64,000 bases of DNA, taken from positions 124,001 to 188,000 of the forward strand of contig NZ_JALJCL010000005.1 in assembly GCF_023698535.1 (NCBI RefSeq), given 5' to 3'. This DNA is from Halorientalis regularis (lineage in GTDB: Archaea > Halobacteriota > Halobacteria > Halobacteriales > Haloarculaceae). The notes beneath the pieces are model-generated. The model searched no databases and was not told where the DNA came from. It was given only the letters and a program-made list of their open reading frames with translations. Made by a program: the position numbers and the translations under genes. Shown piece by piece: positions 1 to 64,000 of the stretch (position 1 is the stretch's first letter; the number at the start of each line of letters is the position of its first letter).

Positions 1-1213
1 CCGCAAGCCCGAACGCGACCCGGTAGCCAAGCGTCGAGTAGACCTGCGCGCCGTTGATCGTCTCACCGGTTTTGTAGGCGTCCAGCACGAGGCCCATCAG
101 CGTCGGGAGCAGTGCCGCGCCGGTAAAGCCGAGGGTGTTGACCGTCCCGGTGGCGACGCCGCTGGCCCCGCTCTCGTGGCGCTCTTTGATGACGGTGTAG
201 CCCAGCGCGTACCCGCCGGCCAGAAAGCCAGCGGCGAAGAAGGCGACGGCAACGACGGGCAGGGGTGGTTTGCCCGTGATCGCGAGCAGGGCGAACGACC
301 CGGCAAAGGCGGCCTGCGCGGTGGCCATCAGCCCCAGCCGGCGGCCCAGTCGGTCCGAGAGCCAGCCGACCAGCGGCGGCCCCAGGAGCAGGCCGGCACT
401 GCCGGCGAGCGTGTACGTCGACGCGCCGGTGACGGAGACGCCGTAGGTCTGGACGACGTAGGGGACGCCCCACAGCCCGAAGACGGTGATGTTGACGCCG
501 GTGCCACAGAACAGGAGGATACCCACGAGCCAGGTCTCTCGTTCGCGGAGGACGCCCGCGGCGTTGGCGGCCACCGCCGAGATCGAGGGGGTCTGTGCAA
601 GCGGGACGCCCTCGATCTCGGCGAGGCCGGCGTCGGCCGGCGAGTCCCGGGCCAACAGGTAGGCCACGGTCGCCAGCACGAACCCGGCGAGTCCGAGTCC
701 GAACAGCGTCGTCCGCCAGTCGGTCGCCGCGACGACGACCGCGAGTGGTGTGGTCGCGAGGACGCCACCGAAGCCAGCGGCCGCGATGGTCAACCCGCTC
801 ATACGGGCGAATTCGGTCGGTCGGTACCAGTTCGCACAGAACCGCAGGACAGAGATGAACAGCAGGCTCCCGCCGAGACCGATCAGCGCCCGGGCGAGGA
901 AGGCGACGGCGTAGCTGTCCGCGACAGAGAAGGCGAGCGCGCCGACGCTCATCACGGCCGTTCCGGCGGTGACGGCGCGGCGACTCCCCACCCGATCCGC
1001 CACGAACCCTGCGGGGAGTTGCATCGCCGCGTAGATGTAGAAAAACGAGGCGTGCAGGGTGCCAAGCGCCGCACCGGTCGTATCGAAGGCCGTCGCCAAC
1101 TGCTCGGCCAGCACCGCCGTCGAGAGCCGGTGGACGCTGACCAGCGTGTACGCTGCCGCTAACGCCGCCCAGATGAGCCAGCGCCGCTTCGTCGGGTCCG
1201 ACCAGATGCGCAC
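1..1213 (-). CDS. MFS transporter, C-terminal end cut by window edge
   Basis: Membrane transporter of the major facilitator superfamily; substrate not deducible. The reading frame is open from a GTG (VRIWSDPTKRRW...) to the window edge, about 404 residues, so only the last few residues are missing. The loop after the second membrane helix carries GFVADRVGSRR, which matches MFS motif A (G-x-x-x-D-R-x-G-R-R). About twelve hydrophobic segments are expected from the length and composition. An A/T-rich element (AATACTTAAC, about 1233-1243) lies roughly 25 bases upstream of the GTG and suits a leaderless promoter, which is why I favour this start. It is transcribed away from the hairpin-rich spacer at 1214-1514. 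Confidence 0.8.
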   Translation of the reverse strand, partial: MRIWSDPTKRRWLIWAALAAAYTLVSVHRLSTAVLAEQLATAFDTTGAALGTLHASFFYIYAAMQLPAGFVADRVGSRRAVTAGTAVMSVGALAFSVADSYAVAFLARALIGLGGSLLFISVLRFCANWYRPTEFARMSGLTIAAAGFGGVLATTPLAVVVAATDWRTTLFGLGLAGFVLATVAYLLARDSPADAGLAEIEGVPLAQTPSISAVAANAAGVLRERETWLVGILLFCGTGVNITVFGLWGVPYVVQTYGVSVTGASTYTLAGSAGLLLGPPLVGWLSDRLGRRLGLMATAQAAFAGSFALLAITGKPPLPVVAVAFFAAGFLAGGYALGYTVIKERHESGASGVATGTVNTLGFTGAALLPTLMGLVLDAYKTGETINGAQVYSTLGYRVAFGLA

Positions 1214-1363
1214 ACGTCCCGGTCCGACCTGCTGGTTGTTAAGTATTCGTAGTCCAGAGGCAGTCAGCGTTCAGTCTGCGGCGCGGTGGTATAACATTGT
1301 TTGGTAGTGTCTGGCAGGGCGGTGTGGCGGTCGGGCAGTCGCCGTGCGGTGGAGCACCAGCAT

Positions 1364-1384
1364 CCGGCGGCCGCAGGCCGCCGG
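1364..1384. repeat. Perfect hairpin 1 (9-bp stem, 3-nt loop)
   Basis: CCGGCGGCC - GCA - GGCCGCCGG, perfect inverted repeat. First of three such hairpins in the 301-base gene-free stretch 1214-1514, between the 5' end of the MFS gene and the 3' end of the rubrerythrin-like gene. Function unknown; possible RNA structure or terminator for the leftward gene starting at 2138. Confidence 0.8.
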
Positions 1385-1389
1385 TCACC

Positions 1390-1408
1390 GTCAGAGCGAC
1401 GCTCTGAC
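1390..1408. repeat. Perfect hairpin 2 (9-bp arms)
   Basis: GTCAGAGCG - A - CGCTCTGAC, a perfect inverted repeat five bases after hairpin 1. With a minimum 3-nt loop the stem is 8 bp. No open reading frame of the haloarchaeal type covers it. Confidence 0.8.
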
Positions 1409-1471
1409 GAGCACCCCCTCGTTCCCTGCGGTCACTCGCGAATCCCGTGTTTTTCGCCCACGTTTTTGCGA

Positions 1472-1498
1472 GGAGGGTGCGCCAGCGGCGCACCCTCC
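1472..1498. terminator. Perfect hairpin 3 (12-bp stem, 3-nt loop), possible terminator
   Basis: GGAGGGTGCGCC - AGC - GGCGCACCCTCC, a perfect 12-bp stem. It lies 17 bases past the stop codon of the leftward gene at 1515-2138. Reading leftward, the complement of a T-tract (GTTTTTGCG at 1462-1470) is A-rich on the transcript, so this is not a classic oligo-U terminator. Structure is certain, role is inferred. Confidence 0.5.
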
Positions 1499-1514
1499 GA
1501 AGTAAAAAGGTGGT

Positions 1515-2138
1515 TTAGCAGACGGGTTTCGGGTTCACGCCCAAGTCTTCGAGGGTGTCGAAGTAGTCGTCGTAGGCGGCCTGGATGGTGTCGACGGCGG
1601 CCTCGTGGGCCAGGTCCTCGTCGGCGTCGGTCGCACACGCGTCGGCGAGGGTGTCGGCGGCGTCGTCGGCGAGCGATTCGACGGCGTCGCGCACGTCGCG
1701 GAAAGTGCTGGCGGTCCCCGGGGCAGCCTGCCCGACGAAGAAGCCGACGGCCTGGGAGGTCTTGTTCTCGACAACCAGCGTCCAGCCGAGGACACCGGCG
1801 ACGCGCTCGGGCGCGGTGTCGAGGGCCTGCATGGATTCGGCGAGCGGGGAGGGCGTGCTGGCCTCGTGGTCGCCGAGTTCGCCGGCGACGGTGCCGTACT
1901 GCTCGCCGGCCAGATCGGCGGCGTCGGCGAAGAACTCGGCGGCGGGGCCGTCTGCCGCGTCGGCCCAGTCCTCGAAGGTGGCTGCGGCGTGGTGGAAGGT
2001 GTCGGCGACGGCCGCGAGCACTGCGTCTTCCTCCATCTCGCCCTCGGTGTCTGCGTACAGCGACTTCGATGAGCCGAGCCGGGAGAGTTCGGTCTGCTGT
2101 GCCTGGCGGACGCTATCAACGAAGTCTGCCGCGTTCAT
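1515..2138 (-). CDS. Haloarchaeal helical protein, rubrerythrin-like
   Basis: 207-residue acidic, almost wholly alpha-helical protein with no membrane segment. The opening (MNAADFVDSVRQAQQTELSRLGSS) and the His/Glu-bearing helices (DTFHHAAATFEDW, EQYGTVAGEL) resemble haloarchaeal proteins annotated as rubrerythrin-like four-helix bundles, but a full set of ExxH di-iron ligands is not evident, so metal binding is doubtful. I start at the ATG at 2138 rather than at upstream in-frame codons, because those would run into the divergent MgtC-family gene. It is followed by the hairpin cluster at 1364-1498. Exact function not recognised. Confidence 0.75.
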   Translation of the reverse strand: MNAADFVDSVRQAQQTELSRLGSSKSLYADTEGEMEEDAVLAAVADTFHHAAATFEDWADAADGPAAEFFADAADLAGEQYGTVAGELGDHEASTPSPLAESMQALDTAPERVAGVLGWTLVVENKTSQAVGFFVGQAAPGTASTFRDVRDAVESLADDAADTLADACATDADEDLAHEAAVDTIQAAYDDYFDTLEDLGVNPKPVC

Positions 2139-2247
2139 AGTCCTCGATTCGACCGGCGGGCGCTTGTAAGCATCGACAACGGGCCCGGCGTCCGCGCGCG
2201 GGTCGTCCAGAAGTTTCACTTCGGCGTCGGGAGTAGACTTGCGAGAG

Positions 2248-3501
2248 ATGGCCCTGCCACCCGTCGAATCGCTGCCGACGCTCGTCTTCCGGCTGGGAAT
2301 CGCCTTCGGCGTGGGGGCCCTGATCGGCCTGGAGCGCGAGCAAAGCGAGTCGGGCGGGACCTTCGCCGGCAGTCGCACTTTCCCCCTGTTCGCGCTGTAC
2401 GGGGCGCTGGTCGGCGCGTTCTATCCGGATGCGCTCCCGGTCGCGATCGCCGTCATCGCCGTACCCCTGACCGTCGCTTACGGGGCCAAGGTGTGGGTCG
2501 AGGGAGACGTTGGTCTCACCACGCTGACGGCGGCGTTGCTGACGGTCTTGCTTGGCGCGCTGGCGACACACTCCGGACGGGGTGCCGTCGTCACCATCGT
2601 CGTCGGCGGAATCGTCACGGCACTGCTCTCGGTGAAGGGGTCCCTCCACCGGTTCGCGGACCGCATCGACGACGACGAACAGCGCGCCGTGGTGAAGTTC
2701 GTCCTCGTCGTGTTCGTCGTCCTGCCGGTCCTGCCCGACCGGGAGTTGGACGTCCTGTACGGTCTCAACCCTCGCTTCGTCTGGCTGATGGTCGTGTTCG
2801 TCACCGGCCTGAGTTTCGTCGCCTACGTGTTGAGTCGGGTCGTCGGGACCGAGCGCGGCATCGCGCTCACCGGTATTCTCGGCGGGTTCGTCTCCTCGAC
2901 GGCGACGACGGTCTCGATGGCCGAACAGACCCGGGAGTCGCCCAGCCTCTACCAGCTGTGTGCGTTCTCGACGGTCGTCGCCGCGGTCGTGATGTTCCCG
3001 CGCGCGCTCGTCGAGGTCGCGGTCGTCAACCCCACGCTCCTGCCGTACGTCGCTATCCCGCTGGGAGCGATGACCGCCGTCGGTGCGGTCGTCGCCGTCG
3101 TCGTCTACTGGCGCTCGGCCGTCGACACGACCGTCGACGCCGAGATCGAGAACCCGTTCCAGTTGCGGACTGCGCTCTTTTTCGGCGCACTGTTCGGTGC
3201 CGTCTTGCTCCTCTCTGACTACGCGAACGCCTGGCTCGGCGCGTCGGGCATCTACGCGACGGCGTTCGTCTCCGGACTGGCAGACGTGGACGCGATGACG
3301 CTCACGCTGAGCAAACTCGCCGCCGAGGGGGCGGTCGGACCCGGGGTCGCCACGACGGGCATCGTCATCGCCGCCTCCGCGAACACGCTCGTCAAAGCCG
3401 GCCTGGCGTGGGTCATCGGGACGCGACAGCTCGGCAAACTCGTCACCGCCGTCCTCGGCGTCGTCGCCGCCGTCGGCCTCGGGATCGCCGTGCTCCTGTG
3501 A
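2248..3501 (+). CDS. MgtC/SapB and DUF4010 domain membrane protein
   Basis: 417-residue polytopic membrane protein. The N-terminal third (LVFRLGIAFGVGALIGLERE, about residues 8-27) is the conserved MgtC/SapB start, with the Gly-Leu-Glu-Arg-Glu signature. The C-terminal half (TERGIALTGILGGFVSSTATTVSMAE and following helices) fits DUF4010. Proteins with this architecture are widespread, and their transported ligand, if any, is unknown. ATG at 2248 is preferred over an in-frame TTG three codons upstream. It is divergent from the rubrerythrin-like gene and ends before a repeat-bearing spacer. Confidence 0.85.
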   Translation: MALPPVESLPTLVFRLGIAFGVGALIGLEREQSESGGTFAGSRTFPLFALYGALVGAFYPDALPVAIAVIAVPLTVAYGAKVWVEGDVGLTTLTAALLTVLLGALATHSGRGAVVTIVVGGIVTALLSVKGSLHRFADRIDDDEQRAVVKFVLVVFVVLPVLPDRELDVLYGLNPRFVWLMVVFVTGLSFVAYVLSRVVGTERGIALTGILGGFVSSTATTVSMAEQTRESPSLYQLCAFSTVVAAVVMFPRALVEVAVVNPTLLPYVAIPLGAMTAVGAVVAVVVYWRSAVDTTVDAEIENPFQLRTALFFGALFGAVLLLSDYANAWLGASGIYATAFVSGLADVDAMTLTLSKLAAEGAVGPGVATTGIVIAASANTLVKAGLAWVIGTRQLGKLVTAVLGVVAAVGLGIAVLL

Positions 3502-3594
3502 AACCGGCCAAAAAAACGGAACTGTCCCGCCTCGCGGGTCGCATCCGCTCCCCGCTCGGCCGTATCGGGACTCTCGGTTCGGTCGAGTCTCGCG

Positions 3595-3748
3595 TCACTC
3601 GGCCTCGCCCTGCTTCACGGCTCGCTTTGCTCGCCGTTCCGCTTCGAGGCCGAGTTCCCTCTGCTCACTCGGCCTCGCCTTTCTCCGCGGGTCGCATCCG
3701 CTTCCCGCTCCGCTCCGAGGCCTCGTTCCTGCGTCACTCGGCCTCGCC
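3595..3748. repeat. Three copies of a gene-tail repeat
   Basis: The 15-mer TCACTCGGCCTCGCC occurs at 3595-3609, 3665-3679 and 3734-3748, spaced 70 and 69 bases apart. The last copy is the stop codon and final codons (GEAE-stop) of the rhodanese gene. CGGGTCGCATCCGCT is also duplicated (from about 3536 and 3688). The rest of the 3502-3733 spacer is a degenerate tandem copy of the same material, with no convincing gene. Confidence 0.75.
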
Positions 3749-4597
3749 CGTTTCGATGGGCGCGCCGACCAGATTGCCCCACTCGGTCCAGGACCCGTCG
3801 TAGTTGATGGTGTCCTCGTAACCGAGCAGTTCGTGGAGCGCGAACCACGCGACCGAGGAGCGCTCGCCGATGCGGCAGTAGGCGACGGTCGTCCCCTCGC
3901 CGTCGATGCCTTCCTCGGCGTAGAGTTCCTCGATCTCGTCGGCGTCCTTGAAGGTGCCGTCGTCGTTGGTGACGGCGGCCCAGGAGATGTTCTGGGCACC
4001 GGGGATGTGGCCGCCACGCTGGGCGGTCTCCTGCAGGCCCGGGGGCGCGAGGATCTCGCCGGAGAACTCCTCGGGCGAGCGAACGTCCACGAGGGGCACG
4101 CCGCGGTCGATGGCGTTCTCCACGTCCTCGCGGTAGGCACGGATGGACTCGCGCGGGCCGGAGGCGTCGTACTCCTGCGCGGAGAAGTCCGGCTCCTCGT
4201 CGGTGAGCGGGTAGTCGTTCTCGACCCAGTAGTCGCGGCCACCGTCCATCAGGCGCACGTCGTCGTGGCCGTAGTATTTGAACTGCCAGTAGGTGTAGGC
4301 GGCGAACCAGTTGGAGTTGTCACCGTAGAGGACGACCGTCGAGTCCTCTGTGATCCCGTGACTGCCCAGCAGGTCCTCGAAGTCCTCCTTCGAGAGGATG
4401 TCGCGGGTCTGCTGGTCCTGCAGATCCGTCTCCCAGTTGAAGCCGATGGCACCGGGCGCGTGGCCCTCGTCCTCGTACAGTTCCGTGTCCACGTCGACCT
4501 CCGCGAGCCGATACTCGGGATCGTCGCTCTGGAACTCCTCGAGATGGTCCTCGACCCAGTCCGCAGAGACGAGAACGTCTTTGGCGTAATCGCTCAT
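3734..4597 (-). CDS. tssA: Tandem-domain rhodanese, thiosulfate sulfurtransferase
   Basis: 287-residue cytosolic sulfurtransferase moving sulfane sulfur from thiosulfate (or a similar donor) to a thiophilic acceptor. It has two rhodanese folds. In the N-terminal fold the active-site loop reads LYGDNSNWFA, with Asp in place of Cys, so it is structural only. The C-terminal fold has the catalytic loop AYCRIGERSS with Cys at about residue 241. Two upstream in-frame ATGs exist (4615, 4603). I chose 4597 (MSDYAKDVL) because the TATATGAG element at 4623-4631 sits about 30 bases before it. A second rhodanese gene diverges from this one. The symbol follows usual haloarchaeal annotation. Confidence 0.88.
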   Translation of the reverse strand: MSDYAKDVLVSADWVEDHLEEFQSDDPEYRLAEVDVDTELYEDEGHAPGAIGFNWETDLQDQQTRDILSKEDFEDLLGSHGITEDSTVVLYGDNSNWFAAYTYWQFKYYGHDDVRLMDGGRDYWVENDYPLTDEEPDFSAQEYDASGPRESIRAYREDVENAIDRGVPLVDVRSPEEFSGEILAPPGLQETAQRGGHIPGAQNISWAAVTNDDGTFKDADEIEELYAEEGIDGEGTTVAYCRIGERSSVAWFALHELLGYEDTINYDGSWTEWGNLVGAPIETGEAE

Positions 4598-4622
4598 ATG
4601 CATCTTCCCGTACACCCACGAC

Positions 4623-4632
4623 TCATATAGTA
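4623..4632 (-). promoter_or_regulatory. TATA box for leftward rhodanese gene
   Basis: TACTATATGA on the minus strand, centred about 30 bases upstream of the ATG at 4597, as expected for a near-leaderless archaeal transcript. Confidence 0.55.
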
Positions 4633-4861
4633 CTGCACCTCACGGCACATTCGGCCCCTCCTCCCCCCTCCCGGCAGTATTTACCTCTTCGCCCCTGCAG
4701 ACCGTGACTAGTGGTCACACATCACGAGACGCGCAGCGGAGCCAACAGCCCACCGTCCACGTCGGCGGCTGGCCGGTGTGTGAGAGTTGCGGCCAGTGTT
4801 GCCTCTATCTGAGAGAGAGCGAGAGAGAAGGCTTGAAACGGCCGCTCGCGTATCTGTGGGT

Positions 4862-5671
4862 ATGAGCGAGGTTGTGGTTCCAGCGGCGTGGGTGGCCGAC
4901 CGACGCGACGAGGTCGTTCTCGTCGACGTGAGAGACGCCTGGGAGTTCGACGGCATCGGCCACCTCCCGGGTGCCGTGAACGTGCCCTTCGACTCGTTCC
5001 GGGCAGGCGAACACGCCGCGGCGGACGAGGGTGGTGAGACCGGGATGCTCCCCGGCGGCGAGGTCTTCGCCGATCTCATGGGCGAGGCCGGGATCGGCCG
5101 GGAAGACCGCATCGTCGCCTACGACGACCACCACGGCGTCTTCGCCGCGCGCCTGCTCGTGACCGCCGAACTGTACGGCCACGACCCCGCGACGCTCCAC
5201 CTGCTCGACGGGGACTTCTCGGCCTGGCAGCGCGAGCGCGAGACCGCGAGCGAGACCACCGACGTGGAACCGGCGACCTACGAGGTGGCAGACCCGGCCG
5301 AGATCGAGACGCCGCTGGTCGACGCCGACACGGTGGCCGCGGCCGCCGACGATCCCGACGCCGTCCTCGTCGACACCCGCGAGGAGTGGGAGTACGAGGA
5401 GGGTCACATCCCCGGTGCGGTCCGACTGGACTGGCGGGAACTCGTCGACGACGACACGCGCGGCCTGAAACCGCGCGGAGAGATGGAGGAGATCCTCGAA
5501 TCCCGCGGTGTCACGCCCGAGAAGCGGGTCGTCCTCTACTGTAACACTGCCCGGCGGATTAGCCACACCTACACCGTCCTCCGCCACCTCGGCTACTCGA
5601 ACCTGCAGTTCTACGAGGGGAGCCTCACGGAGTGGGAGGCGGAAGGGCGGCCACTGGAGACCGGGTCCTAA
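4862..5671 (+). CDS. Tandem-domain rhodanese, sulfurtransferase 2
   Basis: 269-residue two-domain rhodanese. The first domain carries VDVRDAWEF and GHLPGAVNVP but has Asp-Asp-His (AYDDHHG) at the active-site loop, so it is inactive. The second has VDTREEWEYEEGHIPGA and the loop YCNTARRIS with Cys227. Its loop differs from the neighbour's CRIGER type, which suggests a different acceptor. The start is the ATG after GTGGGT at 4862; an upstream in-frame GTG/ATG extension would be a low-complexity SERERERR stretch. Divergent from the other rhodanese; its stop codon overlaps that of the convergent AI-2E family gene by two bases. Confidence 0.88.
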   Translation: MSEVVVPAAWVADRRDEVVLVDVRDAWEFDGIGHLPGAVNVPFDSFRAGEHAAADEGGETGMLPGGEVFADLMGEAGIGREDRIVAYDDHHGVFAARLLVTAELYGHDPATLHLLDGDFSAWQRERETASETTDVEPATYEVADPAEIETPLVDADTVAAAADDPDAVLVDTREEWEYEEGHIPGAVRLDWRELVDDDTRGLKPRGEMEEILESRGVTPEKRVVLYCNTARRISHTYTVLRHLGYSNLQFYEGSLTEWEAEGRPLETGS

Positions 5672-6678
5672 TCGTCCGGCGGAGCGGGTTCGACGCCCAT
5701 CTCCGTCGAGAGTTGCTGGCCAGCTTCCAGCAGGACGGCGACGGCCAGCGGCCCGGCGATGAAGCCGACGACCCCGATGGTGAGGACGCCGCCGACGAAT
5801 CCGACGAAGTAGAGGCTCCCGGGCATCCCCGCGGTGTACGACGCCAGCCGCGGGCGAATCAGGGCGTCCGGGAGGAACCCGATCAGCACCAGTCCGAACC
5901 CGACGACCAGTACCGCGCCGCTGGGGTTGCCCAGCGTCACCTGATAGATTCCCAGCAGGATCACCAGCACGCTCGGGCCGATGATCGGGACGAACTGGAG
6001 GAGGCCGGCCAGCACGGCGAGGACGAGGACCGAGTCGTAGCCCAGCGCCGCAAAGACGCCGTAGGCGATACAGAAGGTGCCAAAGGCCGTCGCAGCCTGC
6101 AGGACGTAGATCGCGTACAGCGTGTCCCGCACCCGGCGGTGAAAGCCCTCCACGATGTCGTGATAGACGGAGGGAACGAGTTCGAACGTCGTCGCCCTGA
6201 TCTCGTGGGGCCGCCACAGCAGGGCGTACACGAGCAGGACGAACAGCGTCGCCTTCAGCGCGATGACCGGGGCGGCCGCGGCCAGATCGACCGCCACGTC
6301 CGTCAGCACCGACTGGGCCCGCGTGCGCACGACGCTCACGTCGACCGCGAACTCGAAGCCGAAGGCCGAGACGGGGATCTCCGCCGGGAGTTCACGGACG
6401 AACGAGACGAACGTCAGCCGACGAGCGTACAGCGCGCCGATGATCGGTAGCGCCGCGATCACGACCGCGAGAAAGCCCACCAGCGTCGCCACACCGGCCG
6501 ACACCCGCCGCCCCCACCCCCGGTGACGGATCATCTGGCGGACGGGATAGAGGACGTACGCCACCGTCACCGCGAAAAATACCGTCGCGAGTACCTGCGA
6601 CAGGACCAGCGTGGCCAGGATCGCCAGCACGACGAACGCCCCCAGCAACACGCGACGCCGACGCCGATCTACCGCCAT
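5668..6678 (-). CDS. AI-2E family transporter (PerM/YdiK-like permease)
   Basis: 336-residue inner-membrane protein of the AI-2 exporter superfamily. About eight hydrophobic segments: two near the N terminus (residues 10-60), one at about 65-85, and a C-terminal block of four to five from about 195. Conserved features include the PIIGALYARR segment and the GLLQFVPIIGPSVLVILLG segment typical of the family. Members include Na+/H+ antiporters as well as presumed signal exporters, so the substrate cannot be stated. ATG at 6678 (MAVDRRRRR) is preferred to an in-frame GTG three codons upstream; its Arg-rich cytosolic start fits the positive-inside rule. Confidence 0.85.
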   Translation of the reverse strand: MAVDRRRRRVLLGAFVVLAILATLVLSQVLATVFFAVTVAYVLYPVRQMIRHRGWGRRVSAGVATLVGFLAVVIAALPIIGALYARRLTFVSFVRELPAEIPVSAFGFEFAVDVSVVRTRAQSVLTDVAVDLAAAAPVIALKATLFVLLVYALLWRPHEIRATTFELVPSVYHDIVEGFHRRVRDTLYAIYVLQAATAFGTFCIAYGVFAALGYDSVLVLAVLAGLLQFVPIIGPSVLVILLGIYQVTLGNPSGAVLVVGFGLVLIGFLPDALIRPRLASYTAGMPGSLYFVGFVGGVLTIGVVGFIAGPLAVAVLLEAGQQLSTEMGVEPAPPDD

Positions 6679-6815
6679 GACACCCACTTCCGGCCGGCCC
6701 GACTAAACCTTTCGTGGCCGAACATATCATCTGTCCAAAATTGCGTCACGGCAAGCGGTATCACACTGCAATAGTCGGTACTTGCAGGTGAAACAGAGGG
6801 GGTTCGGTTGGCGGG

Positions 6816-7496
6816 TCAGGGAGCGACCCCGACCGTCAGGAGCGTGCCGTAGGTGCGGTAGCGCTCGACCATGGCATCCCGTGACTCCCAGTCTTCGGTT
6901 GGAAATTCGTCGGCCGGCGGGATGGTGATCTCCCGGTCCGGGATGCGGTCCTGGCCGGCGACGTGCAGGCCCGCCTCGCGGAACGCCTGTCGGTACTCGC
7001 GTTCGGACCAGCGAGTCATCCCGACGTCGACCTTCTCGGGCCAGTGATGGGAGTGGACGTTCTCCTCGTAGAAGTTCACGGCGCAGTAGAACGTGCCGCC
7101 AGGTCGGAGGACGCGGGCCAGTTCCGCCAGTGCGGCGTGGGGGTCGCTCGCGTAGTAGAACGATTCCATGGAGAAACAGTGGTCGATGGCGTCGTCGGCG
7201 AAGGGGAGGTGCTCGAAGTCGCCGACGAGGTACGAGACCTGTGGATCGTCGGTGTACGAGCGGGCGTTGCGCGCCATCTCGGGCGAGGCGTCGAGGCCGT
7301 AGACCCGGCCGGCGTCGGCGGTGTCCCGGAGCGCGCGGCCGGCGTAGCCGCTCCCACAGCCCAGGTCGAGGACGGTGTCGCCGGGTTCGACTGGGGCCCG
7401 GGCGAGCGCGTGTTTCGCAGTGTGCCAGTGGCGCTCCGCCATGCCCCTGTCGCGGCCCTCGCTGGCCCACCGGTCGAACTCCTCGCGAACGCTCAT
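6816..7496 (-). CDS. Class I SAM-dependent methyltransferase
   Basis: 226-residue cytosolic methyltransferase of the UbiE/Methyltransf_11 type. Motif I is VLDLGCGSGYAGRAL at about residues 47-61, motif II VYGLDASPEMA, and motif III (VLRPGGTFYCAVNFYEEN) follows. The acceptor substrate is unknown. The start (MSVREEFDRWASEG) is set by homology-like N-terminal content and by the short distance to the divergent DUF2391-type gene; longer in-frame extensions would cross into that gene. Confidence 0.85.
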   Translation of the reverse strand: MSVREEFDRWASEGRDRGMAERHWHTAKHALARAPVEPGDTVLDLGCGSGYAGRALRDTADAGRVYGLDASPEMARNARSYTDDPQVSYLVGDFEHLPFADDAIDHCFSMESFYYASDPHAALAELARVLRPGGTFYCAVNFYEENVHSHHWPEKVDVGMTRWSEREYRQAFREAGLHVAGQDRIPDREITIPPADEFPTEDWESRDAMVERYRTYGTLLTVGVAP

Positions 7497-7581
7497 TGTC
7501 GAGCGAAGCGGCGGCGCGGGCATAACGGATTCGGTCCCGGCGACCCGAGACGCTTTTCGGGCTGGGCGTCCCCCTCGGGGT

Positions 7582-8025
7582 ATGGGACGCCGACGCCGCC
7601 GGTACCGGGTCGCCGACACCGCCCAGCAGCTGGTCGGGGGGTTCCTGCTGGCCGGCCCGTTCGTCGTGACCGAGGAGGTGTGGGTGCTGGCCTCGCAGAT
7701 GTCGTGGGTCCACACGCTGGCCGTCGTGACCATCGTCTTCGGCATCGGCTACGGCGCACTGTACAAGGCCGACGACGACCGGGACCCCGACCAGGAGGCC
7801 GAAGTCGCCGGGATTCCCGTCCGGTTCGTCTCGCTGATGGGCGTGGCCTACGGCTCGGTCGCGGTGCTGGCCGTCGCGCTGACCGCACCTACCACGTTCC
7901 TCGTCGAGGGCGGAATTCTGTCCGCGCCGACACAGTTCAGCGTCGTGCTGACGACGATCAGAGCCGTCGCCGTCGGCGCGATCTTCAGCGTCGTCGGTGC
8001 GGCCACCGCCGACAGCGTGTTCTGA
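7582..8025 (+). CDS. DUF2391-like integral membrane protein
   Basis: 147-residue membrane protein with four predicted helices: QLVGGFLLAGPFVVTEEVW, VHTLAVVTIVFGIGYGALY, LMGVAYGSVAVLAVALTAP and TTIRAVAVGAIFSVVGAA. The pattern matches the small integral-membrane family DUF2391, which is of unknown function. The N terminus is Arg-rich (MGRRRRRYR) and cytosolic by the positive-inside rule. A charged loop (DDDRDPDQEAE) separates helices two and three. Divergent from the methyltransferase with 85 bases between start codons. Confidence 0.75.
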   Translation: MGRRRRRYRVADTAQQLVGGFLLAGPFVVTEEVWVLASQMSWVHTLAVVTIVFGIGYGALYKADDDRDPDQEAEVAGIPVRFVSLMGVAYGSVAVLAVALTAPTTFLVEGGILSAPTQFSVVLTTIRAVAVGAIFSVVGAATADSVF

Positions 8026-8042
8026 CCCGCTTCCAGACCCGC

Positions 8043-8050
8043 AAATTTAA
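8043..8050 (+). promoter_or_regulatory. TATA box
   Basis: AAATTTAA centred about 29 bases upstream of the ATG at 8076. Consistent with a leaderless mRNA for the KaiC-like gene. Confidence 0.6.
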
Positions 8051-8075
8051 CGCCGGCCCTCTCCGTGTTGCCCGC

Positions 8076-8654
8076 ATGGACTACGAACTCGCCGTCGAGA
8101 ACACGCCGGACACCATCTCCGGGGGGACGGGCGTACTCCTCTTGCACCCGAGCACCGGCGAAACCGACCGGATCGACACCGACTTCCTCGCGACCGACAC
8201 CGACCACATGCTCATCATCTCGACCCGCACCACCGCCCGCGAAGTCGAGCAAAAGCTGGAGTACTACGAGGTCGACGAGGACCGCGCCACGATCCTCGAC
8301 ACTCTCTCCATCGAACGGGGCTACACCCGCCGGCGCTCCGAGAACGTTCACTACGTCTCCTCGCCGGACGACCTCGACGGCATCCTCGAGGACGCCCGCG
8401 AGTGGATCGAGTCCCACGACGGCAAACTCCGCATCACCGTCGACTCCATCACCGAGATGGCCTACTACGCCGACGACGAGCGTACCCGCGAGGCCATCGA
8501 GGACCTGCTCGACCTGCTCGCCGAACACGACGCCGTCGGTCTCTTTCACCTCTCGCCGGAGGTCCACGACGAGGCCATCGTTTCCGGCTACCGCGACCTG
8601 TTCGACGGCGTGGTCGAACTCTCCGCGGACGGTACCGTCACGAGCGAGTTCTAA
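8076..8654 (+). CDS. Haloarchaeal RecA/KaiC-like protein of unknown function
   Basis: 192-residue acidic soluble protein. The layout resembles the degenerate RecA/KaiC-like (DUF835-type) proteins common in haloarchaea: a first strand-loop with a degraded nucleotide motif (TGVLLLHPSTGETDRID), a central RITVDSITEMAYYADDE segment similar to the Walker B region of KaiC, and a closing GLFHLSPEVHDEAIVSGYRDLFDGVVEL module. No intact GxxxxGKT Walker A is present, so ATPase activity is unlikely. Function is not known; such proteins are often linked to signalling or transcription, which is only inference here. Confidence 0.75.
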   Translation: MDYELAVENTPDTISGGTGVLLLHPSTGETDRIDTDFLATDTDHMLIISTRTTAREVEQKLEYYEVDEDRATILDTLSIERGYTRRRSENVHYVSSPDDLDGILEDAREWIESHDGKLRITVDSITEMAYYADDERTREAIEDLLDLLAEHDAVGLFHLSPEVHDEAIVSGYRDLFDGVVELSADGTVTSEF

Positions 8655-8655
8655 G

Positions 8656-8853
8656 TCAGGGGTCGGACTCGTCGGTTTCGCGCTGTTCGGCCAGCTGTTC
8701 GACCGCCTCGGCCGTCCGGCGCGTGTTGGACCGGATGTCGAACAGCAGGGCGACCACCACGGCGAGGACGAGCAGGAACACCAGCCCGAGCGTAAACGTC
8801 AGGCTCGGTGTGGGCTCGAACGGACCCGTTAGGGCAGGGACAGCGGCGACCAT
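8656..8853 (-). CDS. Small single-span membrane protein
   Basis: 65-residue protein with one strong membrane helix (LTFTLGLVFLLVLAVVVALLF, about residues 19-39) followed by a short charged, helical C-terminal tail (RSNTRRTAEAVEQLAEQRETDESDP). The orientation with a basic patch just after the helix suggests an extracellular N terminus. Function unknown. It is convergent with the KaiC-like gene (one base between stops) and lies directly downstream of the 264-residue conserved gene on the same strand. Confidence 0.6.
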   Translation of the reverse strand: MVAAVPALTGPFEPTPSLTFTLGLVFLLVLAVVVALLFDIRSNTRRTAEAVEQLAEQRETDESDP

Positions 8854-8883
8854 ATCGGCTCGTGCCGCGCCAGCTGAAAAAGG

Positions 8884-9678
8884 TTAGCGATCCAACTTTT
8901 CGAACGTTTTCCGCGCCCACTCGACGGCGTACTCGGGACCCGTCTGTGCGTAGGCGCTCGAATCCAGCGCGGCGAACGGCGTCGGAATCTCGACCCGCCC
9001 GTCTTCGGCGTGTTTGATCGCGCTACAGGCCAGTTCCGCCGCGGCCGGGAACTCGGTCTGGCCGCGCGCGACCTCCGTCGAGAGGTCGCCCAGTCGCGGT
9101 TCGAGGCGCTCGCCAGCGTCGACCCACGCGTCGAACAGGTCGGAATGGCTCCCCTCCCAGTCGGCGAAAGTTTCGCGGGTGTGCAAGCCGCAGTACGCGA
9201 CGTAGAGAGCGGCGGCCAGCTGGTAGACGCCCGCCGGGTCCAGCGGCGTGGCCGCCGCGAGGTCGCGGTAGCGCTCCCCGAAAAAGCCGAGGAAGGACTC
9301 GGGCAGGTCGCAGCCGACCTCCACGAGTGCCTCGGCGAGCAGGAAGTCCACGAAGGGGTCGGGCGAGGTGGACAGTCGAGGTTTGACGAACACCACTGGC
9401 GGGTCGGTCTGGCGGGTCCAGGTGACGCCGCCGTCGCCGGGCAGGCCGACGGTGAAGTCACTGCCGGCGTACTGGGCGAGCGGGTCCGGCACGTCGGCTG
9501 GGAGCCACTCGTCGGGGATGGAGACGGGGTCGAGGCCGTCGACCAGCAGGCCGAGTTCCTCGGCGACGGCCGGGTCGAGCGTCTCGAAGTCCCGTTCGGT
9601 ATTCAATACGAGCGTGTCCGGGGCGTGGGCCTCGCGGCAGTCCGCGAGGTCTCCCGAGAGCGAACGCGTCTCGAACAT
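8884..9678 (-). CDS. Conserved haloarchaeal protein of unknown function
   Basis: 264-residue acidic soluble protein, no membrane segment, no motif I can assign. The N-terminal half is strand-rich (DTLVLNTERDFETLDP, PPVVFVKPRLSTSPDP) and the C-terminal half helical (FVDFLLAEALVEVG, YQLAAALYVAYCGLH). The start ATG directly follows the stop codon of a 29-residue hydrophobic micropeptide (TAGATG), so the two are probably translated together. Neighbouring genes do not indicate a role. Confidence 0.7.
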   Translation of the reverse strand: MFETRSLSGDLADCREAHAPDTLVLNTERDFETLDPAVAEELGLLVDGLDPVSIPDEWLPADVPDPLAQYAGSDFTVGLPGDGGVTWTRQTDPPVVFVKPRLSTSPDPFVDFLLAEALVEVGCDLPESFLGFFGERYRDLAAATPLDPAGVYQLAAALYVAYCGLHTRETFADWEGSHSDLFDAWVDAGERLEPRLGDLSTEVARGQTEFPAAAELACSAIKHAEDGRVEIPTPFAALDSSAYAQTGPEYAVEWARKTFEKLDR

Positions 9679-9768
9679 CTACGCCAGCGCGGCGCCGAGG
9701 ATCTGTGCGGCGGCGAGCACGGCCGTGAAGCCGAGTGTCAACAGGACGATCTTGGTTGCCTGGCTCAT
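9679..9768 (-). CDS. 29-residue hydrophobic micropeptide
   Basis: Open frame of 29 codons plus TAG: a short polar start (MSQATK) then one uninterrupted hydrophobic helix (IVLLTLGFTAVLAAAQILG) ending in GAALA. GC-biased third codon positions and the exact TAG-ATG junction with the downstream 264-residue gene argue that it is a real, translationally coupled gene. It is too short for default gene calling. Possible single-span membrane peptide or leader; function unknown. Confidence 0.55.
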   Translation of the reverse strand: MSQATKIVLLTLGFTAVLAAAQILGAALA

Positions 9769-9808
9769 AACCCGTGAGTTCCGCCAGCAGCGGTTTAAAT
9801 CCGACGTA

Positions 9809-11272
9809 TTAGTCGTCCATCGTTCCAACCCCGGCACTCCGGGCGACCCCCTGCCACTTCCCCGTCCAGAAGCGCGCGGTGTTGACCGCCGCCTTCACGT
9901 AGAAGTCCGCGATCAGCGCGACGAAGATCGCGGGCAGGCCCCAGCCCAGCCCCGGCGCGACGGAGAACCCGGCGACCGAGACCGCGTAGCCCGCGGGCAA
10001 CGCCAGCGCCGCGATGGGCAACCGGACGAGATACGAGCCCGCAAACGTACCGTAGAGCGGCCAGCGTGTGTCGCCCGCACCTCGCAGACTCCCCCGCATC
10101 GTCCGCGAGATGGAGAAGCCGGCGACGATCACGCCGAAGACGCGGATGAACTGCACCGCCAGATCGGGGTAGGCGGTGCCGAAGGCCAGCGCGATGGGGC
10201 GGGCGAGGGCAACCAGCACCGCGCCGAACAGCAGCTGTGTCACCAGCGCGATGCGCATGGTCTGCCAGCCGTAGGCGGTCGCGTCGGCGTCCTCGCCCGC
10301 GCCGACGGACTGCCCGACGAGCGTGCTGGCGGCCGTCGCGTACCCCCACGCAGGCATCAGCGCCAGCAACATCACCCGGCGGCCGATGGCGTAGGCCGCG
10401 ACGACCGGCGTGCCCAGCACGCCCAGCACGAACAGGAACGGGAATCGACCGAACGTCTGGAGCAGGCGCATGCCGGCCAGTGGCAGACCGACGCGGACGA
10501 TCTCCCGACACAGCGAGAGATCGATCTGCGGACCCCGGAGGGGCAACCGGACGGCGTACCGCCCGGAGGCCAGCAGGCCGAGAAAGACCACCGCTGCGAG
10601 CGTGTTGGCTGCGGCCATTCCCCAGGCCGCCCCTGCGATTCCGAGGTCGGGGAACGGACCCCACCCGAAGATGAGGACGGCGTTGAGGACCACGTTCGTC
10701 GGCAAGGTCAACAGGCGGACGTACATCGGCGTCCGCGTGTCGGCGCTGCCCGCCAGCGCCCGCGCGGCGATCATGCTCCAGAACCGGAAGGCGAGCGAGA
10801 GCATCACGATCCGCAGGTAGACCGCGCCGAGTTCGATGGTCCGGGGATCGTCGGTCAGCACGTCCAGCATCGGCCCGGCGAAGACCCACGTCAGGACCGT
10901 CAGCGGGATCGAGATCGCCAGCGAGAGCCACAGCGACTGCTTGACCGCCAGATCGGCCCGCCCGGACTCGCCGCTGCCCTGTAACCGGGAGACGACGCTG
11001 ATCGTCCCCGAAGAGAGCGCCAGCGACAGGCCGAATCCGATGAAGTAGTACTGGAACCCCAGTTCGAGCGCGGCGATAGCCGTGTCGCCGATGGCGATGC
11101 CGACCATCAGGAAGTCCGCGATCCGCAGGAGGATGCGGAACCCACCGGTGACCATGACGGGGACGGCCAGATCGAACGCCTCGGTCCCCTTCTCGCGGTC
11201 GACCAGTCCGAGCCGAGCCAGGAGCGCGGGGAACCGCAACAACGCGGCGCGCACGGCGTCTTGGAGACCCAT
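9809..11272 (-). CDS. MATE family multidrug/toxin efflux protein
   Basis: 487-residue membrane protein with about twelve helices in two homologous halves. The first half contains FDLAVPVMVTGGFRILLRIADFLMVG and LALSSGTISVVSRLQGSG; the second repeats the pattern with RVGLPLAGMRLLQTFGR and YATAASTLVGQSVGAGE, the typical G-Q-x-x-G-A-G loop of MATE transporters. These export cationic drugs or metabolites using Na+ or H+ gradients; Na+ would be natural in a halophile, which is inference. ATG at 11272 gives a basic amphipathic lead (RAALLRFPALLARLG). Confidence 0.88.
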   Translation of the reverse strand: MGLQDAVRAALLRFPALLARLGLVDREKGTEAFDLAVPVMVTGGFRILLRIADFLMVGIAIGDTAIAALELGFQYYFIGFGLSLALSSGTISVVSRLQGSGESGRADLAVKQSLWLSLAISIPLTVLTWVFAGPMLDVLTDDPRTIELGAVYLRIVMLSLAFRFWSMIAARALAGSADTRTPMYVRLLTLPTNVVLNAVLIFGWGPFPDLGIAGAAWGMAAANTLAAVVFLGLLASGRYAVRLPLRGPQIDLSLCREIVRVGLPLAGMRLLQTFGRFPFLFVLGVLGTPVVAAYAIGRRVMLLALMPAWGYATAASTLVGQSVGAGEDADATAYGWQTMRIALVTQLLFGAVLVALARPIALAFGTAYPDLAVQFIRVFGVIVAGFSISRTMRGSLRGAGDTRWPLYGTFAGSYLVRLPIAALALPAGYAVSVAGFSVAPGLGWGLPAIFVALIADFYVKAAVNTARFWTGKWQGVARSAGVGTMDD

Positions 11273-11481
11273 CTACACGCATCTTGGGCCGGAGCTCCCT
11301 GTGGGTTTCGACCCTGCGCGCCGGGACAGTCGCCCGTTTCGCACCCGGTTCGACGGCGAGCGACCGATCGACAAACACGAGTTCCGTCTATCGGCTCGTC
11401 CGTCGAGAAAAATTTCATCTGAACGAATTATTACTTCAAACAGTACCAATCCTGATATAGGATGTTCACAAAGGGTAGTGT

Positions 11482-13185
11482 ATGTTCCCGGGGCCGGAAC
11501 TCTACGGGGCGCTAATGATGTTAGCAGGCCTCCCAGCGATCTATTTGATCAGGCTGTTTTGGGATCACCGGGGCAGACCCAGTGGACGTTGGTTCGTCGT
11601 CACGTTCACTGGGATGGGCGGCTGGGCAGTTTTTTGGGGCCTGATGCTGCTTTTCGACAGTTATTCGCTGTCGACGGCGAGCTTTAACCTGGTACTACTG
11701 TTCGTGAATATTTCGGTCATCGGGTGGTTTTTTATCGCTGTCGAGTACGTCTGGCAGAAGCGGGTCACGGCACGCACGGTTTTGCCCTTCCTGATCATCC
11801 CGTCAGCCATCCAAATTCTCGCGTGGACGAACCCGATACACATGTTGATGTGGGGACCCGAGACACAGGTCACGCCGAGCGGGATCTTCAACCCCGACTA
11901 CGAGATCGGCTTTTATATCCACGCAGCTCACGCTTACCTGTTGGCGATAGCGAGCATCGTCCTCTTGTCGGCAGTGTACGTCGAGCGCGAGAAGCTGTAC
12001 CGGAAACAGACACTCCTCCTGTTGCTGGGTGGGCTCATCCCGATCGCCACGTCGATCGTGTTCTTCTTCCGGACCGTTCCGAGGTACTATCTCAATCCGA
12101 CACCGCTCGGGTTCCTCGTCGGAACTACCATTTGGGGATGGGGACTCTTCCGGTATCGCCTCCTCGAAGCGATGCCGATTGCGCGACGTACCGTGCTGAA
12201 CGAGATGGATGAAGGGATCCTCATCGTCGACGATCAGAAGATCGTTACCGACTCGAACCCCGCGTTACGGCAGATCCTCGGTGTTGCGCGAGATCCGGTC
12301 GGCGATCGACTTCGAGACGTGTTGGCGGAATACCCGTCGCTGTTCTCACAGCTCGAAGGGGAGTACGTACACGACGAAACGGTTACAGTCACCGTGCAGG
12401 GGGAAGACCGCCACCTGACGGTGAACAAGTTCCCGGTATTTCAGGACGACAGTTCACCGGGCGACGTGATCGTATTCAACGACCAAACGGAGTTGCTCCA
12501 GTACGAGGAAGAATTGGAGCTATTGAAAGAAGTATTTTCACGGGTACTCCGACACGATATACGGAACAAACTCAACGTCATTCGGGCGCACGGAGAACTA
12601 CTGTCGAACTGCGTGGACCCCAAATACAGAAATCATACCGAGACGATCGTGCAGACATCCGACTCGATCATCGATACAGCCGAGAAAGCCCGGGTAATCG
12701 GCTCGCTGGTCGAAACGGACAGGGAGAGCTACGAGATCGACCTCGTACAGGAGGTTGAGGCCACAGCAGACTGGGCACGACAGTCGTTCCCAGATGCGGA
12801 GATCGAGCTCGATACGGCTCCCCAGGCGTGGGTTCTCGCAGACGAAGCTATCTCGCTCGCAATTAAAAGCCTAATCGAGAACGCCATCGTTCACAGCGAG
12901 AAATCAACTCCCAGGGTCCGCGTCAGTGTCAGTTGCCACGACGACGTGCGCCTAGAGATCACGGACAACGGGCCAGGACTGACCGACCAGGAGAGACAGA
13001 TATTCGACGGTCGTCCGATCGATCAACTGAACCACAGCACCGGGCTCGGGCTCTGGCTCGTGAAGTGGGTCTGTCTGAATTCGGATGCGGACATCACCGT
13101 CGACAGTGCCACGTCGGGAACACGCGTCACTATCCGACTCGATAGGGTTCGGAGCCGACCCAGAACGATGTCGAGAGGCGCGTGA
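11482..13185 (+). CDS. Orphan membrane sensor histidine kinase (7TM-PAS-HisKA-HATPase)
   Basis: 567-residue membrane kinase. Residues 1 to about 225 hold seven hydrophobic helices in the manner of the N-terminal 7TM sensor of haloarchaeal histidine kinases. About 230-335 is a PAS domain (DEGILIVDDQKIVTDSNPA). The H-box is LRHDIRNKLNVI with His358. The ATP-binding domain shows the N-box (SLIENAIVHS), G1 (ITDNGPGLTD) and G2 (STGLGLWLVKW). No receptor domain and no adjacent response regulator, so it is an orphan. Base composition is clearly more A/T-rich than in its neighbours, which suggests separate origin. Signal unknown. Confidence 0.9.
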   Translation: MFPGPELYGALMMLAGLPAIYLIRLFWDHRGRPSGRWFVVTFTGMGGWAVFWGLMLLFDSYSLSTASFNLVLLFVNISVIGWFFIAVEYVWQKRVTARTVLPFLIIPSAIQILAWTNPIHMLMWGPETQVTPSGIFNPDYEIGFYIHAAHAYLLAIASIVLLSAVYVEREKLYRKQTLLLLLGGLIPIATSIVFFFRTVPRYYLNPTPLGFLVGTTIWGWGLFRYRLLEAMPIARRTVLNEMDEGILIVDDQKIVTDSNPALRQILGVARDPVGDRLRDVLAEYPSLFSQLEGEYVHDETVTVTVQGEDRHLTVNKFPVFQDDSSPGDVIVFNDQTELLQYEEELELLKEVFSRVLRHDIRNKLNVIRAHGELLSNCVDPKYRNHTETIVQTSDSIIDTAEKARVIGSLVETDRESYEIDLVQEVEATADWARQSFPDAEIELDTAPQAWVLADEAISLAIKSLIENAIVHSEKSTPRVRVSVSCHDDVRLEITDNGPGLTDQERQIFDGRPIDQLNHSTGLGLWLVKWVCLNSDADITVDSATSGTRVTIRLDRVRSRPRTMSRGA

Positions 13186-13209
13186 CTCCCGTCGTGTTCC
13201 TTGACTTCA

Positions 13210-14160
13210 TCACTCGAATCCCCACCCGTACAGCCTGACGGAACACTCACAGGTCTGGTCGAACCCACATTCGGGACACTTGGTTTCGGATGTCGGTATG
13301 CCGTTCTCGAACTCCGCTAAACAGGTCGCCCCATACTGGTCGACGAGGTGCATGTTCGCGTTGTTCTCGCGAACCCACAGCATCGATACGACGGGTGGGT
13401 TCTCCGCCAGATATGCCATCCCATGCGTAGCGAGGGCACTGCCGATACCGTTGCTATGGTATTCGGGATGGACGACGACCAGTTTGAACATTCCAATCGG
13501 GAAGTGGCTGTCCCGGATCCGAGTACGCTCGCGGACGTCCGCCGAGGAGACAGGGGCGACCGAATCGAACTCCGCTGCCGTGTACTGACCGGTGAGTGCC
13601 ACTCCGAGGATTTCGTGATCCCGGTCAAGATACGTTCGTGTGTCGACCTCGCGGACCCCCTGATCCTTGACGTACACGTAGAGGTGTTTCTCTGCCGGTT
13701 CGACGTACCCCTCAACGAGTTCTGTGATGCCGTCTATGTACTCCGGACTCAGGACGACGTCCGTGATACCCTCTATTTGCGCACCGACGGAGTCGCCACG
13801 TTCGTACTGCTCGATCCGGTCGGCCAGCCGTCTGAGCGCGTCCGGCCGGTCGCCGGCGCGCGTGACGAGGCCGGTCTTGCTGTCCTGTGCCCGATAGGAG
13901 TTCGCCTCGTGGGTCAGTTGGACCGTCGCCGTCTCCGTCCGCCACTGGACGGTCCCGTCGGGGTCCGGGAGCCGTGCCACCTCGCCCTCGTCGGCCAGCT
14001 CCGAGAGTACCTCGTCGATCTCTTCGGGTGTCGCGGCGAGCGGCGTGCTGATTTCCGCCGCCGTGACCGGCCCCGTCGCCGTCGAGAGGACCCCCAGTAC
14101 CGCGTCGCGCAGTCGAACGTCTCGTTCCACCTCGCCCACGTGCCGATGTCTCGAAGACAT
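13210..14160 (-). CDS. Winged-helix / GNAT acetyltransferase / zinc-ribbon fusion protein
   Basis: 316-residue protein with several modules. About residues 12-75 form a winged-helix-like unit (LRDAVLGVLSTATGPVTAAE, EVLSELADEGEVARLPD). About 75-115 (YRAQDSKTGLVTRAGDRPDA, LRRLADRIEQYERGD) recalls HicB-type antitoxin domains. About 130-290 is a GNAT fold with the acetyl-CoA motif VVHPEYHSNGIGSALATHG. The tail CPECGFDQTCECSVRLYGWG has four cysteines suited to zinc. The ATG at 14160 is supported by a TATA element at 14181-14190. An acetyltransferase that binds DNA or regulates itself is a reasonable but untested reading. Convergent with the histidine kinase. Confidence 0.75.
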   Translation of the reverse strand: MSSRHRHVGEVERDVRLRDAVLGVLSTATGPVTAAEISTPLAATPEEIDEVLSELADEGEVARLPDPDGTVQWRTETATVQLTHEANSYRAQDSKTGLVTRAGDRPDALRRLADRIEQYERGDSVGAQIEGITDVVLSPEYIDGITELVEGYVEPAEKHLYVYVKDQGVREVDTRTYLDRDHEILGVALTGQYTAAEFDSVAPVSSADVRERTRIRDSHFPIGMFKLVVVHPEYHSNGIGSALATHGMAYLAENPPVVSMLWVRENNANMHLVDQYGATCLAEFENGIPTSETKCPECGFDQTCECSVRLYGWGFE

Positions 14161-14180
14161 CGGTTCGCTGTTCAACGTGG

Positions 14181-14190
14181 AAAATTAAAA
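14181..14190 (-). promoter_or_regulatory. TATA box for the GNAT fusion gene
   Basis: TTTTAATTTT on the minus strand, centred about 26 bases upstream of the ATG at 14160. Decides the start codon in favour of 14160 over the in-frame TTG at 14175. Confidence 0.65.
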
Positions 14191-14265
14191 GCTTCGTGGT
14201 ATGTAACAACCTGGCACGAACCGTCGGGCGGGGCGCGGTCGCGTGGCGGTCGGGCACGGCCTGCC

Positions 14266-14511
14266 TCAGGGAATGATCTGTTCGCCGTCGTCGTCGTAGA
14301 CCGTGATGGCGTCGACGGGACAGGACCGGGCGGCGAACTTCGCGTCCAGTTCGGCGTCGTCGGGAATCTCGCGGGCGAACAGGTCCTCGTCGACTTCCTC
14401 GCCGTCGACGAGGATGGCCTTGCCGGCGTCGTTGTCCTCCTCGAACCCGTCCCACTCGGCGGTACACTGGAACATCCCGATACAGGTGTCGCGGTCGAAT
14501 TCGACGCGCAT
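14266..14511 (-). CDS. Single-cluster ferredoxin
   Basis: 81-residue soluble acidic electron carrier. Cluster ligands visible are DTCIGMFQC (Cys-x5-Cys) near residue 10 and RSCPVDAI near residue 64. This is the three-cysteine pattern of small [3Fe-4S] or single [4Fe-4S] ferredoxins, different from the abundant plant-type [2Fe-2S] haloarchaeal ferredoxin. A long acidic insert lies between the cysteine groups, as usual for salt adaptation. The redox partner is unknown; no oxidoreductase is adjacent. Confidence 0.85.
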   Translation of the reverse strand: MRVEFDRDTCIGMFQCTAEWDGFEEDNDAGKAILVDGEEVDEDLFAREIPDDAELDAKFAARSCPVDAITVYDDDGEQIIP

Positions 14512-14632
14512 GGCCAAGCGTTCGGCCGACGCGGGCTTGAGTGTGACGACGGCGAGAATAGAGCGCCACCAGAATCGGCTGGCGACGATCCCGCACCACA
14601 AGACGGTACTCCGCCAACACGAATCGATGTGT

Positions 14633-14818
14633 ATGTTCGATTCCACGGGCGGATTGCCGCTGGTCAGCTGGCTCGGTATCCTGCTCATCTGGGTCGTGAC
14701 CCACGCGGTGTTCGAGGTCGTCGCACCGCAGGGATTTACCACGATGGCGCTCACGGGCCTCGCTGGCGGCACTTCGCTCGGCCTCTCGCTTGCGTTTCTG
14801 CAACAACGACAGTCCTGA
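14633..14818 (+). CDS. Small two-span membrane protein
   Basis: 61-residue protein (63 if the ATG six bases upstream is used) with two hydrophobic stretches: LPLVSWLGILLIWVVTHAVF and TTMALTGLAGGTSLGLSLAF. Function unknown. It is divergent from the ferredoxin gene. Its stop codon is immediately followed, in the same frame, by the remnant of an M48 peptidase, so the region may be a rearrangement scar. Confidence 0.5.
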   Translation: MFDSTGGLPLVSWLGILLIWVVTHAVFEVVAPQGFTTMALTGLAGGTSLGLSLAFLQQRQS

Positions 14819-14845
14819 CGGCGCACGGGGACGCAGCAGCCAACG

Positions 14846-15154
14846 TTTTTTATTGACAGGAACGCAGTCCGCGTCGATGTCCTCCCCTCGGTCACGGTCG
14901 TCGCCCACTGCTGGCTGGCGGCCGCGGGTGCGGTCGGCGCGTTCGCCGTCGTGCGGCGCACCGAGTACGCGGCCGACGCCTACGCTGCCGGGCAGGGGCT
15001 CGGCCCGGCGCTGGCGTCGGCGCTGGAGGAGTTGGCCGTCCAGCGAGTGCTGCTGACGACGCCCGGTCCCTTCGCGGCGCACCCGCCCCTCCACGTGCGA
15101 GTCGCGCGGCTGGCGGACGAGACGGCGCGGGAACGGCCGACGACGACAGCCTAG
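14846..15154 (+). pseudogene. C-terminal fragment of an M48-type metalloprotease
   Basis: The frame is open from the stop at 14818 to TAG at 15154 but has no ATG, and its first GTG is at 14951. It encodes a hydrophobic segment (CWLAAAGAVGAFAVV), then RRTEYAADAYAAGQ, ALASALEELA and FAAHPPLHVRVARLADE. That order (E-Y-A-A-D motif, La-x-AL-x-x-L helix, HPP-x-x-x-R-x-x-R-L end) is the C-terminal part of HtpX/M48 peptidases. The catalytic HExxH region is missing, so the gene looks decapitated by deletion. Confidence 0.55.
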
Positions 15155-15819
15155 ACGAGTTCGGAGAAGTCGGAGGGCGCGGTCGCGGCGTCGTCGATCG
15201 AGTCGACGTCGATGTCGTGGATCAGGTCGACGAGCGGTTCCAGTTCGGGGAAGGTGTAGCAGGTCAGCGAGAAGTCCACGTCGGCGGCGGTGATCTCCGA
15301 GTCGATGACGAACACGATGTCGGTGTCGGGCCAGTCGGCGATCTCGTCGAGCATCGTCTCGCTGTCGCCGTAGGCGAAGTGGGGCGGCGAGTGGGCGATG
15401 GTCGTGCCCAGCACGTTCGCCCAGCCGTCGATGAACGCGGAGGTCATGATGTTGCCGACCTCCTGGATCGCCGACTTCTGCATGTCCGAGAAGCCGCTGC
15501 CGTCGGCTTCGGCCTCGGCTCCCTGCCCGAGCATGGCGTTTGTCAGCCGCTTCGACTCACCGCGGGAGACCAGAAAGAGCAGGTAGCCGTGAGGTGGGTC
15601 TTCGAGTTCGGTGTAGATGCCGACGTGTGAATCGGTCTCGGACTCGGTGCGCAGGTGGGTGCCCACGTCGCCGAAGTCGAGGAAGTTCAACTTCGAGACC
15701 GACGCGGTGGTCTCGAGACCGCTCATCTGCTGGAGGTGGTCGGCGACGGTTTCGGCCCCTTCTTTGGCCAGCCCGTTGAACAGGTGGAGCTTCCGCACGT
15801 CGACCTTCAGGGAATCCAT
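15151..15819 (-). CDS. cheC: CheC-family chemotaxis protein
   Basis: 222-residue cytosolic protein of the CheC/CheX/FliY class, which dephosphorylates CheY-P and cooperates with CheD in archaeal and Bacillus-type chemotaxis. The signature helix MQKSAIQEVGNIMTSAFID contains the Glu-x-x-Asn pair used for phosphatase activity; the second half (YGDSETMLDEIADWPDTD, FVIDSEIT) follows the family. The N-terminal part (LHLFNGLAKEGAETVADHLQ) lacks a clear second Glu/Asn pair, so it may have a single active site. No other che gene is adjacent. Its 3' end overlaps the M48 remnant by four bases. Confidence 0.8.
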   Translation of the reverse strand: MDSLKVDVRKLHLFNGLAKEGAETVADHLQQMSGLETTASVSKLNFLDFGDVGTHLRTESETDSHVGIYTELEDPPHGYLLFLVSRGESKRLTNAMLGQGAEAEADGSGFSDMQKSAIQEVGNIMTSAFIDGWANVLGTTIAHSPPHFAYGDSETMLDEIADWPDTDIVFVIDSEITAADVDFSLTCYTFPELEPLVDLIHDIDVDSIDDAATAPSDFSELV

Positions 15820-15910
15820 AGGGAAACCTACGCGTCCACGGGCATGAAACCACGGGGCAGGTAAGCACTCGATACGGGCGAACGCCCAGTTCCCGTCGAC
15901 CGAGGACGAC

Positions 15911-15920
15911 AATTTAAACC
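15911..15920 (+). promoter_or_regulatory. TATA box for hel308
   Basis: AATTTAAACC centred about 29 bases upstream of the ATG at 15944; supports that start over the in-frame GTG at 15923. Confidence 0.65.
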
Positions 15921-15943
15921 CGGTGACGCGCAACGGACGGGTA

Positions 15944-18400
15944 ATGGACGTTTCGGCGATTCCGGGGGTCCCCGACTGGCTGTCAGGACACCTGCAGGAC
16001 GAGGGCATCGAGGCGCTGTACCCGCCCCAGGCCGAGGCCGTCGAGGCGGGCGTCACCGAGGGCGCGAACCTCGTCGCCAGCGTACCGACCGCTAGCGGGA
16101 AGACGCTGGTCGCCGAGCTGGCGATGCTGTCGGCGGTCGCAGGCGAGGAGAGCGGTCCCGGGAGTGACGCGAGTGGGGCCTCGTCGGGCCCACTGTCCGA
16201 CGGCGGCAAAGCGCTCTACATCGTTCCCCTCCGGGCGCTGGCCAGCGAGAAGGCCGAGGAGTTCGAGCAGTTCGAGCGGTACGGCGTCGAGGTGGGCGTC
16301 TCGACGGGTAACTACGATTCCGACGGCGGCTGGCTCGCCGACAAGGACGTCATCGTCGCGACAAGCGAGAAGGTCGACTCGCTGGTGCGCAACGACGCCG
16401 CCTGGATCGAAGACCTGTCCTGTGTCGTCGCCGACGAGGTCCACCTCGTGGACGACGGCCAGCGCGGGCCCACCCTGGAGGTCACCCTCGCGAAACTCCG
16501 GCAGTTGAACGCCGGCCTCCAGACCGTCGCGCTGTCGGCGACCATCGGCAACGCCGACGAACTGGCCGACTGGCTCGACGCCGAACTGGTCGACTCGAAC
16601 TGGCGACCCATCGAACTCCAGAAGGGCGTCCACTACGGGCAGGCGCTCCACCTCGAAGACGGCAGCCAGCAACGCCTCGAAGTCCGCAACGGCGAGAGCG
16701 AGACGGCCGCCATCGTCCGGGACACGCTGGCCGACGACGGGTCGACGCTGGTGTTCGTCAACTCCCGCCGGAACGCCGAGGCCGCGGCCCGCCGACTCGC
16801 CTCGACGACGCGAGAGTTCCTCGATGCCGACGAGCGCGAGGCGCTCGCCGAGATCGCCGCCGAGATCCGGGACGTGAGCGACACCGAAACGAGCGACGAC
16901 CTGGCCGACGCCGTCGAGGGGGGCGCGGCGTTTCACCACGCCGGGCTCGCCAGCGACCACCGCTCGCTGATCGAGGACGCCTTTCGCGACCGTCTGTTGA
17001 AGGTCGTCTGTGCGACGCCGACGCTGGCGGCGGGGGTCAACACGCCCTCCCGGCGGGTCGTCGTCCGGGACTGGCGGCGCTACGACGGGTCGACCGGCGG
17101 GATGGCCCCGCTCTCGGTGCTCGAGGTCCACCAGATGATGGGGCGGGCCGGACGACCCGGCCTCGACCCCTACGGTGAGGCCGTCCTGCTGGCCAACAGC
17201 CACGACGAACTGGACGAACTGTTCGAGCGGTACGTCTGGGCCGATCCCGAGCCGGTGCAGTCGAAACTCGCCGCCGAACCCGCGCTCCGGACCCACCTGC
17301 TCGCGACTGTGGCCTCCGGCTTCGCCAGTTCCCGCGAGGGACTGCTGGAGTTTCTCGAACGGACGCTCCACGCCACACAGAACGCCGACCGGAACGAACT
17401 GGAACGGGTCACCGACCGGATGCTCGACTATCTGGAGGTGAACGACTTTCTTACCAGAGACGGCGACCAGTTACAGGCCACCGGCCTCGGTCACACGGTC
17501 TCGCGGCTCTATCTCGACCCGATGAGCGCCGCCGAGATCATCGACGGCCTGCGCGACTGGGAGCGGGCGGGCGGGACGAGCGCCGGGAGGGAGCGGGCCG
17601 AGACGGCGGGCGACGAGGCCGAAGCCGAGGAACCCGCGGGCTTCACCCGGGCGAGCGAACTCGCGGCCGACCACGGCGACGACGACGGCCCCCGGGAGCC
17701 GCCGTCGGCGCTCGGTCTCTACCATCTCGTCGCGCGCACGCCGGACATGTACGAACTGTACCTCCGGAGCGGCGACGAGGAGGAGTTCACGCAACTGGCC
17801 TACGAGCGCGAGACGGAGTTTCTGGGCCCGATGCCCAGCGAGTACGAGGACGACCGCTTCGAGGACTGGCTGTCGGCGCTGAAGACCGCCCGCCTGCTCG
17901 AAGACTGGGCCAGCGAGATCGACGAGAACGAGATCACCGACCGCTACGGCGTCGGCCCGGGGGACATCCGCGGGAAGGTCGAGACCACCCAGTGGTTGCT
18001 GGGGGCCGCGGAGTCGCTGGCGGGCGAACTCGGCATGGACTGCGTGCCGGCGATCCGGGAAGCGCGCACCCGGGTCGAACACGGCGTGAAGAGCGAACTC
18101 GTCGATCTGGCGAGCGTGCGCGGGGTCGGGCGGAAACGCGCACGGCGGCTCTACGAGGCCGGCATCCGGACCCGGGCAGACCTGCGGGAGGCCGAGAAAG
18201 CGGTCGTCCTCGGGGCACTCCGGGGCCGGGAGAAGACCGCGGAGAACGTCCTGGAGAACGCCGGCCGCGAAGATCCATCGATGGCGGAGGTCGAACCGGC
18301 AGACATCGACGGCATCGAGACGACCACCACGGGCGGCGGTGACGGCGGGAGTGGGACGGCCGACGACCCCGAAGATCAGTCCAGCCTGGGTGATTTCTGA
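15944..18400 (+). CDS. hel308: ATP-dependent DNA helicase Hel308
   Basis: 818-residue superfamily 2 helicase unwinding lagging strands at stalled forks, homologous to human HELQ and POLQ helicase domains. Visible motifs: Q-motif region [12 protein letters not shown], Walker A PTASGKT, motif [11 protein letters not shown], motif III SATIGN, motif [13 protein letters not shown] winged helix and ratchet domain follow, then the C-terminal helix-hairpin-helix ([19 protein letters not shown]). An acidic haloarchaeal insert (about residues 545-590) separates domains. The tail QSSLGDF at the extreme C terminus resembles a PIP/RPA-interaction peptide. It overlaps cgi121 by one base, so the two are probably one transcript. 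Confidence 0.95.
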
Positions 18401-18900
18401 TGGAGGTGATCGAGGGCACGGCGACGGTCGAGGATGTCGACGCGTTCGTCGCAACACTGGGCGAGATCGGCGACGAACACGGCTGTGCGGTCCAGGCGTT
18501 CGACGCCCGGTACGTCGTCGGCCGCGACCACCTCGAACGCGCGGTCGCGTGTGCCGACCGGGCCCGGGCACAGGGGGAGGCCATCGCCGACGACCACGCC
18601 GTCGAGATCCTGCTGTACGCGGCGGGCCGACGACAGATCTCGCAGGCACTCGAAATGGGGGTCGCCGAGGGGGAGTGCCCGGTCGCGGTCCTCGTCCACG
18701 GTGTGACCGAGAGCGCGAACGAGGGGGAGGCGGCCGCGGCGGTGACGGACCTGCTGGAACCGGCCGAAACCCTCAGTGCGTACGATGAGGAGCGCGTTCG
18801 GGACTTCTTCGGCGTGTCCGACCGGGAACTCGCGGCCACCGACGCCGGCCTGGCGGCGCTGGTCGGCGAGCGCGTGGCGCTGCTGTCCGTCGAAAAGTAA
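18400..18900 (+). CDS. cgi121: KEOPS complex subunit Cgi121
   Basis: 166-residue protein of the Cgi121/TPRKB family. KEOPS (Kae1-Bud32-Cgi121-Pcc1) makes N6-threonylcarbamoyladenosine at position 37 of ANN-decoding tRNAs; Cgi121 binds Bud32 and the tRNA CCA end. Diagnostic segments are CAVQAFDARYVVGRDHLERA, DDHAVEILLYAAGRRQISQA and the closing LVGERVALLSVEK. The start ATG overlaps the stop of hel308 (TGATG), a linkage that suggests translational coupling. No other KEOPS gene is in the window. Confidence 0.9.
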   Translation: MEVIEGTATVEDVDAFVATLGEIGDEHGCAVQAFDARYVVGRDHLERAVACADRARAQGEAIADDHAVEILLYAAGRRQISQALEMGVAEGECPVAVLVHGVTESANEGEAAAAVTDLLEPAETLSAYDEERVRDFFGVSDRELAATDAGLAALVGERVALLSVEK

Positions 18901-19117
18901 CCTGTCTGTCCGGAAGGTTGAAACGACCGGACTCGCTCGATCCGTCCGAGGGAGCGCAGTGAACGACGAGTCGGGCCCTTCGCGAAGAACCAGTGATTCA
19001 TGCCGGTACCACGGCGCAACTACCTGTTGGTATGCTATACGATAACATGGGTTCGGGCGGAGCTGGAACGGGGGGTATCGGGCGCGAACGCGGGCCGTCC
19101 GGGCATACAACCCAGGC

Positions 19118-19831
19118 ATGAGCGACGCGTGGCGGGTCGCGTCGGTCGGATTGGGCGTCGGCGCGCTCGGGAGCGGCGCAGTCGTCGGCCGGGCCGCGGC
19201 GGCCGCGCCGGGGACCGACGGCGGCGTGCTGGGCGTCGCGATCATCGCGGGCATGGCCGTCAGCGCGGGGTTGCTCGTCGCCTGGATCGCGGTGACCCAG
19301 CGGCTGGACGACGGCGAGGGGTTGGCGGCCGACTGGTTAGCGGTGGCAGTCGGACCGCTGCTGTCGAGTCTCGGGGCGGTCGCGATGCTGACGGCGGCCG
19401 GCGAGAACCCGGGCGTCGCGGGCGTGATGGCCTCGTTCGGGACGATTCTCGCGTGGGTCGTCGTCGGCGCGGCGGGGCCGAACGGTCGGGCGGCGCTTGG
19501 CCGTCGGAGCGTCGGCGGTGCGACGCTGGCAGCCGGGTACGCCGCCGGGTCGCTGGTTGGCCTGCTCGGCGCGGCGGTCCTGGCCGGCCACGTCACGGTC
19601 AGAGCCGCGGTCGGGCACGGAGACGGCTGGCTACGGGCGACGGCCCTCACAGTCTGCATCCTGATCGGGTTCCTGGGCGTGACCGTGCTCGGACTCGGGA
19701 CGTTCGGCCTGTCGCCGGCCGGGCAGGTGGCGGCCCTCGCGTTCGCCGGCGGGAGCCTGCTCGTCGTCGGACTCGCCGAGACGAACCTCACCGGCTCGTG
19801 GCCGCGAAACCGACGGATCGACACGTCGTAA
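19118..19831 (+). CDS. Haloarchaeal multi-span membrane protein
   Basis: 237-residue hydrophobic, Gly/Ala-rich protein with about six to seven membrane helices (for example VLGVAIIAGMAVSAGLLVAW, LLSSLGAVAMLTAAGE, GTILAWVVVGAAG, LTVCILIGFLGVTVLGLG). No motif identifies a substrate or enzyme activity. The 217-base spacer before it holds no recognisable gene; TATGCTATACGATAAC at about 19031-19046 is a possible promoter, which would give a 5' leader of about 50 bases. Function unknown. Confidence 0.65.
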   Translation: MSDAWRVASVGLGVGALGSGAVVGRAAAAAPGTDGGVLGVAIIAGMAVSAGLLVAWIAVTQRLDDGEGLAADWLAVAVGPLLSSLGAVAMLTAAGENPGVAGVMASFGTILAWVVVGAAGPNGRAALGRRSVGGATLAAGYAAGSLVGLLGAAVLAGHVTVRAAVGHGDGWLRATALTVCILIGFLGVTVLGLGTFGLSPAGQVAALAFAGGSLLVVGLAETNLTGSWPRNRRIDTS

Positions 19832-19873
19832 GATTCCGAAGACACAAGGTCTGTCGCTCCGAGGTACGGGTGA

Positions 19874-20752
19874 ATGGCGAGTTCGAGCAGTGACGCCGGA
19901 ACCGGCGGGCAACGAGCGGTCGAGGTGACGGCCGAAGACGGGTCGGGACGGGAAACGACCACGACCGTCCGGTACAGAGACACGGGCGAGGGAGAACCGC
20001 TGGTGTTGTTACACGGCGTCGGTCTCGACGCGAAACACATCTCCTGGAAACACGCGATCCCACACCTGGCCGAGGACCACCGCGTGATCGCCCCGGACCT
20101 GCCGGGCCACGGGGCCAGCGACAAGCCGAACATCCGGTACACGACCGACTACTACGTCGACGTACTCGCGGGGCTGGTCGAGGAACTCGATCTCGACCGG
20201 CCCAGCGTCGCCGGGATCTCGATGGGCGGTGCCATCGCGCTGGGCTACGCACTGGAGGCGGCGGTCGAGCGCTTGGCGCTGGTCGACAGTTACGGGCTGG
20301 GAGCCGACGCCGGCTGGCGACCGATGGCGTCGATGGCGCTCCGGATGCCGGTCGTCGATCAGTTCGTCTGGAACACGATGGGCGTCAACGAGGGGACGGT
20401 CCGGGACACGCTCCGCGGGTACATGACCCAGGCCTCAGAGGAGTTCGTCACGGAGATCCACGAGGTCCTGCAGGACGACGCCTGTGGCCGCACCCTCCGG
20501 AGCTGGCAGCGCAGTGAATTCCGCGCCTGCGGGTTCCGAACTTGCTACGTGGACGAGCTCTCCGAACTGGGCATCCCGACGCTACTGGTCCACGGCGACG
20601 ACGACACCCTCCTGCCGACGACGTGGTCCGAACGCGCCCACGACCGGCTCCCCGACAGCCGCCTGCACGTCCTCGAAGACTGTGGCCACTGGCCGCCACG
20701 GGAACGCCCGGCCACGTTCAATCGCGTGCTGGCCGAATTTCTGGCGAGCTAG
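19874..20752 (+). CDS. Alpha/beta-fold hydrolase
   Basis: 292-residue soluble hydrolase. Oxyanion-hole loop LLHGVGLD (about 46-53), nucleophile elbow GISMGG with Ser116, acid in VHGDDDTLLP (about Asp243) and catalytic His272 in EDCGHWPP. The first 35 residues are polar and probably flexible. The family includes esterases, haloperoxidases and acyl-CoA or polyester hydrolases. Its position next to the PHA locus, convergent with the MaoC hydratase gene, makes a role in hydroxyalkanoate turnover worth considering, but no substrate can be read from the sequence. Confidence 0.85.
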   Translation: MASSSSDAGTGGQRAVEVTAEDGSGRETTTTVRYRDTGEGEPLVLLHGVGLDAKHISWKHAIPHLAEDHRVIAPDLPGHGASDKPNIRYTTDYYVDVLAGLVEELDLDRPSVAGISMGGAIALGYALEAAVERLALVDSYGLGADAGWRPMASMALRMPVVDQFVWNTMGVNEGTVRDTLRGYMTQASEEFVTEIHEVLQDDACGRTLRSWQRSEFRACGFRTCYVDELSELGIPTLLVHGDDDTLLPTTWSERAHDRLPDSRLHVLEDCGHWPPRERPATFNRVLAEFLAS

Positions 20753-20915
20753 CTCGTCGACCGTTTCACGAACACTGGTAAACGAGTCGGGCGAACGGCC
20801 AGCGACTGGAAATGTTTCGGCCGCCAGGACCAAATGTCATTAAACCAACCGGAGAGATGGCGAGAATGTGTTCCCGCCGCAGTGCGGGCAGAATGTGGAG
20901 CGCGCGTGCTGGAGT

Positions 20916-21533
20916 TTATTCGGGCTGTTCGTCGACCAGGATGACGGCTTCGCCGTCGATGACGACTTCGTCGCCCTGCTTGACCTGCGTGGTCAGCCGG
21001 AACTGGTCGTTGCCCAGGTCCTCGACGATCTCGATCTCGGCGGTGAGCCGGTCACCGATGCGGACCGGGTTGTGGAATTCCAGATCCTGCGAGAGATAGA
21101 CGACCAGTCCGGGCACGCGGGCGAGGGCGGCGCTGATGAGGCCGCCGACGAGCGTCCCGTGGGCGATCCGGCCCCGGAACCGGGTCTCGGATGCGTACTC
21201 GTCGTCCAGATGCAGCGGGTTCGTGTCACCGCTGGCGGCCGCGAACGAAGTCACGTCGTCCTCGGAAATGGTCTTGGTGAACTCGATACGGTCCCCGACG
21301 CCGAGCTTTGTTCGGTCGTCTTCGGTCCGTTCGATGGTCCACTCGGGGAGGTCTTCGTCGGGTTCGATCCGCTCTCGCGGCGGCAGCGTCGGGTCCTCGT
21401 TGGTGTCGTCGTCGGAGTTGACACCGAAGGCCGCGAACGCCGCTCTGTTCGCCTCGAGGACGCTGTTGAAAACGTGCGACGAGGTCTCCGTCCACGTATC
21501 CAGCAACGCGCTCCGGTTCGGGTTGGAGCTCAT
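20916..21533 (-). CDS. MaoC-like (R)-specific enoyl-CoA hydratase (PhaJ-type)
   Basis: 205-residue hot-dog-fold hydratase. The catalytic segment ASGDTNPLHLDDEYA contains the hydratase-2 Asp and His that add water to trans-2-enoyl-CoA, giving (R)-3-hydroxyacyl-CoA for polyester synthesis. FRGRIAHGTLVGGLISA is the usual second signature. About 70 N-terminal residues form a haloarchaeal extension of unknown role (a helical lead, then an acidic linker). It is transcribed divergently from phaR, in the arrangement seen in haloarchaeal PHA clusters. ATG at 21533 is supported by TTTAATAC at 21559-21565. Confidence 0.85.
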   Translation of the reverse strand: MSSNPNRSALLDTWTETSSHVFNSVLEANRAAFAAFGVNSDDDTNEDPTLPPRERIEPDEDLPEWTIERTEDDRTKLGVGDRIEFTKTISEDDVTSFAAASGDTNPLHLDDEYASETRFRGRIAHGTLVGGLISAALARVPGLVVYLSQDLEFHNPVRIGDRLTAEIEIVEDLGNDQFRLTTQVKQGDEVVIDGEAVILVDEQPE

Positions 21534-21558
21534 TGGCACCAGTTGTTGGAAGTGGCTG

Positions 21559-21566
21559 TATTAAAG
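21559..21566 (-). promoter_or_regulatory. TATA box for the MaoC/PhaJ-type gene
   Basis: TTTAATAC on the minus strand, centred about 29 bases upstream of the ATG at 21533. Confidence 0.6.
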
Positions 21567-21599
21567 CGTGGTGGTTCACATGATTCGTCCGCTCCAGAA

Positions 21600-21615
21600 C
21601 GGCCTCTAGAGGCCG
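21600..21615. promoter_or_regulatory. 16-bp perfect palindrome in the PHA intergenic region
   Basis: CGGCCTCTAGAGGCCG, self-complementary over 16 bases, between the divergent maoC and phaR genes. Could be an operator for a dimeric regulator or a stem; no match to a known site is claimed. Confidence 0.5.
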
Positions 21616-21695
21616 CTCTGTACGGATCGCGCGCGCTCGTCGTGGTCGGTGAGGGCCGCCGGCCGGCCCCCGTGGGCTCAGTTTCTACCATTTGC

Positions 21696-21710
21696 TACCA
21701 ATAGATGGTA
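21696..21710. promoter_or_regulatory. Inverted repeat upstream of phaR, candidate operator
   Basis: TACCA - ATAGA - TGGTA, with an additional upstream TACCAT at 21686-21691 pairing with ATGGTA at 21705-21710. It lies 59-83 bases before the phaR start, around the expected promoter. PhaR proteins repress their own promoter in haloarchaea, so this is a natural candidate site; inferred from position only. Confidence 0.4.
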
Positions 21711-21757
21711 ATGAGTGGTGAGAATCATAACCCTTATGGTGTCGAGTGGAGTAGAGA

Positions 21758-21764
21758 GGGGTGA
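21758..21764 (+). promoter_or_regulatory. Shine-Dalgarno of phaR
   Basis: GGGGTGA four bases before the ATG at 21769, complementary to the archaeal 16S rRNA tail. It selects this start over two upstream in-frame candidates. Confidence 0.6.
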
Positions 21765-21768
21765 AGGG

Positions 21769-22080
21769 ATGACCGAGCAACACGACAGTCAGGACGGGTC
21801 CATGTGGCCCCCCGCGATGATGAAGGGGTTCCAGCAGGCCAGCGAGCAGGCGATGGAGCAGCAACAGGAATTTATCCAGCAGCTGCTCGGTGCCAGCACG
21901 TCGGGCGTTGGCGTCCCCCAGCTGGGCGCGATGAGTCAGATGGCGACGTTCAAGACCCGCGTCCAGAGCGGCGGACGCATCAGCATTCCCGACGCCGAGC
22001 GCGAGGCGCTCGACATCGAGGAGGGTGATATCGTCCAGACTGTCGTCGTGCCGGTCAAGCGCAAGCGTTCCCAGGAGTGA
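21769..22080 (+). CDS. phaR: PHA granule regulator PhaR (AbrB-type)
   Basis: 103-residue regulator. A Gln/Met-rich amphipathic helix (FQQASEQAMEQQQEFIQQLL) precedes a SpoVT/AbrB-type DNA-binding swapped hairpin (FKTRVQSGGRISIPDAEREA, DIEEGDIVQTVVVPVKR). In haloarchaea PhaR controls phasin and granule genes and can bind granules. Here it heads phaR-phaP-phaE-phaC, with phaP starting seven bases after its stop. A Shine-Dalgarno sequence precedes the start. The inverted repeats at 21600-21615 and 21696-21710 are possible targets. Confidence 0.88.
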   Translation: MTEQHDSQDGSMWPPAMMKGFQQASEQAMEQQQEFIQQLLGASTSGVGVPQLGAMSQMATFKTRVQSGGRISIPDAEREALDIEEGDIVQTVVVPVKRKRSQE

Positions 22081-22087
22081 ACCCACT

Positions 22088-22639
22088 ATGGCAGAATACA
22101 CGACCCCCATCACCACGACATTCGAGATGCAGCGCCAGGCAATCAAGCAGGGACAGAACGCCGTCGAGCAGGGCGTCGAGTTCCAGCAGACGGTCAGCGA
22201 GGCCTTCGTCGACAGCCTGGGCAGCCAGGAGTCGGCCCAGCGCCGCACCGTCGAACTCTCGAAGACTGCCTTCCACAGCTACCTCGACGCGATGGAGAGC
22301 ACCGTGCCCGGGGCGGCCGGCTCCGTCGAAGAGGTCCGCGAGGCCGTCGACGAGCAGTTCGAGTTCCTGCTCGAGAACCACGCCGAACTGTTCGAGAACA
22401 TCGAAGAGGAGACCCGTGACGGGCTCGACGCCTACGACGAGCTGACCACGGACTACCTCGACGCGATGGACGAGCAGATCGAGATGGTCCTGGAGGCCCA
22501 CGAGGACCTCGAAGGCCAGTCCATCGAGGCCGCCGAACAGGTCGAAGACCAGCTCGAACAGATGCAGGATCAGGTCGAGCAGGTGCAGGACCAGGTCCAG
22601 GAAGTCCAGGAGCAGGCCCAGGAATCCCTCGAGGCCTGA
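22088..22639 (+). CDS. phaP: Phasin PhaP
   Basis: 183-residue helical, acidic protein coating polyhydroxyalkanoate granules. The body is a run of amphipathic helices (QRQAIKQGQNAVEQGVEFQQ, LSKTAFHSYLDAMES), and the C-terminal 35 residues form a Gln/Glu/Val heptad coiled coil (QLEQMQDQVEQVQDQVQEVQ), suited to oligomerisation on the granule. No catalytic motif. It lies between phaR and phaE, all in the same direction, as in the haloarchaeal phaRPEC operon. Confidence 0.88.
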   Translation: MAEYTTPITTTFEMQRQAIKQGQNAVEQGVEFQQTVSEAFVDSLGSQESAQRRTVELSKTAFHSYLDAMESTVPGAAGSVEEVREAVDEQFEFLLENHAELFENIEEETRDGLDAYDELTTDYLDAMDEQIEMVLEAHEDLEGQSIEAAEQVEDQLEQMQDQVEQVQDQVQEVQEQAQESLEA

Positions 22640-22660
22640 CCGGCGCGAACGACCAACCCG

Positions 22661-22670
22661 ATTTTTGTTG
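22661..22670 (+). promoter_or_regulatory. Possible internal promoter before phaE
   Basis: ATTTTTGTTG centred about 26 bases upstream of the phaE ATG, within the 51-base phaP-phaE gap. The T-run could instead be a weak terminator for phaRP. Confidence 0.35.
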
Positions 22671-22690
22671 CCGGCTACAAACCATACACC

Positions 22691-23233
22691 ATGAGCGATA
22701 CAACCAACGACCCGATGGACGACTGGAACGAGATGGTAGAGGAGATGAACGACGCGGTCGCGGACTCGATGGAGCAGAACATGAAGGCCCAGGCGGCCTT
22801 CATGGAGTCCTGGGCAGAGGCCGTCGAGGGCTCGATGCCCGAGGAAGACGAAGTCGCCGAGGGCTTCGAGGGGTACAACCGCGCCTACGAGGTCTGGATG
22901 GACGCCTCCGAGAAGATGTTCGAGCGCACGACCGACGCGGCCCAGGGCGAGGACGTCGAGCCCTCCGAGATGCGTGACATCTGGCTCCAGTCGGCCAACG
23001 AGGCCTTCAAGGAAGTCATGGGCACCTCCGCCTTTGCCGCCGCCAACGGCCAACTGGTCGAGGCGATGATGGATATGCAGGAAGAGGCCGACGAGGTCAC
23101 CCAGGACACGATCCAGCAGCTGGGCCTGCCCACCCGTGACGACGTGATGGAGGTCGGCGAGCGACTCGTCGAACTGGAACGCCGCCAGCACGCCGTCGAG
23201 CAGAAGCTCGACGAGATCCTCGAGGAACTATGA
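22691..23233 (+). CDS. phaE: Class III PHA synthase subunit PhaE
   Basis: 180-residue acidic helical subunit. With PhaC it forms the class III polyhydroxyalkanoate synthase; PhaE has no catalytic residues but is required for activity. Characteristic stretches: [20 protein letters not shown] at the N terminus and a C-terminal [20 protein letters not shown] with a coiled-coil end ([15 protein letters not shown]). The stop overlaps the phaC start by four bases (ATGA), so the two subunits are translationally coupled. Confidence 0.9.
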
Positions 23234-24681
23234 TCAACCCGTTCGCGAACGCACTGGACGCCCAGCGCGAGGGGTTCGAGGCGATGGCCGACGGGCTGGA
23301 GAAGGCCAGCGTCGCCCCCGAACGGGCTGGCCCGCTGGCGAAGATCGAGGTCGGCGAGACCCCCAGCGAAGTCGTCTACACCGAGAACAAGCTGGAGCTG
23401 CTCCACTACAAGCCCGAGGACGCCGGCATCGAGGTGCCCGAGGAGGAGCAGTGTGACGTGCCGATCCTCATCGTGTACGCGCTGATCAACAAGCCGTACA
23501 TCCTCGACCTCCAGGCCGAGCGGTCGGTCGTACGCCGCCTGCTGGAGGCGGGCCACGACGTGTACCTCATCGACTGGAACGAACCGTCCCGGATGGACCA
23601 GTACCTCACGCTCGACGATTACGTCAACCGGTACATCCACAACTGCGTCGAGGAGGTCGCGGAGCGGACGGGCAACGAGCAGATCAACGTCCTCGGGTAC
23701 TGCATGGGCGGGACCATGACGGCGATGTACGCCGCGCTCCACCCCGAGAAGGTCAACGCGATGGCCCTGATGGCCGCCGGCCTCTACTTCGACGACACGG
23801 GCGGCGTCCTCGAAGAGTGGGGGAGCGACGAGTACTACGACCCCGAGGACGTGACCTCGGCGTTCGGGAACGTCCCCGCGGGGATGCTCGACGTCGGGTT
23901 CGCCCTGATGGACCCCGTCGACAACTTCGTCTCGAAGTACGTCCGGCTGTACGACAACCTCGAGAACGAGGACTTCGTCGAGAACTTCGCCCGGATGGAG
24001 CGGTGGCTGGACGAGGGGATCGACCTCGCCGGTGCGGCCTACGAGCAGTTCCTGGGCGACATCTACCAGGAGAACAAACTCTACAAGAACGAACTGTACC
24101 TGGACGGGAAACACGTCGACGTGGAGAACATCGACATGCCCCTGCTCCAGCTCATGGGCGAGTACGACCACCTCATCCCGGCGGCGGCAAGCAAGCCGTT
24201 CAACGACGTGGTCGGCGCCGACGACATCGAGACCATCGAGTACCCGACCGGCCACATCGGCCTGTCGGTCTCCGGGTCGTCCCACGAGGACGTCTGGCCC
24301 CGCGCCGCCGAGTGGTTCCACGAGCAAAGCGAGGACGTGGAACTCGAGGAGGCGGCCACCGAGATCGAGATCGGCGACGGTGCCGACGCGGCCACCGAGG
24401 CCGGAGAGGAACCCGAGGCCGGCGGACCGCCGGCCGAGGACGACGAGATCGAAGTCGAGACGCCCGAGAGCGAGGACGGCGAACAGGCCACCCTCACCGA
24501 CGAGGAGGGCGCTGACAGCGTGGACACGGTCAACGGCATCGGCCCGACCTACGCCGAGCGACTCGAAGCCGCCGGCATCGAGACGACCGCGGACCTGGCA
24601 GCGGCCGACGCCGCAACGGTCGCCGAGGCCGCCGAAGTCTCGGCGTCCCGCGCACAGGACTGGATCGACCAGGTCGCCTGA
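23230..24681 (+). CDS. phaC: Class III PHA synthase subunit PhaC with C-terminal HhH extension
   Basis: 483-residue catalytic subunit polymerising (R)-3-hydroxyacyl-CoA. The lipase-like box is GYCMGG with nucleophile Cys158; Asp313 (GEYDHLIP) and His342 (PTGHIGLS) complete the triad. The catalytic core ends near residue 370. It is followed by a strongly acidic linker (about 370-430) and a helix-hairpin-helix-like domain ([20 protein letters not shown], about 434-483). That tail is of the type haloarchaea attach to DNA-related and other proteins. Coupled to phaE by a four-base overlap. Confidence 0.93.
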
Positions 24682-24692
24682 TTCCCACGACG

Positions 24693-24702
24693 GCAATTTT
24701 TT
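24693..24702 (+). terminator. Oligo-T tract after phaC
   Basis: CAATTTTTTC begins twelve bases past the phaC stop. A run of six T on the coding strand is the usual archaeal intrinsic termination signal. The downstream gene has its own promoter-like CTTTTTGG. Confidence 0.45.
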
Positions 24703-24718
24703 CGGCTGCGTGCGCACA

Positions 24719-24727
24719 TCCTTTTTG
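24719..24727 (+). promoter_or_regulatory. Weak promoter of the PhaB-type reductase
   Basis: TCCTTTTTG, centred about 27 bases before the ATG at 24750. T-rich rather than a good TATA box, so low confidence. Confidence 0.35.
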
Positions 24728-24749
24728 GCACGGCGCTCGAAGGTGGGGT

Positions 24750-25490
24750 ATGCTCGACGGACAGACCTGCCTGGTCACTGGGAGTTCACGCGGCATCGGA
24801 CGCGGTATCGCTGAAGAGCTGGGTCGGCACGGCGCGGACGTGGTCGTCAACTACCGTTCTTCGGAGGCGGCGGCCCACGAGGTCGTCGACGCCATCGAGG
24901 ACGAGGGCGAGACGGCCATCGCCGTCCAGGGCGACGTGGCCGACTACGACGACGTGGAAGCGATGTGTGAGCGGATCCACGATACCTTCGGGCAGGTGGA
25001 CGTGCTGGTCAACAACGCGGGCATCACCATCGACAAGAAGTTCGAGAACATGACCAAGGAGGACTGGGAGACGGTGATGGACGTGAACCTCGGGGGCGTG
25101 TTCAACTGCACGCACTGCCTGTTCGACGACATCAAGGCCGCCGACCAGGGCCGGCTGATCAACATCTCCTCGGTCGTGGGCCAGCAGGGCAACTACGGCC
25201 AGGCCAACTACGCGACCACCAAGTCCGGCCTCTTTGGTTTCACCCGGACGCTGGCGCTGGAACTGGCCTCCACCGGGTCGACGGCCAACTGCGTCGCCCC
25301 CGGGTTCGTCGAGACCGATATGCTCGAGGACGTGCCCGAGCGCGTCCAGCAGAAGATCATCGACCGGATTCCGCTGAACCGGTTCGCCGAGGTCGAGGAC
25401 ATCGCCGGGATCGTGCGCTTCCTCTCCAGCGCCGAATCCAGTTACATGACCGGCCAGGTGCTGGCCGTCAACGGCGGCATGGAGTGGTGA
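24750..25490 (+). CDS. phaB: Acetoacetyl-CoA / 3-oxoacyl reductase (PhaB/FabG type)
   Basis: 246-residue NADPH-dependent short-chain dehydrogenase. Cofactor loop TGSSRGIGRG (about 11-20), VNYRSS after beta-2 (typical of NADP users), VNNAGIT, and the catalytic Ser and Tyr-x-x-x-Lys in ISSVVGQQGNYGQANYATTK. The full-length similarity pattern is FabG/PhaB: it reduces acetoacetyl-CoA to (R)-3-hydroxybutyryl-CoA. Its place right after phaC makes the PHA role likely; a general FabG function is less likely because haloarchaea lack bacterial fatty-acid synthesis. Confidence 0.82.
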   Translation: MLDGQTCLVTGSSRGIGRGIAEELGRHGADVVVNYRSSEAAAHEVVDAIEDEGETAIAVQGDVADYDDVEAMCERIHDTFGQVDVLVNNAGITIDKKFENMTKEDWETVMDVNLGGVFNCTHCLFDDIKAADQGRLINISSVVGQQGNYGQANYATTKSGLFGFTRTLALELASTGSTANCVAPGFVETDMLEDVPERVQQKIIDRIPLNRFAEVEDIAGIVRFLSSAESSYMTGQVLAVNGGMEW

Positions 25491-25535
25491 CTCGGGCGGT
25501 CGGCAGGTGACCGGTCCGCCGACGTGCGAGCGCAA

Positions 25536-25808
25536 TCAGTTCTCGTCGCTGGCAGTCTCGCCCGCCAGGCCGAACAGGTGCGCGAGGAATCCGAAAACGT
25601 GCATCAGGCCGAACATGACGACGTAGCTCAGCACGGTGGTTCCGATGTCGCCGACGTCGAACCGGAGGACGAGCCAGAGCGTGACGAGCGCACCGAGCGA
25701 GATGCCACACAGGACGATCAGGGCACGGCGGCCGCGGACCGGGACGAACGTCGGAGCTTCGGTTCCGTAGAACGCCCCGTTCAGGGCGGTACTGACGGAG
25801 GGAGCCAT
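25536..25808 (-). CDS. Small membrane protein
   Basis: 90-residue protein with two membrane helices (ALIVLCGISLGALVTLWLVL and TVLSYVVMFGLMHVFGFLAH) and a polar end (GLAGETASDEN). Basic residues (RGRR) sit just before the first helix. It is convergent with the PhaB-type gene and divergent from the SLOG gene. Function unknown; no link to PHA metabolism is visible apart from position. Confidence 0.65.
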   Translation of the reverse strand: MAPSVSTALNGAFYGTEAPTFVPVRGRRALIVLCGISLGALVTLWLVLRFDVGDIGTTVLSYVVMFGLMHVFGFLAHLFGLAGETASDEN

Positions 25809-25887
25809 GCGCCGCTGTTCAGCCGGACGTGTCAGAAGATCGTCGGTAGCCGTGGCTGTTTACTCGTCGGGCGACACACCGACCCCC

Positions 25888-26337
25888 ATGCGAGTCAGCG
25901 TGATCGGCGGCGGCGTGATCGACCGCGAAACGGCCGCTACGGCCCGCGCGGTGGGTCGTGAACTCGGCGACCGGGGCCACACGGTCGTCTGTGGCGGCCT
26001 CGGCGGCGTGATGGAAGCCGTCTGCGAAGGGGCGGAGGAGGCGGGCGGCGACACCATCGGCATCGTCCCCGGTCCGGACCGCGAGGCGGCCAACGAGTAC
26101 GTCGACACCGCCATCGCGACGGCCATGGGCAACGCCCGGAACGTCCTCGTCGTCCTGAACGGCGACGCGGCCATCGCCATCGACGGGTCGACGGGCACCC
26201 TCTCGGAGATCGGCCACGCGCTGGATTTCGGCAGACCCGTGGCTGGCATCGACACCCACGACATCGAGGGGGTCGCAGTGGTCGACTCTGCGGCCGCCGC
26301 AGTGGAACACGTCGAGTCGGCGGTGGGCGAGCGATGA
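25888..26337 (+). CDS. SLOG-domain protein (TIGR00725 type)
   Basis: 149-residue Rossmann-like protein of the SLOG/lysine-decarboxylase-like superfamily. The nucleotide-binding pattern is VIGGGVIDRETA at the start, CGGLGGVMEAVCEGA in the middle and DGSTGTLSEIGHAL near the end (the equivalent of the PGGxGTxxE loop). Relatives bind or hydrolyse nucleotide derivatives, but the bacterial TIGR00725 group has no assigned reaction. It overlaps the next gene by four bases (ATGA), which suggests a two-gene unit. Confidence 0.8.
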   Translation: MRVSVIGGGVIDRETAATARAVGRELGDRGHTVVCGGLGGVMEAVCEGAEEAGGDTIGIVPGPDREAANEYVDTAIATAMGNARNVLVVLNGDAAIAIDGSTGTLSEIGHALDFGRPVAGIDTHDIEGVAVVDSAAAAVEHVESAVGER

Positions 26338-26786
26338 TCGACCGAACCACCGGCCTCGACGACCCCGATGTCTACGACCACGTCCGACCTATCGACGACG
26401 CCCTCGAACCGGGCGTCTATCGCGTCGTCGGGACGGATGCGGACGGCGTCACGCTCCTGCAGGTAGCCGGCCCCGACGGGACGCGTCGTCACACCGGTAC
26501 CGTCGTCACCGTGGACCGGGACGACCTGTCAGCGGTCGAACCGGCCGAGAACCCGGACGGGAGCCGGTCGCCGGGTGCGTGGATCGCCGGACAGCTGACG
26601 GGGTTCTACTGGTCCCTGCGAGTGTTGGCGGGGACGGTCCGGGAGCGTCCGATCCCGGGGACGGTCGCGCTGGCGGCGATGGCGGTCGGGTTGTTCGGTG
26701 ACCCGCTCGTCCCGCTTCCGGACGCCGGGGACGTGCTGTTGTTCCTCGCCGGGGCGCTCGGGCTGGTGGTGCTGTCGCGGCGCTGA
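26334..26786 (+). CDS. Haloarchaeal conserved protein with C-terminal membrane hairpin
   Basis: 150 residues. The N-terminal 75 form a small beta-rich soluble unit (LEPGVYRVVGTDADGVTLLQ, HTGTVVTVDRDDL). The C-terminal part has two membrane segments (IPGTVALAAMAVGLFG and DAGDVLLFLAGALGLVVLS). Function unknown. It is coupled to the SLOG gene by a four-base overlap and convergent with the glutamate-cysteine ligase family gene. Confidence 0.7.
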   Translation: MIDRTTGLDDPDVYDHVRPIDDALEPGVYRVVGTDADGVTLLQVAGPDGTRRHTGTVVTVDRDDLSAVEPAENPDGSRSPGAWIAGQLTGFYWSLRVLAGTVRERPIPGTVALAAMAVGLFGDPLVPLPDAGDVLLFLAGALGLVVLSRR

Positions 26787-26798
26787 TCGGGGGTCGGA

Positions 26799-28319
26799 CT
26801 AGCCCTCTAACCAGTCGGCGAAGGTGCCTTCGACGAGCGTCTCGGTCTGTTTTTCGACGTAGCGGGCCTGCATGCCCCAGATGGCCTCCGTGAGTGGCAC
26901 ACCACGCTCGACCTGGCGTTCGACGAGCTCGTGTTTCCAGCGGGCGGGCGTGGTCCGGCGGTCGACGCGTTCCCGCAGTGGGCGGATGTACCGGCGAGCT
27001 TCCTCGGTCGAGAGGCCGCGGAGTTCGAGGCCGTCGCGGGCGTACTCGAAGATCTCGCCGTAGATCTCGTCGACAGCGCCGGTCTCGGAGGCATCGGCGG
27101 TGAGCCAGGTGAATTCGGCCTGGAGACCGTCACAGACCGCGGCGTAGAAGTTGGCCTTGGCCGTCTGCCAGTCGAGGTTCCGGACGGGGTGTTCCCGGCG
27201 GGGCAGACTCTCCATGAGGCCGGCGAAGAGGGCCTGGAAGGCGACGGCGTCCCGGATGGTGGGCTGGGCCGCCAGCGGACGGAACTCGATACGGGCGTTG
27301 GCCGCCGAGCGGGAGGCACCGTCGAAGACGGGGCGGACCCAGCGCCAGTAGGAGCCGTGTTTGTGTCGCAGGTGCCGGAAGCGGTCGTCGAAGCGCTGGC
27401 CGTCGGGCACGTCCATCGGGACGATGGTGCGGTCCCCCGCGATGTCCTGGATCGCGTCCTCGACGGTGTCGAAGTCGGGCGGGAAACACACCTTGGGATC
27501 GCCGTCGCCGGTCTGGGGGTTCAACACGTCCTCGAAGACGGTGATGCGGTTCTCCATCCAGGCGTCGGCCAGGATCTGTCCCGCGGGCACGTCGTCGTAC
27601 ATCTCCGGCGGGAAGAAGGGTGAGTTGGCACCGAGGGCGGCCAGCGGGCCGGCCACCCGCAGAGCGTAGGTGAAGTGTTCGGGCAGGTCGGGGGCGTGGG
27701 GGACCTGGTAGTGGGGCTGGATCGAGGTGATGAGGCTCTCCGGCATCACCGTGTCGGCCTCGAGGGTGACGTGGGGGGCGTCGATCCGGAGCCCGGAGGG
27801 GTAGTCGGTGTTGGCCATCGTGTGGTACCGCACGGCGTCGGACATGTTGGTCGCGATGCGGATGCCGTCGGCCTCGATGCTGTCACAGAGGTAGTCGGTG
27901 GCCGTCTCGCCGTTTGGCGGAACGGTCCACATCCCGTCGGCGACGAGCTGGATGTTCTCGCGGCCGACGGCCGTCTCGGCGGCGTCGACGTGCGCCTGGA
28001 GTTCGGCCTCCTGAGCTTCCAGTCCGTACCGGGAGAGCGGGACGGGTGAGGTCTGGATCTCGGCGTTGTGGAGGCCGAGTTCCTTCTCGAACCCAATGCG
28101 GTCCAGTAGCTGGCGGGGGACCCGCCTGAGGGCGTCGGTACGGTCGTCGACGGCGTACAGCTCCTGCTCCAGCCCGATGATGGCCTGGGAGTTGTCGAAG
28201 GTGCCGTCGTACACCTCCTCGATCAGTTCCTCGGCTTCGGCTTCGGCACGCTCCTGGAACGCCTCGGCGTCGACAGTGAGCGCCTCCCTGACCCGTGCTG
28301 CGAGCTCGGAGCCGGACAT
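26799..28319 (-). CDS. Glutamate--cysteine ligase family protein
   Basis: 506-residue member of the GCS2-type ATP-grasp-like ligases. Conserved sections include QAIIGLEQELYAVD (GxExE-type metal/substrate motif), LGLHNAEIQTSPVPLS, YRHL-type RHLRHKHGSYWRWVRP and ARIEFRPLAAQPT. Haloarchaea accumulate gamma-glutamylcysteine as their main low-molecular-weight thiol, so formation of it from glutamate and cysteine is a likely activity. The family also contains ligases with other amines, so this is not certain. A UspA gene lies 46 bases upstream on the same strand. Confidence 0.78.
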   Translation of the reverse strand: MSGSELAARVREALTVDAEAFQERAEAEAEELIEEVYDGTFDNSQAIIGLEQELYAVDDRTDALRRVPRQLLDRIGFEKELGLHNAEIQTSPVPLSRYGLEAQEAELQAHVDAAETAVGRENIQLVADGMWTVPPNGETATDYLCDSIEADGIRIATNMSDAVRYHTMANTDYPSGLRIDAPHVTLEADTVMPESLITSIQPHYQVPHAPDLPEHFTYALRVAGPLAALGANSPFFPPEMYDDVPAGQILADAWMENRITVFEDVLNPQTGDGDPKVCFPPDFDTVEDAIQDIAGDRTIVPMDVPDGQRFDDRFRHLRHKHGSYWRWVRPVFDGASRSAANARIEFRPLAAQPTIRDAVAFQALFAGLMESLPRREHPVRNLDWQTAKANFYAAVCDGLQAEFTWLTADASETGAVDEIYGEIFEYARDGLELRGLSTEEARRYIRPLRERVDRRTTPARWKHELVERQVERGVPLTEAIWGMQARYVEKQTETLVEGTFADWLEG

Positions 28320-28365
28320 ACCGCCCCCTGTGCTGGCCTCGGTGAAAAGAAGCGGGGTCTCGGGC

Positions 28366-28746
28366 TCAGGACAGGTCCGGCAGGGGCACGACGACGACGG
28401 GCACGTCGAGACTCACCAGCAGGTCGGCGGCGGTTCCACCCAGTCCGGGCGCGGCGTCGGGGTCGCCCCGTCGCGCGCCGATCAGGACCTCGTCGACGTC
28501 GCGCTCGGCGACCAGCGACTGGATCACCTCGCTGGGCCGGCCCGCCTCGGTGATCGTCTCGACGGTCGGGTCGACGAGACGCGTGCGGGCGACGTTGGTG
28601 GCGTCGCCCGAATCGCGGGGATCGCCGTCGGGTTCGGTGACGCTGACGACGGTTACGGTGTCCGCGGCGGTAGTGCGTTCGCCGAGGTAGTCACAGGCGG
28701 CCGCGGTCGTGTGGACCGACGCGGTGGCGACGAGGAAGGTGGTCAT
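28366..28746 (-). CDS. Universal stress protein (UspA family)
   Basis: 126-residue protein with the UspA fold: a first strand and helix (TTFLVATASVHTTAAACDYLG), a long acidic loop, and a C-terminal half with RDVDEVLIGARRGD and TAADLLVSLDVPVVVVPLP. The ATP-loop G-x2-G-x9-G-S/T is only partly kept (GARRGDPDAAPGLGGTAADL), so nucleotide binding is plausible but unproven. It lies upstream of the glutamate-cysteine ligase family gene, so a joint stress role is possible. Confidence 0.8.
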   Translation of the reverse strand: MTTFLVATASVHTTAAACDYLGERTTAADTVTVVSVTEPDGDPRDSGDATNVARTRLVDPTVETITEAGRPSEVIQSLVAERDVDEVLIGARRGDPDAAPGLGGTAADLLVSLDVPVVVVPLPDLS

Positions 28747-28833
28747 ACCCCCGACTGCGTGCGCGACCACCATAAATCGTCTCCGGCGGCGGCAGGCGAC
28801 AGCGTTTTGTCCGCCGGGCCCACCCCTGTCGGT

Positions 28834-29583
28834 GTGCGAATCGAGAACAGCTTCATTCCGGTCCGGGGCGTGGGCGAGACGACCGAGCGCCGGCTCTGGG
28901 AGGCCGGCGTCACCCACTGGGACGAGTTCGACGGCTCCGTCGTCGGGGAGACCACGGCCGACCGGATCCAGTCGTTCATCGACACGGCACGGGACCGACT
29001 GGCCGACGGCGACGCCCGCTACTTCGGCGAGCAGTTCCCCAGCGGCGAGCGCTGGCGGATGTACGAGAACTTCCGATCCGAGGCCTGCTTTTTCGATATC
29101 GAGACCACCGGCCTCTCACAGCACCGCGACACGGTGACGACCGTCAGCTTCCACCAGGACGGCGAGACCACCACCCTCGTCCGGGGCGACGACCTCACCG
29201 CCGACGCTCTCCGCGCCCAGTTCGAGGACGCCGCCATGCTCGTGACGTTCAACGGGAAACGCTTCGACGTGCCCTTCCTCGAGACTTCCTTCGACCTCTC
29301 GCTCGATCACCCCCACCTCGATCTCATGTACCCCTGCAAGCAACTCGGCCTCACGGGCGGGCTCAAGGTGATCGAGCAGGAGATCGGCGTCGAACGCGAC
29401 CGCCCCGACATCTCCGGCGAGGACGCCGTTCGCCTCTGGAAGGAACACCAGCGCGGCCGCGACGGCGCGCTCGAAACGCTGGTCTCGTACAACCGCGAGG
29501 ACGCCGTCAACCTCCGGACGCTCAGCGACACCGTCGCCGACCGCCTCCACGACGACGTGTTCGCGCCGGCCGCCGAGCGGTAA
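28834..29583 (+). CDS. RNase H-like (DEDD-type) nuclease
   Basis: 249 residues with a GTG start (VRIENSFIPVRGVGETTERR). Residues 1-45 are helix-hairpin-helix-like (PVRGVGETTERRLWEAGVTH). From about 85 the exonuclease fold shows FFDIETTGLS (Asp-x-Glu), LVTFNGKRFDVPFLE with the second Asp, and SYNREDAVNL with the final Tyr-x3-Asp type residue, matching YprB/RNase_H_2-like 3'-5' nucleases. Substrate, DNA or RNA, is unknown. The spacer after it contains two ORB-like repeats. Confidence 0.82.
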   Translation: MRIENSFIPVRGVGETTERRLWEAGVTHWDEFDGSVVGETTADRIQSFIDTARDRLADGDARYFGEQFPSGERWRMYENFRSEACFFDIETTGLSQHRDTVTTVSFHQDGETTTLVRGDDLTADALRAQFEDAAMLVTFNGKRFDVPFLETSFDLSLDHPHLDLMYPCKQLGLTGGLKVIEQEIGVERDRPDISGEDAVRLWKEHQRGRDGALETLVSYNREDAVNLRTLSDTVADRLHDDVFAPAAER

Positions 29584-29617
29584 TACTGTCCACCCCCGTA
29601 CCTGTCACCGGACCTAC

Positions 29618-29638
29618 AACACCCCTTCGTTTCGACTG
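29618..29638 (-). repeat. ORB-like element 1 (minus orientation)
   Basis: Minus strand: CAGTCGAAACGAAGGGGTGT. The GAAACGAAGGGG core has the form of archaeal origin recognition boxes bound by Orc1/Cdc6. It pairs with element 2 at 29678-29698 in inverted orientation. Confidence 0.4.
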
Positions 29639-29677
29639 CACGAACAGTCGTAGTGAGCGGGACGACGGTGAATATCG

Positions 29678-29698
29678 GTTCCAGTCGAAGAGAGGGTT
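29678..29698 (+). repeat. ORB-like element 2 (plus orientation)
   Basis: GTTCCAGTCGAAGAGAGGGT on the plus strand, sharing CAGTCGAA plus a G-string with element 1 and facing the opposite way. The last bases overlap the stop codon of the GNAT gene at 29697. The 39 bases between the two elements include the more A/T-rich GTGAATATCG. Confidence 0.35.
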
Positions 29699-30389
29699 AA
29701 CCGTCGGATTCGTCGGTGGAGTCGAACAGTTCGTCCACGTCGCCGGTCTCGTCGTCGAGCCACTCGTCGAGCTGGAACCAGTCGGGGGCTTCGGAGTCGG
29801 CGAGCCGCGGGGCTGACGGGCCTTCGACGGGACCATCACTCGCGTCGTCGCCGGTGAGATCCGGCGTGTCGCCGGGGTCGCGGTCGCCGTCGAACGGGTC
29901 CGCGTCGTCGGCGACGTGTTTGCGCATGCGGACGAACTCGACGGAGACGTCCTCGATGGTGGTCACTTCGTCGTCGAGTTGCCAGTAGCCGACCGACTCG
30001 TAGAACTGGACGGCGTTGCGCGCCGCGACGATGTCGATTTGTTCGATACCCTGGAACTGCGCGGAGAGTTCGAGTTGTTTGACCAGCGCCGTGGCGACGC
30101 CGTGGCCGTGGTGGTCGGGGTGGACGTAGACGGCGTCGATACGCTCGTCGGGGACGTTCAGCGCCCCGTAGCCGACGATCCGGTCGTCACGCTCCCCGAC
30201 GTGGACGATGAAGCGGTCGTCGCCGATGGCCTCCTCGAACGTGGCGAGGTAGCTGTCCTCCGGTTTCCAGGCGTCGACCTGTTCGGGACTGTACTGCCAG
30301 TGTTCGAGGTCCTCGATCGCCGCCCGCTTGATCGAGAGAATCGCTTCTGCGTCCTCCGGCTCGGCCCGACGAAAGCGGACGTCCGACAT
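29697..30389 (-). CDS. GNAT family N-acetyltransferase
   Basis: 230 residues. The first 160 form the GNAT fold: RFRRAEPEDAEAILSIKRAA, then the acetyl-CoA pyrophosphate loop VHPDHHGHGVATALV (R/Q-x-x-G-x-G/A pattern), then RNAVQFYESVGYWQ near the end. The last 70 residues are a highly acidic, low-complexity tail (DDADPFDGDRDPGDTPD) with no fold. The acceptor is unknown. The ATG at 30389 was chosen because the fold begins directly there; an in-frame upstream start would run into an unrelated spacer. Confidence 0.82.
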   Translation of the reverse strand: MSDVRFRRAEPEDAEAILSIKRAAIEDLEHWQYSPEQVDAWKPEDSYLATFEEAIGDDRFIVHVGERDDRIVGYGALNVPDERIDAVYVHPDHHGHGVATALVKQLELSAQFQGIEQIDIVAARNAVQFYESVGYWQLDDEVTTIEDVSVEFVRMRKHVADDADPFDGDRDPGDTPDLTGDDASDGPVEGPSAPRLADSEAPDWFQLDEWLDDETGDVDELFDSTDESDG

Positions 30390-30493
30390 CGTTACGGCGA
30401 CCTGTCCGGGATAGCGGAGCCGCGAATAAAAGTAGTCGCATCGTACTGGCTGGTGAAGCGAACCGGACGGCGGGTGGCCACCCCCGCTGGTCC

Positions 30494-30820
30494 TCACTGC
30501 TCGACCGGTTCGGCCCCGGGGTCGTCGGGGTCGACGGACTCGACCGCCACCGCGGCCCCCTCGTCACGGCCGCCCCGGCGTCGGTACATCGCACGGGCCG
30601 CCACCGCGGCGGCCACGACGGCCACGACACCGATCACGCGTCGGCCGCGGGACGGCGAGGAGTGCTCCATCTCGCCCTCGGCCATCGCCACGTCCTCGCC
30701 CTTGATCATGCGCTCGGGGTCGGTGACGACTACGTCGTCCACGTCCTCCCCAGGGGCCGGAATGCCGATGGTCGCGCCGTCGAAGTGTAGCTCGAACAGA
30801 GTTACGTCGTCGAATGCCAT
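30494..30820 (-). CDS. Haloarchaeal protein with one membrane span
   Basis: 108 residues: a soluble acidic N-terminal 45 (VTLFELHFDGATIGIPAPGE), one membrane helix (RRVIGVVAVVAAAVAARAMY) followed by a basic stop (RRRGGRDE) and an acidic end. Function unknown. The TnpB insertion sequence begins about 45 bases upstream of its start codon, so the IS may sit in its promoter region. Confidence 0.65.
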   Translation of the reverse strand: MAFDDVTLFELHFDGATIGIPAPGEDVDDVVVTDPERMIKGEDVAMAEGEMEHSSPSRGRRVIGVVAVVAAAVAARAMYRRRGGRDEGAAVAVESVDPDDPGAEPVEQ

Positions 30821-30865
30821 ACCACCAGTAGGTCGGCCAGCGACTTACAGTAGTAGTGATACGTG

Positions 30866-30990
30866 ATGACGTCCTCCCCGGCGTGAACGCCGGGGTTTCC
30901 CAGGCGTTGGGATATTATGGTTCGCGGCACACCTGTTCTTGTGGGGCAACTCGCCCCGTGGATTTCTCGAACAGGCGCACCGCTGGCTGT
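30866..30990 (-). ncRNA. Candidate omega/reRNA of the TnpB element
   Basis: In IS200/IS605 elements the guide RNA is made from the 3' end of tnpB and the right end, and its guide segment comes from the flanking DNA past the element. Here the right-end hairpin CCCCGGCGT-GA-ACGCCGGGG (30876-30895) would be the last scaffold stem, and the guide would be read on the minus strand from about 30865 downward. Limits are approximate and no expression evidence exists. Confidence 0.35.
30876..30895. repeat. IS right-end hairpin
   Basis: CCCCGGCGT - GA - ACGCCGGGG, perfect 9-bp arms; the core is identical to the left-end hairpin. Confidence 0.8.
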
Positions 30991-32168
30991 GCCATCCAGC
31001 CGTTATCCCTATCTCCCCCATCACAGGCGAGAGTCGGGAGTACCTTCTGTCGGATGTTTTCAGCCCCGTTCACGTCGGCATTGGCGACCAGTCCACACTC
31101 CTCACAGACGTACAGCCCACGTTCAACACGTTGGCTGTCCTCGGTCGTTCCACAGGATGCGCAAGACTTGGACGTGTCACGCTCATCCACACGCTCGACG
31201 CTGATACCGTGTTCAGCGGCTTTGTATTCCAGCATCTCGGTGAACCTGTCGAACGCCCACCCATGCAAGTCGAGGTTGCCGTGGTCGCCCCAGTCGGCGT
31301 CCTCGCGGATACCAGTCAAGTCGCCTGCGGCAATTTTCCCGACGTTACGAGCGGCGCACTCGGCTACTATATCCTTCGAGACGGCGTGGAAGAAGTGCGT
31401 CCGGCGCTCGTCGCGCTTCCGGTCCAGTCGCCGTGCCTTCTGTGAGTCACTATCGTCGCACTTCGCTCGCTCTTTCAGGAAGTAGTACTCATCCTCTTTG
31501 AGTGCGCCGCCGGGATACAGCAGAGCATCGTCGCCAACCGCAACAGCGGCGAAATTGCAGATACCGAGGTCGATACCTGCCACCCGGTCGCCCGGTGGGT
31601 CAGGGTCGCCGATCTCGACGTTGCACACGATGTGCAACTCCCACTCGGTATCAGTCCAGACTGCTCGGACCTGTTGGACGTTCTTGATGGCCACATCTGG
31701 GTCAGCAGCATATTCACAGAGAATGAAGTCCTGCCGTCCGTCTTTCAGATTCCGTCCCTTCGAGAGTCGAATCTGATTATGTTCGAGGTCGTGCTCGAAC
31801 CCATCTTCTTTGAACGTGACTGTCGAGCGTGGATGCTCGTCGCCATGTTTGCGGTAGCCGGGTGGGTTCGCCTTCTCGTCACCGTTCCCACGGAGCGTGT
31901 ACCACGAGTCGAACGCTTCAGCCAATTCTTCGAGAATTTCCTGACTGGATTGTGCGTTCAAATCCGCGTAGCGTTCGTGATTCTTGAGGTACGCTTTGAG
32001 AACGCCGTCGTCTGGTATCGTACCGGTTTCATCCCAAATCCGGTCACACGTCCATCGAGCGACGTTCCAGAGTTTCGAGGCAGCGAACCCGAGCGAATCG
32101 AGGTCTGCACGCACCTGCTGGTGGTTGCGAATGGATGCAACGTAGGTGCGAGTGACCTGATCCGCCAT
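30915..32168 (-). CDS. tnpB: RNA-guided nuclease TnpB (IS605 OrfB family)
   Basis: 417-residue TnpB, the RuvC-like ancestor of Cas12, which uses a transposon-end RNA to cut DNA next to its TAM. RuvC-I Asp200 is in VAGIDLGICNF and RuvC-III Asp365 in VANADVNGAENI. The zinc finger is CASCG (336/339) with CEECG (355/358). At RuvC-II, where most TnpBs have a Glu before Asp-Leu, this protein reads IAAGDLTGIRED, with Gly282 at that place and Glu289 seven residues on. The length and both ends look intact, so the gene is not obviously decayed. No tnpA is present. Confidence 0.9.
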   Translation of the reverse strand: MADQVTRTYVASIRNHQQVRADLDSLGFAASKLWNVARWTCDRIWDETGTIPDDGVLKAYLKNHERYADLNAQSSQEILEELAEAFDSWYTLRGNGDEKANPPGYRKHGDEHPRSTVTFKEDGFEHDLEHNQIRLSKGRNLKDGRQDFILCEYAADPDVAIKNVQQVRAVWTDTEWELHIVCNVEIGDPDPPGDRVAGIDLGICNFAAVAVGDDALLYPGGALKEDEYYFLKERAKCDDSDSQKARRLDRKRDERRTHFFHAVSKDIVAECAARNVGKIAAGDLTGIREDADWGDHGNLDLHGWAFDRFTEMLEYKAAEHGISVERVDERDTSKSCASCGTTEDSQRVERGLYVCEECGLVANADVNGAENIRQKVLPTLACDGGDRDNGWMAQPAVRLFEKSTGRVAPQEQVCREP

Positions 32169-32285
32169 ACATAGCCTGTTGTGTGTGAAATTGATAAGTA
32201 GTGGCCAACCGGGGTGAAAGTGAACATAGAATATCCAGCCCGTCTGTCACCCGGTGGCGTCGTATCAAAGCTTACGCGATTCACG

Positions 32286-32303
32286 CCCGGCGTGAACGCC
32301 GGG
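32286..32303. repeat. IS left-end hairpin
   Basis: CCCGGCGTGAACGCCGGG, identical in core to the right-end hairpin; lies 13 bases inside the TTGAT junction. Confidence 0.8.
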
Positions 32304-32316
32304 ATTCTCTCGCTGT

Positions 32317-32321
32317 ATCAA
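32317..32321 (-). other. Insertion target/TAM motif TTGAT
   Basis: TTGAT on the minus strand immediately precedes the predicted left end (ACAGCGAGAGAATC). The same pentamer is the target and TAM of the well-studied ISDra2 element. Confidence 0.55.
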
Positions 32322-32326
32322 GATAG

Positions 32327-32680
32327 CTAGCGGATTCCGCGAGCCAGCGCGCCCAGCAGACTCCCGACGAGCGGGATGGCGGTGCTGACCGCGAAGACTT
32401 GTCCCATGCCGAGGAAGAGTCCCAGGTTGCCCGTGCCTGCGAGCCAGAGAGCGAAGACGAGCCACGAGAGGATACCGAAGCCGAGGCCAGCGAGCAGGCC
32501 ACGGCCCAGCGAGGGCTGGGTGAGCGCGACGAGCGCCCCGCCGAGGACGAACCCCAGCCAGTGGACCGGGACGATCGCCAGTCCGACGACGACGGCTCCC
32601 ACGGCCGCGAGCCGGCGGTGGCGCGGGTCCGCCCGGAGCGCGTCGAGGCGGCCACCGAGTGTCCCGGACTGTTCGCTCAT
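32327..32680 (-). CDS. Haloarchaeal small membrane protein
   Basis: 117 residues with about four membrane helices (AAVGAVVVGLAIVPVHWLGF, LVALTQPSLGRGLLAGLGFG, LVFALWLAGTGNLGLFLGMG, VSTAIPLVGSLLGALARG). Function unknown. Its ATG overlaps the stop of the penicillin-acylase-type gene by four bases, so they are cotranscribed. The TnpB element lies six bases after its stop and did not disrupt it. Confidence 0.7.
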   Translation of the reverse strand: MSEQSGTLGGRLDALRADPRHRRLAAVGAVVVGLAIVPVHWLGFVLGGALVALTQPSLGRGLLAGLGFGILSWLVFALWLAGTGNLGLFLGMGQVFAVSTAIPLVGSLLGALARGIR

Positions 32681-35124
32681 CGCTCGCCCTCCTCGAACCG
32701 CACGGCGATCTCGCCGTTGGTCCCGAGCGGGATCGGCTTGTACTCGCCGTCGGCCCAGGCGCGCAACTGGTCGTGGTAGTGATCCGAGAAGACCGAGCCG
32801 TCGTTGCCGCCGGGGAAGGCACCCTCGGAGGTGGCCGCCGATTTGTCCATCGGGCAGATCATCCGCCAGCTACTCCCGAACTGCTCCTCTCTGTGGAAGT
32901 TGTTCAGTGTCGCGCCCGAGCCGTCGGTCGCGTACCGTGGATAGTTCAGCCACGACCGGTCGAACGGGTGGTCGATGGCCGTGACGTTGTAGTCGCCGTA
33001 GGTCTCCCAGCCCTGCTTGTCGAACTGGACGGCCGTCGTCGACAGCGCCTGCCTGATCGCTTCCGGCCGGCCGTCCGAGAACCACGCCGAATCGGGCGGC
33101 AACTGTATCAGCGACCAGTCGGTGCCGTAGTACGCCGACACGTTCCGGCGCTCACCGAGTGCCTGTTCCAGCCTGTCGCCGAACACGACGTGTCGGTAGC
33201 TCTGCATGAACTTCTCGAAGATCAGTGCGCCACGAGCGTCACGGCTCATGCGGTAGTCCCAGTCGTCGAGTTCGTCGAGCAGCGCGCGTGCGTCGCTCCC
33301 GCTCCGGAGATCATCGCGGACATCGAGCATGACGGGGACGAACTGCTCGGCCCGTTTGTCGTACACGTCTCGCTGGAGACGCCGCATGAACGCCGGGTCG
33401 GCGGCCTCGTCGCTGGCCACACGTTCGTCGAGGCGTTCCCACAGGCGCAGCCCGCGGAACGGTGTCGAGTAGGGCTTCTCGAAGTAGTACGGATAGTCGT
33501 CGTCCCGCGGGAGGACGCGCTGGTTGGCGGTCCCGAGATACTCGGGCTGGTCGACGTGGGGCATCTCCTCGAAGGCGATGAACCCGTCGCCGTCCCACTC
33601 CGTCTCCCCGTACGGCGTGTAGCCGGCCCACTCCCCCTCGCGGGCGGAGCCGTCGAACACCCGGTCGCCCCGGACCGCCTCGCCGGCGGTCCGTCGGATC
33701 GGCACTTTCCCGACCACTCGGTAGTGGGTGTTGCCGTCGCGGTCGGCGTAGACGAAGTTCTGTGTCGGCAGGTCGAACTTCCGAACCGCGGACAGGGCGT
33801 CATCCAGCCCCTCGCTCCGGTTCAACTCGGAGACGGCCGCCGTGGTTCGCGTGGCACCGAGTCCCGTCCACGCGACGGCCACCTCGGTTCGGAACTCGTC
33901 GCCGTCGCTCTCGACGCCCAGCATCGGCCCGTGGACCGTCTTGCGGACCGTCACCGTCCGGTCGTCGCCGTCGGCGACCGCGATGGTTCGTTGCTCGGTC
34001 TCGAAGTCGCGCCACTCCTCGCCGTAGCGGTACTGCCCGTCGCGGGTGTCGTACTCGTAGAAGTCGATGACGTCGGTCCCGGTGTTGGTGAATCCCCACG
34101 CTCCGGCGTCGTTTTCGCCGATGACGACGAAGGGGACGCCCGGGAAGGTCACGCCCCGAACGTCTGTCTCCGGGCCTGTGAGGTGCATCTCGTACCAGAC
34201 CGGCGGTGCCATCAGGGAGAGGTGCGGGTCGTTGGCCAGTAGCGGCGACCCCGAGGCCGTGTGTTCGCCCGAAACGACCCAGGAGTTCGACCCGATCCCC
34301 CGCGGCGACTCGAAGGCACCGAGCCAGTCGACGAGGTCGGGGTCGACCGCGGTCGCCGACCGGGACGCATCAGTCCCACCTGCCCCGGACTCGGCCGTGG
34401 TCCACCCGGTGTCGGCCGAGAACGACTGGTCGCGCAGAATGGCCGCCTCGTGGTCCATCTGCGTGGGAAACAGCGTCTCGGCGACGTCCGGCCCGAGCGC
34501 CGCGGTGACAGTCGCCTCGCGGAGCGTCCGGAAGCGCCCGGTGAGCGTCCAGCCGATCTGTTTCTCGGCGAGCATGGCGTCGGCCGGCGTCCAGGGCTCC
34601 GGCTCGAAGCCCAGCAGGTCGTACTCTATCGGGAGCGGTCGGTCGCTGTCGACGTGGCGATTGACGCCCTCGGTGTACGCCGTGACGAGGTCGCCCGTCT
34701 CGGTGCCTTCGACCCGCTGCCATGACGCCTCGGCCGCGCCAGCGAAATCCATCAGGACGTGAAAGCGGTCGGACGCCAGCGTCGCGTCGCCGACGACCGC
34801 CGACAGTTCGCCGCGCATCTGCCGGCGCTGGAGGTCCATCTGAAAGAGGCGGTCGACCCCCTGCACGTACCCGACTGCGAAGTACAGCGCCCGTTCGTCG
34901 TCGGCCGACACGTGGGGCACGCCGTGATCGTCGTAGCGCACCGTCGCCGCGCCGTACGGGCTCTCGACGGTCTCGGGGAGGTCGTCGCCGGCGGTGTCCC
35001 AGAGGTCGCCGCCGAACGGCGCGAACCGGTCGAGATAGCGCCGGATCGGCGTCCCGGCGGCACCGACGACCCCGCCCGCCAGCAGCGCGCCCAGCACGGC
35101 GCGACGGGTTCGTTCGCGATCCAT
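32677..35124 (-). CDS. Penicillin acylase (Ntn-hydrolase) family protein with Tat-like signal
   Basis: 815-residue amidase precursor. The start RTRRAVLGALLAGGVVGAAG fits a twin-arginine signal (RRxxLG plus hydrophobic core), the main export route in haloarchaea, so the enzyme probably acts outside the cell. Autocatalytic cleavage before Ser279 (GIG-SNSWVVSG) would free the N-terminal nucleophile of the beta chain. Further family blocks: NDPHLSLMAPPVWYEM, GVTFPGVPFVVIGEND, GNTHYRVVGKVPIR, and near the C terminus LNNFHREEQFGSSWRMI. Relatives cleave penicillins, cephalosporins, cyclic lipopeptides or acyl-homoserine lactones; the substrate here is unknown. Confidence 0.88.
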   Translation of the reverse strand: MDRERTRRAVLGALLAGGVVGAAGTPIRRYLDRFAPFGGDLWDTAGDDLPETVESPYGAATVRYDDHGVPHVSADDERALYFAVGYVQGVDRLFQMDLQRRQMRGELSAVVGDATLASDRFHVLMDFAGAAEASWQRVEGTETGDLVTAYTEGVNRHVDSDRPLPIEYDLLGFEPEPWTPADAMLAEKQIGWTLTGRFRTLREATVTAALGPDVAETLFPTQMDHEAAILRDQSFSADTGWTTAESGAGGTDASRSATAVDPDLVDWLGAFESPRGIGSNSWVVSGEHTASGSPLLANDPHLSLMAPPVWYEMHLTGPETDVRGVTFPGVPFVVIGENDAGAWGFTNTGTDVIDFYEYDTRDGQYRYGEEWRDFETEQRTIAVADGDDRTVTVRKTVHGPMLGVESDGDEFRTEVAVAWTGLGATRTTAAVSELNRSEGLDDALSAVRKFDLPTQNFVYADRDGNTHYRVVGKVPIRRTAGEAVRGDRVFDGSAREGEWAGYTPYGETEWDGDGFIAFEEMPHVDQPEYLGTANQRVLPRDDDYPYYFEKPYSTPFRGLRLWERLDERVASDEAADPAFMRRLQRDVYDKRAEQFVPVMLDVRDDLRSGSDARALLDELDDWDYRMSRDARGALIFEKFMQSYRHVVFGDRLEQALGERRNVSAYYGTDWSLIQLPPDSAWFSDGRPEAIRQALSTTAVQFDKQGWETYGDYNVTAIDHPFDRSWLNYPRYATDGSGATLNNFHREEQFGSSWRMICPMDKSAATSEGAFPGGNDGSVFSDHYHDQLRAWADGEYKPIPLGTNGEIAVRFEEGER

Positions 35125-35156
35125 GAGCCGTCACGGAGCCCGAGCGGTGTAAAACC

Positions 35157-35879
35157 CTAGAATCCGCCCCAGCGCAGGTAGACCATGGCGACGATGATCA
35201 GTAGCTGGAACAGTCCCTGAATCGCGCTGAGTTTCGCGTTGCGCATCCCAATGTCGCTGATGAGATCGGCGTCGGGGTCGGCCGACTGCATCTCCAGGTA
35301 CATCCGCACCTCGCCGGGCATCAAGACGCCAAAGCCAAGCACGCTGAGGACCGTGACGATCGCCAGAATGACCACGAACACCGGCCGGGTCATCCCGAAG
35401 TTCGGCAGGGCGACGGCGAGGTACGCGCCGCTGCCCACGAGCGCGACGCCGAAGGCGACGAGCCACCGCCAGTCGGTGAACGCGTCGAACTGCCAGCCGA
35501 TCAGCGCGAGGGCGGGCAACAGTGTCGCTGCGGTCAACAGCGCCAGCCAGGCGTGTGCGTGCGGGAACGGCCAGACGGGGCTACGGAGCACGAGCGTGAT
35601 CCCACCTGCGATGGTCACGAGCGCCAGCGAGGGCAACAGAAACGAGGTCTTCGGCGTGAGTCGCCGGAAGACGCTCGCGCGTTCCTCGACGGCGAGCCCG
35701 CCCAGCACCGGCCCCAGCACGAGCGCCATGAACAGGTCCGTCCCCGTCCACAGCACGCCCGCCATGACGTGAACGTAGGTATGTTGCTGGAGCGTCCCGA
35801 GTGTCACCGCGTAAACCAGTAGCGCGACCGGGACGGCCACCGCCCCGACCGCGAACGCCGGATTCGCCCGCGTCCCCAT
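35157..35879 (-). CDS. Multi-span membrane protein, haloarchaeal
   Basis: 240-residue membrane protein (251 if the ATG at 35912 is used). About six helices, including FAVGAVAVPVALLVYAVTLG, YVHVMAGVLWTGTDLFMALV, FLLPSLALVTIAGGITLVLR and AFGVALVGSGAYLAVALP. The HVMAGVLWTGTDLFM helix, with His and Trp/Gly facing, recalls the haem- or copper-associated CopD/DUF2269-type membrane proteins, but this is only a resemblance. Function unknown. It lies between the acylase gene and leuS, on the same strand as both. Confidence 0.65.
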   Translation of the reverse strand: MGTRANPAFAVGAVAVPVALLVYAVTLGTLQQHTYVHVMAGVLWTGTDLFMALVLGPVLGGLAVEERASVFRRLTPKTSFLLPSLALVTIAGGITLVLRSPVWPFPHAHAWLALLTAATLLPALALIGWQFDAFTDWRWLVAFGVALVGSGAYLAVALPNFGMTRPVFVVILAIVTVLSVLGFGVLMPGEVRMYLEMQSADPDADLISDIGMRNAKLSAIQGLFQLLIIVAMVYLRWGGF

Positions 35880-36000
35880 GCCACGTACCGTACTTCGGAC
35901 CGAAACTGCCATCCTATCCGGTGCGTCACGAAGCTGTCAGAAATGCGTATCGGTCGTGTCGAAGCCACGAACCGCGGTCCGTGGCCGGACCGCCGGCCGC

Positions 36001-38676
<2,676 letters not shown>

Positions 38677-38766
38677 CGGAATTCGCCGTTGTGCTCTCTG
38701 GAACCGCGAGCCACATCACTGTTCGGTTGCGCGGTGCGTGCGGGCGGCGGGGCGGCCGGCGACTGC

Positions 38767-39942
38767 CTACCGCTGGAGGGGCGGCTCCCCGGCCGGCTTG
38801 CCCAGCGCCGCCGAGCGGCTCTCCTGGAGGATCTGAAAGACGGTCATCAGGTCCGTCCGGGAGACCAGGCCGGCGAGGTCGCCGGTCTCGTCGACGACCA
38901 GCAGGCGGCCGACGTTCTGGCCGAGGATGGTCGAGACGGCGTCCTCGGCCTCCGTGTCGGGCGTGACCGTCCGCAGGTCCGTGGTCATCACGTCCGCGAC
39001 GCGCATCGCGTCGCGCTCAACCTGATCGACCTGTTGCACGTCGGAGAGGGTCACGATCCCCCGGAGGTCGCCGGACTCGGTGACGACCGGGTAGCCGGTG
39101 TGGCGCTCCTTGACCATCCGGTCCACGAGGTCGGCGACGCTGGTCTCGGGCGTGACCGTCGAGAGGTCGCCCGCGGGCGTCATGACGTCGGCGACGGACA
39201 GCCCCTCGAAGGCGGCTTCGAGGATCAGCTGGCGGGTCTCGCCGGTCGCGCCGATGTAGATGAAGAAGGCGATGGCGATCCAGAACAGCTGGCCGAGCAG
39301 GATGCCGCCCAGCCCGAGCAGGACGGCGAAGCCCTTCCCGACGCCGGCGGCGATGCGCGTGGCGTCCAGCCGGGAGCGGTTGCGCGAGAGGATTGCCCGG
39401 AGGATGCGCCCCCCGTCCATCGGGAACCCGGGCAGGAGGTTGAACGCGGCCAGGAAGACGTTCAGGATGGCCAGGTAGCCGAAGACGAACCGCGGCGCGG
39501 GCTGGCCGACCGGGAAGGCCAGGAAGGCCGCGTAACAGACCGCGCCGACGCCGACGCTGACGATGGGACCGGCGACGGCGATGGTGAACTCCTGTTGCCA
39601 GTCCTCGGGGAACTCCTCCAGCTGGGCCAGCCCGCCGAGAAACCAGAGGGTGATCGAGTCGACGTGGACGCCGAACCGCTGGGCCACGAGGGCGTGGCCG
39701 AACTCGTGGATCAACACGCCGGCGAACAGTCCGAGCGCGGCGGCTAGCCCCAGCACCCAGGGGAGCGACCCCGCGCCGAGGGCCGCCGCGTCGATGGTCG
39801 TCCCGAGCGACTCGCCGAGGACCTCCGCGGTCGTGCCGACCTGCGACCCGATCAGGAAGACCAGCACCGGGAGAACGAGCAGAAACGATCCGCCCAGGCG
39901 AATCGGGATACCGAACGCCGAGCCGATCCGAACACTTGCCAT
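38767..39942 (-). CDS. M50 (site-2) membrane metalloprotease with CBS pair
   Basis: 391-residue intramembrane zinc protease. Zinc ligands are in GVLIHEFGHALVAQ (HExxH, about residue 78) and NLLPGFPMDGGRIL (the NPxPxxDGG equivalent). About six membrane helices lie before residue 245. The C-terminal 150 residues carry two CBS motifs (DVMTPAGDLSTVTPETSVAD and DVMTTDLRTVTPDTEAEDAV), which bind adenine nucleotides and probably regulate the protease. It would cleave membrane-bound regulators; the substrate is unknown. ACTTATG at about 39964-39970 fits a promoter for the ATG at 39942. Confidence 0.9.
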   Translation of the reverse strand: MASVRIGSAFGIPIRLGGSFLLVLPVLVFLIGSQVGTTAEVLGESLGTTIDAAALGAGSLPWVLGLAAALGLFAGVLIHEFGHALVAQRFGVHVDSITLWFLGGLAQLEEFPEDWQQEFTIAVAGPIVSVGVGAVCYAAFLAFPVGQPAPRFVFGYLAILNVFLAAFNLLPGFPMDGGRILRAILSRNRSRLDATRIAAGVGKGFAVLLGLGGILLGQLFWIAIAFFIYIGATGETRQLILEAAFEGLSVADVMTPAGDLSTVTPETSVADLVDRMVKERHTGYPVVTESGDLRGIVTLSDVQQVDQVERDAMRVADVMTTDLRTVTPDTEAEDAVSTILGQNVGRLLVVDETGDLAGLVSRTDLMTVFQILQESRSAALGKPAGEPPLQR

Positions 39943-40131
39943 ATGCGTGTGTAGGGCCATCGGCCGCATAAGTCGTCCCCCTCCGGCGGCGGGCGGTCGC
40001 TGGAACCGCGAGGGGTGCGATCCGAGCGCCGGCCGGCCGAACCCGCCCACTTCGGGTCGAGAACCGACTGACTGCTCCGCGTCCGGGCCGCCCCCAGCGG
40101 CAGCCGAAACGGACCCCCGGACGCTCCGGAG

Positions 40132-40142
40132 AGTTATATATG
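40132..40142 (-). promoter_or_regulatory. Orphan TATA-like element
   Basis: CATATATAACT on the minus strand (TTATATATG on plus). The nearest minus-strand start codon is 190 bases away and already has its own promoter-like site. The 202-base spacer 39943-40144 has no convincing open reading frame. Confidence 0.35.
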
Positions 40143-40144
40143 TC

Positions 40145-40705
40145 TCACCAGTCGTCGCCCAGCGCCTCGCGAGCGCGTTCGTACCCGTCCGCCGTCCGCC
40201 AGGTCCGGCCGGAGGTACGGTGTCGGACGACGTACTCGCTGCCACAGTCGCCACACTGGTAAGCCGCATCGGGCTGACGAACGGGCTTCGAGGCGCGGTG
40301 GCGCTCGGGCCGCCAGTCGCAGTGCTCGTCGGTGCAGACCAGTTCGAGCCGGCCGTCGGTGAACGACCGACAGTGGCGCGGCGCGTCGATCCCGTCGGCC
40401 TTCCGGTAGAAGCGGTCACCGTGGCCGGACTCGCCGAACCGCTGGAACTCCCAGGCGTGGACGAGTTCGTGGCGGATCGTCCCGACGAACTCGTCCCAGC
40501 CGAACTCCCGGTAGGCGTCCCAGGTCAGGACGACGGTGATTTCGCCGCTGTCGGCGTCGTACCGGCAACAGCCGGCCCGCCGCCGGGCACGTTCCGAGAT
40601 CGCCCACTCCAGTTGCGCCACGTCGAGGTCGATGGGCACCGTCGCGGCGTACTCGGCCGCCCGCGCCAGCAACCCGTCGCGCGTCGTCGGTTCCCCGGTC
40701 GTCAC
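40145..40705 (-). CDS. SprT-like zinc metalloprotease
   Basis: 186 residues with a GTG start (VTTGEPTTRDGLL). The protease core has TIRHELVHAWEFQRFGESGHG (HExxH plus a third His downstream), and the C-terminal half has paired cysteines (LVCTDEHCDW, YQCGDCGSEYVV) forming the zinc ribbon seen in SprT/Spartan-type proteins. In eukaryotes Spartan degrades DNA-protein crosslinks; for archaeal members a DNA-repair role is inferred only. Divergent from the acyl-CoA dehydrogenase gene. Confidence 0.85.
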   Translation of the reverse strand: MTTGEPTTRDGLLARAAEYAATVPIDLDVAQLEWAISERARRRAGCCRYDADSGEITVVLTWDAYREFGWDEFVGTIRHELVHAWEFQRFGESGHGDRFYRKADGIDAPRHCRSFTDGRLELVCTDEHCDWRPERHRASKPVRQPDAAYQCGDCGSEYVVRHRTSGRTWRTADGYERAREALGDDW

Positions 40706-40854
40706 GCCCGACCCCTCGGAGCCGACCCCCTAAGCGGTTCCGCCCGCAACCCGACAGAGGGCACTAACAACGTGAGAGCTTTTCGACTGATATTCTAACA
40801 TTGTGAGATTTCGGCACGGGATTTATGATGGCCGGGCCGGAATTTCTCGGGAAG

Positions 40855-42072
40855 ATGCTCACGTTCAACGACTCCGAGGCGGCCGAGGAACTGGCCGAAC
40901 GCGCACACGACCTGATGGAGGAAGTCGTCCTCCCGAAAGAGCGGGAACTGTCGGGCGGAATGGCAGTGTCGGACAGCACCATCGACGAACTCCGCGAGGC
41001 GGCCCGCGAGTACGGCGTCTACGCCCCGCAGATCGACGAGGAGTACGGCGGCATGGGCTACGACTTCCGTGACACACTCCCGACCTTCGAGGAGGCCGGA
41101 CGGTCGACGCTGGGCCAGATCGCGATGCGGGTCGACGCCCCCGACGAGGGGAATATGCACCTGCTGGAACTGCACGGCTCCGAGCTCCAGAAAGAGGAGT
41201 ACCTGAAACCCCTCGTCGAGGGCGAGATCGCCTCCGGGTTCTCGATGACCGAGCCGATGCAGGGCGGCGGCTCCGACCCGAAGATGCTCAAGACCACCGC
41301 CGAAAAGGACGGTGACGAGTGGGTCATCAACGGCCACAAGTGGTGGACCAGCAAGGGCATCAAGGCCGACGTGTTGCTCGTGTTCGCCCGAACCGACCAG
41401 GAGGCCCACCCCTACGAGGGCTGTTCGGTGTTCCTCGTCCCGAAAGACGCCGACGGCGTCGAGGTCGTCCGGAACATCCCCCACGTCGGCAGCGACGTGC
41501 ACGGGATGGGCCACGCCGAGATCAAGTACAACGACGTGCGCGTCCCCGAAGAACACCTGCTCGGCGAGGCGGGGAAGGGCTTCCAGCACGTCCAGGAACG
41601 GCTCGGGCCCGCCCGCCTGACCCACTGCATGCGCTACTCCGGGATGGCCGAGCGGGCGCTGGACGTGACCAAGGCCTACATGAGCGAACGCGACGCCTTC
41701 GGCGAGAAGCTGGCCGACAAACAGCACCCGCGGATGGTCATCGCCGAGCAAGAGACCAACCTGGCGGCCGCCCGCTCGCTCGTCCGGCAGGCCGCCGACC
41801 GCATCGCCGCCGGCCACGAGGCCCGCGTCGAGGTGAGCATGGCGAAGGTGTTCACGGCGAACGCCACCCAGGAAGCCATCGACACCGCCCTGCAGTTCCT
41901 CGGCGGCAACGGGATCGCCAAGGACCTGCCCGTCGCGGACTTCTACGAGAGCGTCCGGCAGTTCCGCATCGTCGACGGGGCCGACGAGGTCCACAAGCGC
42001 ACCGTCGCCCGCGAAGCCTTCGAAGACGTGCCCGAGGAAGAACTCGACGCGCTGACGCGGTTCGGCGAGTGA
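40855..42072 (+). CDS. Acyl-CoA dehydrogenase, ACAD10/11-like
   Basis: 405-residue FAD enzyme making trans-2-enoyl-CoA in beta-oxidation. Blocks: YAPQIDEEYGGMGYDFRDT, FSMTEPMQGGGSDPKM (FAD/substrate loop), INGHKWWTSKG, and LQFLGGNGIAKDLPVADFYE. Near the C terminus it has RIVDGADEVHKRTVAR instead of the common YEGTSEI, the pattern of ACAD10/11-type dehydrogenases, so the catalytic base may lie elsewhere. Start: ATG at 40855 (MLTFNDSEAAEEL); an in-frame ATG at 40825 preceded by GATATTCTAAC is the alternative. Convergent with an acyl-CoA ligase gene. Confidence 0.88.
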   Translation: MLTFNDSEAAEELAERAHDLMEEVVLPKERELSGGMAVSDSTIDELREAAREYGVYAPQIDEEYGGMGYDFRDTLPTFEEAGRSTLGQIAMRVDAPDEGNMHLLELHGSELQKEEYLKPLVEGEIASGFSMTEPMQGGGSDPKMLKTTAEKDGDEWVINGHKWWTSKGIKADVLLVFARTDQEAHPYEGCSVFLVPKDADGVEVVRNIPHVGSDVHGMGHAEIKYNDVRVPEEHLLGEAGKGFQHVQERLGPARLTHCMRYSGMAERALDVTKAYMSERDAFGEKLADKQHPRMVIAEQETNLAAARSLVRQAADRIAAGHEARVEVSMAKVFTANATQEAIDTALQFLGGNGIAKDLPVADFYESVRQFRIVDGADEVHKRTVAREAFEDVPEEELDALTRFGE

Positions 42073-42096
42073 GGGGGCGAGCGGGCGAACCAGCGG

Positions 42097-43635
42097 TTAT
42101 TCGGCGTCGCCCTCGCGTGCCCAGTGGTCGGGCTCCTCGGATCGCTCGCGCTCGCGGAGCTGCTGTTTCTGGATCTTGCCGGTCGGCGTATAGGGGAAGT
42201 CGTCGACGAACTCGACGTACTCGGGGAGCTTGTACGACGCCAGTTCGCCACGGCAGGCCGCGACCACGTCCTCCGGGGCGAGATCGTGACCCTCCTTCCG
42301 CCGCACCATCGCCTTGACCACCTCGCCGTAGAACTCGTCGGGACTGGGGATGACCGCCACCTCGTCGACGGCCGAGAGGGCTTTGATGACTCCCTCGACC
42401 TCGAACGAGGAGATGTTCTCCCCGCCCCGGCGGACGATGTCTTTCTTGCGATCGAGGAAGTAGACGAAGCCGTCCTCGTCGATCTTCCCGTAGTCGCCGG
42501 TGTGGAACCAGCCGTCCCGGATCGCCTCGTCGGTCTTCTCGGGCTGGCGGTGATAGCCTGCCATCAGCGCGGGACAGTCCTGGACGATCTCGCCTCGCTC
42601 GCCCGGATCCACCGGGTCGCCGTCCTCGTCGACGACGCGGATCCGCTTCTCGGCCGGCGGGAGTCCGATCGACCCGACCTTTCGCTTCTCGGGATCGGTC
42701 GGGTTGAGGACCAGCATGGGGTCCTCGGTCAGCGAGTAGCCCTCGACGACCCGGAGGTCGAACCGCGCCTCGAAGGGTTCGATGAGGTCCGGTGGTGTGC
42801 CCGCAGAGAAGACGAGTTCGACGGGGTTGTCGGCGTCGTCCTCCTGCTCGGGGACGTTGTCGAGCATCTTGAGCATGCTCCCCATCGCGTTGAACTCCGT
42901 GACGCCGTGCTCGCGACACCAGTCCCACCAGTTCGAGGTGGAGAAGTCCTCGTATATGACGACCTCTGCGCCCGCGGCCGCGGCCCCCAGCGTCGAGTAG
43001 ATCTGGGCGTTGGCGTGAAAGAGCGGCAGGGCGGTAAACAGCGTGTCGTCGTGGGTGAACCCCATCCGCTTCTGGAAGTCGACGGCGCTGATGGTCCAGT
43101 TCTCGTGCTGGCACTCGACGGCCTTGGGCGGACCCGTGGTCCCGGAAGTGTACATGTGGAGCCCGATCGACTCGGCGTCGCCGCCGTGGTCGGCGACCTC
43201 GGGCGACTGGTCGTCGGCCAGCGCCGGGAGGGAGTCGTGGTCGGCAGTGGCTTCGGTCGTGACGATGCGCTCCACGGTGGTTTCTTCGGCGGCCGCCCGA
43301 GCCGTCCCGGCCAGGTCGGGCGTCGTCACGAGCAGGTCCGGCCGCGAGAGGGAGAGGGCGTGTTCGAGTTCGCGGGCGGTGTACGCCGGGTTCGATGGCG
43401 CGGCGACGGCGTCGCGGTAGGCACACCCGAACAGACAGAAGAGGAACTCCGGTGTGTTCGGGAGGAACAGCGCCACGGGGTCGCCGGCGTCGACCCCCAG
43501 GTCGGCCAGCGCGCTGGCGTAGCGCTTCGACCGCACGGTCACCTCGCGGTAGGTGTACGCCTCGTCCGGGAACGTCAGAAACGGCTTCGCGGGCGTCTTC
43601 TCGGTCCGGGTCTCGAGGAGTTCCTCGATACGCAT
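42097..43635 (-). CDS. AMP-forming acyl-CoA synthetase 1
   Basis: 512-residue adenylate-forming ligase activating a carboxylic acid to its acyl-CoA. A3 core MYTSGTTGPPKAVE, A5 region VVEGYSLTEDPM, A7/A8 GWFHTGDYGKIDEDG and FLDRKKDIVRRGGENIS, and the A10 lysine in YTPTGKIQKQQLRE. The glycine of the usual PKG is Ala (PPKAV). Closest in style to crotonobetaine/carnitine or medium-chain CaiC-like ligases. It is convergent with the acyl-CoA dehydrogenase, which suggests a shared lipid or carboxylate pathway. Confidence 0.88.
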   Translation of the reverse strand: MRIEELLETRTEKTPAKPFLTFPDEAYTYREVTVRSKRYASALADLGVDAGDPVALFLPNTPEFLFCLFGCAYRDAVAAPSNPAYTARELEHALSLSRPDLLVTTPDLAGTARAAAEETTVERIVTTEATADHDSLPALADDQSPEVADHGGDAESIGLHMYTSGTTGPPKAVECQHENWTISAVDFQKRMGFTHDDTLFTALPLFHANAQIYSTLGAAAAGAEVVIYEDFSTSNWWDWCREHGVTEFNAMGSMLKMLDNVPEQEDDADNPVELVFSAGTPPDLIEPFEARFDLRVVEGYSLTEDPMLVLNPTDPEKRKVGSIGLPPAEKRIRVVDEDGDPVDPGERGEIVQDCPALMAGYHRQPEKTDEAIRDGWFHTGDYGKIDEDGFVYFLDRKKDIVRRGGENISSFEVEGVIKALSAVDEVAVIPSPDEFYGEVVKAMVRRKEGHDLAPEDVVAACRGELASYKLPEYVEFVDDFPYTPTGKIQKQQLRERERSEEPDHWAREGDAE

Positions 43636-43804
43636 GCCCCACACTGCTCCGGGCGGCGTGATGTACCTTCGGGAAGTGTTCACACGGCTCTCGGTCGATT
43701 AAACCCGATAGCTCGGCGGAGTCACGAGGAACGTTCGATGCTGAACCGCTCCGGACGTGCTGCACTCCTCGGCGGCGTGAGTGGTCAATGCGGCCGGTGG
43801 CCAG

Positions 43805-45529
43805 TTAGTCCAGCCCCTCGCGCTCCCGGAGGGAGGCGCGTCTGACCTTCCCCGTCGCGGTCTTGGGGAGGTCGTCGACGAACTCGATGTCGCGGGGGTA
43901 CTCGTACTTGGCCAGGCGGTCGCGGACGTGCTGGCGGAGCGACTCACGGGTCTCCTCGGTCGGGTCGTAGCCCTCGGCGAGGACGACGAAGGCCTTCGGG
44001 ACCGTCCCGCGCTCGTCGTCGGGGACGCCGATGATGGCGGCGTCGGCGGCGGCCTCGTGGCCGGCGACGCTGTCCTCGACCTCCTCCGGGCCGATGCGGT
44101 AGCCCGCGGAGATGATCACGTCGTCCTTGCGGCTCTTGAACTGGAGGTAGCCGTCCTCGTCCAGCAGCCCGAGGTCCTCCGTGAGCAGCCAGCCGTTCCG
44201 GACCTTGCCCGCGGTCTTCTCGGGTTTGTTCCAGTACTCCACGAAGCAGACGGGGTTGCCCTCGTACCGGAGGGCGATCTCGCCGACCTCGCCGCGGTCG
44301 ACGGTCGGCTCGGCCGTCTCGGGGTCGACGATGGCGATCTCGTGGCCGGGGCCGGCGCGGCCGATGTACCCCTCGCGGAACTCCGTGAGGGCAGTACAGC
44401 CGCCGACCAGCATGTTCGCCTCCGTCTGGCCGTAGCCCTCGTGGACGGTCGTCCCGCCGAAGGTGTCCGCAGCCCAGTCGACGATGTTCTGACCGAGCGA
44501 CTCGCCGCCGCTGGCGATGGTGTCCAGCGTCCCCACGTCGAACCGGTCGGTGTCCTCGACCTGCATCATCATCCGCAGGGCCGTCGGCGGGGCGAAGAAG
44601 TTGGTGACCCCGTAGCGCTCGATCACCTCGAAGGCTATCTCCGGGTCGAACTGGCCGCCGTCGTAGGCGACGACCGGCTGGCCGTAGTAGAGCGCGGGCA
44701 CCACCACGTCGAACAGCGAGGCGATCCAGGCCCACTCGGCCGGCGTCCAGAACACGCCGCCCTCGGGCGACTCCACGTTCAGCATCGTCGTGACGAACAG
44801 CGGGAGGTGACCGAGCAGCATGCGGTGGGCGTGCCGGACGCCCTTCGGATCGCCAGTCGTCCCCGAGGTGTAGATGATGATGGCGTCGTCCTCGGCGTCG
44901 GTTGCGACCGTCTCGAACGTCCGGGGCTGGTCGGCGACGGCGTCCTGGAACGCGACCTCGTCGTCCCGCGTGTCGGCGTCCCCGACGGTCACGACCGTCT
45001 CCAGCGCGGGCAGGGACTCGCGGGCCTCCCGGACGCTGTCGAGGTTCGAGGCGTCGACCACGGCGGCGACGGCGTCGCAGTCGTCCAGCCGGTACTCGAC
45101 GGCGTCGGGGCCGAACAGCGTCGACAGCGGCACCGAGACCGCGCCGAGTTTCCAGGCGGCGACGTGGGCGAACACCGTCTCCGGCCGCTGGGGCGCGTTC
45201 ACGCCGACGCGGTCGCCCCGCTCGACGCCCCGTTCGCGCAGGTAGTTCGCCAGCCGGTTCGTGATGTTCCGGAACTGCCAGAAGGTGTAGGTCTCGCGGT
45301 CGCTCGCGGGGACGCCGGTTGCGTCGGGTTGCGTCGACGGCTCCCCCTGGGATTCGCGTTCGCCGAACAGGGCCACCCGTCGCCGGTCCGTCGCCCAGCG
45401 GTCGCAGACGTAGGTGGCCATGTTGAACTGGTCGGGGACCTCCCACTCGAAGTCCTCGCGCAACTGCTCGTAGCTGTCCCAGTCCTCCTCGTAGAACTGA
45501 TAGGCGTCGAGCCGGTCGCCACGTGCCAT
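43805..45529 (-). CDS. AMP-forming acyl-CoA synthetase 2 (medium-chain type)
   Basis: 574-residue ligase. Motifs: IIYTSGTTGDPKGV (A3), VHEGYGQTEANMLVG (A5), GWLLTEDLGLLDEDGYLQFK and RKDDVIISAGYRIGPEEVE (A7/A8), and the A10 lysine in LPKTATGKVRRASLRE. The layout, with a long N-terminal cap and YGQTE, resembles medium-chain/xenobiotic acyl-CoA ligases (ACSM/acetyl-CoA synthetase-like). A second ligase lies just downstream on the same strand, 169 bases away. Confidence 0.88.
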   Translation of the reverse strand: MARGDRLDAYQFYEEDWDSYEQLREDFEWEVPDQFNMATYVCDRWATDRRRVALFGERESQGEPSTQPDATGVPASDRETYTFWQFRNITNRLANYLRERGVERGDRVGVNAPQRPETVFAHVAAWKLGAVSVPLSTLFGPDAVEYRLDDCDAVAAVVDASNLDSVREARESLPALETVVTVGDADTRDDEVAFQDAVADQPRTFETVATDAEDDAIIIYTSGTTGDPKGVRHAHRMLLGHLPLFVTTMLNVESPEGGVFWTPAEWAWIASLFDVVVPALYYGQPVVAYDGGQFDPEIAFEVIERYGVTNFFAPPTALRMMMQVEDTDRFDVGTLDTIASGGESLGQNIVDWAADTFGGTTVHEGYGQTEANMLVGGCTALTEFREGYIGRAGPGHEIAIVDPETAEPTVDRGEVGEIALRYEGNPVCFVEYWNKPEKTAGKVRNGWLLTEDLGLLDEDGYLQFKSRKDDVIISAGYRIGPEEVEDSVAGHEAAADAAIIGVPDDERGTVPKAFVVLAEGYDPTEETRESLRQHVRDRLAKYEYPRDIEFVDDLPKTATGKVRRASLREREGLD

Positions 45530-45594
45530 GGTAGCCTGTACCGTCGAGCGGGGTCCTGATACGCGTTTCCCATACGCACACGAGCCGGGAGACG

Positions 45595-45604
45595 AAATTT
45601 TAAC
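45595..45604 (+). promoter_or_regulatory. TATA box
   Basis: AAATTTTAAC centred 28 bases upstream of the ATG at 45628; strong match to the haloarchaeal consensus. Confidence 0.65.
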
Positions 45605-45627
45605 ACGTCACGCTCGCATCCACGGCC

Positions 45628-46431
45628 ATGGTAGACGCGACGGTCACGGTCGTCGACCGGGGTTCGGTCCGTTCGGACGTGAACTACATCATCGAGGGGT
45701 TCTCCGTCGGCACCGCCACCGAGCCGAACCCGGACACGGTGATGGGCGACGGCGCGGTGTACAATCTGGTGATCGATCACCCCGAAGCGACGATCCTCTG
45801 GGACACCGGCTCCCACCCCGAGGCGGGAGAGGGTCACTGGCCCTCAACCCTCTACGACGCCTTCGAACACTACGACGCCGACGAGTACCCGCTGCCGGAC
45901 GCGCTGGCGGCGGTCGGTTACGCCGTCTCGGACATCGACGCCGTGATCCAGACGCACCTCCACATCGACCACGCCGGTGGCCTCCACCACTTCGACGGGA
46001 CCGACGTTCCCATCTACGTCCACGAGGCCGAACTGAAACACGCCTACTACAGCGCGAACACCGACGCCGGCGACGACGCCTACGTCGCCGCGGACTTCGA
46101 TCACGACCTGAACTGGGCAGTGATCCACCGCGACCGGACGGAACTGTTCGAGGGCCTCGAACTCCTCCACCTGCCGGGCCACACGCCGGGCCTGCTGGGA
46201 GTGAAACTCGACCTCGACGGGTTCGGCACCGCGATCCTGGCCGGCGACGAGGTGTTCACGCGGGCCAACTACGACGGCGAACAGCCCATGGGCGGACCGA
46301 TGCTCTGGAGCAAACGCGACTGGTTCGAGAGCCTGCAGTTCCTCAAAGACCTCGCGCGCCGGACCGACGCCACCGTCTTCTGTGGCCACGACAGCGACGA
46401 CGTGGAACGGCTGCGTGAGGAGTTGCCCTGA
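45628..46431 (+). CDS. Metallo-beta-lactamase fold, AHL-lactonase-like hydrolase
   Basis: 267-residue dizinc hydrolase. Metal ligands: QTHLHIDHAGG (HxHxDH, about 111-121), His in HLPGHTPGLLG, Asp in LAGDEVFTR and His in CGHDSDDVE. The spacing and the overall order (long N-terminal strand region, HxHxDH, H, D, H) resemble the N-acyl homoserine lactonase family more than glyoxalase II. Quorum-quenching activity would need testing; haloarchaea are not established AHL users, so another lactone or ester is possible. A strong TATA box supports the start. Confidence 0.83.
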   Translation: MVDATVTVVDRGSVRSDVNYIIEGFSVGTATEPNPDTVMGDGAVYNLVIDHPEATILWDTGSHPEAGEGHWPSTLYDAFEHYDADEYPLPDALAAVGYAVSDIDAVIQTHLHIDHAGGLHHFDGTDVPIYVHEAELKHAYYSANTDAGDDAYVAADFDHDLNWAVIHRDRTELFEGLELLHLPGHTPGLLGVKLDLDGFGTAILAGDEVFTRANYDGEQPMGGPMLWSKRDWFESLQFLKDLARRTDATVFCGHDSDDVERLREELP

Positions 46432-46440
46432 ACTTTGGTT

Positions 46441-46470
46441 TCCGAAGCAATGGGGCGAACTCGCTTCGGA
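46441..46470. repeat. Hairpin after the lactonase-like gene
   Basis: TCCGAAGC - 14 nt - GCTTCGGA, a perfect 8-bp stem starting nine bases past the stop. Possible processing or termination structure. Confidence 0.45.
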
Positions 46471-46547
46471 GTGACAGCCACAACTGCATAGAGGCACCAC
46501 CGTCAATGGTGTGATCGACGGCAGTGCGGTCGGCGCTCGACGTATCC

Positions 46548-46553
46548 AGGAGG
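46548..46553 (+). promoter_or_regulatory. Shine-Dalgarno AGGAGG
   Basis: Perfect AGGAGG five bases before the ATG at 46559. It fixes that start and is unusual here, where most genes look leaderless. Confidence 0.7.
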
Positions 46554-46558
46554 GCAAC

Positions 46559-47278
46559 ATGAGTCTACTCACACGGATCGAACGCGCGCTCGAACCGGCG
46601 CGACAAGTACTGACGCCGATCCTGTCCGATCCGCGGTTGCTGGTCGGCTGGGTGGTCGTCGTCGCGGCCGCGGTCGTCGTTCTGTGGTGGGACCTCCGCG
46701 AGCGCAACGAGGCCCTCCCCTCGCTCATGAAGGGGGTCTGGACGCTCGTCGTGTTGTACTCGGGCCCGTTCGGGCTGGCCATCTACTGGGTCTCCGGCCG
46801 GACACAGATCAGTCGTGACTCGCTGTGGCGGCGCGGCCTGCGCTCGACCGCCCACTGTTACTCGGGCTGTGGAGCCGGCGAGATCGTCGGCATCACCCTC
46901 GCGCAGGCGATTCTGGGTCTGGTGGTCGGCTGGGTCGCCGCCGTCACCTTCGGCTTCGCATACCTGTTCGGGTTCGGTCTCACGGTCGGCCCGCTGCTGC
47001 AGGAGGGCGTCGGGTTCCGCGACGCACTCAGCGACGCCCTCTACAGCGAGACGCCCTCGATCACGATCATGGAGGTCGTCGCCATCGGGTCGGACCTGTT
47101 GCTGGCCGCCAGCGCCCACGTGACCGACGTGCTGTTCTGGTTGGCGCTGTCGCTGTCTCTGTCGCTGGGCTTTCTCGCGGCGTTCCCTATCAACGTCGCG
47201 CTCGTCCGGTTCGGGGTCAAAGAGGGGATGCAGAACCCCGCCGAGATGGGCAACGGGGGCGCGCAGGCCGCGGACTGA
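46559..47278 (+). CDS. DUF4396 domain membrane protein
   Basis: 239-residue membrane protein. About six helices, with the family signature around STAHCYSGCGAGEIVG (Cys-x3-Cys with flanking His and Glu), which could bind metal. Other helices include LVGWVVVVAAAVVVLWW, VWTLVVLYSGPFGLAIYWV and VLFWLALSLSLSLGFLAAFP. DUF4396 proteins have no agreed function; they are often near copper-handling genes, but none is adjacent here. Start fixed by a perfect Shine-Dalgarno sequence. Confidence 0.82.
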   Translation: MSLLTRIERALEPARQVLTPILSDPRLLVGWVVVVAAAVVVLWWDLRERNEALPSLMKGVWTLVVLYSGPFGLAIYWVSGRTQISRDSLWRRGLRSTAHCYSGCGAGEIVGITLAQAILGLVVGWVAAVTFGFAYLFGFGLTVGPLLQEGVGFRDALSDALYSETPSITIMEVVAIGSDLLLAASAHVTDVLFWLALSLSLSLGFLAAFPINVALVRFGVKEGMQNPAEMGNGGAQAAD

Positions 47279-47323
47279 GGTGCGACCGGGCCGTTTTTGC
47301 CCGACCCGCGTCTGTGACGGGCC

Positions 47324-47758
47324 ATGTCGGACCACTACCGGAAACTGGAGGCGATGTACCACGGCTCGAACGTCAACGACCACGTCCCCGGCGAGCTGTC
47401 CATCCGGGAGGGCGAGGCCACCCTCGAGATCCCGGTCGACGAGGAGTACCACCACGCCCTGGGGGCAGTCCACGGCTCGCTGTACTTCAAGGCGCTGGAC
47501 GACGCGGCCTTCTTCGCGGCCAACTCGCTGGTCGAGGACGTGTTCGTGCTGACCACCGATTTCAACCTCTATCTCGAACGACCGGTCTCGGAGGGGACGA
47601 TCACCGCGGAAGGGCGAGTGCTGAACGACAACCCCAGCCAGTTGATCGCGGGCGCGGTCGCCACCGACGACGAGGGCAACGAGCTGGCCCGCGGGACGGG
47701 CACCTTCAGGAAGAGCGACGTGGAGTTGACCGAGGATATCGGCTACGCACTGGATTGA
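47324..47758 (+). CDS. PaaI family hot-dog thioesterase
   Basis: 144-residue thioesterase of the PaaI type, hydrolysing acyl- or aryl-acyl-CoA. The catalytic helix is HHALGAVHGSLYFKALDDAA (the HGG/S and Asp region), followed by the beta-sheet pattern VLTTDFNLYLERPVSEGTI, LIAGAVATDDEGNELARGTG. No membrane or signal segment. Sits in a stretch rich in acyl-CoA enzymes. Convergent with an SDR gene. Confidence 0.83.
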   Translation: MSDHYRKLEAMYHGSNVNDHVPGELSIREGEATLEIPVDEEYHHALGAVHGSLYFKALDDAAFFAANSLVEDVFVLTTDFNLYLERPVSEGTITAEGRVLNDNPSQLIAGAVATDDEGNELARGTGTFRKSDVELTEDIGYALD

Positions 47759-47780
47759 GCGAGATCGGCGCTCGACCCGC

Positions 47781-48509
47781 TCAGCGGAACAGCCGGCGTT
47801 TCAACACGTCGGGCATGTAGTCGATGAGTTTCGCGACCAGCACCCACCGACGCGTGATGAACGCGTGCCGGCGTTTCTTCTCGATGGCGCGGTGGATCTG
47901 TTCGGCGGCGGTTTCCCGGTCGGCCTTCCAGAAATCACCGCCAGCGAGGTCCGTGTCGACGTACCCGGGTTCGACGGTCGTCACGTCCACGTCGGCGTCG
48001 ATACGGCCCGCCCGGTAGCGCAGGCCCTCCAGGTAGTTCGAGACGAAGGCCTTCGAGGCACTGTAGGCGGGCCACTCGCCGTTGCCAAAGCGGGCCGCGA
48101 CGGAGGAGAGGCCGACGAGGTGGCCGTGGCCCTGCGTCTCGAAGCGGTCCATCGCGGCGGTCGCCAGCGCGGTGAATCCACGGACGTTCGTGTCCACGGT
48201 ATCCCGTTCGGGCTCCCACTCCAGATCGGGGTTCTCGAACGCCACGCCAGCGTTGAGAACGACCACGTCGACCCCGCCCATCGCGTCGACGACCTCGTGG
48301 AACGTCTCCCGGGCCGCGTCGAGGTCGGTCACGTCCATGCGTGCCACGTACGCCTTCGTCGGGAGGACCCGGCCCAGGTCCTCCAGCAGCTCCCGGCGGC
48401 GGGCGGTCAGGCCCACGTCACAGCCCGCGTCCGCGAGTTCGCGCGCCAGCGCCTCGCCGATGCCCGAGGAGGCCCCCACCACCATCGCTCGCTGTCTCGC
48501 CTCAGTCAT
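47781..48509 (-). CDS. Short-chain dehydrogenase/reductase
   Basis: 242-residue NAD(P)-dependent oxidoreductase. Cofactor loop VVGASSGIGEAL at the N terminus followed by TARRRE (Arg suits NADP), LNAGVAFENPD, and the catalytic Ser/Tyr/Lys in LSSVAARFGNGEWPAYSASK. The C-terminal segment RRHAFITRRWVLVAKLIDYM is basic and amphipathic, so membrane association is possible. Substrate unknown. Confidence 0.85.
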   Translation of the reverse strand: MTEARQRAMVVGASSGIGEALARELADAGCDVGLTARRRELLEDLGRVLPTKAYVARMDVTDLDAARETFHEVVDAMGGVDVVVLNAGVAFENPDLEWEPERDTVDTNVRGFTALATAAMDRFETQGHGHLVGLSSVAARFGNGEWPAYSASKAFVSNYLEGLRYRAGRIDADVDVTTVEPGYVDTDLAGGDFWKADRETAAEQIHRAIEKKRRHAFITRRWVLVAKLIDYMPDVLKRRLFR

Positions 48510-48630
48510 ACCCGGGATTCCGACGGGTCGCCACATTACTCCTTGGGGTCAGTCCTGCCCCGCCCGGCACCGCCACCGTCCCACACCGATGCCAGCACTC
48601 GGCTTGTGGATTGAGACTTGTTACCATCCA

Positions 48631-48640
48631 TCTTTAATAG
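48631..48640 (+). promoter_or_regulatory. TATA box
   Basis: TCTTTAATAG centred about 27 bases before the ATG at 48663. Confidence 0.6.
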
Positions 48641-48662
48641 TTAATCGCCCATGTAGCGTGTC

Positions 48663-50219
48663 ATGGGAACCACCCACACCCACGACTATATCGTGGTCGG
48701 TGCCGGGTCGGCCGGTTGCGCGATGGCACACCGTCTCTCGGCCGACGGGGACGCCGACGTCCTCTTGCTGGAAGCCGGGCAGCCGGACGAGAAAGACGAG
48801 ATTCACGTCCCCGCGCTGTTCGGGGAGCTGTTCAAGAGCGACGTGGACTGGGAGTACTACACCGAGCCACAGGCGGAGATGGGCGACCGGGAGCTGTACT
48901 GGCCCCGCGGGAAGGTGCTGGGCGGGTCGAGTTCGATCAACGCGATGATCTACATCCGGGGCAACGAACTCGACTACGACACCTGGGCCGAGCAGGGTAA
49001 CGAGGGCTGGGGGTACGAGGACATGCTGGAGTACTTCAAGCGCGCCGAGAACTTCGAGCCCGGGGCCGACGAGTTCCACGGCGAGGGCGGGCCGCTGAAC
49101 GTCGCCGGCCCGATGGACCCCCACCCGACCTCGGCGGCGCTGATCGAGGCCGCCGAGTCCGTCGGCATCCCCCGCAACGACGACTTCAACGGGGCCGAAC
49201 AGGCGGGCGTGGGCTACTACCACGTCACCCAGGAGGACGGCGTGCGGTGTAGCGCGGCCGCGGCCTACGTCAAGCCGGCGATGGAACGTGACAACCTGAC
49301 CGTCGAGACGGGCGCACAGGTCACCGAGGTCACCCTCGAGGGCGGCCGGGCGACCGGTGTCGTCTACGAACAGGACGGCGACCGCCACGAGGTCGCCGCC
49401 GACGGCGACGTGATCCTGAGCGCCGGCGCGGTCAACTCCCCGCAGTTGCTCATGTGCTCGGGGATCGGTCCCGCCGACCACCTCGCCGACCACGGCATCG
49501 ACGTACAGGTAGACCTGCCCGGTGTCGGCCGGAACCTGCAGGATCACCTCTTCGCCTTCACCGTCTACGAGCGAACCAGCGGCCCGCCCGAGCCCGCGGC
49601 GACGACCAACATCGCCGAGAGCGGCGGGTTCGTCCGGACGGAACCCGATCTGGACGCGCCGAACCTCCAGTTCCACTTCGCCCCCGTCTACTATATGGAG
49701 CACGGCTTCGCCAACCCCGAGGAGGGGATGGGCTTCTCCATCGGTGCGACGCAGGTCCGCCCGGAGAGTCGCGGGCGGATCACGCTTTCCTCGGCGGACC
49801 CGTTCGACGACCCGGTGATCGACCCCCGATACTTCAGCGAGGATCGGGATCTCGAGGTGATGATCGAGGGCGTCAAACGCTCGCGGGAGATCGCCCAGGC
49901 CGAGCCGCTCGACGAGTTCCGCGGCGAGGAGGTCTGGCCCGGCGAGGACGTCCAGACCGACGCCGAGATCAAGGAACACGTCCGCGAGACGGCCCACACC
50001 GTCTACCACCCCGTCGGCACCTGCAAGATGGGCGACGACGACATGGCCGTCGTCGACGACCGCCTGCGCGTCCACGGCGTCGACGGGCTCCGCGTCGTCG
50101 ACGCGTCGGTCATGCCGACGATCAGTAGCGGGAACACGAACGCACCGACCATCGCCATCGCGGAGAAGGCCGCGGACATGATCGCCAGTGACCGGGCGGT
50201 GCCCGCCGGCGACGACTAG
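48663..50219 (+). CDS. GMC family FAD oxidoreductase (choline dehydrogenase-like)
   Basis: 518-residue flavoprotein. ADP-binding loop DYIVVGAGSAGCAMAHRLS, first GMC signature YWPRGKVLGGSSSINAMIYI, second LSAGAVNSPQLLMCSGIGP, and the catalytic His region TVYHPVGTCKMG with SSGNTNAPTIAIAEKAADMI at the end. Closest in layout to choline/alcohol dehydrogenases (BetA-like). Choline to glycine betaine conversion would matter for osmoprotection, but no aldehyde dehydrogenase (BetB) is adjacent, so the alcohol substrate is open. Confidence 0.88.
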   Translation: MGTTHTHDYIVVGAGSAGCAMAHRLSADGDADVLLLEAGQPDEKDEIHVPALFGELFKSDVDWEYYTEPQAEMGDRELYWPRGKVLGGSSSINAMIYIRGNELDYDTWAEQGNEGWGYEDMLEYFKRAENFEPGADEFHGEGGPLNVAGPMDPHPTSAALIEAAESVGIPRNDDFNGAEQAGVGYYHVTQEDGVRCSAAAAYVKPAMERDNLTVETGAQVTEVTLEGGRATGVVYEQDGDRHEVAADGDVILSAGAVNSPQLLMCSGIGPADHLADHGIDVQVDLPGVGRNLQDHLFAFTVYERTSGPPEPAATTNIAESGGFVRTEPDLDAPNLQFHFAPVYYMEHGFANPEEGMGFSIGATQVRPESRGRITLSSADPFDDPVIDPRYFSEDRDLEVMIEGVKRSREIAQAEPLDEFRGEEVWPGEDVQTDAEIKEHVRETAHTVYHPVGTCKMGDDDMAVVDDRLRVHGVDGLRVVDASVMPTISSGNTNAPTIAIAEKAADMIASDRAVPAGDD

Positions 50220-50321
50220 AGGGATGGTCGTAGCCATCCGGAAGGTTCGGAGTCGATCCTTCGGCACTGTCGATCCGTTTTGTCGTGACGAACGGGTGCG
50301 CTTCCACGACGATCCCGACAG

Positions 50322-51695
50322 CTACCGCTTGCCAAGCGCCTCCTCGAACACGCGCTGGGCGCGTTCGTACCCCTCGTTGCGGTCGACGATGGGGTCGGGG
50401 TAGTCCGGGGCCAGCTCGTCACGTTCTGCCGGCGGGAGGGTCGGCCAGTCGACGACCTTCTTCGCCGGGACGTCCTGCAGTTCGGGAACGTACGCCTTCA
50501 CGAAGTCGGCGCCGTCGTCGTACTTGCTCGTCTGGCTCACGGGGTCGAAGATGCGCACGTCGACGGAGTCGGTCCCCGTCGAGGCGATCCACTGCCAGTT
50601 GCCGTGGTTCGAGGCCGGGTCGTGGTCGATCAGCTGTTTCGTGAAGTAGCGGGCACCCTTGCGCCAGTCGATCAACAGGTGTTTCGTGAGGAAGGAGGCG
50701 ACGACCTGCCGGGGGCGGTTGTGGACGTACCCCTCCTGATTCAGCTGGCGCATTCCGGCGTCGACGAGGGGGTAGCCCGTCTCGCCGGCCTGCCAGGCCG
50801 CGAAGTCCTCGGGGTCGTCGCGCCACGCGATGTCGTTCGGCATCGATTCGTAGTTCTCGACGGGCAGGTCCGGGTTGTAGTGCAGGAGGTGGTAGTTCTG
50901 TTCCCGCCAGGAGAGTTCGTACCGGTACTTCGAGACGTTGCGCCGGTCGGGGCCGTCGACGGCGTCGTGGATCTCGGTGGCGTCACGCCACAGTTCCCGG
51001 ATGCCGATCATCCCCGCGGCGAGGTACGGCGACATGCGCGAGACGGCCTGTGTCGGGCGGTCGACGGCCGCGGCGAGGTCGTCCCGGGTGTCGCTGTAGC
51101 TGTAGATGCCGTCCTGGAGGAACGCGTCGTATCGCTCGCGGGCGGCGTCGTAGCCGGCCGTCGGGAGGTCGATGTCCGGGTCGACCGCCGGAACGTCGCC
51201 GTCGTCGGTCACGTCGGCGAGGTCGGCCGGGTCGGGCTCCGGTGCGGGGTCGTGTTTGGGCACCGCCTGCCAGTCGTCGTGGAACTGGCTGTGGTTGGGG
51301 TAGGCCCGGTCCAGGCGGCCGGGGTCGACAAGCACGTGGTCGGTGTGTTCGGCGGTGTCGGTGTCCAGCGCCGCCCGGACCCGCCGGGTCCGGTTCCGGC
51401 GGGCCGCCCGGTAGTGTTCGTTCCAGGTCACGCCGTCGGCGTCGAACTCGCTGGCGAGCGCGGGGAGGACCGACTCGGGGTCGCCGGTCCGGACGACCAG
51501 ATCGCTCCCAAACTCGCGGTAGCGCTCGCGCAGTCGCTCGACGCCGCGCAGGAAGAAGGCCTGCTGACGGTCACCGACGGCGTCGAACAGATCTCCGTCG
51601 ACGACGAAGACGGGGACGACGGTGTCGGTCGCGGCGGCGGCCAGGCCGACGTTGTCACGGGTGCGCAGGTCGCGGCGGTGCCAGAACAGACGCAT
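50322..51695 (-). CDS. phr: Deoxyribodipyrimidine photolyase (class I type)
   Basis: 457-residue flavoenzyme repairing UV-induced cyclobutane dimers with blue light. N-terminal photolyase alpha/beta domain (LFWHRRDLRTRDN), then a helical FAD domain with VSRMSPYLAAGMIGIREL, KYRYELSWREQNYHLL, GYPLVDAGMRQLNQEGYVHN and RPRQVVASFLTKHLLIDWR. WxxRDLRxxDN and the MRQLxxxGYxHNRxR block are diagnostic. A class I CPD enzyme is likely; a cryptochrome reading is less so. It is important for sunlit brines. Start set at MRLFWHRRD; longer frames read into an unrelated spacer. Confidence 0.92.
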   Translation of the reverse strand: MRLFWHRRDLRTRDNVGLAAAATDTVVPVFVVDGDLFDAVGDRQQAFFLRGVERLRERYREFGSDLVVRTGDPESVLPALASEFDADGVTWNEHYRAARRNRTRRVRAALDTDTAEHTDHVLVDPGRLDRAYPNHSQFHDDWQAVPKHDPAPEPDPADLADVTDDGDVPAVDPDIDLPTAGYDAARERYDAFLQDGIYSYSDTRDDLAAAVDRPTQAVSRMSPYLAAGMIGIRELWRDATEIHDAVDGPDRRNVSKYRYELSWREQNYHLLHYNPDLPVENYESMPNDIAWRDDPEDFAAWQAGETGYPLVDAGMRQLNQEGYVHNRPRQVVASFLTKHLLIDWRKGARYFTKQLIDHDPASNHGNWQWIASTGTDSVDVRIFDPVSQTSKYDDGADFVKAYVPELQDVPAKKVVDWPTLPPAERDELAPDYPDPIVDRNEGYERAQRVFEEALGKR

Positions 51696-51777
51696 ACGCG
51701 TGCCAGGGCCTGAGACGGCTTGGGAGCTTCGCTCCCGAACGGGAACGCCGAAGTGGTCGCGAGCCTCAGGAAGGGGT

Positions 51778-52254
51778 ATGGAACCGCTGGTCGCCACACC
51801 GTCGCTCGCGGTACCGCTTCGACTCGTCGTCGGCGTCGTGGCGGGGGTGATCGCCACGCTCGGGATGGACGGCGTGATGGCACGCCTCCCGGAAGGCATG
51901 ACGCCGCCACAGGTCGCCGCGGGCGTCCTCACCGACCGCCGGCCCGCGGACGCCCACCCACGGCTGGCCGCGGTCGTCCACTACCTCGCCGGGGGGGCCA
52001 GTGGGCCGCTGTTCGTCACCCTCCTGCTGTTCGGGGAGGGACTGCTCGGCGCGTCCGCGAGCACGTACCTGCTCACGACGGCGATCATGTACCTCGCCAT
52101 GGTCGGCTTCTTCGTCGTGGTCGTCCTCCCGCAGTCGCGGGGACTGACACGCGCTCGGGTCGAGCGAACCCGCCTCGACTGGGCGCTCTCGGCGGCAGTC
52201 TACCTCGCGATTCTGGTGCCGCTCGTCGCCATCGGGTCGGGATTCCTCCAGTAG
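51778..52254 (+). CDS. Haloarchaeal membrane protein
   Basis: 158 residues with about four membrane helices (LVVGVVAGVIATLGMDGVMA, VVHYLAGGASGPLFVTLLLF, YLLTTAIMYLAMVGFFVVVV and WALSAAVYLAILVPLVAIGS). LPEGMTPPQVAAGVLTDRRP, between the first two, is a polar conserved-looking loop. Function unknown. Divergent from the photolyase gene and convergent with the second M50 protease. Confidence 0.7.
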   Translation: MEPLVATPSLAVPLRLVVGVVAGVIATLGMDGVMARLPEGMTPPQVAAGVLTDRRPADAHPRLAAVVHYLAGGASGPLFVTLLLFGEGLLGASASTYLLTTAIMYLAMVGFFVVVVLPQSRGLTRARVERTRLDWALSAAVYLAILVPLVAIGSGFLQ

Positions 52255-52257
52255 CGC

Positions 52258-53394
52258 TCAGAACCCGGTGACGGAGATGGGAATCGGCGTGAACGTCAGG
52301 GCGGCCAGCACGAGTGTGGCGGCCGCGACCGCTCGACGACGGGAGTCGACCGGGCTCGGGTCGAGCGGTTCGGCCCCGCCGATTCGGGTGAAGAGCAACG
52401 CCAGAAACGCCCAGAACCCCCAGAGGACGGCGACCATCGTGGCACTCTCGACGACGTAGACGTACGCCGCCAGCCCGAGCAGGCCGACGGGCACCAGTAA
52501 CTGTGCGGTGTCGAGGTACTCGCCGATCAGCGCCCGGAGGACGTGCGCGCCGTCGAGTTGGCCCACCGGGAGCAGGTTCAGGAAGGTGACGAACGCGCCG
52601 ACCCAGCCGCCGATGACGACGGGGTTGGCGATCAGCGACGGATCGCTGTAGTAGAGCTGTTCGCCTAGCAACAGGGCGATGCCCTGGATCAGCGGCGGGT
52701 ACCCCAGCTGGTACTGTTGGGCGAAGGAGGTGCCGGCGGCGGCCCCCACGTCGACGGGGGGCAGGGAGACACCGACCGCGGTGACGACGACGGTCGCGGC
52801 GAGGCCGGCCAGCGGACCGGCGACGCCGATGTCGAACAGCGCCCGGCGACTGGGAATATGATCCCGCATCCGGATCACCGCCCCCAGCGTCCCGAGGACG
52901 TTCGGAATCGGGATGAAATAGGGCAGGGAGACCTCGACGCCGTGGTAGCGCGAGAGGACGTAGTGGCCGAACTCGTGGACCGCCAGCACCGCAAGGACGG
53001 AGAGTGCGAACGGCCAGGCCCCGAGCAGGGCGGCGGGACCGCCTTCGAGGGAGAACCCGTACCATCGAGCGCCCGCGAACAGGGTCGTCGCGACCGTGAG
53101 GCAAAACAGCCCGACGTTGGTCCAGGGGATGCCCTCGACGCCGGGGGATCGTTCGGTCGCCACCAGGACGTGTTCGCCGGTTTCACGGGCCAGTCGGACG
53201 CGGTAGCCCCGTTCGCGAAAGCGCGGGGCGAGTTGCTGGACGACGGTGTCCTGGGCGGCCATCGGTTCGCCGTAGTACCGGGCGTCCCCGTCGGCGATCT
53301 CGACGTCGTAGACGCGGAACGTCTCCGACAGCGATTCCGGGTCGGGAAGCTCCGACGGCAAGGCCGCTGGCGTCGACGACGAAGGGGTCGACAT
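52258..53394 (-). CDS. M50 (site-2) membrane metalloprotease, no CBS domains
   Basis: 378 residues. Zinc sites: VLAVHEFGHYVLSRYHG (HExxH, about residue 142) and NLLPVGQLDGAHVLRAL (third ligand Asp). A soluble N-terminal domain of about 90 residues (FRERGYRVRLARETGEHVLV) precedes seven to eight membrane helices. IPIPNVLGTLGAVIRM between zinc motifs resembles the reductase-like loop of plant EGY-type S2Ps. The ATG at 53394 lies 27 bases after TATTTAG (53418-53424). Substrate unknown. Confidence 0.88.
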   Translation of the reverse strand: MSTPSSSTPAALPSELPDPESLSETFRVYDVEIADGDARYYGEPMAAQDTVVQQLAPRFRERGYRVRLARETGEHVLVATERSPGVEGIPWTNVGLFCLTVATTLFAGARWYGFSLEGGPAALLGAWPFALSVLAVLAVHEFGHYVLSRYHGVEVSLPYFIPIPNVLGTLGAVIRMRDHIPSRRALFDIGVAGPLAGLAATVVVTAVGVSLPPVDVGAAAGTSFAQQYQLGYPPLIQGIALLLGEQLYYSDPSLIANPVVIGGWVGAFVTFLNLLPVGQLDGAHVLRALIGEYLDTAQLLVPVGLLGLAAYVYVVESATMVAVLWGFWAFLALLFTRIGGAEPLDPSPVDSRRRAVAAATLVLAALTFTPIPISVTGF

Positions 53395-53417
53395 CGACGG
53401 GTCTAGGGCCGCGAGCA

Positions 53418-53424
53418 CTAAATA
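53418..53424 (-). promoter_or_regulatory. TATA box for the second M50 gene
   Basis: TATTTAG on the minus strand centred 27 bases upstream of the ATG at 53394. Confidence 0.55.
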
Positions 53425-53519
53425 CCTGTTCGCCCGCGAGCGGTCGGTTCCGCCAGGGAGGCAGCGGCTGTGCGCGGTCGCCCCGTGCGTTCATGTCGAT
53501 CCAGCCCTAACCGTGGGCG

Positions 53520-54320
53520 ATGGTACACACACCACGACCCGACCCCGAACCGGTCCTGTCGGACCTCCGCGACCGCGGGTTCGAGGTGACGCGCCTGTCC
53601 GGTGACGGGCCCGCCGCCGTCGCCGTCGACGGTTCGGCACCCGACGCCGTCACGGATCGGCCGCTGGCCGTCGAGCCACTCGCCGGCCGGCGCGGCGTCG
53701 GCGGCCGGTCGGCGCTCGGCGGTGACACGCTCGCGCTGACGGTGGTCGCCCGCCTCGCGGCCGCGGCCCGGGACGGACAGGCGACGCTGTTCGTCGCGGC
53801 CCCCGAGACCGCCGCGGCGGTCCGTGCCCTCCTGGCCGATCCGTTCCTGTGCCGGGCCAGCACGGACGGGCACCGGACGTTCTACACGGTTCCCGACCGG
53901 ATCATGTTGTCCGACGACAGCTACGCGTGTGTCGAGGCCGACGAGACCGTAACCTGGCGGGAAGAACCCACGGGTTCCGGCCCCGACGCGGACGAGACCG
54001 GCGACCGGAGACTCGTCTGCGCGGCCGACGGCACGGTCCGGGTGGCGCTCGAATCGGTCGACTCGCTCCGCTGTCCCGGGCCCGATCCGGCCGCGTTTCC
54101 CTACCGGTACAGCCGCGGTGACGACAGGCAGATGCACCTCGCCGGTCACGGGCGCGAGATCGGGAGATTCAGCGGCGTCGCCGCGATGAAGGCCCGCGGC
54201 TATCGACCTGTGCCGCTGCCGCTCGTCCCGGAACACCACCTTCGCGAGAACGCGCGTCTGGCCCGGGCCTGGACGGTGGCGACGGTCACCGACGGCTCGG
54301 TCCGGTACGACACCGCCTGA
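53520..54320 (+). CDS. Conserved haloarchaeal protein of unknown function
   Basis: 266-residue soluble protein. The N-terminal 100 residues are Ala/Val-rich alpha/beta (LALTVVARLAAAARDGQATL, FVAAPETAAAVRALL), followed by an acidic linker around residue 150-165 and a C-terminal part with RYSRGDDRQMHLAGHGREIG and a helical end. Two cysteines sit apart (RLVCAADG, SLRCPG) without a metal-site spacing. No known motif recognised. Convergent with the MDR oxidoreductase, six bases between stops. Confidence 0.65.
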   Translation: MVHTPRPDPEPVLSDLRDRGFEVTRLSGDGPAAVAVDGSAPDAVTDRPLAVEPLAGRRGVGGRSALGGDTLALTVVARLAAAARDGQATLFVAAPETAAAVRALLADPFLCRASTDGHRTFYTVPDRIMLSDDSYACVEADETVTWREEPTGSGPDADETGDRRLVCAADGTVRVALESVDSLRCPGPDPAAFPYRYSRGDDRQMHLAGHGREIGRFSGVAAMKARGYRPVPLPLVPEHHLRENARLARAWTVATVTDGSVRYDTA

Positions 54321-54326
54321 GGTCCG

Positions 54327-55334
54327 TCACTCGATTTTGACGAGTTGTTTGCCGATGTTGACGCCGTCGAACAGTCCGAGGAAGGCCTCGGGCATGTTCT
54401 CGAAGCCTTCGGTGACGGTCTCGCGGTACTGCACGTCACCGGTCTGGACCCACTCGGCCAGCTGTTCGGTCGCTTCGCCGAACCGGCCGGCCCAGTCCCG
54501 GACGAGCAGGCCCTCGACGCGGGCGCGGGTCTCGATCAGCCCCGCCAGCTTCCGGGGCCCCATCGGTTGCTCGGTGGCGTTGTACAGCGAGATCTGGCCA
54601 CAGACGGCGACGCGGGCCCGGACGTTGAGGTGGGCGAAGGCGGCGTCGGTGATCTCGCCGCCCACGTTGTCGAAGTAGGCGTCGACGCCGTCGGGGCAGG
54701 CCTCCCCGACCGCGGCGTAGAGGTCGTCCGCTTCCTTGTAGTTGATCGCGGCGTCGAAGCCCAGTTCCTCGGTGAGCCAGTCGGTCTTCTCGTCGGCACC
54801 GGCGATGCCGACCACGCGAGCGCCCGCGAGCTTGCTGATCTGGCCGACGACCGATCCCACCGCGCCCGCCGCGCCCGAGACCAGCACGGTGTCGCCGGGT
54901 TCGGGTTCCGCGACTTCCAGCGTCCCGAAGTAGGCCGTCCGGCCGGGCATCCCCAACACGCCCAGCGCCGTCGAGACGGGCGCGAGGTCCGGATCGACGG
55001 GCTGGAGGTCGTCGCCGTCGGCGGCGGTGTACTCGGCCCAGCGGAGGTTGCCCGTGGCTACGTCGCCCTCCTCGAAATCCGGGTGGTTGGACGCGACCAC
55101 GTCGCCGACGACGCCGGCCTGCATCACGTCGCCCACGTCCCACGGTTCGGCGTAGGACTCGGCGTCGCGCATCCGGCCGCGCATGTACGGGTCGACCGAG
55201 AGATACCGGGACTCCACGAGGACTTCGCCGTGGTCCGGTTCGGGAATTTCCGATTCCCGGAGCTCGAAGTTGTCCATCGTCGGTTCACCTGTCGGACGAC
55301 TCCCCAGAATCCACTGCCGGTTGGTGCCAGCCAT
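54327..55334 (-). CDS. NADP-dependent MDR oxidoreductase (prostaglandin/leukotriene reductase-like)
   Basis: 335-residue medium-chain reductase without the catalytic zinc cysteines. N-terminal GroES-like half has LVESRYLSVDPYMRGRM, a hallmark of the 2-alkenal/15-oxoprostaglandin reductase group. The Rossmann half has VLVSGAAGAVGSVVGQI and DAYFDNVGGEITDAAF. Likely reduces alpha,beta-unsaturated carbonyls using NADPH. The start MAGTNRQWILGSRPTGEP matches the usual opening of this family. Confidence 0.88.
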   Translation of the reverse strand: MAGTNRQWILGSRPTGEPTMDNFELRESEIPEPDHGEVLVESRYLSVDPYMRGRMRDAESYAEPWDVGDVMQAGVVGDVVASNHPDFEEGDVATGNLRWAEYTAADGDDLQPVDPDLAPVSTALGVLGMPGRTAYFGTLEVAEPEPGDTVLVSGAAGAVGSVVGQISKLAGARVVGIAGADEKTDWLTEELGFDAAINYKEADDLYAAVGEACPDGVDAYFDNVGGEITDAAFAHLNVRARVAVCGQISLYNATEQPMGPRKLAGLIETRARVEGLLVRDWAGRFGEATEQLAEWVQTGDVQYRETVTEGFENMPEAFLGLFDGVNIGKQLVKIE

Positions 55335-55495
55335 GACTCACCGGGACGGGCGTCTCCCTGTTGAGTGTTCGGGTCCGCGGCTCGCCAGCTATCCCCAGCG
55401 TCCGTGAGATTCGGTATCACCCATGATAACCGCGTGCGAGCGTTTTAGAGGGTGCGACCGGGTAGAGAGATAGCATACACTGGTGTTTTCGAGCT

Positions 55496-57127
55496 ATGAC
55501 AGCCACACGTTCCACGAGCGGTTCGGAGCGGATCATGACCTGGTTCGGGTCGATCGCGGTCCGGATCGAACAGTACTTTCCGGCCGTCATCCGGCGGAAC
55601 CTCGGAGCGCGGTTGCTCGGCATGGCAGTCCTGTCGCTGGGGGTCAGTCCGTTCGTGTTCGGGCTGACCATCGGGGACCCGTTGCTCGCCGCGCTGGGAG
55701 TCTCTGTCGTGACGATCCTCACCGGCTTTCTCGCCTACGCGGAGATGTACCACTCGCTGGTCGTCCTCGACCGGAAGGTCGGGGAGGTCGACGACGGGAA
55801 CTACGACATCGACTTCGACGTGGACCGCCACGACGAGATCGGGCGCGTGTTCGACTCGCTCGAACGGACCGCGGAGTCCCTGGGTGAGACCATCGAGGAG
55901 TCGGAGGAGGCTCGCGAAGAGGCCGAAGACGCCAGCAAAAGGGCACGAGAGGCACAGGCAGACGCCGAGCAGGCTCACGAGGAGGCCGAAGCCCTCGCGG
56001 CCGACCTCGAATCCCGCGCCCGCGAGTTCGGCGCGGTCATGGCGGCGGCCGCCGACGGCGACCTGACGCGCCGGCTGAACACGGACCAGGACAACGAGGC
56101 GATGGCCGAGATCGCGACCGCGTTCAACGAGATGGTCGTGCAACTGGAAGAGACGATCGTCCGCATCCGGGAGTTCGCCGTCACGGTCGACGAGGAGAGC
56201 GGGACTATCGCGACCGAGACCGACCGCGTGACCGACACCAGCCAGTCGGTGAGCGAGACGGTCGAGCGGATCGCGGAAGACGCGGGGCGCCAGCGCGAGA
56301 ACGTCGGGCAGGCCGCCGACGAGTTGACGAACCTCTCGGCGACCATCGAGGAGGTCGCGTCCGCGACCGACGAGATCGCCGACCAGTCCGAGGCCGCCGC
56401 CACGCTCGGCGAGGCGGGGCGCGAGCGGGCGGACGAGGCGGTCGAGACGATCACCGCTGTCGGCGAGGCCGCCCGAACGGCCGTCGAGGAGATCGAACAG
56501 CTCCGGACCGAGATGGACGAGATCGAGTCTATCATCGACCTGATCGACGACATCGCAGAGCAGACGAACATATTGGCGCTGAACGCCTCCATCGAGGCCG
56601 CTCGCGCCGGCGAGGCCGGCGAGGGGTTCGCCGTCGTCGCCGACGAGGTGAAAGATCTCGCGGAGGAAACCGCCGACGCGACCGAGGAGATCGAGGGGCT
56701 CATCACGGACGTCCAGACCGCGACCGAGACGGCGGTCACGGACATCCGCAGGGCCGACGACCGCATCGACGAGGGCGTCGCGGCCGTCGAGGAGACCGCC
56801 GAGACGCTGGGCGAAATCGTCACGTACATCGAGGAGACAAACGACGGTGTCCAGTCCATCGCGACGACGACCGACGATCAGGCGGCCTCCGCCGAGGAGG
56901 TCGTCGCGATGGTCGACGACGTGGGGACCATCAGCGAGGAGACCGCAACACGGGCCGACGAGGCCGCCGACGCGACCAGCGAGCAGACGACCGCCATCAC
57001 CGGCGTGCGCGACGACGTGACCGGCCTCTCCGAGCGCGCCCGCGATCTTCGTGATCTGCTCGACGGCTTCACCGTCACCGACGGCACCCAGTCGGGCGGT
57101 CGCATCGAGGGCGTCCTCACGGACTGA
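55496..57127 (+). CDS. Chemotaxis-type transducer without ligand domain
   Basis: 543-residue methyl-accepting transducer. Two close membrane helices ([20 protein letters not shown] and [20 protein letters not shown], about 39-84) leave almost no extracellular domain. HAMP units follow ([19 protein letters not shown] and [20 protein letters not shown]), with a Glu/Ala coiled coil between. The signalling hairpin tip is [20 protein letters not shown], flanked by long heptad helices rich in Glu and Ala. It may sense membrane state or energy or pair with another receptor. No che genes are beside it. Confidence 0.9.
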
Positions 57128-57184
57128 TCGAGGAGTTCCGGACTCGGCGACAGGCCCAAGCGGCTCCCGCCGCTACACGGTTGC

Positions 57185-57796
57185 ATGACTGACGACACGC
57201 CCGACGTAACCGCGGACCTCCCGGACAGCCCGATCCACACCACCGGCACCGACCACATCACCTTGGTCGGCAGCAACGAGGAGGACACCATCGCGTTCTA
57301 CCGCGACCTGCTGGGCATGCCCTTGGTCCTCCGCCAGCCCAACCTCGACGACCCCTCCTCGACCCACCTGTTTTTCGACACCGGCGACGGGCGGATCATC
57401 ACCTTCTTCGTCGGCGACCGGCCGTCGAACCAGCAACCCCCACGGGCCGGCGTCGGCGGCGTCCACCACCTCGCGCTGTCGATCGACCCCGAGCGGTTCG
57501 TCGAGATCCGCGAGGCCCTCGACGACGCCGACCGGCACTACAACGAGTTCGATCGGGGCATCTTCCACTCGCTGTACACCCGCGATCACAACGGCTTCCT
57601 GCTGGAACTGTCGACGGACAAGTTCTCCATCCCCGACGAGCGGAAGGGCGAGGTGCTGGCGACCGCCCAGCGCATCCGGGAGGAGGCCGGCGCGGACTTC
57701 GCCCGCGAGGAAGACGTGGAGGCGGCGCTGAACGAACTCGGCATCGAGTACGAGAAGGTCGAACTCCCCGACGCGTCGAGCGGGTCGGAGCTCTAG
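57185..57796 (+). CDS. VOC (glyoxalase/dioxygenase fold) protein
   Basis: 203 residues. Two beta-alpha-beta-beta-beta units: first with TDHITLVGSNEEDTIAFYRD and HLFFDTGDGRIITFF, second with GVHHLALSIDPERFVEIRE and RDHNGFLLELSTDKFS. His in TDHITL and HHLAL and Glu in LLELS would be metal ligands. The C-terminal 50 residues are helical and charged. The substrate (methylglyoxal adduct, catechol or other) cannot be assigned. Overlaps the convergent flavin reductase gene by four bases. Confidence 0.83.
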   Translation: MTDDTPDVTADLPDSPIHTTGTDHITLVGSNEEDTIAFYRDLLGMPLVLRQPNLDDPSSTHLFFDTGDGRIITFFVGDRPSNQQPPRAGVGGVHHLALSIDPERFVEIREALDDADRHYNEFDRGIFHSLYTRDHNGFLLELSTDKFSIPDERKGEVLATAQRIREEAGADFAREEDVEAALNELGIEYEKVELPDASSGSEL

Positions 57797-58899
57797 AACG
57801 CCCGGTAGTACTGCGGCGGTACGTCAACTTCGTCCTCCCGTCCCAGTTTCTGCGCAGCGTGCAGCGTGAAGTACGGGTCCCGAAGATGCTCGCGGCCGAC
57901 GATAGCGAGGTCGGCCCTGCTATTTCGCACGAGGGAATCGGCCTGTTCGGGCGTCGTGATGCCGCCGACGGCACCGATCTTCAGATCCTCGGAGGCCGCA
58001 TCACAGCCCTCTCTCACCCGGCGGCCGTAGCGGATCTGGTAGCCCGGGCCGCCCGAGGGGATCTGCTGGTCGGGGTGGATGCCGCCGGCGGACACGTCGA
58101 TCAGGTCGACGCCGGCCTCGCTGGCGCGGTCGGCGAAGCGGATCGAGTCCGCGACCGTCCAGGACTCACGGTCGGGGAGCCAGTCTGTCGCGGAGATGCG
58201 GACGAAGACGGGCTTGTCGTCGGGCCAGACCTCGCGGACGGTCTCGATCACTTCCAGCGGGAACCGGACGCGGCCGTCGAAGTCGCCGCCGTACTCGTCG
58301 TCACGGGTGTTCGTGACCGGCGAGAGGAACTCGTGGAGGAGATAGCCGTGGGCGGCGTGGACCTCGGCGATCTCGAACCCCGCGTCCAGCGCGCGGCGGG
58401 CGGCGTCGGCGAAGGCCTCACGCACGTCGGCGAGGTCGGCCTCGGTCATCGCCCGTGTCGGCGGCGCGTCGTCCTCGTAGGGGTAGGGCTGGTCGGTCGG
58501 TGCGACCGTTTCCCAGCCGCCGTCGTCGGGCTGGAGCGGGTCGTGCCCATCCCAGGGGCGGGACGTTGCGGCCTTCCGGCCGGCGTGGGCCAGCTGGATC
58601 GCCGGAACGGAGCCCTGCTCGCGGACGAAATCGGTGATCTCGGTGAGCGCGTCGGCGTGTTCGTCGCTCCAGATGCCCAGGTCTTCGGGGGAGATCCGGC
58701 CACGCGGCTCGACGGCGGTGGCCTCGGTCATCACGACGCCCGCGCCGCCGACAGCGCGACTGGTCAGATGCTGGAAGTGCCAGTCCGTCGCGAGTCCGTC
58801 GCGGTCGTCACAGGAGTACTGGCACATCGGCGAGACCATCACGCGATTCGGCAGCGTTGTTTCCGACAGCGTCAGCGGCGTAAAGAGATCGTCCGTCAT
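57793..58899 (-). CDS. Old yellow enzyme, YqjM-type NADH:flavin oxidoreductase
   Basis: 368-residue FMN-dependent ene reductase, TIM barrel. Opening FTPLTLSETTLPNRVMVSPM with Cys in PMCQYS (the redox-tuning Cys of the YqjM class), IQLAHAGRKA, AEVHAAHGYLLHEFLSPVTN (catalytic His pair and substrate loop) and DVSAGGIHPDQQIP near the end. Reduces activated C=C bonds, often for detoxification. The start ATG is 58899 (MTDDLFTPL); an in-frame upstream extension of about 200 residues would cover the divergent methyltransferase and is rejected. Confidence 0.9.
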   Translation of the reverse strand: MTDDLFTPLTLSETTLPNRVMVSPMCQYSCDDRDGLATDWHFQHLTSRAVGGAGVVMTEATAVEPRGRISPEDLGIWSDEHADALTEITDFVREQGSVPAIQLAHAGRKAATSRPWDGHDPLQPDDGGWETVAPTDQPYPYEDDAPPTRAMTEADLADVREAFADAARRALDAGFEIAEVHAAHGYLLHEFLSPVTNTRDDEYGGDFDGRVRFPLEVIETVREVWPDDKPVFVRISATDWLPDRESWTVADSIRFADRASEAGVDLIDVSAGGIHPDQQIPSGGPGYQIRYGRRVREGCDAASEDLKIGAVGGITTPEQADSLVRNSRADLAIVGREHLRDPYFTLHAAQKLGREDEVDVPPQYYRAF

Positions 58900-59010
58900 C
58901 ACGGACCGAACACAGTGCCGGCTCAAGTCCCCCGCGCTCGCGGCGAGACGGGCCGGTTCCGGAACCGTCGACCCCGGTCCTTCACGGTCCCGGCGGCCCT
59001 CGCTTCGAGC

Positions 59011-59616
59011 ATGCCAAGCTGGGACGAGCGGTTCCGCGCGGGCGAGTACCCACAGGACCCCGACCCCGATCCGTTGCTCGAACGCGCCGTCGACGCCTTC
59101 CCCGAGGGCCGAGCGCTGGACGTGGCGACCGGCACCGGCCGCAACGCCGTCTTCCTGGCGAGCGAGGGCTACCGGGTCGACGCGCTCGACCAGTCCCGGG
59201 CGGGGCTGGAGATCACCCGCGAGAACGCCCGCGAGCGCGGCGTCGCCGACCGCCTCGAACTCGTCCAGACGGACGTGCCGAGCCACGCCTTCCCCGAATC
59301 GCGGTACGCGGTGATCACGATCAGTTTCTACCGGGCGCTCGACCGCCTCGCCGACATCACGGCCGCGCTGGAACCCGGCGGCTACCTGTTCGTCCAGCAC
59401 CACCTCCGGACCACGGACGCGGTGGAGCGAGGGCCCAGCACGGATCGGTACCGCTTCGCCGCCAACGAACTCCTGCGGGCCTGTCTGGATCTCACGGTAG
59501 TCCACTACGACGAGCGCACCGAGCGCCGCGACGGCCGCCGCGGGGCTACGGTCCGCGTGCTAGCCCGCAACTCCACCGGCCAGCGCCAGTCCTACCCGGA
59601 AATCCCGTCGCCCTGA
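59011..59616 (+). CDS. TehB-like SAM methyltransferase
   Basis: 201-residue methyltransferase. Opening PSWDERFRAGEYPQDPDPDP followed by motif I LDVATGTGRNAVFLASEG, VDALDQSRAGLEI (motif II) and ALEPGGYLFVQHHLR (motif III). The opening WDERF..GEY is typical of the TehB/tellurite-resistance and SAM-dependent thiol methyltransferase-like group. Substrate not known. Divergent from the old yellow enzyme gene. Confidence 0.82.
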   Translation: MPSWDERFRAGEYPQDPDPDPLLERAVDAFPEGRALDVATGTGRNAVFLASEGYRVDALDQSRAGLEITRENARERGVADRLELVQTDVPSHAFPESRYAVITISFYRALDRLADITAALEPGGYLFVQHHLRTTDAVERGPSTDRYRFAANELLRACLDLTVVHYDERTERRDGRRGATVRVLARNSTGQRQSYPEIPSP

Positions 59617-59682
59617 AAAAGGGGTTATTTACACACATCTTCGTTCCCGAGTGTATTCTTAACACCGTAATCTGTTCCCGGA

Positions 59683-59692
59683 ATATATTTTA
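59683..59692 (+). promoter_or_regulatory. TATA box
   Basis: ATATATTTTA centred about 29 bases before the ATG at 59716; one of the best TATA boxes in the window. Confidence 0.65.
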
Positions 59693-59715
59693 CAGGACAG
59701 CCATTATGATGGCGT

Positions 59716-60852
59716 ATGTCGTTCCAGCTATCGGACGAACACCGCGCGATCAGGAAGGCCGTTCGGGACTTCGGCGAGGAGGAGATAAAGCCCGTCGCCA
59801 AGGAACACGACCAGAACAAGGAGTATCCGGAGGAGATTCGCCGGAAGGCCGCGGAGGCCGACTTCGTCGCACCGAACATCCCCATGGAGTACGGCGGCGC
59901 GGGGATGGACCTCCTGTCTTCGATCATCGTCACGGAAGAACTGTGGCGGGCCGATCCGGGCATCGGGAGCGCGGTCGGCTCCGCCGGCTTCGGGACGGAC
60001 ATGATCGTCGAGTACGGCGACGAGTGGATGAAAGAGGAGTACCTGCCGTCCATCGCCAACGGTGACTCCGCGTCCTGTTCGATGATCTCCGAGCCCGCCC
60101 ACGGTTCGAACGTGGCGGGCATCGAGACCCACGCCGAGAAAGACGGCGACGAGTGGATCATCAACGGCAACAAGATGTGGATCACGAACGGTACCGTCGC
60201 CGACGTGGGCGTCTGCATGACCAAGACCACACCCGGCGAGGGCCACGGCGGCATCACCGCCTTCCTCGTCCCGATGGACACCGAGGGTGTCCAGACCGAG
60301 AAGATCGACAACAAGCTCGGCATCCGCGCCTCGGACCTGGCGGAGGTCATGCTGGACGACGTGCGCGTGCCGGAGGACAACGTGATCGGCGAGGTCGACA
60401 AGGGCTTCTACCAGCTGATGGACTTCTTCGCCTCCGGTCGGACCAGCGTCGCCGCCCAGGCCGTCGGGGCCGCCGAGGGCGCACTCGACGCCGCCATCGA
60501 GTACGCCAGCGAGCGCGAGCAGTTCGGTCAGACCATCGACGAGTTCCAGGCCATCCAGCACAAGCTCGCCGAGATGGCGACCAACGTCGAGGCCGCCCGC
60601 TCGCTGACCTACCGCGCGGCGAGTACGGTCGAGGCCGGTCGCGACCAGACCGCCGCGAAGTTCGCCAGCATGGCGAAGCTCTTCGCCTCCGAACACGCCG
60701 TCGACGTGGCCGACGAGGCCATCCAGGTCCACGGCGGCGCGGGCTACGTCACCGACCACCCCGTCGAGCGCTACTACCGCGACGCCCGGATCACCAAGAT
60801 CTACGAGGGCACCAGCGAGATCCAGAAGAACATCATCGCCGACCGGCTCTGA
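59716..60852 (+). CDS. Acyl-CoA dehydrogenase, short-chain type
   Basis: 378-residue FAD enzyme. Blocks: FVAPNIPMEYGGAGMDLLSS, SCSMISEPAHGSNVAGIETH (FAD-binding M-(S/T)-E-P), INGNKMWITNGTVADVGVCM, QAIQHKLAEMATNVEAARSL and QVHGGAGYVTDHPVERYYRD. The catalytic Glu is in KIYEGTSEIQKNIIADRL, canonical for short/medium-chain dehydrogenases. Complete length. Promoter is a strong TATA box; the mRNA is probably leaderless. Confidence 0.92.
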   Translation: MSFQLSDEHRAIRKAVRDFGEEEIKPVAKEHDQNKEYPEEIRRKAAEADFVAPNIPMEYGGAGMDLLSSIIVTEELWRADPGIGSAVGSAGFGTDMIVEYGDEWMKEEYLPSIANGDSASCSMISEPAHGSNVAGIETHAEKDGDEWIINGNKMWITNGTVADVGVCMTKTTPGEGHGGITAFLVPMDTEGVQTEKIDNKLGIRASDLAEVMLDDVRVPEDNVIGEVDKGFYQLMDFFASGRTSVAAQAVGAAEGALDAAIEYASEREQFGQTIDEFQAIQHKLAEMATNVEAARSLTYRAASTVEAGRDQTAAKFASMAKLFASEHAVDVADEAIQVHGGAGYVTDHPVERYYRDARITKIYEGTSEIQKNIIADRL

Positions 60853-60922
60853 TCCGCCGGCAACTGGTCCATACCCCTTCTTTCGACACCGCCCCAAAGC
60901 CACGCGTCCGGCGACCGCCGAG

Positions 60923-61657
60923 TCAGCCGTCGACCACCTCGACGCTGATCTCCTCGGCTCTCGCCCGCGGGAGTCGCCAGTCGATAGCCAGCCCCACCTC
61001 GCGGTGTGACGGCGTCGCCACGGCTTCGAGTGTCCGGTCGGCGGCCGCGCCGGTGTAGGGAGCCGCGGCCATCAGTCGCGCCACGTCGGCCCGGGAGACA
61101 GAGCCCCACAGACCTGTGTCCGCCGGCGCGACGGTCACGTCGTCGGTCCGCCGGCCGTTCGTCAACACGCCCGGCCGGAGGATGGTGTGGCGGACTGGGG
61201 CCGCCCGGATCGCGGCCTCGGCGCGGGCCTTGGCGTCCTGGATCGGCCCGATGGCCGCGTCGAAGAGACGGGCCAGCACGCTCCCGCCCTCGCCACCGAC
61301 CCCCAGGGCCGACTCCATGACGAACGCCTCGGCTCCGGCGTCGACGGCCGCCTCCAGCAGGGCGATAGTGCCCACCCCGTCGACGAATTGCTCGGCCGTC
61401 AGCACGGCGCTCGGCGTCGATCCGACCGCCGAGAGGACGACGTCTACCCCCTCGACGGCCGCGTCCAGTCCGGTCTCGGCGAGCAGGTCGCCGACGACCA
61501 CCTCGTCGGCCCCCCAGGCCCGCAGGCGGTCGGCGTTCGATTCGTCGCGGGTCAGCGCCCGGACCGTCGGGTCACGGCCGTCGAGGAGTCGGAGGATCTC
61601 GCGCCCAGTTTCGCCGCTGGCCCCTGCCACCAGGACGGTCGCACGGTTCTCGTTCAT
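60923..61657 (-). CDS. NAD(P)-binding, NmrA/SDR-a5-like protein
   Basis: 244-residue Rossmann-fold protein of the atypical SDR kind. Cofactor loop VLVAGASGETGREILRLLDG, then VRALTRDESN (Arg for NADP), VVVGDLLAETGLDAAVEGVD, LSAVGSTPSAV and a C-terminal PVRHTILRPGVLTNG. The classic Tyr-x-x-x-Lys is not seen, so it may act as a sensor or isomerase/reductase. Function unknown. A small frameshifted gene lies immediately upstream. Confidence 0.83.
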   Translation of the reverse strand: MNENRATVLVAGASGETGREILRLLDGRDPTVRALTRDESNADRLRAWGADEVVVGDLLAETGLDAAVEGVDVVLSAVGSTPSAVLTAEQFVDGVGTIALLEAAVDAGAEAFVMESALGVGGEGGSVLARLFDAAIGPIQDAKARAEAAIRAAPVRHTILRPGVLTNGRRTDDVTVAPADTGLWGSVSRADVARLMAAAPYTGAAADRTLEAVATPSHREVGLAIDWRLPRARAEEISVEVVDG

Positions 61658-61686
61658 ATCCGCCGTAGGGGCCCGAGCTTCAAGAT

Positions 61687-61871
61687 TCACTCGGCGGCCT
61701 GCGCCCGTTCCTCGGCGGCAACGGCGAGATCCCCGGCGAGGAGCGCGAGGGCGCGGACAAGAGCGACGACCCTCGCTCCTCGTCACGACTGGCGACGAGC
61801 GCGAGTGCGGTGACCGCCCCGGTGAGGGCGCCGTCGAGGGAGGCCCGGCGCCGTGCTCGACGCAGTGACAT
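61687..61871 (-). pseudogene. Small gene with a probable frameshift
   Basis: The frame from ATG at 61871 reads MSLRRARRRASLDGALTGA then TALALVASRDEER before turning into unprotein-like sequence (Ser/Pro/Arg-rich). In a neighbouring frame the second half reads VVALVRALALLAGDLAVAAE and ERAQAAE, ending at TGA 61687-61689, with good haloarchaeal codon bias. Joining the two gives a roughly 60-residue helical, two-segment protein. A one-base indel near 61770 (or sequencing error) explains this; two short genes is the alternative. Confidence 0.4.
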
Positions 61872-61921
61872 ACCGCCGACTACGGTGTCGAGTCGCAGAA
61901 AAGTACCGGTAGTTGAACGCG

Positions 61922-62035
61922 TTACGAGCGTTCGCAGGCGTTCCGGAAGCCGCGTTCACAGAGGAGTTTTCGTGCGATGCGTCGGTCGGCGTCGCGATAG
62001 TCCGTCCGGCAGACGAGACAGTGCTGTTCGGACAT
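61922..62035 (-). CDS. 37-residue zinc-finger-like micropeptide
   Basis: Open frame of 37 codons plus TAA: MSEQHCLVCRTDYRD, ADRRIARKLLCE, RGFRNACERS. Four cysteines plus His5 (HCxxC, then Cys-x7-Cys) could bind zinc; the middle is basic and helical. Haloarchaeal genomes carry many such one-domain zinc micropeptides that standard gene calling misses. It precedes the frameshifted gene on the same strand and diverges from the MFS gene. Role unknown, probably protein or nucleic-acid binding. Confidence 0.55.
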   Translation of the reverse strand: MSEQHCLVCRTDYRDADRRIARKLLCERGFRNACERS

Positions 62036-62183
62036 AGCGTATCAAGATACAGGGGCGCGAGACACAAAAGTGGACGCTAACCCGTCACAAACCGGGTTAC
62101 ACGGGAGTAACGTGAACGTGGGGCAGGTCAGAGATGGGAGGAAAGTCGTACGTACCAAGAGGATCCAGAGCGCACGGGTCGAC

Positions 62184-63428
62184 GTGACGGACGAGTCTCT
62201 CCTGTCGGGCTACGGCGGTCGGATGCTCGGCAGTCTCGCGCTGGCCTGGGCCGTGCTCCAGCTCGGCCGATTCCTGCTCTCGCCGCTCCTGCCCGCCATC
62301 ATCGACGACCTGGGCATCACGACCGTGACCGCCGGGTTCGTCCTCGGGGGCTTTCAGGCGGTCTACGCGGTCGTCCAGTACCCCAGCGGCCGTCTCTCGG
62401 ACCGGTTCTCGCGAGCGGCCCTGATCGTCCCCGGCCTCGCGGCGCTGACCCTCGCTTTCTTCCTGTTCGCGTGGTCGGTCTCGCCCCTGTTTTTCGTCGG
62501 CGGTGCGCTCCTGCTGGGAATCGGGAAAGGGCTCTACGCGGTTCCCTCGCGGGCCCTGCTGTCGGATCTGTTCGTCGAGCGCCGCGGCCAGGCGCTCGGC
62601 CTGTACGCCGCTGGCACCGACGCGGGCGGCGTGCTGGCCTCGATAGCGGCGCTGATCGTCACCGGGAGCGCGGCCGCCGATCTCGGGCCGGTCGGCGGGT
62701 TCGTCCCCACGGTGCCGGGACTCTCGTGGCGGGCACCCTTCCTCCCGGTGGCCGTGGCGCTGTTCGTGCTGGGCGTGGTGTACGTCCGCTGGAATCGCGA
62801 CCCTTACGACCTGGGACGGATGGACCTGGGCCTCCGGGAGACGGTCCGGCGGCTCTCGACGACGACCGCCCAGCGGGAGGCGCTGATCGCCTTCGCCCTG
62901 TTTTTCTTCGTCGTCGGCGCGTGGGTCAACTTCCTGCCGACTTACCTCGCACAGGGGAAGGGGATGAGCGAATCGCTGGCGGCGGCGCTGTTCGCCGTCG
63001 TGTTCCTCGTCGGCGTCTGGGCGAAACCGCTCGCCGGACTGGTCTCCGACCGGGTGCCACGCCGGGCGGTCGGCGTCGCCGGCCTCGCGCTCGCCGTCGC
63101 GGCGCTGGTCGGCGTCGTCGTGGCGTCGCGGCTGTGGGTCGTGATCGGTGCCATCGCGCTGTTCGCGCTCGGGTACAAGGCGCTCTTTCCCGTGGCCGAC
63201 GCCGTGTTGCTGGACGCCGCCCCCGACGACAACACCGGCGGCGACCTCGGGGCCGCCCGCGCCCTCTTTCTCGGCGTCGGGGCCCTGGGGCCGGTCTACG
63301 TGGGCTCGGTCGCGGCCGCGGCCGACTACACCGTCGCCTTCGTCGGGCTGGCGGTCTGTCTACTCGTCGCCGCCGGCCTGCTGGCCCGGGGCCTGCTCCG
63401 GACACGGACGACAGCGTCGTCGGCATGA
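62184..63428 (+). CDS. MFS transporter
   Basis: About 414 residues from the GTG at 62184 (VTDESLLSGYGGRML); the frame is open to 62070, so the start is uncertain. Twelve membrane helices. Motif A after helix 2 is YPSGRLSDRFSRAA (G-x-x-x-D-R-x-x-R), with AVPSRALLSDLFVERRGQAL and GLYAAGTDAGGVLA in helices four and five, the loop before DPYDLGRMDLGL linking the two halves, and LAGLVSDRVPRRAV as the second-half copy of motif A. Substrate unknown. Confidence 0.83.
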   Translation: MTDESLLSGYGGRMLGSLALAWAVLQLGRFLLSPLLPAIIDDLGITTVTAGFVLGGFQAVYAVVQYPSGRLSDRFSRAALIVPGLAALTLAFFLFAWSVSPLFFVGGALLLGIGKGLYAVPSRALLSDLFVERRGQALGLYAAGTDAGGVLASIAALIVTGSAAADLGPVGGFVPTVPGLSWRAPFLPVAVALFVLGVVYVRWNRDPYDLGRMDLGLRETVRRLSTTTAQREALIAFALFFFVVGAWVNFLPTYLAQGKGMSESLAAALFAVVFLVGVWAKPLAGLVSDRVPRRAVGVAGLALAVAALVGVVVASRLWVVIGAIALFALGYKALFPVADAVLLDAAPDDNTGGDLGAARALFLGVGALGPVYVGSVAAAADYTVAFVGLAVCLLVAAGLLARGLLRTRTTASSA

Positions 63429-63460
63429 CAGCTATACCCGCGGCCACCCTACACGGATGT

Positions 63461-63832
63461 ATGTTCGGTGAGACCTGGCCGGACGAACCCGACCCGCCAT
63501 TCCCGGAGTCCGTCGATCCCTTCCCCGCCTACTCGGAACCGGTTCCCGAGGAAATCGGTCGCAGAGCCCGTCCGGACACCGGTTCGGATCGTGCCTACAG
63601 CCGCGACCGCGAGGTCGTCGCCGCCGTCGAGAGCGGCTATCTCGGGCTCGTCGCGGTGTTCCGGGTCGGCCTGTTCGCGCTCGCGCTTGGCGCGTACCTG
63701 CTCGCCTTCCGCGGTGGCGGGTACTACGCACAGGTCATCACCGCCACCGGGCTCGTGACCTGCGTCTACGGCGTCCACCGCTACCTGGTGTACCGGCGGG
63801 TGCTGGCGGAGGGCGGACCGCCGGGGGAGTGA
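63461..63832 (+). CDS. Small two-span membrane protein
   Basis: 123 residues. The first 60 are soluble, acidic and proline-rich (WPDEPDPPFPESVDPFPAYS), then two membrane helices (LGLVAVFRVGLFALALGAYL and VITATGLVTCVYGVHRYLVY) and a short end. A GTATG start with a second in-frame-free ATG four bases earlier in another frame. Function unknown; it follows the MFS gene by 32 bases on the same strand and may be cotranscribed. Confidence 0.65.
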   Translation: MFGETWPDEPDPPFPESVDPFPAYSEPVPEEIGRRARPDTGSDRAYSRDREVVAAVESGYLGLVAVFRVGLFALALGAYLLAFRGGGYYAQVITATGLVTCVYGVHRYLVYRRVLAEGGPPGE

Positions 63833-64000
63833 GCGTCTGCGATGCGGAGCAGACCGTGACTCCATTAGTATCTGCCAGAGGGAAGCCGCTGAATACAGAG
63901 TGTGAATGCAGCACCGAGGAACGCAAATATTCACGGTGACCGCGTAGTCGTGATCCCCAGACAGAAATCGTTCCTGTCACCCTGCCATCGAAGACGGTGG
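63833..64000. other. Gene-free end of window
   Basis: No convincing reading frame. Relatively A/T-rich compared with flanking genes, with CGCAAATATTCACGG at about 63923-63937 as a possible promoter element for a gene beyond the edge. Confidence 0.4.

What the first reader, a model, noticed from the sequence alone, without database searches (positions are those of the whole stretch)
30866..32321. Apparently intact TnpB-only element with TTGAT junction, twin hairpins and a predictable guide
Seen: full-length tnpB, the same CCCGGCGT..ACGCCGGG hairpin at both ends, and TTGAT abutting the left end. Known: ISDra2-like TnpB uses TTGAT as insertion site and TAM, and its RNA guide comes from DNA past the right end. 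Inference: the RNA starting in the tnpB 3' end would take its guide from about 30845-30865 (minus strand) and could cut the empty site, which would explain retention without tnpA.
Basis: partly seen in the sequence, partly recalled or inferred. Interest (0 to 1): 0.6.

Follow-up and report, generated by a model that had tools for sequence, protein, structure and literature searches.

The report
Haloarchaeal TnpB-only transposon, boundaries corrected

Summary
The element is an IS200/IS605 (IS1341-type) TnpB-only insertion in a Halorientalis-like haloarchaeon. Its 3' end matches the known haloarchaeal omega-RNA family Rfam RF02656 (sot0042) above threshold. The ISDra2-like reading fails. Empty sites in sister genomes at 11 insertion loci, including this one, show that TTGAT is inside the element. 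The target left in the empty site is CTAT (YTAY), and the element runs from 30866 to 32322. Conserved tips and Watson-Crick covariation between the right tip base and its upstream guide base (61 of 64) match the IS608 system (TTAC/TCAA), not ISDra2. The right boundary and predicted guide (30845-30865) stand; the expected TAM becomes CTAT. The RuvC-II glutamate is replaced by glycine throughout this clade. A glutamate appears at position 329 in exactly those proteins that lack it (136/136 versus 0/34), so a relocated, working active site is more likely than a dead one. dN/dS is 0.11-0.19. Retention by cutting the empty site remains plausible but is inferred, and is already proposed for the family. 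Ordinary element; informative correction.

The parts
30866..32322 (-). Whole TnpB-only IS200/IS605 (IS1341-type) element, 1457 bp, left tip C-TTGAT..., right tip ...GTCAT
   Evidence: Tips conserved over 83 left ends and 58 right ends; empty sites in sister genomes
32323..32326 (-). Target / left cleavage site CTAT, kept in the flank; predicted TAM
   Evidence: Present in the empty sites, directly joined to the right flank; CTAT in 60 of 83 insertions. TAM role is inferred
32317..32321 (-). TTGAT: internal left-end sequence, not the target
   Evidence: Absent from all empty sites; its GAT is less conserved than the bases on either side
32305..32309 (-). Left guide segment (GL-like) next to the left hairpin; last base A at 32305 matches last target base T
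   Evidence: A with T in 75 of 79 left ends, G with C in 4 of 4 once a one-nt shift is allowed
32286..32303 (-). Left-end subterminal hairpin CCCGGCGTTCACGCCGGG
30915..32168 (-). tnpB, 417 aa, RuvC residues D200, (G282 instead of Glu), E329, D365
   Evidence: TnpB/Cas12f fold; dN/dS 0.11-0.19
30875..31045 (-). Omega-RNA scaffold, Rfam RF02656 (sot0042), overlapping the tnpB 3' end
   Evidence: 116.7 bits, gathering score 88
30896..30899 (-). Right guide GAAA (GR-like), last base A pairs with tip base T at 30866
   Evidence: Watson-Crick covariation 61 of 64
30877..30894 (-). Right-end subterminal hairpin, also the last omega-RNA hairpin
   Evidence: compensatory changes, 90% paired versus 70% in shuffles
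30866..30869 (-). Right cleavage site TCAT (right tip; end of the omega-RNA scaffold)
30845..30865 (-). Predicted guide CACGTATCACTACTACTGTAA from the right flank
   Evidence: Position follows from the boundary and the omega-RNA model; the only exact copy of its first 16 nt in the genome is this site

Best explanation
An intact, TnpA-less element of the haloarchaeal IS200/IS605 family. It inserts 3' of a YTAY tetranucleotide (here CTAT) and ends in TCAT. It was probably mobilised in trans by a Y1 transposase of related tnpA+tnpB elements that carry the same ends, working as in IS608: single-stranded excision and insertion, with cleavage sites chosen by pairing to guide tetranucleotides beside the subterminal hairpins. 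Its transcript yields an omega-RNA (RF02656) whose scaffold ends at 30866 and whose guide is read from the right flank. TnpB, with its catalytic glutamate moved from RuvC-II (position 282) to the end of the next strand (E329), most likely cuts the CTAT-marked empty allele (CTAT|CACGTATCACTACTAC), so that repair restores the element. Shown by comparison: boundaries, target, RNA family, glutamate exchange, purifying selection. Inferred: trans mobilisation, TAM identity, cleavage and retention.
For: Empty sites with CTAT/YTAY joined directly to the right flank at 11 insertion loci, among them this one in G003, with a supporting partial site in G005. Tip and target profiles over 83 left and 58 right ends. 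Covariation of the right tip base with its guide base, T:A, C:G, A:T in 61 of 64, the A class being the IS608 GAAT/TCAA pair (IS608 values from PMC5934647). Elements with tnpA and the same left-end motif: L205, L225, L229, L231, L079, L080. Rfam RF02656 at 116.7 bits; H. salinarum expresses such RNAs (PMC12558985). Glutamate exchange 282/329 in 170 of 170 proteins. dN/dS 0.11-0.19. Fold matches TnpB and Cas12f.
Against: No RNA or cleavage data for this element. No tnpA with these ends was found in this genome, so it may now be immobile. Purifying selection does not say which activity is kept. Empty sites come from other species, not sister strains; for the window locus itself only two diverged genomes support the joint.
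Confidence: 0.8

Rival explanations
1. ISDra2-like element as proposed: TTGAT is the insertion site and TAM and lies outside the element.
For: TTGAT sits near the left end and is the commonest pentamer there; ISDra2 uses TTGAT (PMC8612924).
Against: Absent from every empty site; the bases upstream of it are as conserved or more; copies with TTCTA, TTTAA, CTTAA keep the same upstream target and right tip.
Confidence: 0.03
2. Nuclease-dead TnpB: loss of the RuvC-II glutamate made it an RNA-guided DNA binder or regulator, or a relic.
For: Canonical Glu is Gly or Ser in the whole clade; Cas12m2 with a non-canonical triad binds without cutting (PMC10442227), and dead TnpB homologues acting as regulators are known (own knowledge).
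Against: D200 and D365 are kept; Glu at 329 appears in exactly the proteins that lack Glu 282; the family stays a mobile element at many different sites rather than a fixed locus.
Confidence: 0.2
3. Decaying passenger: an immobile, unexpressed leftover whose tnpB merely has not yet broken.
For: No tnpA with these ends in this genome; fragments and single-end remnants of related copies are present.
Against: dN/dS 0.11-0.19 against eight relatives, 0.19 for the nearest; complete ends, hairpins and omega-RNA.
Confidence: 0.15

Closest known systems
Haloarchaeal IS1341-type (tnpB-only) IS200/IS605 elements and PATEs, e.g. ISHwa17-19, ISHwa21-29, ISNph5-22 (PMC3119063)
   Same: tnpB without tnpA, near-terminal palindromes, no target duplication, 4-5 nt target kept, 52-bp end-only derivatives
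   Different: This copy is intact and was not compared with those individual elements; its exact target (CTAT) and tips are derived here
sot / omega-RNAs of Halobacterium salinarum (Rfam RF02656; PMC12558985)
   Same: Same RNA family over the tnpB 3' end, with terminal hairpin and flank-derived guide
   Different: Expression not tested in this organism
IS608 of Helicobacter pylori (CL TTAC, CR TCAA, GL AAAG, GR GAAT; PMC5934647)
   Same: YTAY target, TCAN tip, guide base next to each hairpin covarying with the cleavage site; sister lineages have exactly GAAT with TCAA
   Different: No own tnpA; target here CTAT and tip TCAT
ISDra2 of Deinococcus radiodurans (TTGAT target and TAM; PMC8612924)
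   Same: TnpB with an RNA from the right end; model in which the TAM equals the TnpA target
   Different: TTGAT is inside the present element; the RuvC-II Glu of canonical TnpB is Gly here, with Glu at 329 instead

Membership tests
IS200/IS605, IS1341-type (tnpB-only) | tnpB of the family and no tnpA | tested here: met
   of 80 related loci with up to 4-kb flanks only two hold a tnpA at all, both about 2 kb or more from the gene
IS200/IS605, IS1341-type (tnpB-only) | Subterminal hairpins at both ends, no target duplication | tested here: met
IS200/IS605, IS1341-type (tnpB-only) | Insertion 3' of a short fixed target kept in the left flank | tested here: met
   CTAT in empty and filled sites
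ISDra2-like subgroup | Target and TAM TTGAT outside the left tip | tested here: not met
   TTGAT missing from all empty sites
IS608-like cleavage-site recognition | Cleavage-site bases pair with guide bases 5' of each hairpin | tested here: met
   Right end 61 of 64 Watson-Crick for the last base; left end A-T 75 of 79 and G-C 4 of 4 after a one-nt shift; the other guide positions hardly vary and say little
Rfam RF02656 sot0042 omega-RNA | Covariance-model score above gathering threshold | tested here: met
   116.7 versus 88 bits, full model 1-174
TnpB RNA-guided nuclease | RuvC D-E-D catalytic triad | tested here: inconclusive
   D200 and D365 present, RuvC-II Glu replaced by Gly; E329 a probable substitute
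TnpB RNA-guided nuclease | TAM-dependent, guide-dependent DNA cleavage | not testable with these tools
   Needs biochemistry

The most novel reading that the evidence does not exclude
A large haloarchaeal TnpB lineage is an active RNA-guided nuclease with its second catalytic acid moved from the RuvC-II strand (E282) to the end of the next strand (E329), recognising a CTAT/YTAY TAM, and tnpB-only copies of it persist by cutting their own empty sites while borrowing the transposase of elements that encode a canonical TnpB.
Probability: 0.5. Interest if true: 0.45.

Novelty: new member of a known kind. Interest (0 to 1): 0.3.

Why it matters
It corrects a tempting misassignment: a TAM guessed by likeness to ISDra2 would probably make a cleavage assay or reprogramming of this TnpB fail. 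The comparison gives the exact target, tip, guide start and a testable position for the displaced catalytic glutamate in a very common but biochemically little-studied haloarchaeal TnpB group.

Tried and rejected
TTGAT as target/TAM: rejected by empty sites. A first reading with the boundary at CTA|TCTTGAT and ...GTCA| was one base off; the lineage-specific fifth tip base T/C/A and the joins fixed it. An apparent frame-restoring join at L228 that seemed to favour TTGAT was dropped, because its relatives hold about 180 bp of other sequence at that site instead of an empty allele. D307 as the displaced catalytic acid: invariant among 45 close relatives but not across the wider set. The paper on rearranged TnpB catalytic sites that I remember (Altae-Tran et al. 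2023, PNAS) and the original sot paper (Gomes-Filho 2015) were not held. 17 right ends whose guide segment is out of register were left out of the pairing count.

Full report
Setting. The window is G000:C41:124001-188000 of a 4.03-Mb haloarchaeal genome. G001 in its genus has the same match coordinates and contig length as Halorientalis marina GDY88, and the nearest named relative of the protein is from Halorientalis pallida, 94% identical, so the host is Halorientalis-like. The element sits between two genes on the same strand: it starts just after the stop codon of a small gene (32327-32680) and ends upstream of a hypothetical gene (30494-30820).

Observation. tnpB (30915-32168, minus, 417 aa) is uninterrupted and matches OrfB_IS605, Cas12f1-like_TNB and NCBIfam guided_TnpB. 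The hairpin is identical at both ends and unique in the window; four strand-matches against 0.04 expected. TTGAT is at 32317-32321 on the minus strand.

Boundaries. A left-end motif CAGCGAGAGAATCCC is present in 79 of 146 family genomes and its reversed control in none. Aligning independent insertions shows that conservation starts upstream of TTGAT, at CTAT, and that GAT within TTGAT is among the weakest parts of the block. Right ends share GGAGGATGTCA plus one lineage-specific base: T in the window lineage, C in others, A in the Halorubrum-type lineage. I joined the flanks of 21 and then 17 insertions and searched 146 family genomes for empty sites. With the element taken as C-TTGAT...GTCAT (or GTCAC) and CTAT left outside, the empty alleles align without gaps at the joint for L216, L229, L198, L047, L088 and L204. 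They do so for L203, L102 and L103 after a one-nt shift where the left end is one base shorter. For L033 only the right side aligns. At the window locus G003 reads GCTAT|CATGTATCACTAC and G005 reads GCTAT|CACGTATCA, against GCTAT|CACGTATCACTAC for the joined window flanks; G003 keeps both neighbouring genes, while G005 supports only the right flank and five bases on the left. TTGAT is in none of them. That makes eleven insertion sites, covering window-type, tnpA-bearing and end-only elements.

Mechanism of movement. In IS608 the cleavage sites TTAC and TCAA are read by guide tetranucleotides AAAG and GAAT next to the hairpins (PMC5934647). Here the base just before the right hairpin covaries with the right tip base, T with A (24), A with T (21), G with C (16), 3 exceptions, where the guide is in register. 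The window has GAAA and TCAT. At the left end GAGAA goes with targets ending in T and GAGAG with targets ending in C. This independently supports the same boundaries. Elements with the same left-end motif that carry tnpA and another type of tnpB exist (L205, L225, L229, L231, L079, L080); those whose RuvC-II was aligned have the canonical EDL (L205, L225, L229), and L231 lies in the same genus. No tnpA directly next to tnpB was found in 80 related loci, and none of the five Y1 genes of this genome has these left ends; representatives are 27-35% identical to the TnpA of the matching elements. Mobilisation in trans is therefore likely but inferred.

Guide RNA. Rfam RF02656 (sot0042) matches 30875-31045 over its full length at 116.7 bits, threshold 88. 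The last hairpin varies with compensation (90% paired, shuffles 70%). H. salinarum has ten such RNAs, with a pseudoknot to a transposon-encoded motif, a right-end hairpin and a predicted guide (PMC12558985). The first 16 nt occur exactly only at this site in the genome, as expected if the empty allele is absent.

Nuclease. The RuvC-II glutamate of solved relatives aligns with G282. In 44 of 45 relatives the residue is Gly. Over 170 proteins from the loci fetched by then, all 136 with Gly or Ser at 282 have Glu at 329, and all 34 with Glu at 282 have Pro, Ser or Ala at 329. In the predicted fold, which matches TnpB and Cas12f structures, strands end at 200, 283 and 328. D200, position 282 and position 329 thus lie at the ends of strands that are neighbours and parallel in an RNase H fold (secondary structure; geometry from general knowledge, not measured). 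The simplest reading is a moved catalytic acid. I recall that rearranged TnpB catalytic sites have been published, but could not read that paper here, so I do not claim this as new. tnpB is under purifying selection (dN/dS 0.11-0.19).

Verdict. An ordinary, intact tnpB-only element.

Noticed in passing
L021 801-848 (G000:C7): End-only mini-element of about 48 bp in the same genome: left end fused to right end through the shared hairpin (PATE-like); a similar short L216 and a longer L227 exist in other genomes, L216 with an exact empty site in G061.
   Followed up: partly
L205 (G082:C2:383500-386860): A tnpA+tnpB element of this family carries a 100-bp tandem duplication of its own left end.
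   Followed up: no
L007 1501-1594 (G000:C9:64783-64876): A right end 84% identical to the window element for which the search showed no matching tnpB body: remnant or non-coding derivative.
   Followed up: no
RuvC positions 282/329 in 170 TnpB proteins of the fetched loci: Perfect reciprocal exchange of a glutamate between RuvC-II and the end of the next strand across haloarchaeal TnpBs, including one next to tnpA in this genome (L023).
   Followed up: partly
window 36001-38676: Leucyl-tRNA synthetase that scores far better with the bacterial equivalog model (826 bits) than with the archaeal one (250 bits).
   Followed up: no
window 32677-35124: Penicillin-amidase family protein (815 aa, Pfam 631 bits) beside the element.
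   Followed up: no
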